A stretch of 64,000 nt of DNA from Mesodorylaimus sp. YZB2_4 (lineage: Eukaryota; Nematoda; Enoplea; Dorylaimida; Dorylaimidae), in the NCBI GenBank assembly GCA_030248295.1, contig JASANH010001177.1, forward strand, positions 1 to 64,000. Reading direction: 5' to 3'. The notes under the pieces are model-generated. The model did not search any database. It worked only from the letters and a program-made list of their open reading frames with translations, and was not told the DNA's origin. Shown here piece by piece: positions 1 to 64,000 of the stretch; the first letter of the stretch is position 1, and each line of letters begins with the position of its first letter. Position numbers and translations under genes: made by a program.

Positions 1-228
1 AAGGTAGTTTGTTTTAACTGCAAGGGCAGTGGTCACTATGCCCGAGACTGCTCCTCTCCGTGTGGTCAGTGCGGGGATAGGTCACACTCCTTGATGCAGT
101 GTAGCGCCAGAATTCGAGATGAAAGTCCGTACCATTGGAAGAAGTCACAGCCAGTGGAGGTGAAGGAGGAAGAACCAATCGAACGAACAACCGATTCAAA
201 AAACGTGAGGAAGGCGGTACACCACTGA
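1..228 (+). CDS. gag nucleocapsid C-terminal end (partial)
   Basis: Frame 1 is open from the window edge to a TGA at 226-228. It encodes two adjacent CCHC zinc knuckles of the form CX2CX4HX4C (first within residues 4-17, second within about 21-34), followed by a short charged tail. Such knuckles bind genomic RNA in the nucleocapsid region of retroelement Gag. The frame overlaps the pol frame, which is read at -1 relative to gag. The N-terminal capsid region is outside the window. Confidence 0.9.
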   Translation, partial: KVVCFNCKGSGHYARDCSSPCGQCGDRSHSLMQCSARIRDESPYHWKKSQPVEVKEEEPIERTTDSKNVRKAVHH

Positions 229-3200
229 GTGTGCCGCCTATCCACTATTTATTCCCTTCCCCCCAGAACGTACCCACTGTAAAACTATCTTTTGCAGAGG
301 CAGGCTACGGGCCGTATGGTGTATGCATGGCGAGCGATGGGCGAACGATGGTAACGGGACGTCTGTCTCTCCCGCAGATTGACGTCTCGATTGGCCGTCA
401 CAGGACTCGTGCGTATGTGGACAGTTGTGCAAGTATTACCCTGATTTCAGAGGAAACGATGAAGACGATAGAACGAAAGCGATACGATCGGTCCAAACTG
501 GAGCCCCCAGACATCGATCATTGTGTTGATGGGGATGGTAAACCAATGCCTATTATTGGCATTGCTCGTTTGGATATCAAAATCGGTGGTAAAATTGCAC
601 CTAATGTCCCATTCTACGTTTCAGAGTATGGAAAATATTCCGTGCTACTGGGAGAAGATTTCAACACGGGTCTGCATCGATGGCAATACGATACCGACAA
701 AGAACGAGTTCGGTACACGGCTGGTGCGTTGGCTGGTGTCGACGTACCAGTGCATCGTACGCCTCAAGACTTATTCCGAGCATCCGCTCGAATGGCTAAC
801 GCCACTCAGGTTGGAGCTCGTCGGCATGTGATCACCACAGCCGTCGCACCTCGTCGATATCGGGGACGCGATGTGCTCTTCGACCCGATGCCTATGAAAC
901 TACCAGTCATGATGCCCAGGACTGTGATACGACCTGACAAAAGGACCGGACAGTTTCTGGTCCCTTTAGTGAATCTGGCAGAAGTGGCTCAGATTCTGCC
1001 GAGAAATATGAATGTGGGATTTCTCTCTGAGTTGGAACCGTTCCGAGTGACATTCCGTTACAATCGGAGGACGGACCCAGGGAAATCTGGTCTACAATGG
1101 GAAATACCAAGTCCATTTCCGTTCGACAAGAAAGCGCCTCCGTTTTGGAGGATTGAGGCGGTCATTTCGGATCAACCCGCAGAGTTGGCGCCTGGTTCAT
1201 ACACGCCGATCAGGCCTGAGGTCGAATTCGTGAGACATGAAGAACTGTGGCTGCACACGGCGTGGAAAAACGATGGGCGGCCGAAGCCCAATCGCCTACA
1301 CCGAGTTCCGATCGACCGGCATGATTCGAAACGTCAGAAAGAACTATTGGGTAAGCTCAAATTCGGAAATGGCAATCTTTCAGAGCGAGACGAACAGCGT
1401 GTCCGTGCAGTAGTCGCATCTAATTCGGACGTCTTCGCCCTGAAAAAGGAAGAAATTGGTGGCACACATTTGGCTGAACATCATATCGATACCGGGGACG
1501 CAAAACCAATCATGGCCCGTCCTCGACGACTAGCCGAAAGTCAGAAGCCAATCATCCAGGAGGAAGTCGCGAAGTTATTGCGCCTGGGGTGGATTCGACC
1601 CTCACGTTCTCCATGGGCATCGCCGATCGTATTGGTGCGCAAGAAAACGGGCGATTGGAGGATGTGCGTCGACTCCCGTGCCATCAATAAGGTAACGAAG
1701 AAGGACGCCCACACACTGCCCAACATTCATGAAATGTTGGATGCACTGCGTGGGTCGAAGTATTTTTCAGTGTTCGACATGACGTCGGGGTATAGTCAGA
1801 TACCCTTGGACCCAGAAACGGCTGAAAAAACGGCATTCGTTTGCCCCTTCAGCTTCTGGGAGTACGTGAACATGCCATTTGGACTCTGCAACGCACCTGC
1901 GGAGTTCCAAAGGTGCATGGAGATGACATTGTCCGGATTGCTGTGGATTTACACCCTATGCTATCTGGACGATATCATAGTGTTCAGCAAGACACTGGAC
2001 GAACATGTCGAGCATCTGAACACAGTGTTTGGACGATTGCGAGAGGCACATCTGATGCTTGAACCATCCAAGTGCGCTATTGGCATGGACCGAGTCGAGT
2101 ACTTGGGCCATTGCATTAGTGCCGAGGGTGTTTCGATCACAGATGATAAGCGGGACAAAATCCGAAATTTCCCAATTCCGACGAACACGGACCAACTCCA
2201 CAAATTTATGGGGTTGGCCAGTTACTATCGATCGTTCGTCGAGGGGTTTGCTCGTAGAACCAAGGCTCTGCGAGAACTCTTGAAGAAGAACGTGCAATGG
2301 GAATGGTCGGATACACATCAAAAAGAATTCGAAGATCTGCGAGAAGCACTGGTAACGTATCCAGTCATGCGATATGTTGACTTCTCACTGCCTTTCAGAC
2401 TCAGCACTGACGCAAGTAGTTTTGCCATAGGTGCTGTCCTGGAGCAGTACGATCCGAAGAAGCCGAAGCACGCATGGGCTATTGGGTTCATCTCACGAAC
2501 TCTGTCACCAGCCGAGCAGAGGTACCCGACGATCGATCGGGAGTGCCTTGCTATTCATTGGGCGATCAAACAATATCGACATTATTTATACGGACGGTCC
2601 TTCGAAGTGTACACAGATCACAAGCCTCTCTTGTATTGGTACAAGGAGAAGGACTTGGAAGGACGTCGCGGTAAGTGGCTAATGCAATTGCAAGATTATA
2701 CTTTCAGCATTACACACGCGAAAGGATGTGACAATGGCGCCGCCGATTTTCTATCGCGCATGCCAGCAGCCGATGCTATGATGTTCTCGGCATTGTCACC
2801 CACCAAACGGTGTTCGACGTGTGGCCCTTCCGCATTGATCGCCTTATTGCCGCAAGCAGTCACGATCGAGTCAGATTCTGGTATCTCCGACGGTGGCGAA
2901 GCGACTGATGGTGACGGTGAGCAAGCTCCTGTCACAGAACCCGGTGTACCCATGATCTGCATCACGGCAGCAATGGATACGGGAAGCGAGGATGAGTCTG
3001 TGGTGGAGGCTCCAAGCGCAGTTATCGACGATATCCCGTTGGCTCCAGTGCGTGAGGTCCTACCAGTGCCTCTCCCAGTCAATTGGCTAGACCACTTTGT
3101 TGCTCTGGCATCGTCTGGTCCCTTAGACTCAATCTCTGAGGAGTGTAATGAAGATGGATATGAGGGCATGTTCAATGAATGTGCCGTCGCAATTGCTGAA

Positions 3201-3275
3201 GCGAAGCATGTGGTTGGAGCATCTGTCTGGACTACAGTAGGGTCTCCGGATACAGATGCCGCCTTGGAATTGTAA
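135..3275 (+). pseudogene. pol segment 1: protease, reverse transcriptase, RNase H
   Basis: The open frame holds, in order, an aspartic protease, an RT and an RNase H. The protease active-site triplet is Asp-Ser-Cys followed by Ala (417-431), where Asp-Ser/Thr-Gly is expected, and a downstream LLG-type flap motif is present. The RT carries the YLDD catalytic box at 1962-1973 and the usual PFGLCNAPAEFQR-like motif upstream. RNase H has TDAS and the conserved YTDH block. The frame stops at TAA 3273-3275 and continues unchanged after it, so the stop interrupts one polyprotein. The true entry point is the frameshift near 204, so the upstream 135-203 part of this frame is probably not translated. 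The region after RNase H (about 2760-3270) is an acidic linker. Confidence 0.88.
198..238 (+). promoter_or_regulatory. Programmed -1 ribosomal frameshift signal (gag-pol)
   Basis: In the gag frame the codons tca|aaa|aac form the canonical slippery heptamer A AAA AAC at 198-204. After an 8-nt spacer (205-212) comes a 10-bp stem: 213-222 pairs with 229-238 with one G-U wobble and no bulge. The 6-nt loop at 223-228 holds the gag TGA stop. Slipping back one base moves ribosomes from the gag frame into the long pol frame. Heptamer, spacing and stem all match the established -1 frameshift architecture; its activity is inferred. Confidence 0.88.
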
Positions 3276-4523
3276 GTGCAACCAGATGTCAATCTCTCTG
3301 ACGACTCCGACTCTGAATGCGATTTGGAGTTGCGGGACGAATTGGATCCAGCAACGCAATTGGAATCAGACGAGTTGGGGATCGACATGGCTAAAATAGC
3401 AGCCGATGCATTTCCTGATGCCCCATCCCAGGACCTTCTGAAGAAGATGCAACGGGATGATGATGAAATGGGACGTATCATTGCATTTTTGCAGGGTGAT
3501 TATAATCAGCCTCCCAGAATCGCGAATTTGGCGAAGAGCTATCTGCTGGACGACGAGGGCAATCTTATGCACAGATGGCATCACGAGAGCAGGTTGGTCG
3601 AAGGAACGTATCTTCACGACAGAGTGGTGGTCCCGTCAGAGCTGCGTCAATTCATTTTCGATGCTGCCCATAAGGACGCGAACCACCCTGGTTTCGATCG
3701 ACTGTTCTCTGCGCTGAGGATCAAGTATTTCTGGTCCACGATGCGACGCGATCTCAGGGCCTGGTGTGCCGAGTGCAATACGTGTGCGCGTTTCAAGGCA
3801 CCTCATCGATACGAACGACCGCCTTTGGAGATCATTAAACGCACAGCGCCCTTCGACACGATTGCCATCGACGTACAAGGTCCATTTCCAACCTCGGATC
3901 ATGGTAACAGGTTCGTGGTTATGATTATGTGTATATTCACCAAGTGGGCTGAGGCATATGCGGTGCCCGATCAAAAGGCAGCACGCATTGCTCGCCTGCT
4001 CGTCGATGGGTGGATCACTCGACACGGATGTCCTCGGGTGCTCCTTAGCGATCGGGGCTCTAATTTCTTGTCAAAGCTCGTTTTACGACTTTGCAAGGAA
4101 CTGGGAGTGAAGAAAGTTTCGACAACACCCTATCACCCGCAATGCAATGGTAATGTCGAAAATTTGAACAAGTTAATCGGGTTCTCCATGGCATGCTACG
4201 TGCATCCTAATCAAAATGATTGGGATAACCGATTGCAGCTGATAATGATGCATTATCGGCATACACCGCACACGACGACGGGTGTTTCCCCGTACCTCAT
4301 GTCGCACGGACGAGACCCGCCCACGGCATTGGATACTTTGCTCGCTCAACCTCGTACTGAATCGGTACAAGGCACTGAGTATGTGGATCACTTGCGGATC
4401 CGCATGGCGAGTATCGATGCGAAGGTACGTCAGAACATCGAACTCAATCAGTTTCGTCAGAAGTTGCAGTATGACAAAACGGCACGTCCTCTGTCGTTGA
4501 AAGTTGGAGATTGGGTTCGTTAG
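3276..4523 (+). pseudogene. pol segment 2: integrase core
   Basis: This is the same frame as the preceding segment, after the TAA. It encodes an H2C2 zinc-binding domain (paired His in the AHKDANHPG region, Cys pair in CAECNTC) and a catalytic core with Asp near 3867, Asp near 4050 and Glu near 4158. The last two are separated by 35 residues, the classical DD35E spacing. A TAG at 4521-4523 then interrupts the frame. TAA and TAG could each arise from a glutamine codon by one C-to-T change. No frameshifts are present in this segment. Confidence 0.87.
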
Positions 4524-5354
4524 CCGAATTACCACTTCAAACCTGGCCTTTCTAGGAAATTGAGTTTTCACTGGTTAGATCCATACGAAGTGGTGAAGCT
4601 GTTGGGTGAGTCGGGCGTGCTGATCCGCAATTTGCAGGATCCATCGAAGCCGATTGAACGATGGCACCCACAGCATCTGGTCAAGACGACGGAACGCCTG
4701 GAACGAGCTGCAGCAGTGGAAGATGTGTCCGCTGACGCAGAGCGCATACCGACGAAGGACATGGGTCTTTCAGAGCAGGTGGAGGGTAGTGCAGATAATG
4801 CTGATCAGCCTATTCCATTACAGGACAAGCCTACCTCGAATACAAGTTCGACGACGAATGTCCCGCCTGCTACGCAATCTTTCCACGTTGGTCAGTACGT
4901 TTGGGCGAAGGTCATGGGTTTTCCGTGGTGGCCAGGTCGTATTACAGGTCTGGGCCCGGATTCGTGCCCTGGTGACCTCGACGATGCACCGATCAAGAAG
5001 GCACATGCGTCTTCAGTGTCCAAGGTCAACTTGGAACAGGTATATCAGGTGCAGTTCCTGAACGATGATGGGAAGTATGCGTTTCTGCGAGAAACAGCGA
5101 TACGCGATTTTGCCACGCATCAGCAGTTCTTCCAGGCAAAGCTGAAATTAAAGAATTTCATTCCCCAGAAGCACAAGGGTAAGGTGGGTCGTTTGAAGGA
5201 AGCGATTCACCAAGCGATTTGTGCAATAGAAGATATGCGATTGGCTGGCACTTTGCCAGAGGCCAATCTTGACGAAGGTACAGCCCCGGTCCGATTCACT
5301 TCAGTGTATCGCTGCCCCTATGCGCCCTGTGTGCATTTGGACTGCGATATGTGA
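4524..5354 (+). pseudogene. pol segment 3: integrase GPY/F-like module plus PWWP domain
   Basis: The same frame continues after the TAG. First comes a GPY/F-like module (W-x-DPYEVVKLL ... WHPQHLVK), the usual end of a Gypsy integrase. After a serine/threonine-rich linker, 4880-5240 encodes a PWWP domain: hydrophobic V-W-A-K-V followed by the signature F-P-W-W-P-G (4919-4936), then a basic C-terminal helical part. PWWP domains bind nucleosomes through methylated H3K36 plus DNA, as in LEDGF. By analogy with chromodomains in chromoviruses, the domain could steer integration to transcribed chromatin; that role is inferred. The ORF ends at TGA 5352-5354. Confidence 0.85.
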
Positions 5355-5636
5355 TTTTCGGAATTTGAACTTCCCGCGCCTGAGCATCTTCGTGGTGGAA
5401 CACGTTGCTCAGGAGGTCTACTTCAAGATGGTCTCGTCATGTGCGCCGCCTGGAAAATTTTCCTACGGTGGGCTCGCGTGACGCGACGAATTATTTCTGC
5501 TGCCCACTGGTTCAGTTTCTGATCCCTGCTTTCTTAGCCTGACGACCTGGACATTTTTCTCCGGGATCCCTTAATCGAAGGTGCCCTACGTTTCACGGGA
5601 AGCGTGGGGTCACGCTTCTTTTAAGGAGGGGAGGAA
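5355..5636 (+). other. Retroelement 3' untranslated region with polypurine tract
   Basis: There is no coding signal between the pol stop and the LTR. A purine run at 5623-5636 (aaggaggggaggaa) sits immediately before the TG of the LTR, the expected place for the plus-strand priming tract. Confidence 0.7.
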
Positions 5637-6009
5637 TGTAATAGGCATGGACTAGGCATGTGTTATGTCCTCCGGCCTATGTGTGTACTGGTTCAGGGAA
5701 CCGGTCCGCCTCTCCTATGTCAGGGCCAGCACGAGACCGAGAGCGAGGTTGAGGTCGAGTGGCTGGTCTGATTGCAGACATCGGTTGAGAACTAGTCTGG
5801 ATCACCTGATCTGAACTGCTCTGTGAGCACTTCGGGCTCAGGCCCGTCAGAACCCCTTTGACGGCCGACACGTGCGGCTGCTCCCCGAATTGTGAGTCTA
5901 CACGGCCTTATTGGTGTGGGGATAGTAAACTGTATCAATAAGTGTCCGTGGACTGCGTGGTACTGTTCCTGACTTGGGCCATCCTCTGGTCAGCCCTAGT
6001 TCTATCCCA
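5637..6009 (+). repeat. 3' LTR (start clear, end tentative)
   Basis: The segment begins TGTAATAGG directly after the polypurine tract. It holds an AATAAG poly(A)-like signal at 5937-5942. The end is placed at a CA dinucleotide before the tandem array, but without the 5' LTR the boundary cannot be confirmed. Confidence 0.55.
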
Positions 6010-6030
6010 GGGCGAGCCAAGGATTTCATT

Positions 6031-7075
6031 ATCCATGTCTATCGCACAGTCCATCTCCTCCTTCACTGCCTTGTCACTATCCCTGTCGGTTGCCTTGTCC
6101 TTGTCCTCCTTCACTGCCTTGTCCTTATCCATGTCCATTTCCCAGTCCATCTCCTCCTTCACTGCCTCGTCCTCATACATGTCTATCGCACAGTCCATCT
6201 CCTCCTTCACTGCCTTGTCCTTATCCATGTCCATTGCCCAGTCAATCTCCTCCTTCAATGCCTTGTCACTATCCCTGTCTATTGCCTTGTCCTTATCCAT
6301 GTCCATTGCCCAGTCCATCTCCTCCTTCACTGCCTTGTCCTTATCCATCTTTATTGACCAGTCCATCTCCACCTTCAATGCCTTGTCCTTATCCATGTTC
6401 ATGGCCCAGTCCATCTCCTCCTTCACTGCCTTGTCCTTATCCATGTCCATTGCCCAGTCCATCTCCTCCTTCACTGCCTTGTCCTTATCCATGTTTATTG
6501 ACCAGTCCATCTCCACCTTCAATGCCTTGTCCTTATCCATGTTCATGGCCCAGTCCATCTCCTCCTTCACTGCCTTGTCCTTATCCATGTCCATTGCCCA
6601 GTCCATCTCCTCCTTCACTGCCTTGTCCTTATCCATGTCTATCGCACAGTCCATCTCCTCCTTCACTGCCTTGTCCTTATCCATGTCTATCGCACAGTCC
6701 ATCTCCTCCTTCACTGCCTTGTCACTATCCCTGTCGATTGCCTCGTCCTTGTCCACCTTCACTGTCTTGTCCTTATTCATGTCCATGGCCCAGTCCATCT
6801 CCTCCTTCACTGCCTTGTCCTTATCCATGTCCATTGCCTAGTCCATCTCCTCCTTCACTGCCTTGTCACTATCCCTGTCTATTGCCTCGTCCTTGTCCAC
6901 CTTCACTGCCTTGTCCTTATCCATGTCCATTGCCCAGTCCATCTCCTCCTTCACTGCCTTGTCCTCATCCATGTCCATTGCCTAGTCCATCTCCTCCTTC
7001 ACCGCCTTGTCACTATCCCTGTCCATTGCCTTGTCCTTGTCCTCTTTTACCGCCTTGTCCTTAACCAGGTCGTTT
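6031..7075. repeat. 48-bp tandem repeat array, about 22 units
   Basis: Successive copies of cttcactgcc fall 48 bp apart (6061, 6109, and so on). Units combine the blocks ctccttcactgccttgtc, cttatccatgtc and attgcccagtccat with a few point variants and occasional variant blocks. Since 48 is a multiple of three and the unit lacks stops in several frames, long open frames run through both strands: a 16-residue Met/Asp/Lys/Glu repeat on minus, and Ser/Leu or Pro/Ser repeats on plus. No start context, promoter or domain supports translation. Confidence 0.9.
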
Positions 7076-7400
7076 GCACAGGAGATCTGCTCTTGCGATG
7101 TTGCAAAGAGTACAATTATGGCCAGTGTCGATGTGGAAAGCCTTTTCACGAATATACCATTATATGAAACGATCAATATAATTCTCGACAAGCTGTTTCC
7201 AACAGGCCAGGAGCAAGTACAAGGTGTCAGTCGGGTGCACTTCAAATCACTTGTGGAACTCGCGGTGAAAGACTGTTTTTTTTTTATTTGGCGGGAAATC
7301 TCACCAGCAGGTAGATGGGGTTGCCATGGGCAATCCTTTGGGCCCCGTTCTCGCCAATATTTTTTTAGCCCATCATCAGATCATCAGATACCGATAACTG
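7068..7400 (+). pseudogene. Penelope-like element reverse transcriptase fragment
   Basis: From 7119 the plus strand encodes SVDVESLFTNIPL, the typical motif of Penelope-like RTs, followed by a conserved LVELAVKDCFF segment. After the T-run at 7277-7285 the reading frame shifts, and the next part (GKSHQQVDGVAMGNPLGPVLANIF) is in another frame and ends at a stop. The YxDD part is missing. This is a short, broken insertion directly abutting the 48-bp array. Confidence 0.75.
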
Positions 7401-7609
7401 GAAATCGAATGGATTTGAAACTGGCTTGGAAACGTCTCGGCGTGAAGATTCGATAACTGTGGAGCGGAGAAAAGGCAAGGTGCTGTACTTTTGATTTTGT
7501 ACATGGCACCTGTGACAGGGTTCATATGAGGGAAGCCTTCGAATTTTCAATTAAGCGCCTCTTCTGAGGATGTACTGTACATATTGGAGAAAGCCTAATT
7601 TCAATTAGA

Positions 7610-9212
7610 TGGATGATATTTGCAAAATCGTTCGCGCAAGGAAGGTACTTATCGATCGATAGCCGAGGAAACCTTTTCCCGATTGTGGAAAAATGCAAAA
7701 GTTATTGCTATCCCGAAGTCTGGCGATCGCTCCGATTGTGGAAATTATCGACCGATTTCGCTGCTATCGCTATTATCGAAAATTTTGGAAAAGCATTTCG
7801 ATTCCTTGATAAGATCAAAAATAAGATTCTCAGCCCATCAGCACGGTTTCTGCGGACGACGTGGTACCAACAGCGCTTTGATTGGTGCAACGGAATTCAT
7901 CCACTCATCGATCAATTCAAAGAAATCTCGATACGTAGCTGGAATTTTTCTCGACGTCCAGAAAGCCTTCGATAAGGTGCCACATTAGCTTTTGTTACAT
8001 TCGCTGTCCGAAAAGCATCTATCACAACCTAAGATTATTCGATGGATTGCATCGTATTTGAATGGTCGTTCACAATATGTCTCGATCAATGGTTGTGCTT
8101 CCAACTCAGTATCCATTCGTAGCGGCGTCCCACAGGTCAGTATTCTAGGACCAACACTATTTATTGCGTACTTCGATGAATTGTTACGTGATTTTGAGAG
8201 TCGATTTCCTGAATTTCGGTTGCAAGCTTATGCGGACGACCTTCTTCTAATGGTTCCTTCAAAATCACTCGACGATGTTAATCGATCGGCACAACCTGCC
8301 TTGGACTTTATTGTAAAATGGATTTCGCTGGCCGGACTGAATCTCAACCCGACTAAAACGCAAGTCTTGATTTTTTGTTATGGTCCTAGCCCCGACTTTA
8401 GAAGGATCTCTCTTTTCCTGAATAATGCATCTTTGCATGTTTCGAACTCTGTCAGATACCTAGGAGTTCTTTTTGATCACGATCTCAAGTTTTCTGATCA
8501 TATTTTTGAAGTTACCAGACGGGCAAATTCGATGATTGGTGCCATTAATCGCAAGTTTGGTCGTTCGGTTTCTTCCCAAATTTTAATTGCTGTTTACAAT
8601 GCGTGTGTAAGATCAGTTCTTGAATACGGATGTGTATCTTGGGACCCCGTTTTGAAAAAAGATATTCAGGAGCTTGAGCGATCTCAATTTTTTGCGCTGC
8701 GTATGATTTTGAAAGATTGGAACGTGTCGTATGAGACTGGACTTAGTCTGATGGGTTGGTCTTCACTTCATGATCGTAGAAAATGTCTTAAACTATGCCA
8801 GTTCCAAATATTACAATGGTACACACGATTTTCCGAATTCTCTTTTTATTCACAAAACGGATTCAGGTTTACGTTTTAGCGCCCGCTTGACAGAACCTCA
8901 TCATTTGATTGTTCCAATCCCTAATTATGAACGTTTTAAGCAAAGTTTTTTGTACAGCTCTATGAATGCATGGAACTCGTTGCCATATGAAGTTGCCTCG
9001 ATTACAGATAGACAAATGTTTCGGAAAGCTCTGTCGAAGTCCATAATGTCATAAGTTTATCGATGATGTCTTTTGTTTTCTTTGACGACTTTTTAATAGT
9101 TTCGCTCTTGATTTTGTTTTATGCTTTACGTCATCCCTTATGTGGCTTGCTGTCTCAGAGTGCACAGTAATGTGTTTCGGCAAGAAATAAATAGAAATAG
9201 AAATAGAAATAG
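7610..9212 (+). mobile_element. 5'-truncated non-LTR retrotransposon (LINE), decayed
   Basis: The encoded RT has, in order, NYRPISLLS, HGFCGRRG, FLDVQKAFD, a GVPQ-SILGP-like motif (Gly replaced by Val) and YADDLLL near 8230, then the C-terminal region typical of Jockey/CR1-type elements. The frame 7620-8879 has a TAG at 7986-7988 and then shifts: the C-terminal part continues in another frame to 9054. There is no endonuclease domain, as expected after 5' truncation. The 3' end carries a short microsatellite tail (9186-9212). Confidence 0.85.
9186..9212 (+). repeat. (AAATAG)n 3' tail of the LINE
   Basis: Four tandem near-copies of aaatag terminate the LINE. Short tandem repeats instead of poly(A) are known at the ends of CR1/L2-like elements. 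Confidence 0.7.
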
Positions 9213-9215
9213 GTA

Positions 9216-9841
9216 CAGTCGAACTCGCTTAACAGCAACCGCTCTGGAACGCCAAAAGAGTTGTTGTTGAACAAGGTTGCTGCGATCTGATGTTTGCCAA
9301 AAAAGCTTCCGTACTGTACTGGTACAACAGAAGAGTAGGCTGCTTCCCACCGAGTATCTATATTGACTCCAATATGCGAACACTACATGCACATGTACAA
9401 TGTGTTATTCATTCCTGAACGAGGTCAGGGATCTTTCTCTGCGTACTCCTCGTCAAAGCGTCGTTTTTGGTTTCTGCTTTTTCCAACTTGCCATAACTAA
9501 AGCTAAGAAAAAGAAAAGGACATGTAAAGTAAATGAGCGCTATGCAAAAAATTGCTTCTAGTTTAATCTGATCTTTTGATCATCACTGGTCGCTCCTTCA
9601 GCGTCAAATAGAGACATGGACCGTTTAATTGTGGCAAAAGATACTGTTGTCCCATATAAAGGCTACTTGGGGCGGCAAAACGGTTGCTGTTATCAGAGTA
9701 ATGCTGTTATCGGGGTTGCTTTTATGCACTTCGCAACTGCGTACAAAACATACAGTAGCTGAAAAAAATTGGTGCCGGGCAAACAGTTGCTGTTATTCAG
9801 AAGTTGCTGCTATACGGGTCGCTGTAAGGTGAGTTCGACTG
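9216..9841. mobile_element. Non-autonomous Tc1/mariner-superfamily-like element (MITE, 626 bp)
   Basis: The left end CAGTCGAACTCGCTTAACAG and the right end, read on the other strand as CAGTCGAACTCACCTTACAG, form imperfect terminal inverted repeats of about 27 bp. TA is present on both sides (9214-9215 and 9842-9843), as expected for a TA target duplication. There is no transposase frame inside. It sits two bases beyond the LINE tail, so it inserted into or beside the LINE. Confidence 0.85.
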
Positions 9842-9886
9842 TAATCAAGCTGTAGATCAGGTGAAATCGATTCAGGTTGTGCTGGG

Positions 9887-9985
9887 ACAAAGTGAATATA
9901 ACCAGGGAAAAATCGAATTACTGTCTGGCGAACCTGAAAAAATCAGGGCAAATCATTTTCCGCGCTTTGTAGGAGCCTTGCTTCG
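9887..9985 (+). repeat. Dispersed repeat, copy 1 (second copy at 19504)
   Basis: The approximately 100-bp segment around gtctggcgaacctgaaaaaatcagg closely resembles 19504-19602, with the same order of blocks (gggacaa-gtg-aata, aaaatc, gtctgg-aaacctgaaaaaatcaagg, ttttccgc, gagcc). It is probably a fragment of an unidentified transposon family. Confidence 0.6.
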
Positions 9986-11426
9986 ACTGTCGTATTTCAT
10001 TCAAAGTAGACGTCATAGCTGAGTCAATAAAATATCATCTTCAGCCTACAAGCCTGTTTGATGGCCCTGCCTTTCAGTGGGCGTGTATAAGTACGTGTGT
10101 CCCTCACATGCGTTCCATTCCCTGAGATAGACACGACCCACTGAGGTTAGCTCACCAAGTACTGCAGCTATGCTCCGAGTGAGAAGACAGAAATCGGAGA
10201 ATTTCGGTTTTGGTTTCAGCTGCCCAGCCCAGCTGGCTCCAGGGCCAGCCCGTTGTTGTAAAAAAAACATTTTAGCAAGTGCCATTGCCGCGGCCCCCTC
10301 TATGTGGCCCTAGTATAGTTAGAAGGTGAGTGCTGGCTCAAAGAAAAAAGACTCTGCTCAATTTGACAGAATCCTACTAAATATTAATCTGTACTTTGCA
10401 GGTTTCCCATCCCGACAACCGATCATTACCACTGCGTTGGTTATCCAAGCTGTGTTTTACTTGTCGTATTACTCGTAATTGCTTCGAGAAGCCGGATTGA
10501 GTGTTATTTCATGTTGTCCCTGCTACTGTCGTATTGACTGAAGGTGTGTGGAAATGTTCATGTGTGACACCTGAATAAGAACCTGGATTGAAAGTGGTCG
10601 TGCCTGCGTGCGAGAAAAGCATGATAGAAAAGATAAGCAGTCAGCCAAAAAGTCTTGTCCTGCAGCAGACGAATCTCAAAAATTTAGCTCCCATTTAGAT
10701 AACAGACCAAATTTGATTTCACTAATTTGAATTTCCCGCATTTTTTAAGAATCATTCTGCGGACCCGCAAAATCGGTCGAAATCTAGGGTTCAGTAGTCC
10801 CTGTATTATAGAGTGGCCTAATAGGCCAGGTGAATTACCCAGGAGCGACAGTTCAGGAAGTTTGCCAGAGTTCGAGAGTTCTGATGATTTGCCAAGAGAG
10901 TTCTGGTGTTCATGCCTCGACTGTGCATATATGGATATAGACACAGTCGAGGCATGCTGGTGTTTTCACCAGGTTCAGCGCGCCCTGTAGCAGACAACGT
11001 TCTGTCGCGCCCTCCAACCTGCCGGGGTTTTACGGACACGGAAAATACCCGTATTTGGCAAACCTGGTCATTCTATCAGGGTCAACGCGACCTCAGGAAA
11101 TTTGCTAGTTCACTGGTCCTTGGATTTTGACAGGGGGCAGCATACTGGTGCTTTCACCATCAACTACAAACCAAGAAAACACCAGGTTTCAGACACCCAG
11201 GGGTTTCATGGTCTTCCGGTTAGCCGTGGCGTGTGCCACACTGTAGGCTTACTGTTGGCGCTGCGGGTGCATTCGATTCAAATCGAATAATTGGTAGATT
11301 CGATTCTCTCGTGTTGTGCGTGGATGCCGAATTCGGCGTGTTGGTTTTTGAGAAGCCGTTCGACTGTCTAACTATATTATTAGTCTCGCGACGTTCCAAG
11401 CTCTCTCTATCGATCAATTTGCAAAA
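9986..11426. other. Intergenic region upstream of the phosphatase gene
   Basis: No convincing coding exon is seen. The region holds AT-rich unique sequence, several copies of ctggtg-tt-tcacc-like words between 10900 and 11200, and the perfect hairpin listed separately. The stretch before 11427 should contain the phosphatase promoter, but no clear TATA box is visible. Confidence 0.5.
10903..10964. repeat. Perfect 15-bp hairpin flanked by 8-bp direct repeats
   Basis: The arm catgcctcgactgtg (10911-10925) is the exact reverse complement of 10942-10956, with a 16-nt loop. ctggtgtt occurs immediately outside both ends (10903-10910 and 10957-10964). A 46-bp foldback unit bounded by an 8-bp duplication resembles a miniature insertion. 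Confidence 0.75.
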
Positions 11427-12282
11427 ATGAATTTGAGTCCTACCTACGCGGTTTTGCCATCGAACGAAACGAATGGCCCCGAAATGTGGACGTTCGATTT
11501 AGAAGCTTTCGTGCCTAATTACAACGCCACTTGCAACCGCGTCTTCGATTTCCTGTATCTCGGTGGTCATTTGGCAGCAGAAAACGTGCAATGGCTGCAA
11601 GATAAACGGTTTACGTGCGTTATCAATGTCCGAAGGAAGCCGGTATCGATTACGGTTAGTAATATCGAATACGTGAATATCGAAGTTGACGATGATGATT
11701 ACGAACCGATTCACTGGTTTTTCGAAGAAGCGATAGAAAAGATTGAGGTAGGACTGTTTTGCGGCCGCGATTTGAACGCGCTGCAGACCATTGAAAAGTA
11801 CAGTGGTGACATGGGGATTCGGCATTGTACATATGGAAGGGGCTGGCCTAACTCATCCAACAAAGCTAAAGTCCTTTTCATGATAACTAGTTGTAGGTGG
11901 GCCCTCACATACATAAGTATGTACTTACTTTTTCGCTCGCTAGACGATTGGGCACCCTTTGATGACTGCAAACCTGTCGTCAGTTTGCATATTCGTACAT
12001 TTTTAGGCTCATCGAGTTGCGGATGGCAAAGTTTTGATCAATTGCGAGATGGGAATTTCGAGGTCGGCCACGATTTGCATTGTTTACATGATCCGTCATC
12101 TACAAATTTCTCTTCGTGAAGCTTATTTTGAATTGAAAACGTTGCGCCCATGCATTCGGCCGAATGTGTATTTTTGGCGAAATTTGATTGAATTTGAGAA
12201 ACGTCATCGAAACGGAAAGCCAAGCGTCTGGTTGACTGATGTAGGTTTGATAAGGCCAGTTCCAGACGTTTATCTTTTGTAA
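11427..12282 (+). CDS. Dual-specificity protein phosphatase (DUSP), small atypical type
   Basis: Two exons, 11427-11747 and 12007-12282, give 198 residues; the intron is GT-AG, phase 0. The product should dephosphorylate phospho-Ser/Thr/Tyr in signalling proteins. The catalytic loop holds Cys120-x5-Arg126 followed by SA, preceded by Asn where the family normally has His. The VDDDD stretch in exon 1 is a good candidate for the general-acid loop. The LRPCIRPN and W/F-x-NLIEFE segments after the catalytic loop are typical of DUSPs. There is no kinase-interaction domain, so it resembles small atypical DUSPs. ATG 11427 is the first in frame after an AT-rich leader. The His-to-Asn change may lower activity; it could also be a STYX-like regulatory protein, although the catalytic Cys is kept. 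Confidence 0.82.
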
Positions 12283-13626
12283 GTTCCTTGAAAACTTTTC
12301 CGCCTATTTTTATTAGCTCAAAATCTAAAGTTTATGTTCGAGGTTCTAATATTGATTTTCGATATAACAATAAATCATGTGTGGTTGGGTACGAGTATTA
12401 TTTTGAGTCGATTTTAAGTAGCCGCTTCTTTATCTTTGAAAAGGGTATGTTTATAGGGCGGGTGGGAACACCGGGCGAGGAGGGTTTCCGCTGCGCTGCC
12501 CCCGTTCATCATTTATGGAGAGCATTCTATTCTCGCTGGTGCCGTGTCGGCAGGCGGCTGCGGGGTGAAAGTATTGAACGGTGTGCCCGGGATTGGTCGA
12601 ACAATGACAAATAACGGTGTTATTCTCTTCGAAGCTGTTGGTATGTGGATCCGTCGACGACTTTATCCTTACATTGCTGTCATGGCGGAGCAGGTCGACG
12701 AATGCCCTCTTCACGTGCTAATAGACTGGCCAGCAATGTGCGCTTGTCATTTTTCATTTTCGGACCGCCCAACGAGTATCCTCTTGCGCGCATGGACGAC
12801 GTGATATGCAAATGAAGAAGGCGAATTAGGGCTTTGTGTAAGTCGACAAGGAGGCGCCACCGTCTTGCGCATATGATAACCTGGCCAAGCCGATTGGCAC
12901 GCTTTCCATTTCATTATACGCCTCGCTCGGGTCGCGGGCGGCCGACGATCGAAGAATAGTCTCCTTTTCGTTCGAGGTCTCATCTCGTTAGCATCGGGTC
13001 TCATCGTCAGTGTGGGCCTCCTTTCTCTCTTCATCAACAGGTGCTGGCCCGGGCGGCTGCTGATGCTCGTTCAAACGTGTCAAGCAGCCCCGAAAGAGAA
13101 AAGGACCCATTTTGATAAATATCATAAACTTTGTTTTGAACTTTTTTGAGAAAAACAGTTTTTAAAACTAGTTTATTTTTCAAAATTTTTACTTTAGGAA
13201 ATTACTTTTCCGCTGATTCCATTTCGCCTTGATTGAATATAGGATGCGAGTTGTCTTTTCGATTCCGTTTGACACGATTACATTTCCTAACTCGTATAGA
13301 CTAGAAACTACCATAAATGGATTGCGCGTTATCGTCCGGTTTTTTAAGTTCAAGACATTAGTTAGAACGGACGTAGTTGGGAGTGGGGACTCATCTTCGT
13401 CACGCCCCCCCTCGATTGGGTTTAGTAAACAAAATGGGGTGTTTGTTATCGCTTTTATTCTGAGGCTTGGGGCCAGCATGGCTCTACAAATTGTTGACGT
13501 TGTGTTTTAAATTTTAGGCTAGCAATGATGGCCGTATTTGGACATTTAGGGCTGCGAGACATTAGCTAGTCATGTACTAAAGTCTTGGTTTTACGTCGAT
13601 GATTTCGTGAAAAACAAATCGACGAA
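12283..13626. other. Intergenic region between the phosphatase and the guanylyl cyclase
   Basis: About 1.3 kb in which no exon with coding character or splice-phase support was found. It must contain the phosphatase 3' end and the cyclase promoter; no specific element is recognised. Confidence 0.5.
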
Positions 13627-16600
13627 ATGAAATTTGCATGGTTTTTATTATTTTACATTGGTTTATGGATATGGTCGAGTCGAGCAGATGAGGAAAACGT
13701 GAGTCGAAGGAAGGATTTCTTGCCTTTTTTGCACTTTCAATCGACAAGAAATTTGAAAAGTGACGGTGGATCAGTGGAGAAAATTTCGAAACCTACTCTT
13801 AGTCGATTAGCTCGAACTGTTCGAATTCGTCGTCACATATCGAATTCTCAAAATCAGAATTCAGCATCGGAAAATGATTTATCGCCGTCATTCGATTCGA
13901 TTGGACAACAAGAAAGGATCGATATCGATGATCAGGAATCGATGGGGGAGAAAATCATGGATTCGAAATCGAGACGAAAGAAATCTTCGGATGGGGAGAG
14001 AATCGATGATGGGCTATTATCGAGTTCAACACCTCGATCGATAGAAAATACGAAAATGACTTCATCACGTCCTCGGAAAAAGTTATTAGTGGGATATTTG
14101 GCCGGAACACCATTCGCTAATTTGGGCGACGATTTATTCGCGACGGTTCCGATTGTTCTTCAAAAACCAGGTGGCCGAGTTGAGCGAATACCCATTCCAA
14201 AAGCTGGCAATCAAAGAGGAAATGAAAAACGACGAATTCGACGCGAACCTAATCCAAATCCAGAACCATTGGAAAATTTGGTATTTACGACTGGCGGAAA
14301 TACAAGTTTCAAAATTACGATGCGAGAATTGGCGCATATATTTAATCGGAATGACATTATCGGAACATCTAAATTCTTGCAAGGTAAACTATTTATTTTT
14401 GTTGACGTCTGGCAACAAGTGCTTGGTATTAGTCAGACGGGGGGGGGGGGGCTGGAGACGGGACTTTGGCCTGTCGTTATCATGTTGATAAATTGGTTAG
14501 GCTTTTCGGGACGGGATAGAATCTGGAAAACAAGGAATTCTTGGTTTTTTTGCAGCCTGAGACGTGTTTCAATAAAAATTATCCATTCCCACGTGGGTGG
14601 GTGGGAATTGAGAGTTGTTTGGTTTTGCATAGAAATAAGAATTAAATTGTTTGAGGCCGGAGTTTTGTTTGCTTAAGAATAATTTATCACTTTTTTCAGG
14701 ACATTTGATCTCTGGAGCCATGCGTTACGCATTGGAAATGGTCAACAATGATCCTAGCTTGCTGCCGGATTACGAATTGACGTATAAATTTTATAATACC
14801 CGAGGATTAGCCAAAGATAGTATGCTCTTTTTTTTATTTTTTGTAGAATTATTTCAAAAAAGAAGTTTTTTAGGTGTAAAATGGGTAATGGAATTGTGGA
14901 AAATGGGTGCAGTCGCGTTTATTGGTCCTGAAGATAGTTGTCAAACCGAAGCGATGATGGCGGCGGCACAAAATTTACCAATGATCTCATATGTAAGTAA
15001 CGTAAAAATGTTTTCTTTTTCTTCTTCTCTCAAGAGGGAGGTGTCGTGCAGTGAAGGATGTTCGTCGAACTTTTGAAGTTTGTGCCAAAAAGACTTTTTA
15101 CGGCGGTAGTGCGTGGCGATGCGATTGCGAAGACTAGCGTTTTTACGTGGGCTTGTCAACACGACTATTCTTTGCCGAAGGGAGGGGAGCAGAGCAATCA
15201 CCTTTTCTTGAGTATATAGAATAGTGACGAAGATAAAGGTGACACGGATGAAAACAACTTTTGCGTAAAATTTTTAATTCTTCTCGAACTCGAGTTCGAA
15301 ATGAAAAGCTATTTTTCGCCCACCTTGAATCTTGTGTTTATGATCATAATTCACGCGAGGATGAGCAAAAGGGAAACAAGACGATGTTTACTCGGTAGGA
15401 AAGAAGGTTAACGAAGTTAGGTTCCGTGCGAGATGGTTAAAGGTGAACGATGGTGTTTACTTGTGCACAAATTAGTGCTGATCGATTTGGAGGGATGGTA
15501 AATTCATCTGGGATATTATCTCTCAATTCGATCGGCTCAGAGTTGAGACTACTGTGTGTGGACCTGAACGAGCGTGCTCGCTCGGCAATCCCTGATATAG
15601 ATATTGATTTAAGGTTGGCCGAGTCTTGCTCTACGCTCTTTTAGCTGGCGAGGGGATTGTGCTGGATGAATAAGGATTGAAGAGCATTGGCTCGCAACTG
15701 TGCATATCTACGTCATAGGCATGCGAATAGGACATTTGGAAAACGATTGCGTTGCGGTCTCGGTTCGAGCAAGATTTTGAGGCTAAATTACTTAAATTGC
15801 AATTGAATTGAAAGAGTTGGATGAGTTCCAGATTTTGTACAGCAGAAAAGTTTAGGAAAAAGCAAGTTTCTTATCAGTAAATGAATAAGTTTGAAACGGT
15901 TTTTTTCCTTGCGTCGAATCAGAAGGGTCATTGTTCTTTTCCAAATATGGCATTGTAGACAGTCGAAGACGTGGGTGGGATATTATTAGTTGGCGTGTTA
16001 GTGAGTTATTGTCATCATCGTACTTGACAATGTCTGGTTCGAATGGATGGATGGGAGAAGACAGGTTTTCTGAACCCGTTTCCATAGTGCAGACTGCAGC
16101 GCGGTGCACATGTTTCTACTAGCCGAGTCAAGGCGAGGATCGTGTGATAGGAGGTACCCACCGTTGCGTACACGGCACGGCAAGGGTGGATGTGAGTTAG
16201 GAATTGTCAATTTGCCAAAAGCACTAAGTAGAAAGCCCCGAAAGGGTAGGTTCAATGAGGGTCTTCGTATTTGCGGAGATGGTAGACAGAATACACCCGA
16301 TCGCCCTTTGCTGGGAAAATAAGACTGGAAGAAAAGGCTTGGACTGGTTGCTTTGGGTGCAAGTTTACTTTTGGAATCGGTGTGGTGGAAAAAGGGGATA
16401 GGATAGGTTATGATGGAAACCGATACTGTACTGGGGAGAAGAGTGAAGTGCACTTGATTGGGAACGTGTCGTTTGGTGACACCCATGTTTGGCTCCCGTC
16501 AGGTAGCTAATAGTTTGACATTTCTGTATCAGGTGCACTGAAAATAAGTGGGCGGCTAGTTGCTTGTGGGTCCGAATAAGGTATTCTCAGCGTGATCTTT

Positions 16601-19600
16601 GGCCGAGCCAAGAGTGCTCGAATAGGAAACGGATGCTGAGCTGAGGAAGAAAGTACTTGGATAGTGCTCGTAGCCGTAAGTGGGTTGGCTCGGGGGCGCT
16701 TTGACGTTCGCAATTTGATGAACAGACTGACGGATGGAAAGGAAATTCCGGAACGTCTTTGGCTTTCGTTAAGATGCAACAGTTTAGTTGGCGAGGCGAG
16801 TTGACTGCTGAGTGCGTTAAGTGCGAAGTAAAAAAACACCAGGCTAGGAGTGTGGAGGAAATTAATGTATTGGTGATTGGATAACGCAACTGCTTACTCA
16901 GTCAGTGAAAACGATCTGTGCCAAAGCAATCTTTCATTGTCTCGTTCCTGGTTTCAATTACTAATGCATACTCGTGATGGGGGCCTGCAAGGTGATCAAG
17001 TCGAGTGCCTTGAAGTGGCATAATGCTGCTGATCTGGATCGTGAGTCTTGTTCCAGATGTGAGCGGTTTGAGTGGTCACTCGAATGATGTGCTCTTTCCG
17101 AGATTAATTAGCTCTTTTATTTTATCAAAGAAGAGGCATCTTATTGCTTTGCTTCAAATGAGGTGTCTCGGTACGAATAGAGATGACGTAATTCACGCAT
17201 GGGAGAAAAAAACTGTTATTGAGGGGGGTTCGATAACACGCGGCCAACAGTATGTGCGATGGAAAGAATAGGATCCGGGTATGAGAAAAACATTTTACTT
17301 GCGTAGATGAGATGTTTCGCAGATTTATGGTGGCGTAATATATTTTTATGGTGGAAGAGGATATGCGTGAGCGTGTGCTCGTCGTCTTCGATAGAGGTGT
17401 CTTATTTGAGCTTGACGCAGTCATAAAATGAGAATGTGTCGTTGAAGATCTTGGAAAGAATTTTGTTCAGCAGTGCGAGGAAGCCGCTTAGGATAAGCAC
17501 GTAATGAAGGAAGGGAAGGTCAGCTTTCTATGGGCTCATGAAGTATGTTGCTATGGCGCTGTGGGGGGGGGGGGGGAGAGAGATGAGCCAGTATGGTTGG
17601 TGTGCTGTGTGGAAAGGTGAAAGAATTGATGCACTGGCTGATGCTATGGATATATGTCATAATGCGGGTGCATCGAGTGTGGATGTTTTGGATATGTGCC
17701 AAGGATAGATGGGATGTGATTGTGTCAATCAGCAGGGGATGATGAACTGAATTGGTGATGGGAATTCATGATCCAAGCGCACCTTTATCGAAGCGAAGAG
17801 CTTTAATTTAAGAGCGTGACATGGTCTTGTCTATCCGTGCTCCTTTGCCTATAATGAGAAGATTTATCCAAGCGGATAAAGATGGAAGAGGAAAAAGCAC
17901 CATTTGGTTGGAGGATGCTAATGGTGTCTTTCGAATTTGACAGATTAGGAGTTAGTGTAGGCTTGCGTTTGCTGGCCTTGTTTGCCTAATGCTTAATTGA
18001 AAACGAACTGAGGCCAAATTTAGAATCTGTTCTGTAACATTAGGATGATGGAGGGGAGGTCAGGAAATAAAATGGTATTTGCGTTGTTCTTACACCGCCT
18101 ACCGCACCGGAAGGGTTTCACGTGAATGGGGGCTATTGTAGGATTTTTGGTTCGAATAGTCAATAGGCTAATTTTAGAGACAGGAAATTGTTCCTGATGG
18201 ACTTCGGGTGCAGCTTGTTCTTCAAGTTGCACTTTGGCTGGTTTGAATGAGAGTATCAAAAACACTTTCTTTCACTTAAACACGGTAAAGGTGCTGCGTA
18301 CTGTAAGGCTGTAGGAGAAGAAAATATTTAAAAAGGAAAGAGGTTGGTTGCGTATCAGAAGAAAAAAACGGTCTCTGTGAATAAGGAAGGACAAGATGGA
18401 ATTACGGCGTAATTTGATACTCTTGTTTTCCTCAGGTTATAATGATGCGAATGGTGAAATTCTAGGTTCGAAGAGAGCAGAAAAAAACAGTTTTGTTGTG
18501 TCTAGAACCAGGGCGGGCTAATGAGTAAAACTAGCTATCAAAGGGGATTACTGTAGTTGTGGGTGAAAGGGATCATGTTTGTGCATTACCACATCGCTGA
18601 GCACAGGTGAAGGGACGAACACATGACATGGGCTGATGACGAGGGTCAGATCTGGGATGCAGTAAAGGTGTTTCGGAGTGTGTGCAGGGATGGGAATAGG
18701 ATGGGTGTAGTGTGTTAGGCGTCTGTCTCACTCTAGCTGCGAGTGTTTCATTCCCTGGTCCGGAAAATCATTTGGTGTGTAATGTGTACCTTCGTACCTA
18801 TGCTTGGTGTTGTGGTAAGACCTGAACATAATCCCTTTCACCCGCAAATTACAGTAATCCTTATCTCCCGCCAAGATATGAACATGGATAGGAAGTGGGA
18901 GGGCGACAGTGTCAGTCGATTGTACCCTTTCGATGTGTTAAGCCAAGCATAGAATAACGAGGTTGTGCTCGTTATAGAAATGCGCCGATCATTCCGTCAG
19001 TGATAAGACGAAGTACAGTACGTTCGCTCGAACGGTGCCTGCTGAGGGGGAAGTTGCCAAAGCGACAGTAGCGTTTTTGAAACAATATAAATGGTATAAA
19101 TTCACTGTGGTGAGCCAAGCGGACGAAGTTCATCAACAGTTGTTGGAAGGGATCGAAGTAAGTTTATATGCGGTGGTTTTGGGAAACCCAAGTGATTTAT
19201 TTTTGGTTTCTAGTTCTGGGCGTCACAGTATCCTCATATGGTTATTCAAAATACGACACGATATTCTCGATCGTTTAATATCGACACAAAATCCGGATGG
19301 GATGAAGTCAGACGAATCGTCCAAGAAACTTATATCAATACAAGAGGTATGTTGGCTGGGTTCATACAAGCTCAAGGAATTTTGGAACCAAAATCAAGGA
19401 AAACTGAAAGACTGCATTTGGAGGCTTGAAATTTTGAATCACCGGTTTTTTTCTGTGTATCTGAGGATGGTGGGATAAATCAGTTGAAACTGGTATAGCG
19501 ATCGTGGGACAGTGTGGAAATAATCAAGGACAAAATCAAGTTTTTGTCTGGGAAACCTGAAAAAATCAAGGAAACTGCTTTTCCGCTGGTTGTATGAGCC

Positions 19601-22600
19601 CTGGTATTAGGTTTAGTAGTAATGGTGGTGTTTGGATTCTAGTGTACGTGCTTTTGGGCGATCCCGGATTCGTTCAGTTGATGTTATTGGAAATGGGCAG
19701 GATGGGGTTGATGACGAAGGGGGAATACGTGCTGATCTATGTGGATCACACGTACGGATATATGGACGTGGACGATGCGGCCATGAATCGATATTATCGA
19801 CGTAAGTGCTGCTGATCGTGGTATTTGGATTTGGGAAGTAAATGTGAATGTTTCAGCGACCACGCATGTAGCCGATGTGGAGAACAAGGAATCGGTTGTT
19901 CACAAGTTGGTCGAATGGAGTCGATCGTTCTTCGTCATTATTCCGACACCAGTTTCGTTCAGTGATCCGAAATATAAAAATTTTTGGAGTCGTGTCTCGC
20001 AATATAATATGGAAGAGCCATTCAAATTGTATCGAGCACCGACGTCGGATAAAAAGAATGGTCTGAACGCCCTGGAACCAATAGTAAGTCGTGTCTGAGC
20101 CTCTGGTCGATACGCCCCCAATTGATTTTCATGATTCCCATGTAAAACTTAAAGTGAAATGTTGGCCATCCCGTAAAGAGTCGGACGGGCTACCTGAGAG
20201 ACCAAAGCAATATTGTCGCGCCGTGTGGATGTGGGCTTGATGGCTGGCTATATGGGGAATTCAGAAATCACAGATGTTTTGTTGCAGTCGAATCGATACG
20301 CCAGCTACTTATACGATGCGGTGTTATTGTACGCGCGCGCATTGCACGAGACCATCGAAGCCAAGGAAAATTACACGAATGGAACGGCGATCATGAGGAG
20401 GATATTTGGACGCAAATATACAAGTATGTTCCCGAAATGAATTAGACCAAGTGAACTGTAGAGTCGATGCCGAAGTATTGAAAAAAAGAGTATGAGAGTC
20501 AGATTCAGCTCTCGCGTTAATGAATCCTATCTGAAGTATTGAAGAAGTCGAAATTTTTCGTTTCCGATGCCCCTTTGCAATCAAGCGTTTCGACTTTTTT
20601 ACGTTGGCTACTCCTTTGTAAAAAGTGGGTGCTGAATATCTGAATATCATTCTCTTTTTTTCATATTCCGACATCGATTCTAGAGTGTATTTTGTCAAGT
20701 GTTGGAGAGAGGATAGTTGATGCGTTTTTTTAGGCATGCAAGGATTTGATGTGAAAATCGATGAGCATGGCGACGCTAAAGGGAACTTTACTGTGTTGAC
20801 CAGGCAAAATATTAGCCATAGTCGATACAATTTTACTCACTCTATGGTGCCGACTGGATGGTTCGTAGACACGCATGATACAGATGAACTGCCGGTAAGC
20901 TGTGTGATTCGGGTTTTTTACTTAATTTAAATCTCGGCCGATTTTAGGATTTGGTTCTACATGATAGAATGGTCATCGATTGGATCGGCGGCAAACCACC
21001 CCGCGATGAGCCGGAATGTGGATTCCATAATGAATTGTGCAAAAAGGAGCAAAGTAAGCTGTGTGATGAGAATAGGTTGAATAAGGGAGATGTAGAGAGT
21101 AATTTTTAGATCGCTCCACTGAAATTGCCTGCAGCGTCTTGGCTGTGCTCGCTCTCGTCGGTGGTCTGATTGGATTGATGGTGTACAGGCACGTGCTGGC
21201 TGTGGGTTTGGATCTGACCGAGTTGGATGGTTTTGATTTCATATTTAGGAACTGGAAAATTGAGAAAGAGCTAGCTGGATTGATTTGGAAAATCGACCCG
21301 AAGGAAATTCAGTTTATAACACAAGATGGATACGCGGCGGTTTTGGGTGCGAGTAGGGTGAGTGGTGTGGTGTGGACAGTTGATGGCGGGATGGGCACAA
21401 AGTAGAGTTGGTTTTTAGGCGACGCTAGTGAGCCAAGATTCGAATGGTGGTCAGGATTCGAGCAGTTTATGGCCTGTAGATTTCCATTGCCTAGCCAAGT
21501 ATCGAGGAGCCCTAGTGGCTATAAAAGAAATTCAGTATGCGAGGAAATTGAGAGAAATCACTCGGGCAACGAAAATGGAGATGAAAAAGGTAAGCAGCAC
21601 AGCGAGGGCTTGCGATGAGAGCTTGATAGCGATTGGTTCTCGTTTTTTACAGATGCGTGGCTTACATCACGATAATGTCAACAATTTTATGGGAATTATT
21701 GTGAAAAGTAATCAAATTTATGTGGTCCGTGAATATTGCGCCAAGGGGAGCTTATATGACGTGTTGCTCAATGATAACATAAAATTGGACGAGCTCTTCA
21801 CTGCTTCATTCGTCGACGATTTGCTAAAAGTGGGTGATTATTTTTGGTCATATTAGCCACCGTGATCGAGCGTGATTTTTTTAGGCCATGTGCTATCTTC
21901 ATGAATCGGAATTAAAAGTACACGGGAATCTGAAATCGACCAATTGTGTAGTGACTAGTCGCTGGTCATTACAAGTATCCGACTTTGCCTTGCACGAATT
22001 AAGAGAGGGGCAACAATTCGAGAATGAAATGCAGCGCTACAGAGGTAAGAATAATAATATTTTTTGCATAAGGAATAGAAACAGTGGATTTTGGTTTCAG
22101 CATTATTGTGGACGGCGCCTGAATTGCTTATGGCTGGTGCGATAGATAGGCCACAACGGGGAACTCAAAAAGGTGATGTGTTCTCATTCGGTATCGTGCT
22201 GCACGAAATTTTCAGTCGAACAGGCCCCTACTCGATCGAAGCCGACTGTAATTATTCCGCTAAAGGTAAGAATTGTGTAGCCAATTTTGTGTTCTCTGAT
22301 GCTATAAAAATACGTTTCAGATATTTACATGCTGATCGTGAAGACGAGGCAGTTTCATCACCAGAATATCAATCCCGTACAACGAGCGGATGATGATCTG
22401 CAAATCTTAGGATTGGTGAATACGGCCAAACCGTATTTGCCTAATTTGGACGATATTCAGTGTCAGAATTACGTAAAAGAGACCATGATGCAGTGTTGGG
22501 ATGAACGACCGAACGAGAGGCCGGATTTCCGTGTTATTCGTCAACGTTTGAAGCCATTGTTCAAAGGAATCCTGTAAGTAGAAAATGGTTTCTTGGTGTG

Positions 22601-25600
22601 TGCCTTGGTTTTGTGGTGAAGCGCAGAAAACTTACCGTGTATGTTGTGTTGCTTTATGCTTGAACACAATAGATTGAAACGCAATACTAAGACTCAAATT
22701 TTGTGCAAGAAGTAAGCGTTCCAGCTGCGCTTACGTCTCCTCTCCAGTGTATTGCATAGGATCATTTCTGTTTTTATTCGTAGACTTCGATTTCAGTCTT
22801 GCACTTCGTTTTGATGCATTTTTTCTGTTTTTGTGGTATAATTAGGACTGTAGAAAAGGTAGAGCGAGGGGGTAATGGTCTTAAAAGTTGAAAATAAGTC
22901 ACAGGTATCTAATTTTTCTTTTCTTCCTGGCCTGGTGGCGTTTAGAACTCGGGAGATGTTACGAACGCATTTCTGGTTTGTTGTCAATTTACACGGGGAG
23001 GAGAGGTAAGGGGAAGCCTGAGACCTAAATTATCCATGACTAACCAAGGAGCTAAACAATGCATCGATTTGGCGGAATGAGGTTGCGATTGGCATGGAAT
23101 GGGCATATGAGCTTGCGGAATGACCTGAATTTTTCTTACCTTCCCTTTTAAGATAAGTGCATGTAAAGATTGTCACTGGGACACTGATGCATGGCTTTGA
23201 CTGAGCACGTTTGAAGTTTCTTTGTTTTGGGTGGCTTTGGATCATGGCGCAGATGATACTAGTGAGTGAGTGTGGGTGAGGAATAACTTGTGGGTGACAT
23301 ATGGTGTTGCAGAAATAACTTATATATTTTGTTATAGCCGACGTAATATAATGGATCATATGATGGCCATGATGGAGAAGTATCAGAATCACTTGGAACA
23401 ATTGGTCGATGAAAGAACGGAAGCTTTGAATGAAGAGAAGAAACGTGTCGAAACGCTGCTTCATCGTATGTTGCCTGAGTAAGTGTATATGCAGTAGACA
23501 TATGGTGGGCGGAGTCCTTAATCGGCCGCTTGCCAAGGAGTTCAGGTGATCCTCGTGACAGGGAGGATATGAGGCTAGAAGGCTGTTAGAGGAAGGCTCC
23601 AAAAGTCACGCGTAGATGAAACATGATCTTTGCACGGGCTAACACGGAGTACACAACAAATCGTGACTAGAAACAGGAGACGGATGATAGGAACACGTAT
23701 CTCGTTCTCACACGCTGTCACATTCGCTCCTTGACTCATGCATAAATATCACACTATCGCCATAATGGCAATCAGACTCATAGAACTAACGATAAGCTCT
23801 CACATTCGGCACATGAGTCACTGATATCAGTCAAATACTCAGATCTTTGCTGAGGACGCACAGGAGCTTTCAGGATGTCAAATGGGAGCGAGCAGATTGA
23901 ATGTGAGTTGGGATTAGAAGCCGACGACCTTGTCTAAAAGGGAGGATTAAGATTTGATTAATATGGGATATAAATTCATGTATTTTTTAGTTCGGTGGCT
24001 TCACAGCTGATGCGAGGCGAAGACGTTGTGCCAGAAAGTTACGATGCCGTGACGATTTATTTCTCGGATATCGTTGGATTTACGAGTCTATCAGCCGAGA
24101 GCACGCCTATGGAGGTAAGCTGCTTTGAGTAAGATTATCGCCAAGGTCGTGACAAGAGTTCGTTGCAGGTTGTCAATTTTCTGAACGCGCTGTACACATT
24201 ATTTGATAGTATTATTCGACGCTACGACGTGTACAAGGTGGAGACAATCGGTAGGTACATTCAGATTTAGAACCCTAAACGCAATTAAGTTATGTTCGTA
24301 ATGTGTCAGGTGATGCCTACATGGTCGTTAGCGGGTTGCCAATACGGAATGATAATCACGCTGGAGAAATCGCCACGATGGCGTTGCATTTGCTAAAGGC
24401 CGTCGAAACGTTTCAAATTCCGCATCGGCCTGACAAGAAACTGCTGCTGAGAATTGGACTTCATACGGGTATGTGGAAAGCCTGAGTTAGTGGGGAAGCA
24501 GCGAGCTCGAATCTGGTGTTTTGGTTTTTAGGCCCGTGTGTGGCTGGTGTGGTGGGTAAAACAATGCCTCGGTACTGCCTGTTTGGTGACACTGTGAATA
24601 CGGCCAGTAGAATGGAGTCGAACGGACTGCGTAAGTGCATTTGGTCATTTTCTATTACTGCACTATTCAAGATGGGGTCTTTTTTAGCTTTGAAAATTCA
24701 CTGTAGCGAGTATGTTGAACGGGCATTGTCGGCACTAGGCGGGTATATTGTGGAAGAACGGGGGCTTGTTCCAATGAAGGTATGATTCCATTTGTTGCGC
24801 TGTAGTAGGGATGGCTAAAGGCTGTGTGCTTTTCAGGGTAAGGGGGAAATGCTGACCTACTGGTTATTGGCGAAACAAGAATTCGTGATGGCGTCGCCAG
24901 TCGACGAGTTCCCTTCGGAACCGCTGTTCAAGACAAAGGACGGTAACAGACCACCGACAGGAAATCTGAATCGCCGAAGAAGTAGGAGTGGTAATTAAAT
25001 AGATTGACAATTTTGGCTTCAATTTTACATTTTGTAGTAGCCGCGGAATCACTTCATCAGTTACCGAGTCGAGGCGAATCGTTGACAACGGTTATTCGAC
25101 GTACACCATCAAAACGAACGGACGCTGGGGCATCAATGACGGGCTCGAAACTACTTCAGCCTGCGCCAGCTTTCAGCTCAACAGCGGGCAAGACAGGGTC
25201 GTCAACGGGTGGAGGCGGGTCGTCGAGAAACAGTCGCATATTGCTTCCAACGACTACGGATCACTCATCGAATGGGTCTGCTCAACACGCGTCGACGGAA
25301 GCAAATAGGCCTAAACTGGCTCCTCTTCTACTATCATCGACAGAAATGCCTCCTTCTTATCATGATTGCATTCGATCGACATTATCGAAAAGGCAAAGTT
25401 TGCGGGCGGTGGCTTCTAGCAAGGACACGGGGTCAAGGCTGAAAAGGCAAAATAGCGATTCGCGGGAACGCGATTCTGGTATGCGTAAGCGATCAGTCTC
25501 GTTTCCGGAAAATGTTCAAGCGTTGGCCGAACAGTTCGTCACTTTGGGTTTGAGCAAGGACGGCCGAAATAGCCTGAGCAGAGACGCGAATGGAAATTTG

Positions 25601-26633
25601 ACCCTCGCCTCGTCCGTGGTCTCATCAGCGTTGCAAACACCGAAAGGCAAGTCGCCTGCGTGTAGTCGAAATTGTACGCCAGACAGGAGCCGTCCGCCGA
25701 CTCATTTGACCACAAATCCATTGGCGGCACGACAAAATTGTCAATGCTCGGAGGCAGATCCGTTTAGAAGCGTACCAAGTGACAGGGTGAGGAATGGACG
25801 GGGTGAAAAGTGGGAAGAGTTCGATTCGAGAAATGGAAATCCTCCCGCGATTGCTAGAGCCAACGACGGTAAGAAAAAACGGGTTTTTTCTGTAGTAGGG
25901 ACTCAAAATATTTCGTGTTTTAGCTCCGAAACGTCGTCAAATAATGAAAATAATTGACTCAGATGATGACGAGGAGGATGAAAGTCCAGCTCCGCGAAAG
26001 AGAAGTTTGTCGTGCGGTGATGCTTCGAATGTAGCGATGATTGGAAATGGGTCAACTGCATTGGTCGATCCCGCTATTGCATCCAGCGATCCTCAACATA
26101 TCGAACGAGCCTTGATGCTTTCGGCGGCCTCGTCGGGAATGCCCCTTCACTCTTCGAATCGTTCTTCGGCTGCGAACTTCAGTGTGAACTGTCTTGGATC
26201 GCGTGGACGTGGGAGTAAGTCGCAAGTGGATTCGGAGAATCTTCTGAACCAGGTTCAAGCTAACAATTACCGGCTTCACAAAGCTTTCCTTATGGAGAAC
26301 CCGGACGAGGACAGCCCTTCGGACAGCCCTCTTCTATTAAAGACGGAAACGTCGGCATCATTTTCGGGTCCTGATTCGGGTGGGGATAGACATAGGAGGA
26401 AACGAAAGTCGGCAATTTCTCTTCAAGCGTTTAAACCTTTTCATACGCTTTGGCAAGGGCAAGACTCCCCTTCGACTTCGCCCGACGCAATGGTCGGTCT
26501 GGCGTCCGGTGGTGTGAACGAGAAGCAGATAGGGAGTGGAAACAAACTAAATCGGCTACTCCGTTATTTGAAACGACCACTGTCCGATGATCCGTTGGAA
26601 ACTAAGGAGCAGAGGCAACCGAGTTTGGTATAG
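13627..26633 (+). CDS. Receptor-type (membrane) guanylyl cyclase
   Basis: This enzyme makes cGMP from GTP at the plasma membrane. 26 exons give 1867 residues. Exons: 13627-14383, 14700-14819, 14874-14992, 18978-19157, 19214-19346, 19643-19801, 19857-20083, 20288-20423, 20734-20894, 20948-21053, 21110-21188, 21249-21357, 21419-21589, 21653-21829, 21885-22044, 22101-22265, 22321-22573, 23338-23478, 23991-24114, 24169-24250, 24310-24468, 24532-24630, 24688-24779, 24837-24990, 25038-25868, 25924-26633. Order: signal peptide, ANF-receptor-like ectodomain ([16 protein letters not shown]), juxtamembrane WIGGKPP..CGF, one TM helix (about 700-726), kinase-homology domain with HRD changed to HGN and DFG to DFA (pseudokinase), coiled coil, then the cyclase domain (about 1119-1303). 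The cyclase keeps both metal Asp (FSDIVGF, GDAY) and the guanine-selecting Glu (KVET) and Cys (RYCLFGD). A Ser-rich C-terminal tail exceeds 500 residues. Intron 11 appears to be GC-AG. Confidence 0.92.
14439..14451 (+). repeat. Poly-G tract (13 G) in guanylyl cyclase intron 1
   Basis: An uninterrupted G run on the sense strand, 55 bp after the intron 1 donor. A run of this length can form a quadruplex and is prone to length change. Confidence 0.85.
17563..17576 (+). repeat. Poly-G tract (14 G) in guanylyl cyclase intron 3
   Basis: An uninterrupted G run on the sense strand, embedded in otherwise mixed intron sequence. Confidence 0.85.
18572..18633 (-). repeat. SINE-like fragment, inverted copy
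   Basis: The word order tcatgtttgtgcattaccac ... aggtgaagggac matches the reverse complement of the tail of the SINE at 62812-62985. It is diverged and lacks the tRNA-like head. It faces the copy at 18700. Confidence 0.55.
18700..18850 (+). repeat. SINE-like copy, diverged
   Basis: It contains ttaggcgtctg, gagtgtttcattccc (a decayed B box), ccggaaaatcattt, tgtaatgtgtacctt and tggtgttgtggtaaga-ctgaac, in the same order as the SINE at 62812. The A-box side is weak, so it is probably inactive. Confidence 0.6.
19504..19602 (+). repeat. Dispersed repeat, copy 2
   Basis: A copy of the segment at 9887-9985, lying inside intron 5 of the guanylyl cyclase gene. Confidence 0.6.
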
Positions 26634-27164
26634 GACGGTGGTCGGGTGACTTGGTTTTATCATTTTCTGCTCTGTCTTGTAGCCTTGTGTAAATATGGGG
26701 CGTCCAAATAGCTTGATCTAATGATTGAGCAGGTGGTGATTAGGGTTTTACATTGGTTATCCATACGAGTGATCTTCAGTTTTATGGGTCAGTGCAGAAG
26801 AGTGTACCCTCTGCCTGTTACACGGAACACTTTCTTTTGTGCCTCGCGGTTTGGGTTTGTACAAATCCTGTGATATCCGACCAGGCATCCGCGTTCAAGT
26901 ATGGTCGTATGATTTCTATGTTTTTTCCAATCTGTTACCAAAACGCTTTGCTTTACACTATTACAAATTTTCCATGCTGTATCATGTTGTATTATTTTCT
27001 AGTTGTTTCGTTAGGCCAGTGATGTACGCACTGTATTGTTTTTGAGAATGAGATTATTTTGCTGGAAAGTTATTTTATGAATGATATGTATGAAATGGTG
27101 TCCAGTGTGTGGCCTGTGGCAGAGGATAGACTAGGAACACAGATGCCGAGTAGACAGTGCTCGC
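26634..27164. other. Spacer between convergent cyclase and collagen genes
   Basis: The region holds the 3' UTRs of two genes that end toward each other. No additional coding exon is supported. Confidence 0.5.
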
Positions 27165-27170
27165 TTTATT
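27165..27170 (-). other. Collagen polyadenylation signal AATAAA
   Basis: On the minus strand AATAAA lies 126 nt beyond the collagen stop codon, a suitable distance for 3'-end formation. Confidence 0.65.
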
Positions 27171-27295
27171 GGAGTGGGTTGTTAGCTTGTACCAAAACCG
27201 CAACCAAATAACCAGAAAACAAAGTCCAGACCATTAAGTGTGGCCAGTTCAGGTGGGTGAAAGCGATGGGGTGGAGTGGAGGGATGAGGAAGCAC

Positions 27296-28380
27296 TTAGA
27301 CCTTGGCGGTCTTGGCAGCAGCTTTGGCCGTTCTTTTTGGACAAGGACAATAGTGAGCATCGGGGCCGGGGCCGCCTTTTTCTCCTGGAGGACCAGTTGG
27401 GCCTTTGTCGCCTGGTTTTCCACCTTGTCCAGGGGGGCCTGGTGGGCCGTCGGTGCCCTTTCCGCCCGGTTTGCCAGCAGGTCCTGAAATGTTCAATGGT
27501 CAGGTTGTGTGCCTGGATGGGGCAGGAGTGGACATACCGCGTTCGCCGTCGTTGCCCTTTGGACCAGGTTCGCCCTTTGCTCCAGCCGGGCCTGGTGGTC
27601 CTTTTTCGCCCACTTGAGCGTCCTTTCCTGGTTCGCCCTTCTCACCAGATTTCCCATCCTTGCCCTTCTCGCCGGCGGGTCCTGGTGAACCGGGTGGTCC
27701 TTGTGGGCCATTCTTGCCGGGCTTTCCAGGAATACCTGGATAGCCTTTGACGCCCTACAAGGTGAAACGTGTCGTTTTGTTCAGACGATAAACTGAGACG
27801 GGACTTACATCTTGACCTTTGGGTCCGGGTGGACCTGGCGGGCCAGGTGGTCCAGGTGGGCACCATAAGCATTTGCCTTCTTCGTCCAAGTGCACAGGGG
27901 GGTAGTTGCCAGGCAAACCAGGTTTGCCTGGACGACCTGGTTCACCAGGCGCGCCATCGGCTCCGCCCTCGCCTGTAAGAAAATGTCACTCTCATTTTGA
28001 CATCCAGCGTATGTGCACACTGTGCGTACCAGGGGAGCCCTTGGGTCCAGGTGGGCAGCGGTTCTCCGCGTTACAGTCGCAGACAGCGCTGGCTTGACGA
28101 ACCTTCCTGATGGGGTCGGCTTGCTGACGGGGGAACTTCAAGGAGGCGATGTCTCCCCAGGCTTCGTCGGAGATGATCTAAAGAGCACATGATGATCGGA
28201 CTATCAGGACCCACCGGTGCCAACAGAGGCTACCTTGAACTCGCTCATGCTATTATCGACCATCATTTGGATTTGGGACGCCTTCTGGTAGACCATAGGG
28301 ACCATGACGATACAAGCCAAGAGGGTCATGACGCTGACGGCCGTAGCCGTGATACCGGCGATGTAGGCTGAAGCGGACAT
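27296..28380 (-). CDS. Nematode cuticle collagen
   Basis: Five minus-strand exons (28234-28380, 28030-28177, 27809-27972, 27538-27754, 27296-27483) give 287 residues, the usual size of nematode cuticle collagens. Residues about 5-30 form the hydrophobic segment of the N-terminal cuticle-collagen domain, followed by the conserved [13 protein letters not shown] block and an Arg-rich stretch suited to furin-type cleavage ([13 protein letters not shown]). Gly-X-Y repeats then come in blocks separated by cysteine pairs ([16 protein letters not shown]) and the protein ends in HYCPCPKR plus a Lys/Ala tail. The product would be secreted by the hypodermis, trimerise and be crosslinked into the cuticle. 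All splice phases agree. A TATA box lies about 70 bp upstream. Confidence 0.95.
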
Positions 28381-28445
28381 GTTGGAACTCGGGTTACTGC
28401 TTGAGACTGGCAAAACACACTGACTGACACCTCACCAAGTGCCCA

Positions 28446-28455
28446 TTTTATATAC
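28446..28455 (-). promoter_or_regulatory. TATA box of the collagen gene
   Basis: Minus-strand TATATAAAAT lies about 66 bp upstream of the collagen ATG, which leaves a leader of roughly 35-40 nt. It fits a strongly expressed structural gene. Confidence 0.65.
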
Positions 28456-30068
28456 GGCAATTTGGGCCACGCACGTTCCACTCGGACGGTCATCAAGTAG
28501 AAAGTGCCGTAGGGTGGAGAAGAGTCATGCAGACTTGCCAATGGCCAGTCTTCATTCCTTACTAATTCGGCCGACGAAGATACTTTCTCTCATGCTCTTT
28601 GAGAAACTAGTTTCGCGTGGGCACTGTCCAAGTTTTATCCATTTTCTCAATTGCCTCCCGACTGGGGCGGAAATTGTATGGGCCGAAAAAGTACAAGGAC
28701 GAACCTGAAAGTTTAGAAAATAGGTTCAAAGACGACTCATCAACCGGTACTCGAACAAATTGATACCCGCATGGTGCATGTGCCAAATAAGGAAACCGAC
28801 ATTCGACTCACTTTCCATCTCAGTCTCATCATGTGCTACTTTTCCCATGCATCCACAACCGGGCCAACTAGCCCGTCAATTGGGGCGAACGAAATGTAAA
28901 GGTGGAAGAAAAAGCGAATCTAGACATTTGACCAGGGCAGAGTCAACTCTCAAATCAACACCTCACTTTCTGAACTCAATTCAAGGAACCCACTTGATTC
29001 CGTTACGCCTCGAATCATTGAGCCAAGCCGTGCGAATGCGAACACTGCCAGCACACCAATGCGTATATCTATACCTTTTTGGATGGAAAATACAATGTAT
29101 TAGATATAATTATGGCTCAGGTAGTCGAGACGAATTGAGCGTGACCCAATGTCATTCTGAAATATCTTTCCTCACCCACATATACTTTGAAAAAGCATTC
29201 CTTAGTTAGTGACGGCCATTGTCGCCGGTGACGAATGGTGATATTTTTGAAATTTACTCCCCGTCATTGTCCCTCCCCAGTATAGACCCCTGACTTCTGT
29301 GTAGCCCGATCTCTCATGCGTGACAAATAAGGCCGCGCAAACAAACGAACACTTTTTGTAGAATTTGATAAAAAACTCTCTTCGGTCGAAATCGTCCAGG
29401 CACATACGATGATCAAATATTTCTTATCAGCGTTACCAGACTGTTCAAGCGGGGGAAATTTTGGAAGCCTGGCGAAGCGCGTGAACAAACTGACGTCTAA
29501 ACGACGAGAAGGCCAAAACAGGAGCAGCTAATGTTTGGACAACTTGATGTTTGTTTATGAAAGCACTTAGGACACAAGCCGATTCAGCCGACTAAGCCAT
29601 ATTTAGAAGTCGCACTTTTGAATGAAGGGTGTGGCTGCTGACCTAATCATAAATATGGCCCAGACGGATAATGGACATTTACCTGGATAATTTTAGATTA
29701 AAAACAAGGTGTATTATGGTCACTAAACTAAATTTAGACAAAACAAGAAAGCATTTGAGAAATTTCAAGCTTTTCTGGTCATAAGAGTGGCACTGTTCAG
29801 CGTGCTGACAGGCTAGGCAGCGCATTCCTATGTTATCATCGCCCTTTTACGTCTGTGCCCTATTAATACCATCATCCACTATCAAGGGAGAATGAGGTTT
29901 TTGCACGGTCCCAGCAGGTTATAAGAAGTGTTCTTTGTACGGGCGCCAGTCACGACCAGCAGTAAGACCTTATCTGTAAGCTGAGGATTGCGTGAGTGCG
30001 AGCCGTCTCCGATGCTACTGTAAGCTAGAGCGTCATTCGCTCACGAGACTAAATTTCACAACCACAAA
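28456..30068. other. Intergenic region, collagen upstream / small secreted gene upstream
   Basis: About 1.6 kb without a supported exon. A TATAAG at 29920-29925 could serve the plus-strand gene starting at 30069. Nothing else specific is recognised. Confidence 0.45.
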
Positions 30069-30541
30069 ATGCCAAAAACTCTGAGCCTAATTGCCTTGAC
30101 TGTACTAATTACGAGTACAGTGTCAGCGCCATTGCCCACCGGTGAGAATGGGAATGACCAGCTGAAGAGGGAAGTGGAGGATCTGAAATTGGAATTGGCC
30201 ATGCTCAAGCAATCGCTCAAATTCGAACGTAAGATTATAAAAAATTTCAAGACGTGCCTGTTTTTTTAAAATAATTGTACTTATTTACAGACTTGATTCG
30301 AAATTGGAGCGACTGGCCAGACGGCAGATATTGCATTCTCGCTGATGGCCAATGTCCAGATGGTTTCTCGAAATCAAAAATGGGAATGGTGACCATGAAA
30401 GCAGATTTCCTCGACGAATCTTATTATTCGGAGTCTTCCATGGGGGATAGCAGATTTATAGTGAACAAGGGTGAAAACGAGGCCCCACAAACCATCCAAG
30501 TCGAATTGGTTGCCTGCTGTCGTCAACAGCAAGTTATCTGA
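30069..30541 (+). CDS. Small secreted protein, apextrin C-terminal (ApeC)-like
   Basis: Two exons (30069-30228 and 30291-30541) give 136 residues. Residues 1-19 are a clear signal peptide (hydrophobic core, Ser-Ala-Pro end), followed by a short amphipathic coiled-coil stretch (about 28-53). The C-terminal domain has WPDGRYCI, CPDGF and a terminal ACCR, the pattern of ApeC domains, whose members in other animals bind bacterial peptidoglycan or act in embryonic adhesion. Four cysteines would allow two disulfides. The family assignment rests on these motifs only, and the domain is short. An alternative is an unrelated nematode secreted protein. Confidence 0.6.
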
Positions 30542-30772
30542 TCGCACTGTGTACGAGTCAGTGGGCAAGCGGGTACTGCCAAAAGTAGCGGGTAGCTATT
30601 AAGAATCTGTTCTTGGAAGAACCGAGTAAGATGTAAAATTTTATTGTAGTATTGTGAAAATATAGGGAAAACGTTGTGCGAAAACTGTTTTGTGAGTTCA
30701 ATCAATGAAAGCGCATCTGAACACTACCAGATAATCATATCATTATCACTTCCATATACGACCTTCTGTCAC

Positions 30773-33700
30773 CTACCGAATGTCGTTGGACATAAAACTA
30801 GCTTTGTATAACCGGGCTAAAAAATGAAAGCACTTGTTTAGCTGCACTCGTATGAACTCCTCTGACTTACGCGAGTATTGCATAGGAATAGGTGCGATGC
30901 CGTAAGTGCGAGAGAGCCGATCCACGCGATCCTCGTTATTACGCCGTCGACCGATAGCTGCTGCTTGTTTTTGTTCAAACAGCGATGTCTGGTTCTGCAA
31001 TCAGTCCCTGTCAAATGAGGAGATGACACAAAAGAGGGTCAAGGTTCCTTACTCGCACTTTGGACTCGTAGGTCTGTAACAAGGATTCTTTCTCTTTCCG
31101 ATATAAGATCTTCAACTGATCTGAAGCACAAGAGGTCTTATTAGTCGCATCCTGTGGCTTAGGCAGCCAGACTACACACGTCATAGGTGGTCCTGTAGGG
31201 AATGATTACACATCTCCAGGTCTAATTCCTACTGTAACCGCTAGCGACTGCGGCTATGCTCTTCTGACTGAATTGCCTTGGTCGGGCTTGCTTTGGGTTC
31301 ATTTTCTGGCTATAGAGATCATTTAGCCATAAGCCCTAGCTGGCCTGGCATCGAGGGACTCACACATTCAGTGCCGCCAAGATGTCACAGAAAAGGGCTC
31401 TTGTCGGCTGGCCCCACAAACCTTGCTAAAACAGATGATAGGAGAAACGGGATTTGATTTGAGCATCCAAGTCTTAAGGATTCAAAATGTAAAAGTTGTA
31501 AAGTATGGAGAGTATTGAAAAGTCCATGATGAAATCCTTGCTCGCTCTACAGCAAACTGGACTGGCCAAAGGACGGACCAAAGCCCACGCGGTCCATGAA
31601 ATCTCGTGTTGAGTTTATGACTAACCGCACCCACAAGAACGAGTGGACTCTCTATAGTTGGGTTGTCAGTGTTGGGTGGGCGAGGTCCCCTAGGACCTAG
31701 GACTCAAGTATCAGAGTGCAGTTTAACGAGTCACCAACTGATGCTTGAAAAAAACGGTGCCAATCACTTGACCGAGATTTCCGGGGGTGACCCTGACTAC
31801 AAAGAAGAGAGGCGAACCAGTTTCTTCACCCCGTACTCACGTAGGTGCCTCAAGAGGATCCACGTCTTACACTGGAACGAACGATCCCCATAGCCAGGAA
31901 AGCGCCTTACCATACAAAAACTTCTCCCACGAATTGAATGTATTGACTTGAAAATCGCCACTTCGAACGTTGTATCCCCTCAGGAACTCATCGATCAAAC
32001 GCCTCACGATCACTTCCTCCTGGACACTTCCATATTGGATCTGCAGACGTTTCAAATTTGCCAATTCTTGAAAAATTCGTTTTTCCTCTGCGTAACGTTG
32101 CACACTGGATCTTAACGATGTTTCCCAATCGCGTCGGAATCGATCGATAGCGACTGGCATTTTGCGATTTGTGTCCCCTCCTCCCGACGAAGCTTCATCA
32201 GAAGCAGTACCACGGGCTACAGCGCAAGCCACGCATCGAGTGTGAGTACCATGGGCGTGTCGACCGCCGTGCCCCACTGGCTCGGACACAATGTCCGATT
32301 GGTCATCATAGTGTTCGGTATGATCACCGTCGGCACTTTTTGTTCGATAATTTTTTGTCTGCTGACCATTCATTCCTTCAGCCATCTTATTCTCATCTAC
32401 CTCGACGATTGTCGCCCCACGTTTTGGCTTCTTCTTGGTCTTTTTCTCACTATTTTCTTCCTCTTCGGCGCTATTTACCCCGATTTCGCTGACTCCGGCT
32501 GATGTCCTCGATGAATCCAAAACATCTTTTTCATGCGTCTTATCGTGTTTCTTGTCCGAGTCTTTAGTTTTCTTCTTACTTCGTCTCTTCTCTTCTGAAG
32601 GACTATGCACTCCGTTCACCTTCGTCACAGGTGCTGGCTCGTCGCCCTGTTGCTGTTCGCCCTCTTCATCCTCTTCGGCCTTTTCTATCCTGTTATCAGC
32701 GTGGCCATTGGCCTCGGCATGCTTCGCATGTTTTTGTGCTTTCTTGTTTTTCTTCCCCTTTTTGCCCCCTTCCTTCTTCGCACCTTCTTCAATGTCTTGC
32801 GAGGAAGAGAAGTCATGGGCAGTGGCCACAGCTTGGTCCATTCTTTGTGGATCATCAGTTTGTGCCTCGGCGCTTGACTTGTTTTGATTGGGACCTAGAT
32901 AGCGAGGATAAAAATTATGTGATGGCCGAAGCGGAGTAAAAAACGGACGAACTGCTTGATATGGCTAATTTCCTTGTTGCCATGTGTTTCTTGAACTCCT
33001 CGACGATCGATTGTGGGGTGAGCTCGCTGGCTCGTTTCGCCTCGATGCTCCTCAGGTAGTCGATGACTGGCTCGTGCCCCTTCTCCTCGGCTAGGTCCAA
33101 TGCAGTGACGCACGCGGACTAAATAAAAATACATAATTCATTGGCGCACGCTTAGACAGTCAGCACCATGGAGGGCCACAAATTACATATGTATACAAAT
33201 GTCATTAATTTACGGCACATAAAAAATGCTTTCTTGCTAAATGCGGTTCGTCTGGTCCAAAGTGCGCATACCTTGCTTAGCATTAATGCATCTTTATGAG
33301 CTCCTTTCTCGACCAGCAGTTGACAGGTTTCTAAATGCCCCAGAGCAGCAGCCAAATGCAAGGGAGTCCGGCCATCGTGGTTGGTGGCATTGGTGTAAGT
33401 GGGAGCGATCGAGAGCATCCATTCGATTAGCTCTGACACGGAAATTGCACCATTTAAAGATTTTCCTCGGGCATGGACTATGCACTTACCCAGACTACCC
33501 GCTTGCACAGCTTCATGTATGGCCAAGTCTCCCCGGTAGTTCTCCAATGCAAAACTTGCACCATGTTGGAGCAATAGTTTTAAAGTTCCCAACTGCCCTT
33601 TAGCCGCTGCGCAATGGACAGCAGTGCGCAATTTCTTGTCTTGAAGGTCGGTCACTGCATCATGGTCTAACAGGGCTTTCACCGCCTCGATGTGGCCGAG

Positions 33701-35060
33701 TGCGGCAGCGTAGAACAAAGGCGATGAACCATTTCGATCGCGGGCATTGATTTGCGCATCAGCTGTTGTCTTACATATTGTCCCGATAACGTTGCCGTGC
33801 CCGCGACTAGCCGCGCAGTGTAGTGCTGGTAAGGGTGAAAAGCTTTGTCAGTGTGTGCCGAACAAGGAACCCATGCGTCATGGTGTCATGTTAGGCCTTA
33901 GACCTTCATTAGGACATGCAAATATAATGAAGGAAAGAGTCAATGACCGGCCGCCTACCTGTCAGGTGATCCTTATCAAAAGCATGCTTGTCAGCACCAG
34001 CTTCCAACAGAGCTGATACAGCCGCACAGTTGCCTGAAAGGGCAGAGTCTAAGATAGGGCAGTCTGCAACAAGCGCATTATAATACCGCAACTTGCAGCC
34101 CAGAGAAGAGGTGTCCTCTCTTCGAAGTCTGTGCAATTGACATTAGCGCCATATTTTAATAGAATTTTTAAAATTTCGATTCCTTCTCCGCCAACGGTCG
34201 ACGACGAAGCCTGCATGTCTCCGGTCGATGCTTGAGTGGCGTAGTGCAGGGCGTGGGCTCCGTATAGGTCGGGTGTGGAGGGCAGGGAACCCTTCTTTAG
34301 TAATTTTGTCAAAATCTCCGTATGACCGCACACGGTGGCCCAGTGAATAAGCGAATGCTTTTCCGCATCTACATTATTTATATCAGCGCCTTTCTCCAAG
34401 AGGAAATCAACCACTGGTCCGTTTCCACCGATCACAGCGAATGTCAATGGCGAGTACCTGCGTGTGCCAACGACAACAAATCATTTCTCTCAATTTCTCC
34501 CTATGCATTTTGGGTTGAGAGAATGGACGGGGTGTGAAGTGGAGACTGTTACGACACTCGAATGGAAGATGGAGGCAGGGCTCACTTACCCGTCTTCGTC
34601 TCGTTTATCCATTACTGAAGGATCCGAATCGAACACTTTCTTAAACAATTCCAAATCACCTTGCTCAGCGCAGTAATGCATGGCCACCTTGCCAGATTTG
34701 TCTGACGAGGAGGAAATCTGAAATGGTCAGCATGGTGACATGAAGACGGGCATGGGGGGCAAAGTAGCTAAGGCGAAGACCATTCGATTGACAGAATGAA
34801 AGATTTGATGCAAAAAACGATTCCTTTTTTGGAGCTAACTATAAGGGACAAACTCATGGGACCTTCTTTGACCACTGCCTCACCCGGACTGACTTACTTG
34901 GTGATCTTTGTCCAAGATACCTTCGACCTTCTTTATGTCATTTTCCTTGCACGCGATCATAAGTGGCGTGAGACCCGCCTCTTCGGCCATGACCCTCGTG
35001 TGAGCGTGTAATTCAATTAGAAGATTAAAATTCTCTTTTCTCGCCGCCCAAGACAGATTC
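30773..35060 (-). CDS. Ankyrin-repeat protein with Lys/Glu-rich linker and coiled-coil C-terminus
   Basis: Minus-strand exons: 34898-35060, 34590-34717, 34087-34457, 33959-34033, 33490-33825, 33272-33432, 32953-33118, 31911-32894, 31053-31120, 30871-30994, 30773-30816. They encode more than 870 residues with compatible phases. The first two-thirds is about ten ankyrin repeats (for example GLTPLMIAC, HSLIHWATVCGH, RTPLLWAASCG, GRTPLHLAAALGH), a protein-interaction scaffold. A long hydrophilic Lys/Glu region (exon 31911-32894) and a predicted helical segment (ELANLKRLQ ... DQLKILYRKEKESLL) follow. It resembles inversin-type scaffolds in build, but the orthologue is not identified. The 5' end is unresolved: the first listed exon needs an upstream exon ending in phase 2. 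The 33118/32953 exon uses a weak donor (GTTCGT) and could instead end the protein. Confidence 0.75.
31121..31910 (-). other. Intron of the ankyrin-repeat gene (790 bp)
   Basis: Phase-1 GT-AG intron; no exon or known repeat is recognised inside it. Confidence 0.6.
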
Positions 35061-35813
35061 CTGGCACGAGAGCGGTCTTGGGAGACTAGACCACGGCTCG
35101 TAAGAAAATCTTGGCAAGTACACCTGGCCTGGCCGCAGGAACCTTGCCAGTGGCCAACTGTGACTATGGTCTTCGATCGAACTTCCACACACGCACTTTG
35201 GACACGGGCGGCCCGTTTCCAAGGTGATCAACGATGAGCGGAGGGAGCTCGATGCCTCCTCGGCCATAGGTAACTTGCAGTTATCCCTATATTATATGTG
35301 CTCCATATGCTCGTATGGGCAGTTATGGATGGACAAAAGGACCGGTAGCAAAATGAACGAGCCCATTCGGGAGACTGGCACCATCTGGTCTTCCCACTCT
35401 CACCAAGCCGAGGATAGGCTCGTCGCGTCTCGACACCGCTCTTTCCTGTTACTCATCATTATTTACACGGGTGGGTCCCAATCGGAGGCCAGCCAGTAAT
35501 CGCCATGACAGTGGTGACTGACATGTTGGTGAGCATGCACGAGTTGAAACGTCCGCATCGTGTGCCACTCACAAGGTCACTTGGGTTGAAAGCATAGACT
35601 ACATTGCAGTACCGAGTCTGTGTTTTACCCATTTTCTGGAAGTAAGGCCGTAAGCCTCTGCTTCGAGTCCGACTCCTCACACGAGTCCTGGCATCCAATA
35701 TTTGACAAATACAGTCACGACACGAACCCAGCCTAACATACCAAATCATATACGAGACACCGAACAACCCCCAACTGACGCATACACATCCCAGATCACT
35801 TGTGGCCTACTAG
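35061..35813. other. Upstream part of the ankyrin gene and spacer
   Basis: It should contain the missing first exon or exons of the ankyrin gene. A minus-strand TATAATATA lies near 35290-35299. An ATG at 35267 opens a frame starting MAEEASSS, but it is too close to the TATA box and does not splice convincingly in phase. Confidence 0.4.
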
Positions 35814-36552
35814 TCAGCTCTTCTTGGTCTTATTTACAGTGATAACTGGTGCTGAATTTCTACGCGGAGATGTAGCTCTGGTCGTGAATTTCGAAAGCGC
35901 ACTCTTCTTTGCATTCGTATGTTGAGGCTGACGAGGAGCTCTCTTGTCCGGAACGTCCAAATAGCCGATCGTTGCTGCAGCTCCCTCCTGACCAGGAAGC
36001 TCGATATGCGTGTTGGTGTTCTCGTTGAATGTCGTGGCTTCGATAACTGAAATAGAGGAGTATGAGGAGGGTTGGCCTTGATGGTCAAGGTGCCACTGCT
36101 CAAAGGCCCCCTCTGAATCGTTTCTCAGCCTCCCCAGGGTAGTGAGCAAAATATGACATTTAATCACTTGTCTTACTGGTCACGAGGGCCCAGCTCTTTC
36201 CGCTTGATACCTGCGAGTTAGCTAATTGAGGCAGTTGTCTCGGTGCCAGCACTGGCATATGCCCGCTCCTTCATTAGGCTTCTTGTAATGAGCAACCAGA
36301 ACGTCATTCCGAGACCCCACCCAGTCCCTACTTGGACGGACAAGTGTTGCCCTCGTCAAGCACCGCAAGACGGTGGAAAATGTCGAGTCCCCTGACCAGC
36401 TGCACATGAGACACAGAGAACTCACATCAGCATCCCGCGAGAATCACAGCCTGACCCTTCCCCTGCTTACCTTGAATCTTGACCTTTAACCTGACACTCG
36501 TTTTGACTGGCTTCTTGGCCGTGCCCGCTTGTTTTGAGGCTCCGGTTCCCAT
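35814..36552 (-). CDS. Small predicted N-myristoylated protein, function unknown
   Basis: The model is exon 36471-36552 joined to 35814-36046 (phase 1), 104 residues. The N-terminus MGTGASKQ matches the N-myristoylation consensus (Gly2, small residue at 5, Ser6, basic residue following), and the next 20 residues are basic, which together favour membrane attachment. The remainder is hydrophilic with a Pro/Arg/Lys-rich C-terminus and no recognised domain. The 424-bp intron also contains AG acceptors (for example before GTATCAAGCGG), so an extra exon is possible. The protein is not recognised. Confidence 0.5.
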
Positions 36553-37167
36553 AAATCACTTCAATACAAAACATCACGACCAACTGAAAAATAATCCAAC
36601 CGCCATCCTCCCAACAAATCTTAAAGAATAAAAAATTGAACGCCGAAAGCGGAAATGATCGTCCGATAAAACGAGACACCTCGATCTTTTCTCAAAAAAG
36701 CACCTGTTCGCGTGAGTTTAGATTCAGTTCTCCTCGCTACCCTGAGTCAGGCCAGTAGAAAACTCTTGCACGAGAATGTTACCTTAGTAACCTTAGAACA
36801 TCGACCAATCGTCAACTAGGCTCAACATCGAATACAAGTGTCCACATTCCTTTGATTAGCTGCAAGAAACGGTACAGAAATGCCATGCCCTCACGGTCTA
36901 GACACACCTATCCCCCTCTCACATGATCCAAAAGAGATAAATTTTTAAAATCCCAATTAGTAATTACTTTACAGATTATCATTCAATTTAGCCTAAAAAA
37001 TAAACTCGGAGAAACTTAGTTTTACCCCTTAGTCACGGACACTTACATAAATTGAACATAAAACAAGGAGAGCTCTCCAATTAAAGCTGAGACGAACAAA
37101 AAGCAAAGCCTGTGATAATAACCTAATTTTATGAATAACCTAATTCCAGCTAATTCCATGAATTCTA
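36553..37167. other. Spacer upstream of the small gene and downstream of the acyltransferase gene
   Basis: AT-rich sequence without supported exons; it holds the 3' UTR of the minus-strand acyltransferase gene. Confidence 0.5.
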
Positions 37168-38799
37168 TCACGAGCCACGATAGTCCATATAAGTACCTAA
37201 CAAGTAGCCATACAAGGGCATGTATATCAGATGCCACAAAATCATAAATAATACCACAAACAAGCCGTGGTGGAAAATCATACCAGCCGTGTGATATTCG
37301 AGTACAACGCCGTCTCGGCGAGGAATTCCTGAGAAATGGCCGTGTTCGTAATAATGACTTAATAATGCGTCTTTCTCTCGCCACAAATCGTAAAGAAAAT
37401 CCCGTAGAACTACCTCGTTCTGATGCGGTACGTCTTGAATGGGGATACGACGATAATGCACGGCCACTTCGCACGGCGGATAATTACCGAAAGCGATATT
37501 GTCAAAGCCGAACGTCTCGTCTGCTTTCGGATAAGCAATGGTCATATCAATTAGGAATTTGAAACCAGGACCCGGAGGCGGAAGCAAGGGCGTCGACGGG
37601 AGTGCGATCGGACTTTCTGATGCTAAAAAAAATTAGGCATTACAATAGAAAAAGAAAAAGAAAAACCAAATATTGCCTTACGAATAGAAGGCGCTGGCAC
37701 TTGAGGAACTGGATTCGCCGTATCCAGCATTGCTTTAATTCCACCGATGCGTGGCAACGTGATATGCTCATAAATGGGGAATCCATGAGACTTGGCGTAC
37801 TTATCGTTCGATTCTTTGCGTTTATACAGGAACCCGCCTTCTGGAAATATGACGAACCAGCGACGTTCGCGAGTCCAATACCATTGACGCATGTGCTCGG
37901 AGAGCAGCTGATATTGCTTTTGGCGGGTATCTCGGCCCTGGAATAGCGATCAGCGATATAATAAGCTAGCATCTCACGAAAACAGACTTACCTGCATAAT
38001 AAAGAAATCTCCACGAAGAGTATTAACAAACCCGAAATTTGACCATTTGAACATTTGATCTAGAATCCACGTGACCTATAAAAAATCTGCTCCTATGCGA
38101 GTATATTCAGCCCGAAACCTTCATTTGCCACTTACCTTCCCACCACCAGCACCTTTTTTACAAAGACACGAACATATGATCGGCACATCGGCTGTGCTTT
38201 GATGATTAACAAGAACCAAACATCGTTCGTTTTGATACGCATGCGGAAGATCGCCGTATTCAACAACTAAAAAAGAAATTGCCAGATTCCATAAGCGAGT
38301 TTTCTGACCAGCCATCTTATACTGTCATATCCTGCAGTCCAAATCCAATAGCCGATAGTGCGAAGAATTTCACGAAAAAGCCACGAATCGGATTGCCAAT
38401 AAAATGAAGGCCTAAAAATTATCTTCAGTGACATAAATGCCATGAGAGCATGACCGAATATAACTTATTGATTCGCTGGCTGAAGTTAATCATACTAAAA
38501 CCATCTCTTCATCATAGACGACACCTGATGCCACGCACAATATCAAAGAGACAGCTGCACCTCTCGCCGTTCCAAAAAGGCCACCCAAAATATTAATCAC
38601 TAAACCCATCTTCGATGGCAAACCATTCTTACCAAATCCATCGAAATACGAAAAACAGTCCGACGAAAGTAGCGTAGACAGGAATTTCAATCAGATTATC
38701 GATAAATATCCAAATGCACCGAATGATCGCCAGAAGCAGGATACGCCAAAACGGTTTCGTCCACGCTTTCCTCTGCGGTCGATCTACTGCTGCATTCAT
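37168..38799 (-). CDS. lpgat-1: LPGAT1-like lysophospholipid acyltransferase
   Basis: Six minus-strand exons (38633-38799, 38323-38411, 38136-38266, 37992-38075, 37682-37937, 37168-37622) give 393 residues, close to the usual length of LPGAT1. The enzyme transfers an acyl chain from acyl-CoA to a lysophospholipid (classically lysophosphatidylglycerol) in the ER membrane. Motif I is N-His107-QSTA-Asp112 (the catalytic HX4D) and motif III is FPEGGF at 188-193. The N-terminus has a hydrophobic segment (about 18-52) and the C-terminus another (about 350-380), as expected for a membrane-bound acyltransferase. HITLPR after the FPEGGF block also fits. The symbol follows homology only. Confidence 0.88.
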
Positions 38800-40008
38800 G
38801 TTGAGTAACGATCGTCAGATCCGAGATTTGATTGATTATTAATCGTCTTTACCCACAAGGAAACAGACCTAAACACATTTAAAGATCGAAACACTGCAAT
38901 AAATTCACGATTTATTTCTAATTCTCGATGCCTCTCCCTCCCTCTTAATCAAAATATCAAATATCAAGATATCAAATAGATACTATCGAATTTCAGAAAT
39001 CACCTATTCCCAATCAAATTTGCCAGACGACCATCCCACAGGCGATTGCCAGCGGCGACTTATCGCACAAGTACCTGAGCATCGACCCGCGCGCCAATTC
39101 AAATCTTCCAAAATGCTGCCGAACTATAATTTACGTCAAATAGAGGTACAATATCATTTTGTAATGCAGTCAGTGCATAAGTGCTGAAAAATGCTGACAC
39201 ACTCGCACACAAAATGCACGATATCGTATCGTATGCACACAATCATTCCTGCACGAATATTCATACAAAACACTCACCCGCCTCCGTCAAATAACAAAGG
39301 CGACACAAACACAGACCATATTACGTACACTTGCACCAAATTCCACGTACATTATCAATCATAATTATTTTCTAAACCATAAATACTCCAAATTCGTCGA
39401 TAAGAAACGCTATCTTACTGATAAGCCGACTGCACTGCACACTGACCATCGGCCACTCTCCAGCACCTGTCAGGGAAAGAATACACCAACCTACGCCTTC
39501 CCCTTCCCCTCGCAACAGACCGGCAGGCCCAGGCCACACAAACACACCTACGCATATACATTCGTGAAAAACCAGAAACTGGCAAAAGTATAAAGAGCAA
39601 GCAGACTCCTAAAATATGGCGTAATTGCATCATTTCACGAAGGTATATATCTAAGTGCAGTGCAACACACACCATATACACTTAAGGTCAGACAGGGAAA
39701 GCGCAGTTTTCCCACGCCAAAGAATATCTTTCGCGAATCACCCTGTTTACACACGAAACCTAGTGCCACCAAATCGACACTATACAAATGCCATTATTTC
39801 ACTCGAAAGTAAACCAAAACAGTTTTTTTTAAAAAAAGCTCAAGATGGATCCCTTCGAAATCAAACCTTAAACTGCTTATACAATGCATTCGGAAGAGGT
39901 AAGCGCCCCTTCTCGCCCAAACAAATCCAAAAGAAGGTTCGACTGAAGAGTACTGTAGAAACAAATAATTTCGTTGACCTTACATTTTCGCTCATAAATT
40001 ATTCTCCA
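38800..40008. other. Spacer between the acyltransferase and striatin genes
   Basis: About 1.2 kb, AT-rich, containing the acyltransferase promoter and striatin 3' UTR. No coding exon is supported. Confidence 0.5.
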
Positions 40009-43000
40009 TCAAACGAACACCTTGGCTAGACCGTCAGCGCCAGCCGATGCGATTAAAGGCCTGGACGAATGGAAAGCCACCGACATTACGCTTTCGTCGA
40101 ACTTTCTTCTATGAGCGGTGATCTCTTGCAAACACGTTTTCGTATCAAAATTCCATAAACGAAGGGATCCATCATGGCCTAAAACCAAAATTACGCGCGT
40201 CCAATACATTTTTCAAACCAAAACCCCTCCTTCTCCTTTTTTCACATTATCTCCCGAGTGTAAGTGTTTAAGTAGGAGTTTCCTAACCTTGGCTCTCCAT
40301 CACACGGCGTCCCCACGCAAGCCACCCCGTGCTCAAACACAGACTTACTTCCAGACAAAAGATACAGTCCATTCGGATCGATAGAGATACAAGTTACTGA
40401 ATCCAAATGAGCCACAACAGCATCGATCAACTTGCCTGAAAATAAACCTCCCTCAATTCCTTTTACTGTCATTCTTACCTCAACCCGAAACTCACCAGTG
40501 TTATTATCGAAAAATCTGATCATACGATCCTCGTGGGCAGTGATCGTAATAGGCAACGTCGGGTGACTTACAATTTGATTAATTTGTCCACGACTATTAG
40601 CTGGATCTAAAAAATCAGCAGATACAACATTTGTCTCCTAAGCCTCTAATTTTATGTCCCTACCTTCCGTTCTGCTTTCAAAACGCAAAACAGATTTGCC
40701 CGTTTCTAAATCATAAATAAAGGCGGAAGACGAAGTATACGCGGCGACAGCTTGTTGTGGATCCGTGCTGACAAAATCAGCGGAAGTAGGCACGCCTTGA
40801 TCTGCAAAACACTTCCGCCTTTTTATACATTCTAAACGAAATATCTTTCTCAGCTTACCACTTTCTGGCTGAAACGTTCTCAGCAACGGTTCGGCCACGC
40901 CCGGTTCCCATAGCTTGAGTGTGCCGTCAGCGCTGGCGCTAATTAACCGATTATCGCTAGTATGAAAAGCCACTGACCAAACGGCGTCGTCATGGCCACG
41001 CAATGTTTCCGTCAAGACAGAAGCATCGTATACATCGTACGGATCCACATTGGGCGGGGGTAGCGTCCAACAACGAACGGTGCCATCAGTGCCGCCCGTA
41101 AAACACGAATCGCCCGTCGGAGACATGCACAAACATAGAACGGCCCCGCTAAAAACAAAACTCGTGTTATCCTTATTTTAACTCTATTCTTCCACAAAAT
41201 CTAATCTATCTAAGCCTAAGCTTGGCAAATAAACGCACTTACTCGTGTCCGCGGAACGTATAAACTGGTTCCAAATCTTGCGCGAGAGCTTTTTTCCCAT
41301 TGCCGCCTGCACTGGCTCCATGCGTCGGTGACAAACCTCCCGAGCTGCTATGGAACTTCTGCAAATTCCACAGTTTCATTGTTCCGTCTTCGCTAGCAGT
41401 CAACAAGACAGCTTCGACTGGATGAAAAGACATGGCTCGAACGCAATCGAAATGGCTACGCAATGTGTAACGAACACTCCACGTTTTACGCAGTGAATCT
41501 TCAATCCCAGCCAGCTAAGATCAAAGAAAACGATTGTAAGTTTAGCTGAGTACACAAGGCGCAAAAAACAGACTGAGCCATGGAAGTATATAACTTACAT
41601 TATCGCGCGTCACCGGATCCGATTCATCCACTTGACTGAGTACGGCCAAATCGCCTAAACCAATACCTTCGCTGTCCAGTAAAGCTTTCGGACTACCAGC
41701 TCCGCCAGGTGTTACGCCTGGTTCGGCTCCGAAATTCTGTCTCTTCTTGTCACCACCATTCGTATTACCTTCGCTATCGCCGCCAACATTCAAGGATTTA
41801 ATCATCTCTTGCAATTCGGCTCGCGGAACGCCTAGAATTAACGGGAGCATACTAATAGGCATATCGAACAATGGAAACCAAAACTTACGATGCGAAGACG
41901 ACCCTTTTTTTGTCATGGCTTCTTTTTGATACTGCTCCTTTTTTCGATTCAGAGCTTGATAATCGACAGCGGACCAGTTTTCGCCGCCGCTATCTTCTCC
42001 ACCACTTCCGTACCCGCCACTCGCTGTATCTTTTTGACGGCGTGCAGAATCGGCCTTATCTCCGCCCAAGAATTGAAACTCGTTCAATGCTTCTTCCTCA
42101 GCACTGTCTAAATTACGGGCACCGCCGACAATTGTAGTTCGTTTCTTCACTCCTCGATGAGCCTCGTCCAATGCAGCATCGGTGTCGTCGTCATCGCTTC
42201 CACTGTCTCGATCACCGCCATCCGCGTTAGCCTTGCCAGTCGCTGACAAAAAATCCAGAGTAGCCAGCACTGATTGTTCGCTTTCCATTAATGCCTTCTC
42301 CGCGACGGCACGATTCAACGCTTGCTGCTGAGCTTGCTAAAGAAGAAAATGAGCCTTTTCATTGATTCGGAATTCGGGCTAGCCCATTAAAACACTGAAC
42401 TAACCTTTTCTTTGAGACCATTCACGTCGATGCCACCGACCGCGCCCACACCTTCTGCATTATTCAAGCCCAATAATGATCGAACGCGAAATGACCGGAC
42501 GTCTAATATCGTGTCCGTGTAGCCGATTTCTTGTAAATACCTGAAGCGAAGAAAAATCATATTTTAACAAATCCAAAGCGTCAGGCGAAAACTGTACGGC
42601 CATATGAAAGCTGGAAGAACGTGAGACGACTCGTATGAATTTAAAATACTAAATGGGCAGACAGTGTGGAATTTTTAAGAACAAATCGCTTAGTGCTTTC
42701 CTTTAAAATAGCATTTCACTTACTGTCTGAGTAATTGTCGACCCTGCCGCCAGCTAGTACTGCTGTTCGGCTGTGTGGTTTGATTACTGCCTCCGGCACC
42801 GATGCTACTGACCGCATCGACATCCGCCGGAATACCATGTTGCTCGTCGCCTATGGTCCCACCTTCATCGCCATCAACAGCGTCAGTTGCATCGAAACCA
42901 ACTTGACCAGCATCGTTTACGCCGTGAATGAGGCGATGGTTTTTCAATCTGAAATAAAAATTGGGAATTATAGCCCGTGGGGGACATAAGGGCTATCTTT

Positions 43001-43555
43001 TACCTTTCTTGCTTCAACGCGTACTCAAGCATTTTAATTCGTCGGACCAAATCGTTCTTCAAATTTTCCTGTCCTTTGCGTTCGCCTTGCAGGAATGCAA
43101 TCCGAGCTTGCAACTCGGCTCGTTCAACGTCCCATTGAGCACGTTCCATTTCGAACTTCGCCCATTCGTGTTGAATAAAATGAAGAACACCGGGTATCGT
43201 ATATTGTACCTTCGTCGGTTTCTCATCTAAAGAACACGAAAGCCGTTTAGTCTAGCTCAGAAAAATTGCTTGTAGTCTAGCGGAAATCCTAATAAAGTAT
43301 TTGATAACCCAACTAGGAATCAAGCTGCAGACTGTAATTTTGGCACCAGAAATATGGCTAGCTCAAGGAATAAAGCAAGCCCTACGAAGATGGTGCCTCA
43401 TACAAATTTAAACTATCCCTGTAAGTAAATAGAATGTTCTACCATTTAGTTATACCTTGTTTCTGAGCATCACCATTTTGTGCATCGTCGCGATCGATGG
43501 AAAAAGGCGCCGAGACATTGTCGTCAGTCATGTTTTCGCCGGTAAAGTTGACCAT
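40009..43555 (-). CDS. strn: Striatin (STRIPAK scaffold, PP2A B''' subunit)
   Basis: Twelve minus-strand exons: 43456-43555, 43004-43226, 42724-42948, 42405-42540, 41889-42336, 41599-41831, 41243-41514, 40859-41148, 40664-40801, 40496-40606, 40349-40435, 40009-40178; 810 residues. The N-terminal block YTIPGVLHFIQHEWAKFEMERAQWDVERAEL includes the caveolin-binding segment and the coiled coil that binds PP2A; the GERKGQENLKNDLVRRIKMLEYALKQER part is strongly conserved. A disordered acidic middle follows, then WD40 repeats (SHFDCVRAMSFHP, DGTMKLW, DGTVRCW, RGHDDAVWSVAFH, SHPTLPITITAHED). Striatins assemble GCK-III kinases, MOB4 and PP2A. The start could be ATG 43555 or the in-frame ATG 43531 (802 residues). 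Confidence 0.95.
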
Positions 43556-44111
43556 TCCTCGTTCCGTGAATACCACATATGCAAGAAAGACAACTAGATG
43601 AATCGAAACGGATCCAGTTAGAATATAAGCTAAACACAAAATTGATCCATGTTCAAAAAGATAAGGAGCGCATGACTTCTCGCAAAAATATCTATTTCTT
43701 TCGAAAAAATGAAAAAAAAAATTTTCATGGTTCCCATCGGTCCGGTGTGCGCACATGCTAATTCAGGTGTAGTTGTCATAAGCAGTCGTGTGCAGGAAGT
43801 TGTTCGTGTGCCTGGGTGGAAATTGCGGGAAATTTGAAATTTCTAGCAAACCGGATTTTCAGCTAACATACGAGTATGCGCTCAATCTCTTTGACTGGAC
43901 AAAATGCCAAACTCACATCGCAGAATTGATTCAAGCAGATAAGACATACAACAAATCTCATACAAAAGATACCATTTGTCTTTGCATGGCAAAAATGATT
44001 CGAAAAATAAACAAACCAGTCACTCAATCGTTGGCCGAAACCAGAGCACAAGTTTAGCTCACACGGGTTGGTCTCAGAGCAGACTTATCTCTACAATCCC
44101 GCATCGTCTGC
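43556..44111. other. Spacer upstream of striatin
   Basis: AT-rich sequence with a 9-A run near 43710. It holds the 3' UTR of the bZIP gene and the striatin promoter. The open frames seen here have no domain or splice support. Confidence 0.5.
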
Positions 44112-45481
44112 TCATTCGTCTTTGAATGGCTTTCGACGATCCAAATATGTCTTCAATTGTTGCTCCAATTTCTCATTCTCCGACTTGACCTTGATTAGTT
44201 CACGATTCATTGCCCTTATGCGCACTTTAAGCTGACCTATTTTGGTCCTCATAGTCTGGTTGCCTATTTCCATAGCTTCCATTCGAGCTTTAGCTTTCAA
44301 TCGGCTCTTGCGAACGGCTTCATTATTTCTCATTCTTTTCATGTGGTACCACTCGTCGTCCATGGTCGTTGACTCGTTCGAGACAGGCCGCTCGCCATAA
44401 AAATGTAGTGACCTGGTGGAAACGGTCGAAGTCTTCCTCGGAGACTGTGCGCGCGATGATGTCGAAGGCGTGTGGTGGACGAGCACTGCTGGTGGTGGGC
44501 TAAGGGGCACGACGCGAGATGGAATGGATTTCTCAAATGGACGAGCATTGGTCGAGCTATCAGGGCAGGCTTGCAAGGCGGGCATATCATTCCACCCATG
44601 CAAACTGGATTGTTGGCTAATATCGATTCTGAGACCAGTAACTTGGTCGAACGAAAAGTCGGCTTCGGCATACACTCCATATGGCGATGAGAAATGATCA
44701 TACGACGCGATCGATGACGGAACAGTTCCTCCATCCGCGTCAGTTGCAATAGGCCCAAAGGCATCGCTTCCTGAAATTAACGCAGATGCGTGAGTTCACT
44801 CTAAATACTACCTTACTTGTGACGGCGGGGATCCCTCCCCCCCCCCCCCCCCCCGCTGTATTCTATTGACTGCATTTGACACGTATCTGCCACGTCGACC
44901 CTAAACATCCACTCATCCCGTTCTCAAAACCGACCTAGACCCGACATAGAACCAGTTCCTGTCTCGACATTTCACCCAGTCACAGCTCGCACATTCCCTG
45001 TCTCCCTCAAAAGCCTCTTTTCCATCCGTTGTGCAAGCGCTGACGTCAGACATGGCTGGCGGGAATGAGTTGGGCTGCGGCCAACTGTTCAGCCACCTTT
45101 CAAGTGGGTGGGCATGAATGACGTTTGTTTTGTCAGACGGGCGCTATTTTGGGAAGATTACAGTGCGAAGCAAGGTAACACACAGGAACTGCAGAGATAT
45201 CCTGATAGGAGCACCCACCTTGCGCAAAGATAGGGCTCAGATGGAATGACGCAAGCTTACGATTAGTCACTACCTGCTTCCGCATCGTCTTCCTTCAAGT
45301 ATCGTAGAAGAGGGTCCAAACGTCCCAAGTCGACGCTGTCTTCTCGTTGGAGTATGCCAGTCAAAGCTAAAGTGCCATCTTTTTTATCTTCGTCAATGAC
45401 TTCCATCAGAAGGCCCAATGTATCTTGTCGTTGAAACGTAGGACGAGACGCCAATTCAGATTCGTCATCGTTGGTTTCCAT
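44112..45481 (-). CDS. C/EBP-like bZIP transcription factor
   Basis: Two minus-strand exons (45274-45481 and 44112-44770, phase 1) give 288 residues. The C-terminal bZIP has a basic region (about 213-232) with MRNNEAVRKSRLKAK, the N-x2-AVRKSR signature of the C/EBP family, followed by a coiled coil (about 233-276) whose heptads carry mostly Met/Ile/Leu. The N-terminal part is acidic, suited to transactivation, and the middle is Pro/Ser-rich. The protein would bind DNA as a dimer in the nucleus. An ATG at 45712 is in the same frame and would add 77 residues; 45481 was chosen because the upstream stretch does not look coding. A consensus CRE lies in the intron. Confidence 0.87.
44837..44854 (-). 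repeat. Poly-G tract (18 G on the sense strand) in the bZIP intron
   Basis: An uninterrupted run of 18 C on the plus strand, hence poly-G in the pre-mRNA of the minus-strand bZIP gene. Confidence 0.85.
45041..45048. promoter_or_regulatory. Palindromic CRE/bZIP site TGACGTCA
   Basis: A full consensus CRE in the 503-bp intron of the bZIP gene, with another TGACG half-site at 45118-45122. CREB/ATF factors bind this palindrome; C/EBP factors prefer a different site, so direct autoregulation is only a possibility. Function is inferred. Confidence 0.45.
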
Positions 45482-46056
45482 AATTCCTAACCAAATTTGT
45501 CGCTGTTTGGGACGAACAAGCAACAAATGCAAATTTGGCGATAACGCGTAAAGTTTTTTCTCATTTGCTGTGCACACTTCCTCTTCTGATTGTCTGTGTG
45601 GCCGTGGGAACACTCGACAGCTGCCAGCCGACCTCACAGGGGGAATAATTCTCAGCGATATGGCATGGACGAGTTCTCCAGTCGACGTCGCCTCGACGTC
45701 CAGGTGGGGCACGTGAGAGAATGCGTCAGCCCGTCAGCCCATTTTCGATTGGCTGCCGTGCGACGACGCCAATGTTTGGAGAAGATATGCTAAAAGTACA
45801 ATGACGAATAGTCATGAGGTGAGCAGACGGGTAGCCGTGGCGAGCGACGCGTCTGCCAGGCCAAGCCGGCGAGTACCTTTGCCGCAAAGTGGCGTCATGT
45901 GATGTCATCATTCCTTTCCTATGATGTATTGTCGACAAGCCAAAACGAGCCAGAACCTAATCATTGTTACTCGCGCATGACTCATTCTCACAAGATCGAG
46001 GATAAAGCATATGAACAGGAACACGTTCAGCTAAGCAGACTATATAGGTCGTCCTT
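45482..46056. other. Spacer between the bZIP and OST-alpha genes
   Basis: It holds the upstream region of the bZIP gene, including an open frame continuous with exon 1, and the 3' UTR of the transporter gene. No other exon is supported. Confidence 0.45.
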
Positions 46057-48462
46057 TTATTTGGGCTCTTCTGAAGTCGCATGTTGTACTGTGAGGGTTG
46101 TCGCCTCTGGATCTATGAAACTGTCGAATATCCCTCTATGACTATGTCTATGAGCGGGATGCCGGTCGAATGTAGCGTTCACGCTGGGTCTGAGGAAATA
46201 TGCTGCAGCTGCGGCCAAAAGAGTGCATTCCACAATTAATAGTAAACCATTCCAAGCTGCAATAAAGAAGTGTATGCGAGTGGGTATGCACAGACCAGTC
46301 GTGACTTACTATCAGCTTTCGTCTGAGCGGGTAAAAACTGATCGCAAGCGATGACCCCTCGTCTGACCAAAATGTCAAAAATAGCTTTTTGGATGTTGTA
46401 AATGACAATGACCATCTGAGTGAGTCGGAGGAGAACGGAGGTATGGTATGGTTTCAGCGGCTCGGCTGCATTGCGGGCAAATAAGATGACACCATATATG
46501 GCCAGGAGGGTTGATAAGATATTGGTAACGTCCAGGATAACAAAAATAGCAGTCTGAAAGGGGCACATTGCTGATAAACAAAGTCACTGTTGAGTCGGGT
46601 GTGATAAAGCTGTGAGTGACAGCGTACAGCACATGTCTGATTGTGAGTGCACCTACAGTATTTATGATAATGCTCCCTATGTAGTTCTGGTCGGGTGTGC
46701 ATGCTGTTTTAGAGAGAGCGGTAGCGTATTCGTACATAGGTATTATTCGTACGCTCAATGATCGAACATGGCACATAATGGTCTGTGCACAACCTGATAT
46801 ATATGATAGCTAGATATGATGATACAACCTCAAGTCCCAAACAACCCACAGAAGGCCACACCCCCACCCCCCCCCCCCCCCCCAACCCCCCCCCCCCCCC
46901 CCCCCCCCCCCCACACCCCCCCCCCCACCCCCCCCACCCCCCCCCCCCCCCCCCCCCCCTCCCCACCCGCCTCATATATGAAACCAACCGACCACCAGAG
47001 GGAATCATTCAGAAAGATCAGGTGTATGTGGCATAGACAACAGTCTACTTACTCGATCATGCACCAGCTTCAGAGTATCAGCCAGAATGACCTCACTGAT
47101 CAAGAAGGTGAGAGGGCGGATGATACTGGCTTGGTAAACCATCCATTCGATACGACGAATGTTCTGCCTGAAGCACAAAACAGAATTGTAAACTTGGGCA
47201 TGCACTTGGCTCTGCAGTAAGCATATGTAGATGCACCCACTCCATATACGAATAATTTCTGGTTCAGACTGCTCACGATCAGCACATCTGTCTCTTATCG
47301 GGTCAGCGAAATCTAGATCATTCGACTGATAGCTGTTTCATAGCAATGGTAGAATGCTCCTGGCCGGAGTGCCTAGTGACTCTGACAGATTTAACGCCCT
47401 CACGATTAGGTGACCTTAGATAACCTATTGTAGTTTTGCATTCATTTTTCTAAAACATCGAATCAGACTTACACTGAAGCTTTAGCCCGTGGTAGGCAGA
47501 CCAGACAGCAGCAGAGAGGTAGTGTATTCAATCGCATGCGGCTATTTCGAAGAATGTACGCCATCTTAGCACGACCACCAAAATAGTCGACGACCATTTC
47601 TATGACCATGAATAGACAACGGGCGAAGTACCTGCAATGCGGGAGTCACCTTTTCATGGGTATGTGCACCCAAGGCAAGCCGAAGGTGAGCATACACAAT
47701 CACATGCCTGCATCCTACCTCTTTCTGTCTTAGCTTTACTTACAACAAAGTGAACATGCCCACCACTTTCATAGATCTCGGTACAAACAGGCCAATAATT
47801 GCTGCAATTGCTGTCACCTAAAGCCAAACAAACTTTACAGTGCCACAAAAAATCAACATAAAAGAATTTTAGTGATTGTAAACCCCTTATCACTTACTGG
47901 CTGCATTCCAGTCATCCATATAAACTTGCCCGATCGCTGGGACTTTTTAGAAACATACTTGAAGATAAAATAGATCTCGACTGCGTACAGTAAGCTCATG
48001 CCGATTGTCAGGGCCAGTGCAGTCGAGTAGACGATCAGATATGTGGTATCCAGCTCTACAAAAGGTGAACCTTAGTGCCTTGGTATACGCACTTGCCATC
48101 GGGCGGAGAGCTATCAAAAAGAACTGCGAGCGAGCCTAACGACCATAAAAGTAATTGCTGATCAGTAGTGACTGCCTCTAAAGGCCCCCACTGAACTTGC
48201 AGAACGGATAATGGGGCAGAGCAGGCCTACAAAAGCCCTCTCTTCTTATCACTGATAACAAGATGAAAGGCTTATGCCCTTAGCCTCGAGGCATCATGCA
48301 AATCTTCAACATGATTGTACACCATAGCCTTACAATGACAGACCCCGTGACCCAGTCAGATAACCAAGCGTTAGACATCCACTTACGATGGAGCCGTTCC
48401 AGTGCAGACGGCACTGTGACATTGCATCGTCCAACGCTAGTCCAATCGCCAGTAAGGTTCAT
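46057..48462 (-). CDS. Organic solute transporter alpha-type protein (SLC51A/TMEM184 family)
   Basis: Eight minus-strand exons: 48387-48462, 47898-48055, 47744-47817, 47473-47631, 47053-47167, 46657-46686 (30-nt exon, tentative), 46310-46553, 46057-46256; 351 residues, close to OST-alpha. It has an extracellular N-terminus with N-glycosylation sites (NLT, NVT), then about seven hydrophobic segments. Landmarks include AIAAIIGLFVPRS, YFARCLFMVIEM, a Cys cluster (LPLCCCLVCLP) and the late block VIVIYNIQKAIFDIL. Relatives move steroids and bile acids across basolateral membranes with a beta partner; the substrate here is unknown. All phases agree and the total is divisible by three. The intron 46687-47052 contains a long C/G homopolymer tract. 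Confidence 0.85.
46859..46969 (-). repeat. Long poly-C/poly-G tract in an OST-alpha intron
   Basis: About 110 bp on the plus strand consisting of C runs interrupted by single A or T, giving near-continuous G on the sense strand of the minus-strand gene. It should strongly favour quadruplex/i-motif structures; part of the exact length may be an assembly artefact. Confidence 0.85.
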
Positions 48463-49513
48463 AATCGCATTCGTATGCTGAAAGAGTACAGTCCAATATT
48501 AAAATAGTTATGAGAGCACTGCGCCGACTACGAGTGTCCCATTTACAAAGTCAGGTTTAGGTTTCGCGAACTAGGACGCCCCACACGTCTCCGACACTCC
48601 CCGCCTGGACTGGTCCAAGGCGACGCTGCCACGAGAATCTGCAGAATGCTATTGGAACATGGCATAAGCCATTGTCGACATAGCACCAAGCTTTGATGAC
48701 AAGTTTTGATAAGAGCTTATTGCGGGCGTATCGAAAAATAAACACTTTTGTCATGCTCATATGCCAGGGCGAGGAGGAGAAAAGGATATGAGCATGGTAC
48801 ACCCACCCACAAACCACCCATGCGTGCACTAAGGTTTATTGTGACTATGCTTTTTCAGAGTAACCAGGGGGTTCCAGCAAGTAAAGCTCGCAGTCAGAGG
48901 TTCAGAGACTACTGTAAGGCTAAGATAGTCTCGAACAAGGATCCAGAGATACGAAGAGGGCCTCAAACTAGCTTACAATCAGAAGACATACCCTCCAGTG
49001 GGCATACGCGTTTGGTGATGAGCATGAACCTGATACAGTACTTACCTCAATATACAGTACAGTACTCGGCAGCACAGACCCCGACTCACTTCCACAGCTT
49101 ACGATCACACTCAACCCGATGCGACGTCGACGGAAGTGAAGAACTTGTAGCATACAACTGCGAGGAGGCTTCGACGACGATAGGAGCTAGTGCCTATAAA
49201 AGTTATATGTTTCTATTGCACAGCCGACTGAGCCCCGCAAGAAATTTGAATCTCGCGCGCCTGCGGTTGCTTCTTATGACATATAAGGCGGGCAACAGGA
49301 CCTGTTGCACTTTGGCATCGCTTCCCCGCTCGCTGCGCTGCAGCCGCTACGATTCTTTCTTACGTTATTATAGTTTGTAATCGTGCTGGCATCTAAACTT
49401 ACGGTACCTCACACGGATTGCTGTTGGCTTGACTGCAAATTTTTGGGCAAAGATCGTCTAAGGGTTTACTGCCACGAAATTGCTGTTTAGAGCAGACTAT
49501 TCTGGGAAACAGG
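48463..49513. other. Shared upstream region of the divergent OST-alpha and MCM5 genes
   Basis: About 1 kb without supported exons. A fragment at 49003-49030 (gcatacgcgtttggtgatg...atgaacctga) matches the tail of the SINE family. A 210-residue plus-strand frame (48748-49380) is not supported by any domain. Confidence 0.5.
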
Positions 49514-54363
<4,850 letters not shown>

Positions 54364-54611
54364 AGATTGTCGATTTTCGGAGTGGCATTGATGGATTTGT
54401 GACACTGCTTACCCTATGTGCGTTTTTCACCTTTTTCGTAATCTTATGAGTGTTTGATCCGCCCATTTTCATGACTGCATCACGTTTTCATACTCGCTCT
54501 CGTCGTGGCGGCGTTTTCTTGATATTTCCGTTTTCAAGTAACAGCACGACATGTGTATTGGAACTCTGATGGGGCAAGGTAAATGACATCCGGCAGGGGA
54601 ATAACGGCTGT

Positions 54612-56705
54612 TCAGTCTTCAACGACTGCCAGACCCGCCATGATGAAAATGCTACCAATCAGAGCAAGCATGCTTGCGACAGATATGGCCATAAAAATCA
54701 TATGAACAGAAAATTGCGTAGTGCTCACACTCCTGAAAGCATTTTCTCGAGATGGCGTCCGTTTCCGATCAGAAGAATTCATGAGGAAAATTGATTTTTG
54801 TGTTTTCAGTTGCGGATAATCGCTTGTGGTGGAGGGGGCGGGGGGATCACGGGTTCTTGGGATACAGAGTCGGAAACTGGATTTGATGGTTAAATAATAG
54901 CGCTTGAGTTTTTCGCAGTTGCTCGGCTCGCATAACCAAACTGCTATCAAAGTAGCGATGGCAATTTGGGCCATCATGGCCAGAAAGAGCCAACCTGAAA
55001 CAGGAGTGGGTTAGGCTCGAACGATTGTGCACGCGTCCAACTTACTCAGCAGAGGAACAGTGGAGGAGCCCTTGGGTACTTGGCTGGACACTTGTAACAG
55101 TTGAATGGAGAATGTGAGCAGGGCGGTCATGCCCAGACTCAGCTTGTCGTAGGTGCACTCGGGGGTGTCGACCGGTACGAAGAGACCGATCGAGGCGAAC
55201 AGACTAATGACGATCATGGGCAGGATGAGGCTGACCACGTAGTACATGGGACGACGTTGGAGGTAGTAGGTGGCTGTGATCCTCGAGAAGGGGATGGCGG
55301 CCGTCACCCAGTACATGTCGGTTACGTTCAACTTGCTCTTGATCAAAGTCCATTCCTCGTTTTGTCGATAATAATCCACGTTGACACTGTCCATCCTCAG
55401 CGTGAAGCGTAGACGACTCACGTCCAGAACTGGTTCGAAGATCATGTAGCAGGCTTGGATGTCGAACGGGAACAAGAACATGTTGATCGGACAAGAAAAT
55501 TTGAAGATGGCATTGTAGCCGAACATCATGAAGGCATGGGACGGGTCCTGCTTGGTGTTTATTGTCATCGATACTATGGTTGGATTGTCCGTTTGTGCTC
55601 TGTCCAATTCCACACTACAAAAGGGGGGCCAGGCTAAGAAGACTTGACTGCTGGCTCGAAACCAAGTCCAGACGAAGCCCATTGTCTCTAATCGTATTTG
55701 TCCATGCATACATGACTTTGAGTGTGTAGGCCATTCGCTAAGACCACTTTCACAAAAACAAAGACAAGGACGGAAGAATGGCCCTTTTCAGGCATTCAGA
55801 CGTCAGATATTGGCCCAAACGAATTTCAGACAGAAGACTGTCCTAGTACTGACTTCATTCGGGCGTACAGGGTTCATTGCCTGAATTCGTACTAACCTGT
55901 TTGTTAGGAAAGTTTGAGGTCGCCACACGTCCTCGTATGGGGTGGCAAGGTTGGTGATATTGCTGTAGTCAGCTGGGTTCCAAAATAGCTGTGCATCCTT
56001 CCAGTCCTGCTGGATCCAGGCTGACATTCTCACAGTTTGAGTGCTTTCATCCTGCAAGGGGAATTTCATATCAGGAGTATATCACAGTGTGTCTGTAAAC
56101 ATGCCATTTTGGCAGTGAGCAGGCCCAGTTCACTTAGCAATCGCCTACTGTCAGCGGGCCTACAGTCTCCCCGCATATCCTTGAGCTTTCAGGAAGCACA
56201 CACTGTACACAGATTGCCTACCAATGTCAGCAGCTGATGAAGCTCCAGATAAAAGCTGACATTGACCGCCTGGAGCACAGTCGGATCGCATCTTGGGTTG
56301 TATCGAGCTGGATTTAGCAAATAATTGAACAAGCGGAATTGATCTTGAAGCACTTGCAGCTCCTTGTCATCGTCGTCTTCTAAAAGCCAAGAACCGCCCT
56401 TTGATTGCACGCTTACTATTCGGTTTGATGCCTTTTATGAGGAAGCTAAATAAGGTCTATCACCCAAACCCTGAAAAGACAGTCTGAAAGTTCTTAATGA
56501 GAGTGTCCCTCCGATCCCAAAGCTTACTCTTACTGCGCTTATTGTCTTACTCTTACTGTGCTGCCTTATATGGCTCTCCCCTAAGCAAGGTGACACAAAA
56601 TTCGGCGCAAGACGTCTTGTGTCAAATTTGGTCTCAGAGCCGAAAATATGATCCACAGCTTACCTGCACTGACCACGAGAATAATATCAGTCAGAAGCCG
56701 AATCA
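54612..56705 (-). CDS. Cys-loop ligand-gated ion channel subunit A
   Basis: Minus-strand exons 56222-56379, 55897-56051, 55046-55614 and 54612-54994 are secure; a tentative 42-nt exon (56664-56705) supplies a signal peptide (IRLLTDIILVVSA). The Cys-loop is CPINMFLFPFDIQAC with 13 residues between the cysteines. M1-M3 follow (LPMIVISLFASIGLF; M2 starting YDKLSLGMTALLTFSIQLL; WLFLAMMAQIAIATLIAV) and M4 ends the protein. The membrane-proximal M2 end has DK rather than the Pro-Ala-Arg of anion channels, so cation conductance is likelier; the ligand is unknown and no vicinal Cys pair is seen in loop C. The start codon may be split (A|TG) with an unidentified first exon. Closely related to subunit B at 61152-63407. 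Confidence 0.85.
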
Positions 56706-57556
56706 CTGAAAGCAGTCACCACAGATTAAATTTTTTTAGAGACCCGCTAATCGTAACCTACTTAAGAGCCATCCAGAAACTTTGATCAAGCTTTTCGTCA
56801 TGACTGCAAGGGATACAATGTTAGCCTGTTGTCCTTTACTCCAACTGTCTACTAGGCCTCATTTCCCAGCTTCCTTGGCTTCCATAAATTAATCAGGCCC
56901 TTGCATCGATCTGGTCGCAGTTCTATAGTGCCTTGCCAGGATTGCCTAAAAGTTTCAATTTTTTCTTGTAGTTGACGTAAATGGGCAGTTATGACCATTC
57001 TCAGTCTTCAATCGGACAAATGCGACTGACAGTGAGCGGAATAAACGATTCCGCCAGCCCGTCAAAGAGACGGATTGGCTACTGGCGATGATCTGAGGCG
57101 TACCTATGGATGCATTGCTTATCGCATGGCTAGTCAGAATCTTGGCAACGTTTTCCCAACATGGAACAGTTGCTAGTTACACAGAATAAATTAACATACA
57201 CAACGTGATCGGTACGTGATCCTGGGTGTTGGATGACTCCAATAGAGCAGGCAATCAGCGACGGTCTCTACAGTTGCTTTGCAAATACAGTGTGACGGTG
57301 ATAAAGAGGTGACGCTTGAAAAAATGGGCGTACTTCCTGCAGGATATCAGTCGTCACCTTGTGCATGCAGAAAAAACATTCCGAATGGATCTCTGGCCAG
57401 TTTCGAGCAGTCATCTGCTACAGTACAGGGCAGTGCATCGATCGCAGCGGGACCAAAGTAAGTCGCACCATCTACTGCACTTTGGGCCTCCATCCTAGTC
57501 CACAGGCGAATTAGGTACTGGGCGAATCACTGGATCACAAACATCACACAGCATCT
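56706..57556. other. Spacer upstream of channel A and downstream of the SH2 kinase
   Basis: It should contain the missing first exon of channel A and the 3' UTR of the kinase. No further exon is supported. Confidence 0.45.
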
Positions 57557-59104
57557 TCACGGCAGGTTCAGCCCAGTGTGGTAGTTCTTGAGCACGACGA
57601 CCAGCTCGCTCATGGTGGGTCGATCTTGCGCTTTCCTCAGGCATCGTACGGCCAGGTCTCCAATCTCCTTCGGCATCCCAGTCGGCAACGGCAGCCGGAC
57701 ACCGCTCTTCAACTGTTCAAGCATTTCCTTCAACTTCGTGCCTTTCTGCAGGTAGTGCACTTCGTACGGATTCTTGCCTTTGTTGTAGACCTATAAGACC
57801 GACAGAAGATTAGGCCTATGAAACGACTGAGCGTGAATTGTCTCACCTCATGCATCAGGATGCCGAAGCTCCAGACGTCCGACGCTGATGTCCATTCGCG
57901 CGCTTCCAAAGCGTCAGGTGCGGTGCTGTAGACGGGCAGACGGCGTTTGGTGGCCAGTTCGTAGTGGTCAGGGGCCAGGCGGGACAGTCCGAAGTCGCCA
58001 ATCTTGACCGTGAATTTCTTGTCCCCTTTCACAACCAAGCAGTTCCGGCTCGCGATGTCTCTGCAAATAGGAAACCCGAATCAGCACTTTCGGCGAGACC
58101 GAGAGGCACTCACCTGTGGATTATGTCGTGCTTGTGCAGATACTCGATTCCTTTGGCCGAGTCCACCAACGACCGAACCCGTCCCCGATCTTCCAGCAAG
58201 CTCTTCTCCAGCAGCTTGTCCAAGGACCCGACTGAAAAGAAAACAGCGTCCGGCCCGCCAACACGACAGAAGAGCCGACTTACAGTTGCAGTACTCCAAG
58301 ACGATGAGCAGTCGGGGGACCTCGTTCGGATGCTGCGCCCACAGGCTGAGTCCCTTCAGTCGGACGACGTTTTCGTGATCCAGCAGCGTCATCAACTTGG
58401 CCTCGGCCATGCACTCGGCTTTGTCTTTATCGCTGGCGGCACCGCTCAGGATCTTGACGGCGACGATCTCGTGTTCTGGCAGCAACTCAGCCTTCCACAC
58501 TTCACCGAAGTTGCCCTGAAAGAAAGGCAGTGCCAAAACGGGACAGCCATGTTACTGAACTGCTTACCCTGCCGAGCTGATCTTTGAAGTTCACCCGCGA
58601 TCCATCGATCATCCTGAACGTGTTGTAGATCGGAGTCAGGAGCCTTGCGCCTGTACGCAGCGACAGCATTTCGCCCGTTTCGTAGTAGTGATTGATGAGC
58701 GCTTCCAACGTCGGGAACACTTTTTTCTCGATGTGGTAGATCTAACGATAAGAGGGGATCTCTATGATGCGGCGTGCCTAATCCTAAGTAGGTAGCTCAC
58801 ACAAACGGTTTTCACTCGCCTACCTTTTCAGTCATGCTGAACTTGAAGTGGTGGATCTTGTTCTTTTCGTCGCCGCCAACGCTGAGCACACGACCGCCGA
58901 CACCTCGACGCAACAGGAAGTCGCCTGGCTTTTTGAGCAGCTGCGAAAGGAATTCGCGGTGCAAGTTCTGCTGATAAAACAGCTTGGGGAAGTCGAGTTT
59001 TCCCTTCTAAAAGAAGCGAAAAACCCGTCGCATGGTCAATCTAGAAAAACATCATGACTTACCCGTCCGCTACTCGTACCACTGCTCCTGCTTTTCTTCG
59101 ACAT
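57557..59104 (-). CDS. SH2-domain non-receptor tyrosine kinase (Fer-like nematode type)
   Basis: Seven minus-strand exons (59063-59104, 58824-59006, 58568-58741, 58284-58515, 58114-58231, 57847-58060, 57557-57790) give 398 residues, the compact size of the nematode Fer-like group. It has one SH2 domain (about 18-115) with the phosphotyrosine-binding Arg in GDFLLRRG, then a kinase domain: glycine loop GRGNFGEV, Lys154 in VAVK, HRDIASRN (249-256), DFG (272-274). After the activation loop the usual PVRWxAPE is PVYSTAPD, so substrate or regulatory contacts may differ. There is no F-BAR or SH3 domain. It is divergent from, and 262 bp away from, a CK1-type kinase gene. Many relatives act in spermatogenesis; that role is not shown here. 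Confidence 0.92.
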
Positions 59105-59366
59105 CTTTTAATCTCTGCGGGCACGAACCGACTGCCTCGCACCCGGAACGACGATGACAGTGACGGCGAACCAACGTGGCAGTGGAAGATCGTGGCCGCT
59201 TCTGATTGGTCTCCCTGAAGTGATCGATTTGAATACGCCCCTTCCTTTACACTTCCAACCAGCCTTGCTTCAGCTTGCTGTAGTGGACAAAGTGCTGGCG
59301 CTGGTCGACGGGTCGGTTCGTTATCATCTTCGCTGAGGTCGTGGGAACCACGAATAGACAAGGACC
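59105..59366. promoter_or_regulatory. Bidirectional promoter between two kinase genes
   Basis: The 262-bp gap separates the ATG of the minus-strand SH2 kinase from the ATG of the plus-strand CK1 kinase. Both 5' leaders and any promoters must fit here. No TATA box is evident. Confidence 0.55.
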
Positions 59367-60538
59367 ATGCACGCACCTCGCCCGAAAGAAGTCAGGGATC
59401 CGAGTCGGCAGATCAAACTGGGTGAAATCGTCGGCGGCCGATGGGAAATTGTTCGAGTGCTGGGCGAGGGCGGGTTCGGAGCCGTCTACGAAGTCCGAGA
59501 CGTGAAATCCACTGGGAAGGGGGAGGTCGGAAGGACATATGCGATGAAGGTAAGGGTATGGCCGGGATGGCAGTCGGGGAAGAGGTCTGACTGGCTTTGC
59601 AGGTTGAAGCGACGCAGGCGCCAAAACACGACCAAGTCCTGAAGATGGACGTGAATATTCTGCGCCGAATGACGGGCAAAAATTCAAAGCATTTTGTCTC
59701 GTTGGTCAGCGTTGGAAAGAACGATCGGGTACACTTCATGGTGACAAGCCTGGTCGGCCCGAGTATCCACGAGTTGAAGAAAGAACGACGCGGAGGCAAA
59801 TTCACACCTCGGACAGTTGCGCACATCGCCTTCAACTCGCTCGAGGCGTTGAGAGAAATGCACGACATCGGGTGAGCACGGTCCCACTGTCGACCTGTAG
59901 CTCGCAGTTCAGTCTCCTGGTTTCAGGTACTTGCATCGCGATATCAAACCGGCGAACTTGGCCATCGGGCGACCTCCGAACTCGCGAGAACTGTTCTTGC
60001 TCGACTTTGGTCTCTGTCGTCAATACAGGCACGAGGACGGACGGTTGAGGCGACCACGCGACCGAGCAGGCTTCCGGGGAACGATGCGGTACGCTCCATT
60101 GGCTTGCCACAGAAGTGTGGAGTCGTCGCGGGCCGATGATCTGTGGAACTGGCTGTACGTCATGATCGAGTTGACCGTTGGCCGGCTGCCTTGGGACTCC
60201 GAGATCGCTAGGGTGAGCGTGCCCCCTTCGTGGGTGGACGTGTGCAACCAAATGACTTGTTTCAGTCGCGCGATTTCCCACTGAAAGAAGCAATAAAACG
60301 AGTCGGCGCCGTGAAGGACATCATGAACAGGACACCCACGGACTTGATGGACCGATGCCCGATCGAATTCATGACATTGCACGAGCACATCTCCTCGCTC
60401 GATTACATTAGCAGCCCCGACTACGAGCTGTTGCTGATGGCCTTGAGGAAGATGGAAGAACGACGGCGACAGCCGGACAAGGATGGCGAATTGCTCGATT
60501 GGGAAGGGCACACTCGGAAATCTCGCCATGGGTCGTGA
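59367..60538 (+). CDS. Casein kinase 1 / tau-tubulin-kinase-like protein kinase
   Basis: Four exons (59367-59549, 59603-59871, 59927-60212, 60266-60538) give 336 residues. The catalytic features are intact: glycine loop GEGGFGAVY, YAMK (Lys61), HRDIKPAN (about 154-161), DFG (177-179), and RFRGTMRYAPL-type activation segment with GFRGTMRYA typical of CK1/TTBK kinases. DLWNWLYVMIELTVGRLPW matches the CK1-family subdomain IX. Nematodes have a large TTBK-like subfamily, many expressed in sperm; the function of this member is not known. The short C-terminal tail is basic. Confidence 0.92.
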
Positions 60539-61151
60539 TGTTTGTGATCGGAATGATGTTTGGATGAGTGCTGTCTGTGGTGAGATTGGTCATCAATGTT
60601 TGTTATCTATGTCTTGCCTATTACTGCAAATAAGCATGGTTGGATCGTCTCCCTAATCATATTCAGTTTTGCGGCTTGGCGAATCGTAGCTTACTGCAGA
60701 TTCACTGGTCTAATAATCAGCTGTTAGCTGCTAAATTCGGAAGGTTTCAGATTCCTCATTCTGGCCGTGTCCCTCAAGGCAGAAGGCGGTAAGTCTGGCT
60801 GTGCCAGTTGCCTCCTCTCTTTCTGCCGCTTTTGCTAATTTGGAGCCCACGATCACTGGAATTCGAGCATTGTCAGCTACCGACTATGGTACGGAATTCG
60901 ATGGCCGATGCAGGAAACGTCTTTTATCTATTTGCAGACATTCTACATAGCGTACAGGACGTTACCCAGCAAACGGTGCGTGGATTCAGGAAGTCGTGTC
61001 TGGCGAAGTGGGTATGCACGCTCACTGCGTAGTTAGACTTGTCTCTATGATCTTACTTGGGTGGAATGTGTCAATTATTTCACTAGTTCAGCAAGTGAGA
61101 ATCATTAATCATTTTAAAACTACTACTACTTTAAAAGCATCGACAACGTTC
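60539..61151. other. Spacer between the CK1 kinase and channel B genes
   Basis: Convergent 3' ends on both sides; no exon is supported. Confidence 0.5.
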
Positions 61152-63407
61152 TCAAACCACACTGCCTTTCGGAATGTCAATTCCCGCCATGACAAAGATA
61201 CCCCCAATTTGTGCCAGCATGCTGAGAAATGAGATGGTCATAAAGAAGATATGGGCATATAATTCTGCATCGCTGATGGCTTGATGGAGTTGCTCTTTTT
61301 CTGGCGCCAGTCTCTGTTTCTTGGGCGAGTTCAAGAAGAATATGGACGACTTGGCTGGTTTCAACGGGGGTGGGTGCACTTTGGCGGGCTTTTTGAAGCA
61401 GCAGCGGCGACACGGCAATTTTCTCAATATTTCCGACAATAATTTTAGCGGTTTGCTATTCATTATTTTGGCGCAGTTCTTCGGGTCACATAGCCAAACA
61501 GCCAGTATAGTGCAGATTGCGACTTGTGACATCATGGCAAAAAAGAACCAGCCTGAAACAAATGATTGTTTGGAAATTGGCACTAGCTAAGACTACTGTC
61601 GACTTACTCAGCAGCGGTACTGTGGAGGAGCCTTTGGGGATTTGGCTGGACACTTGCAAGAGCTGAATGGAGAATGTCAGCAGAGATGTCATGCCCAAAC
61701 TTAGTTTGTCGTAGGTACATTCTGGATTGTTGACTGGCACGAAGAGGCCGACCGAAGCGAACAGACTGATGACTATCATGGGCAAGAGAATGCTGACTAC
61801 ATAGTAGAGGGGCTGGCGTCGCAAGTAGAACGTGGCCAAGATTCTGGAGTAGGGCACTGGTTGAGTGATGTAGTACCTCTCAGTGAGACTCAGTTCACTC
61901 TTGACCAATATCCACTCGTCGTTCTGCGTATAATAGTCAGTATTGACGTAATCGATGGCCAGCTTGTACCTGATGCGAGACACGTCCAACACGGGTTCGA
62001 AGTTCATTGTGCATACTTGGATATCGAACGGGAACAAGTACATATTGATGGGACATGAGAACTGGAAGATGGCGTTGTAACCGAACATCATAGAAGCATA
62101 GACGGGGTCATTCGAAGGGTCTATTGTTATTGCGACTACTTGTGGGTTCTCAGTTTGAGCTTTGTCCATTTCAACACTACAAGAGTGAGCCTACTGTAGT
62201 AACAGGCAACTTTGTTTCCTTGCAAGCATGCATTGGCCATTAACGAACAGCACCAAGCCACAGTAGTTTTATGTTTAGGCAGGCAGCCAAAAGGAGCTAT
62301 AGAGACAGCAAAGATCCGCCATGGCGCAATGGGCATACGAGGAAAAGCAGTATTTTCGATCCCAGACCGCGACTTTGTTCAAAAGCAGAACTTCACTTGA
62401 TTAGCCAAGTGGGAGAACGAGATCAAACTCTCATCAGGCCCGTGGAATTAAAGTGAGTGCGGATTCTAAAACTTACCTTGTCCTTTGTAAGCTGCCTCCA
62501 GTAGAACGTCATATGTCATACCTGTTAGTAAGGTCAGTCTGGGGACGCCAAACATCAGCGTATGGAGTTGAAATAGTGGTAATATTACCAAAGTTGGCTG
62601 GATTCCAGAATAGATGCGGATCTTTCCAGTCCAACTGAAACCATGCCCACATTCTCACAGTTTGACTATTTTCGTCCTGCCAATCAGAAAAAACGGGTGT
62701 CTGGTAAAATTGTCGGACTGGTTTGATGCCACAAGCCCACCATGGTTTCACGGCTTCCTAGCTGAGTGCCTCCTAGTTTCTCTAATAGGCTATTTTAGAG
62801 TTTTAGAGGCCGGCCTCGTGGCCTGGTGGGTTAGGCGTCTGCCTCTCACGCCAGGTGCGCAGTTACGGGCGAGTGTTCGACTCGCGGGCCGGTAAATCAT
62901 TTCGTGTAAAATGTGTCCCTTCACCCTCGAGTGCGCATAAGCGTTTGGTGATGTGGTAAAACATGAACATGAGTAGCGCCAGCGTGGTGCTATTTAATCG
63001 TAAGTAGCGCCAGCATTACCAGTGTCAACAGTTGGTGTAACTCCAAATAGTAGGTGACTTCTAGGGGGTGAAGCTGAGTTGGATCGCATCTCGCGTTGTA
63101 TCGACTTTTGTTGAGTAAATAAGAATACAAGCGATACTGGTGTTGCAGGGGATTATATTCAATCTCATCTGAAAGAAATCTTCGATACTGCAAGTCCTAG
63201 TGAAACAGTTTCGACACTTATAAAAGGCTTTGAGAGAGAAAAGAGCAGTGCGAAGCATAAAAAACATCCGATCACTCACCTTCAGTCACATTATCCGTCT
63301 GGCCATACGCGACTACAATGGAATCACAAGGTAGGCTCTATCAGAACTCATACAAATCCCTTACCTCCCAATATAATAACGAACGACTTCAGAAGATATG
63401 CCGCCAT
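61152..63407 (-). CDS. Cys-loop ligand-gated ion channel subunit B
   Basis: Six minus-strand exons (63365-63407, 63280-63312, 63020-63168, 62522-62676, 61608-62176, 61152-61552) give a complete 449-residue protein. It has a signal peptide MAAYLLKSFVIILGVAYGQ, an N-glycosylation site NVT, then the ligand-binding domain with WNPANFGN and a Cys-loop CPINMYLFPFDIQVC (about 168-182). M1-M3 and M4 follow, with M2 starting YDKLSLGMTSLLTFSIQLL. The 155-bp and 569-bp exons have exactly the same lengths and phases as those of channel A, showing recent common origin. There is no vicinal Cys pair in loop C, so a classical nicotinic alpha role is unlikely. The large M3-M4 loop is Lys-rich. Confidence 0.92.
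62812..62985 (+). repeat. tRNA-derived SINE
   Basis: The head 62812-62892 resembles a tRNA: A-box-like TGGCCTGGTGGG (62819-62830), B box GTGTTCGACTC (62873-62883), and a perfect T-arm GCGAG/CTCGC around a 7-nt loop (62869-62885). A unique tail follows. It lies in intron 3 of channel B, opposite to its transcription. Fragments elsewhere in the window make it a dispersed family. Confidence 0.8.
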
Positions 63408-64000
63408 GACTTGCTGAAGAGATAAACCACTCTGGTACAGGTAACCTCGTCCTTGACCCGCGTAGCGCATAGTACGACCAAGATGCCAAGCCGGCCCCTG
63501 GAAGGCCCTCCGTACATGATTTCCATGAATAAGTAACAGTCTTTACATCGACCCGCGCTCTTATGCGTCAACATAGCTTTGTTCTTTTTCTCGAGCTACA
63601 ACTGAAAAGTTGAGGTAGAATGTGAACTCTTTTTTTTCTGGGTCTTTTATTTAGTCTAGTGATTTACGGTATGCTAATCGTAAAACACACCTAGATTTTT
63701 GCCCGCTTTGCATTAGAAAGGAGCTCAACTGGCTCCGGTCATACAGTATGCCTGGTTGTGAATCCCCTTAAAGCTAGGTGCTGAACCCAGCTGAATGGTA
63801 GAGTGACGACAATATGTTGCCACTGCTACTTCTTTGCAGACTACACTTTTGCCTATCAAGCTGGACCTGTAGTTCGAACTACACTTTAGGTTTGAAGCAA
63901 ATTTATAGAAATTTTAACATCTAGGCGTAGAAGCTTTTACTACTCGCACACATTTTATTCAGCCATCAGGCCCTAGTCTCATACATACTGCAGGCCGACA
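63408..64000. other. Upstream region of channel B to window edge
   Basis: No further exon or RNA gene is recognised; it should contain the channel B promoter. Confidence 0.45.

Follow-up and report, generated by a model that had tools for sequence, protein, structure and literature searches.

The window, by which we mean the whole analyzed stretch of 64,000 nucleotides from the nematode Mesodorylaimus sp. YZB2_4, starts at the first base of its contig, so the 5′ long terminal repeat (LTR) and the rest of gag of the element at this end lie outside it, and the part of the element within it runs from the 3′ end of gag through pol to the 3′ LTR (Table 1). Within the pol frame, the Pfam matches follow the order characteristic of Ty3/Gypsy elements, namely, protease, reverse transcriptase (RT), RNase H, and integrase, with the protease match under its cut-off. 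The catalytic triad of the integrase (D 3870, D 4050, E 4158) shows the D, D-35-E spacing. The protease triplet, DSC rather than the usual DSG or DTG, is also present in two related loci (L031 and L032); a pattern search found none in a third (L033).

Table 1. Parts of the Ty3/Gypsy element at the start of the window
Feature	Position	Strand	Basis and remarks
3′ end of gag	1..122	+	frame 1; CCHC zinc knuckle C 10-12, C 19-21, H 34-36, C 49-51; read from sequence
Aspartic protease-like stretch	378..662	+	triplet DSC; PF13975, E 1.1e-5, 26.4 bits, below the Pfam cut-off of 28.2
Reverse transcriptase	1635..2111	+	PF00078, E 3.7e-34; YLDD at 1962
RNase H	2379..2699	+	PF17917, E 3.8e-35
In-frame stop TAA within pol	3273..3275	+	interrupts pol of the window copy
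Integrase H2C2 zinc-binding domain	3630..3800	+	PF17921, E 4.7e-16
Integrase catalytic core (rve)	3846..4160	+	PF00665, E 1.4e-10, Pfam match 3846-4139
In-frame stop TAG within pol	4521..4523	+	interrupts pol of the window copy
GPY/F-like module	4569..4685	+	block conserved in lineages A, B, and C; assigned by motif, not by profile
Variable linker	4695..4874	+	from alignment
PWWP domain	4890..5219	+	PF00855; C-terminal to integrase
pol stop codon	5352..5354	+	sequence
Deletion junction	5496..5503	+	about 1.9 kb of the C514 copy (L031), holding a 194-aa open frame there, is missing from the window copy
Purine-rich stretch, probable polypurine tract	5623..5636	+	read from sequence
3′ LTR (TG...CA)	5637..6028	+	matches both LTRs of the C514 copy; end inferred, at about 6028

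The PWWP domain and the state of the window copy

A sequence-only reading of this locus had placed a PWWP domain at positions 4880-5240, at the C-terminus of a Ty3/Gypsy integrase, and this assignment is borne out. The Pfam family PF00855 matches residues 123-232 of the open frame at 4524-5351 with an E-value of 7.2e-12 and a score of 46.1 bits, against a cut-off of 25.6, and when the PWWP family model was run against the whole genome, the window match fell at 4890-5219. The FPWWPG motif, which had been described as intact, is indeed present at 4920-4937. The structure prediction that had been proposed as a check was less informative: single-sequence AlphaFold2 modeling of the window PWWP domain yielded a mean pLDDT of 33, too low for a usable model of the β-barrel/helix fold.

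The same reading described a pol frame that continues past the GPY/F-like module into the PWWP domain. This is correct with respect to the frame, which is the same, but not to its continuity in the window copy: given the two in-frame stop codons, the GPY/F-like module and the PWWP domain sit in the third open segment (4524-5351) of that frame. With these two stop codons in pol and about 1.9 kb missing after it, the window copy is a dead, broken element.

For the lineage to which the window element belongs (hereafter lineage A), flanking LTRs are documented by the C514 copy; the window itself contains only the 3′ LTR. Because the two LTRs of the C514 copy are 99.4% identical over 336 aligned bp, at least that one copy looks recent; this age estimate comes from the LTR pair of a single copy, in which the sequence past the 5′ LTR resembles poor assembly. 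No target-site duplication was found in the C514 copy.

The stretch that is lost from the window copy after pol includes an extra open frame in relatives. It encodes 194 aa in lineage A (L031:768-1349, minus strand) and 272 aa in lineage C (L033:1052-1867, minus strand), and the two products are weakly alike (27% identity over 52 aa, E 2e-5, in a single comparison). In the lineage B locus L032, pol is followed by frames of 259 and 473 aa, which may belong to a neighboring element.

Several other features were observed in the window. A 48-bp tandem repeat array that is open in several frames occupies positions 6026-7071, starting right where the 3′ LTR ends; the region 7617-8879 contains frames whose translation reads as a reverse transcriptase of the non-LTR (LINE) type; and two related frames on the minus strand (55011-55787 and 61486-62190) resemble subunits of ligand-gated ion channels, by reading alone.

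PWWP-bearing and other integrases across the genome

The genome searched consists of 145 Mb in 1067 contigs. A search with the 276-aa C-terminal tail of the window pol yielded 86 matches out of 120 candidates, all scored. The whole tail is covered, at 94-100% identity, in 15 loci, including the window; one of these has internal stop codons. Four further loci, which we denote lineage B, align over tail residues 1-253 or 1-255 at 55-58% identity, and the tail of lineage C, used as a query, has 80 matches out of 109 candidates. Pol frames that are open throughout and include the PWWP domain encode 1743 aa (contigs C514 and C42), 1712 aa (C385), and 1776 aa (C77 and C402). Across the integrase-PWWP segment, identity to lineage A is 70% for lineage B and 61% for lineage C, and the catalytic residues are invariant in all three. 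The absence of other copies carrying the PWWP segment in frame, which would have spoken against the proposed fusion, is thus contradicted by 15 whole-tail loci and by open pol frames of 1712-1776 aa; with such in-frame copies present, the domain at the chromodomain position of this Ty3/Gypsy integrase is carried by lineages rather than by one copy.

Beyond lineages A-C, the PWWP family model has at least 146 matches in the genome (150 of 173 candidates scored), of which 35 lie within open frames of at least 1000 aa, and the integrase core (rve) model has at least 150 matches (150 of 526 candidates scored); because both match lists are incomplete, these counts are lower bounds. Altogether, we delineated eight lineages with an integrase PWWP domain (A-H, with nine representatives) plus one degenerate group. 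Each of the eight long-frame loci outside lineages A-C that were fetched and read encodes an integrase, a GPY/F-like block, and a PWWP domain near the end of the frame, and one piece from each of the lineages B-H scores above the Pfam PWWP cut-off (7/7). The fusion, the location of the domain behind the GPY/F-like block, and its spread across lineages are, accordingly, matters of direct observation. When the nine element PWWP domains were combined into a profile and compared with the PDB, 75 distinct sequences were retrieved at E ≤ 0.01, with the best E-value of 3e-19; the best 60 of these 75 are, going by the given names, PWWP-bearing proteins (DNMT3A/B, MSH6, the HDGF family, NSD2/3, LEDGF, BRPF1, and others).

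Pairing of the two sets of matches shows the same arrangement. For 41 of the 150 rve loci, a PWWP match follows on the same strand within 2.5 kb downstream, 40 of these at distances of 599-751 nt and one at 2430 nt; as positional controls, no PWWP matches were found upstream on the same strand and two on the opposite strand. From the remaining 105 PWWP matches, those without a scored rve upstream, we fetched 20 of our own choice, and all 20 resemble the PWWP domains of the elements: 18 match one of the nine representatives at no less than 53% identity; the other two, at 26-27%, carry the tail of the degenerate group. Accordingly, no host PWWP gene was recognized among these 20 matches, that is, no host donor was seen, which argues against the local capture of a host gene by a single copy that had been put forward as an alternative.

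The converse set, rve loci without a PWWP match, was sampled by fetching 14 loci. Five of these integrases (L060-L063 and L065) comprise the degenerate group, which forms one branch (100/100). A PWWP-like C-terminal domain is present in all three members of this group that were fetched with a complete C-terminus; none of the three reaches the Pfam PWWP cut-off (the best score is 23.6 bits, and one has no match). A profile-profile comparison of the group with the nine PWWP domains gave a probability of 96% and an E-value of 2e-9 (a single comparison), and a profile of the degenerate group alone found no PWWP domain in the PDB. Two kin that share the tail of this group do pass the Pfam cut-off (37.1 bits on contig C108 and 27.9 bits on C216). 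Another five Ty3/Gypsy loci (L057, L059, L064, L066, and L067) have proline-rich C-terminal tails without a PWWP domain. Of the other four, L055 reads as a Ty1/Copia element, L058 is a copy of lineage D truncated at the contig end, and L054 and L056 have short frames, read without reaching a C-terminus.

Chromodomains were searched for as well. No match was detected with Pfam at E ≤ 1 in the three pol segments of the window or in the C-terminal pieces of the other lineages (0/7). When 70 chromodomain matches from the genome were paired with the 150 rve loci, four loci had a chromodomain match 520-522 nt downstream on their own strand, and there was none upstream or on the opposite strand. This chromodomain-linked family is located on contigs C682, C268, C851, and C1059, with the chromodomain in another short frame. 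Because four of the 150 rve loci have a chromodomain and others have a PWWP domain, the two kinds of integrases coexist in one genome.

Some further observations pertain to the genome and its assembly. Contigs C78, C128, C174, C192, C538, C111, C372, C847, and others begin or end near the same point of the integrase frame (rve approximately 707-1014 from the end); the probable cause is that the assembly broke at a repeat, the alternative being an element associated with telomeres. The copy on C78 belongs to the degenerate PWWP-like group. The cuticle-collagen N-terminal family, a marker of nematodes, has 133 matches in the genome, one of them in the window (28231-28350), which identifies the host as a nematode. 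The exact SL1 spliced leader pattern was not found in the genome, and the SL1 family had no matches among the 50 scored of 31302 candidates.

Phylogeny of the integrases and reverse transcriptases

A search of a protein database with the integrase and PWWP query yielded at least 115 proteins, among the 8000 candidates scored; none of these 115 is listed with PF00855, and integrases with a chromodomain rank high among the matches from outside this genome. The integrase tree was built from 65 rows, 22 from the genome and 43 of these 115 proteins; four of the 26 genome rows, near copies or Ty1/Copia, were left out. In this tree, all 15 rows with a PWWP or PWWP-like domain fall on one side of a branch with 91/91 support, which is below the level that the program marks with a star. 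Because the degenerate group is nested inside the PWWP side, the 10 plain PWWP rows do not by themselves form a clade (p-AU 0.051 when they are held as such). The main chromodomain group forms a separate branch (99/81), with one more chromodomain row elsewhere; a tree that unites the chromodomain and PWWP groups is worse by 7.9 log units, a difference that does not lead to its rejection (p-AU 0.27).

An RT tree had been suggested as a further check, and we constructed two RT/RNase H trees, of 51 and 45 rows, among which, given the length filters, there is no chromodomain-bearing protein. Lineages A, B, C, G, and H group together in both (98/93 and 100/100), and D, E, and F are not joined to them, so the single PWWP clade across all lineages was not recovered. 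In the first tree, lineage E is placed beside outside rows, weakly (80/81). Each of the trees implies three changes of the PWWP label, and forcing the PWWP and PWWP-like rows into one clade in the second tree is not rejected (p-AU 0.29). For the first tree, the pieces were trimmed by local match, the bootstrap had not settled, and there was a long-branch warning; for the second, fixed-offset pieces were used, and branch lengths of 5.4 for the PWWP-like rows suggest misalignment. Thus, a single origin of the PWWP domain, that is, a single capture by this group of elements, is favored by the integrase tree and is not recovered by the RT/RNase H trees.

The alternative is that several element families captured host PWWP exons separately, so that the domain would be no single old feature. 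The position of lineages D, E, and F apart from the rest in the RT/RNase H trees, without firm placement, fits this scenario, as does the low identity, 18-25%, of the PWWP domains of lineages D-H to that of the window. However, the integrase tree joins all PWWP and PWWP-like rows, the domain keeps a constant position after the GPY/F-like block in the loci read, and the sampled PWWP matches yielded no host donor. On balance, we consider repeated capture rather unlikely, compared with the single acquisition that the integrase tree favors.

Selection, the aromatic cage, and a possible chromatin tether

Selection was assessed in 13 of the 15 lineage A copies, one copy with stop codons and one with a length change being left out. 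The pN/pS ratio is 0.11 for the PWWP domain and 0.08 for the GPY/F-like module, compared with 0.22 for the linker and 0.20 for the tail. Between lineages A and B, dS is close to saturation, and the dN/dS ratio of the PWWP domain is 0.23; the comparisons of A with C and of B with C are saturated. As judged from these ratios, the PWWP domain is under purifying selection within lineage A, a direct observation on the copies of the window lineage, and this suggests that the domain has been kept through cycles of transposition.

The columns of the aromatic cage, through which PWWP domains read methyl-lysine, were placed with the help of HDGF2 and BRPF1, the HDGF2 numbering being in part presumed, and the placement was compared with the PDB alignments. 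The cage positions given in PMC3119473 are Y18, W21, and F44 in HDGF2 and Y1096, Y1099, and F1147 in BRPF1. In the window, the corresponding codons encode three aromatic residues, F (4920-4922), W (4929-4931), and F (5055-5057). Only two of the nine representatives, those of the window lineage A and of lineage B, have all three aromatics (F, W, F); the cages of the other seven are incomplete (Y,W,L; V,W,F; I,W,F; H,L,F; F,A,F; Q,W,F; and H,W,F). Hence methyl-lysine reading is not a constraint shared by all lineages.

Taking these findings together, the window holds a broken copy from one lineage of a large, divergent group of nematode Ty3/Gypsy elements, and we regard it as fairly likely that the integrase PWWP domain of this group is a self-encoded chromatin tether, a role proposed by virtue of the known activity of PWWP domains and the analogy with chromodomains and LEDGF/p75. 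After reverse transcription, the PWWP domain, as part of the integrase, would bind nucleosomes through a methyl-lysine on a histone tail and through DNA, and would thereby tether the integration complex to a particular class of chromatin, as has been proposed for the chromodomains of chromoviruses and as LEDGF/p75 does in trans for lentiviruses. For the window lineage, the mark would be, with less weight, H3K36 methylation on transcribed genes, the reading of which is plausible given the three cage aromatics of this lineage. Where the cage is altered, the domain may recognize another feature or may bind DNA for the most part.

The main competing interpretation is that the PWWP domain is chiefly a DNA- or nucleosome-binding extension of the integrase, contributing to intasome stability or nuclear retention, with no choice of sites by histone marks. 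The domain is retained even though seven of the nine representatives lack one or two cage aromatics; in one sub-group, it is more degenerate yet still recognizable; and the PWWP domains tested in PMC3119473 are reported to be weak methyl-lysine binders. The altered cages of lineages other than A and B would be explained roughly equally well by mark-blind binding of DNA or nucleosomes and by mark reading. Against the mark-blind interpretation, the F, W, F cage is complete in A and B; the purifying selection in the 13 lineage A copies also counts, although by itself it does not separate mark reading from DNA binding. Overall, we deem this interpretation somewhat improbable. A fuller scenario under the tether hypothesis is tentative, if possible: a single old PWWP acquisition would have been followed by diversification, whereby the full-cage lineages would aim at H3K36-methylated, transcribed chromatin and the others, with the cage reshaped or lost, would aim elsewhere, so that families living side by side in one genome would share out its chromatin through the retuning of a single domain.

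Release of the PWWP domain by the element protease, to act as a separate protein (to counter silencing of the element, for instance) rather than within the integrase, could be suggested by the variable linker that separates the domain from the GPY/F-like block, but chromodomains at the same position act as part of the integrase, and we consider such a free protein quite unlikely. Capture of a host PWWP gene by a single copy, or chance resemblance, for which one could invoke the broken state of the window copy, is ruled out to the point of negligible probability by the 15 whole-tail loci, the other lineages, the long open frames, and the PDB profile matches.

Returning to the tether hypothesis, the closest known systems are the chromoviruses, of which a chromodomain on the integrase is a hallmark according to PMC3605345 and PMC2774666, the latter also describing the GPY/F module. 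Chromoviruses and the PWWP elements share the PR-RT-RH-IN order, the GPY/F-like module, and a chromatin reader of the Royal family at the integrase C-terminus. They differ in the identity of that reader, chromodomain versus PWWP, and, as described above, the main chromodomain group is separate in the integrase tree, with the union of the two not rejected. Among the chromovirus traits, the window element has the GPY/F module, by motif only, and no detected chromodomain. The CoDi-A elements likewise carry a reader at the integrase C-terminus, which, according to the authors of PMC2774666, may be an independent capture; unlike the PWWP elements, these are Ty1/Copia elements of diatoms, and the reader is a chromodomain. 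In the case of lentiviral integrase and LEDGF/p75, it is also a PWWP domain that joins the integrase to chromatin, and the LEDGF PWWP binds H3K36me3 (PMC8149907); there, however, the domain resides on a host cofactor and acts in trans, whereas the nematode element encodes it in cis. The host PWWP proteins (DNMT3A/B, NSD2/3, the HDGF family, MSH6, and BRPF1) contain, by profile, the same domain family. These proteins are not known to contain an integrase, and the full cage considered here is present in only two of the nine element representatives.

A search of the protein database with the GPY/F-PWWP tail gave no matches at E ≤ 0.001 (2575 candidates) or at E ≤ 0.01 (619 candidates), and no relative was found in the viral and prokaryotic contig collections that were scanned. 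Because these collections are viral and prokaryotic, and the protein database may hold few nematode proteins, such negatives are weak evidence on the distribution of the fusion. Among the papers listed from the open-access literature, none mentions a PWWP-integrase fusion in a retrotransposon in its title or in the beginning of its abstract. The chromodomain version of such an arrangement is already known; for PWWP as the C-terminal chromatin reader of a Ty3/Gypsy integrase, no earlier report was found among these papers.

The classic example of a retrotransposon with a chromatin reader of its own is the chromodomain integrase, and LEDGF exemplifies a PWWP domain that acts in trans for lentiviral integration; a PWWP domain built into the integrase joins the two. 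Because PWWP-bearing, PWWP-degenerate, chromodomain-linked, and reader-less families are present in one genome, comparing them is by itself enough to test how the reader affects the choice of insertion sites.
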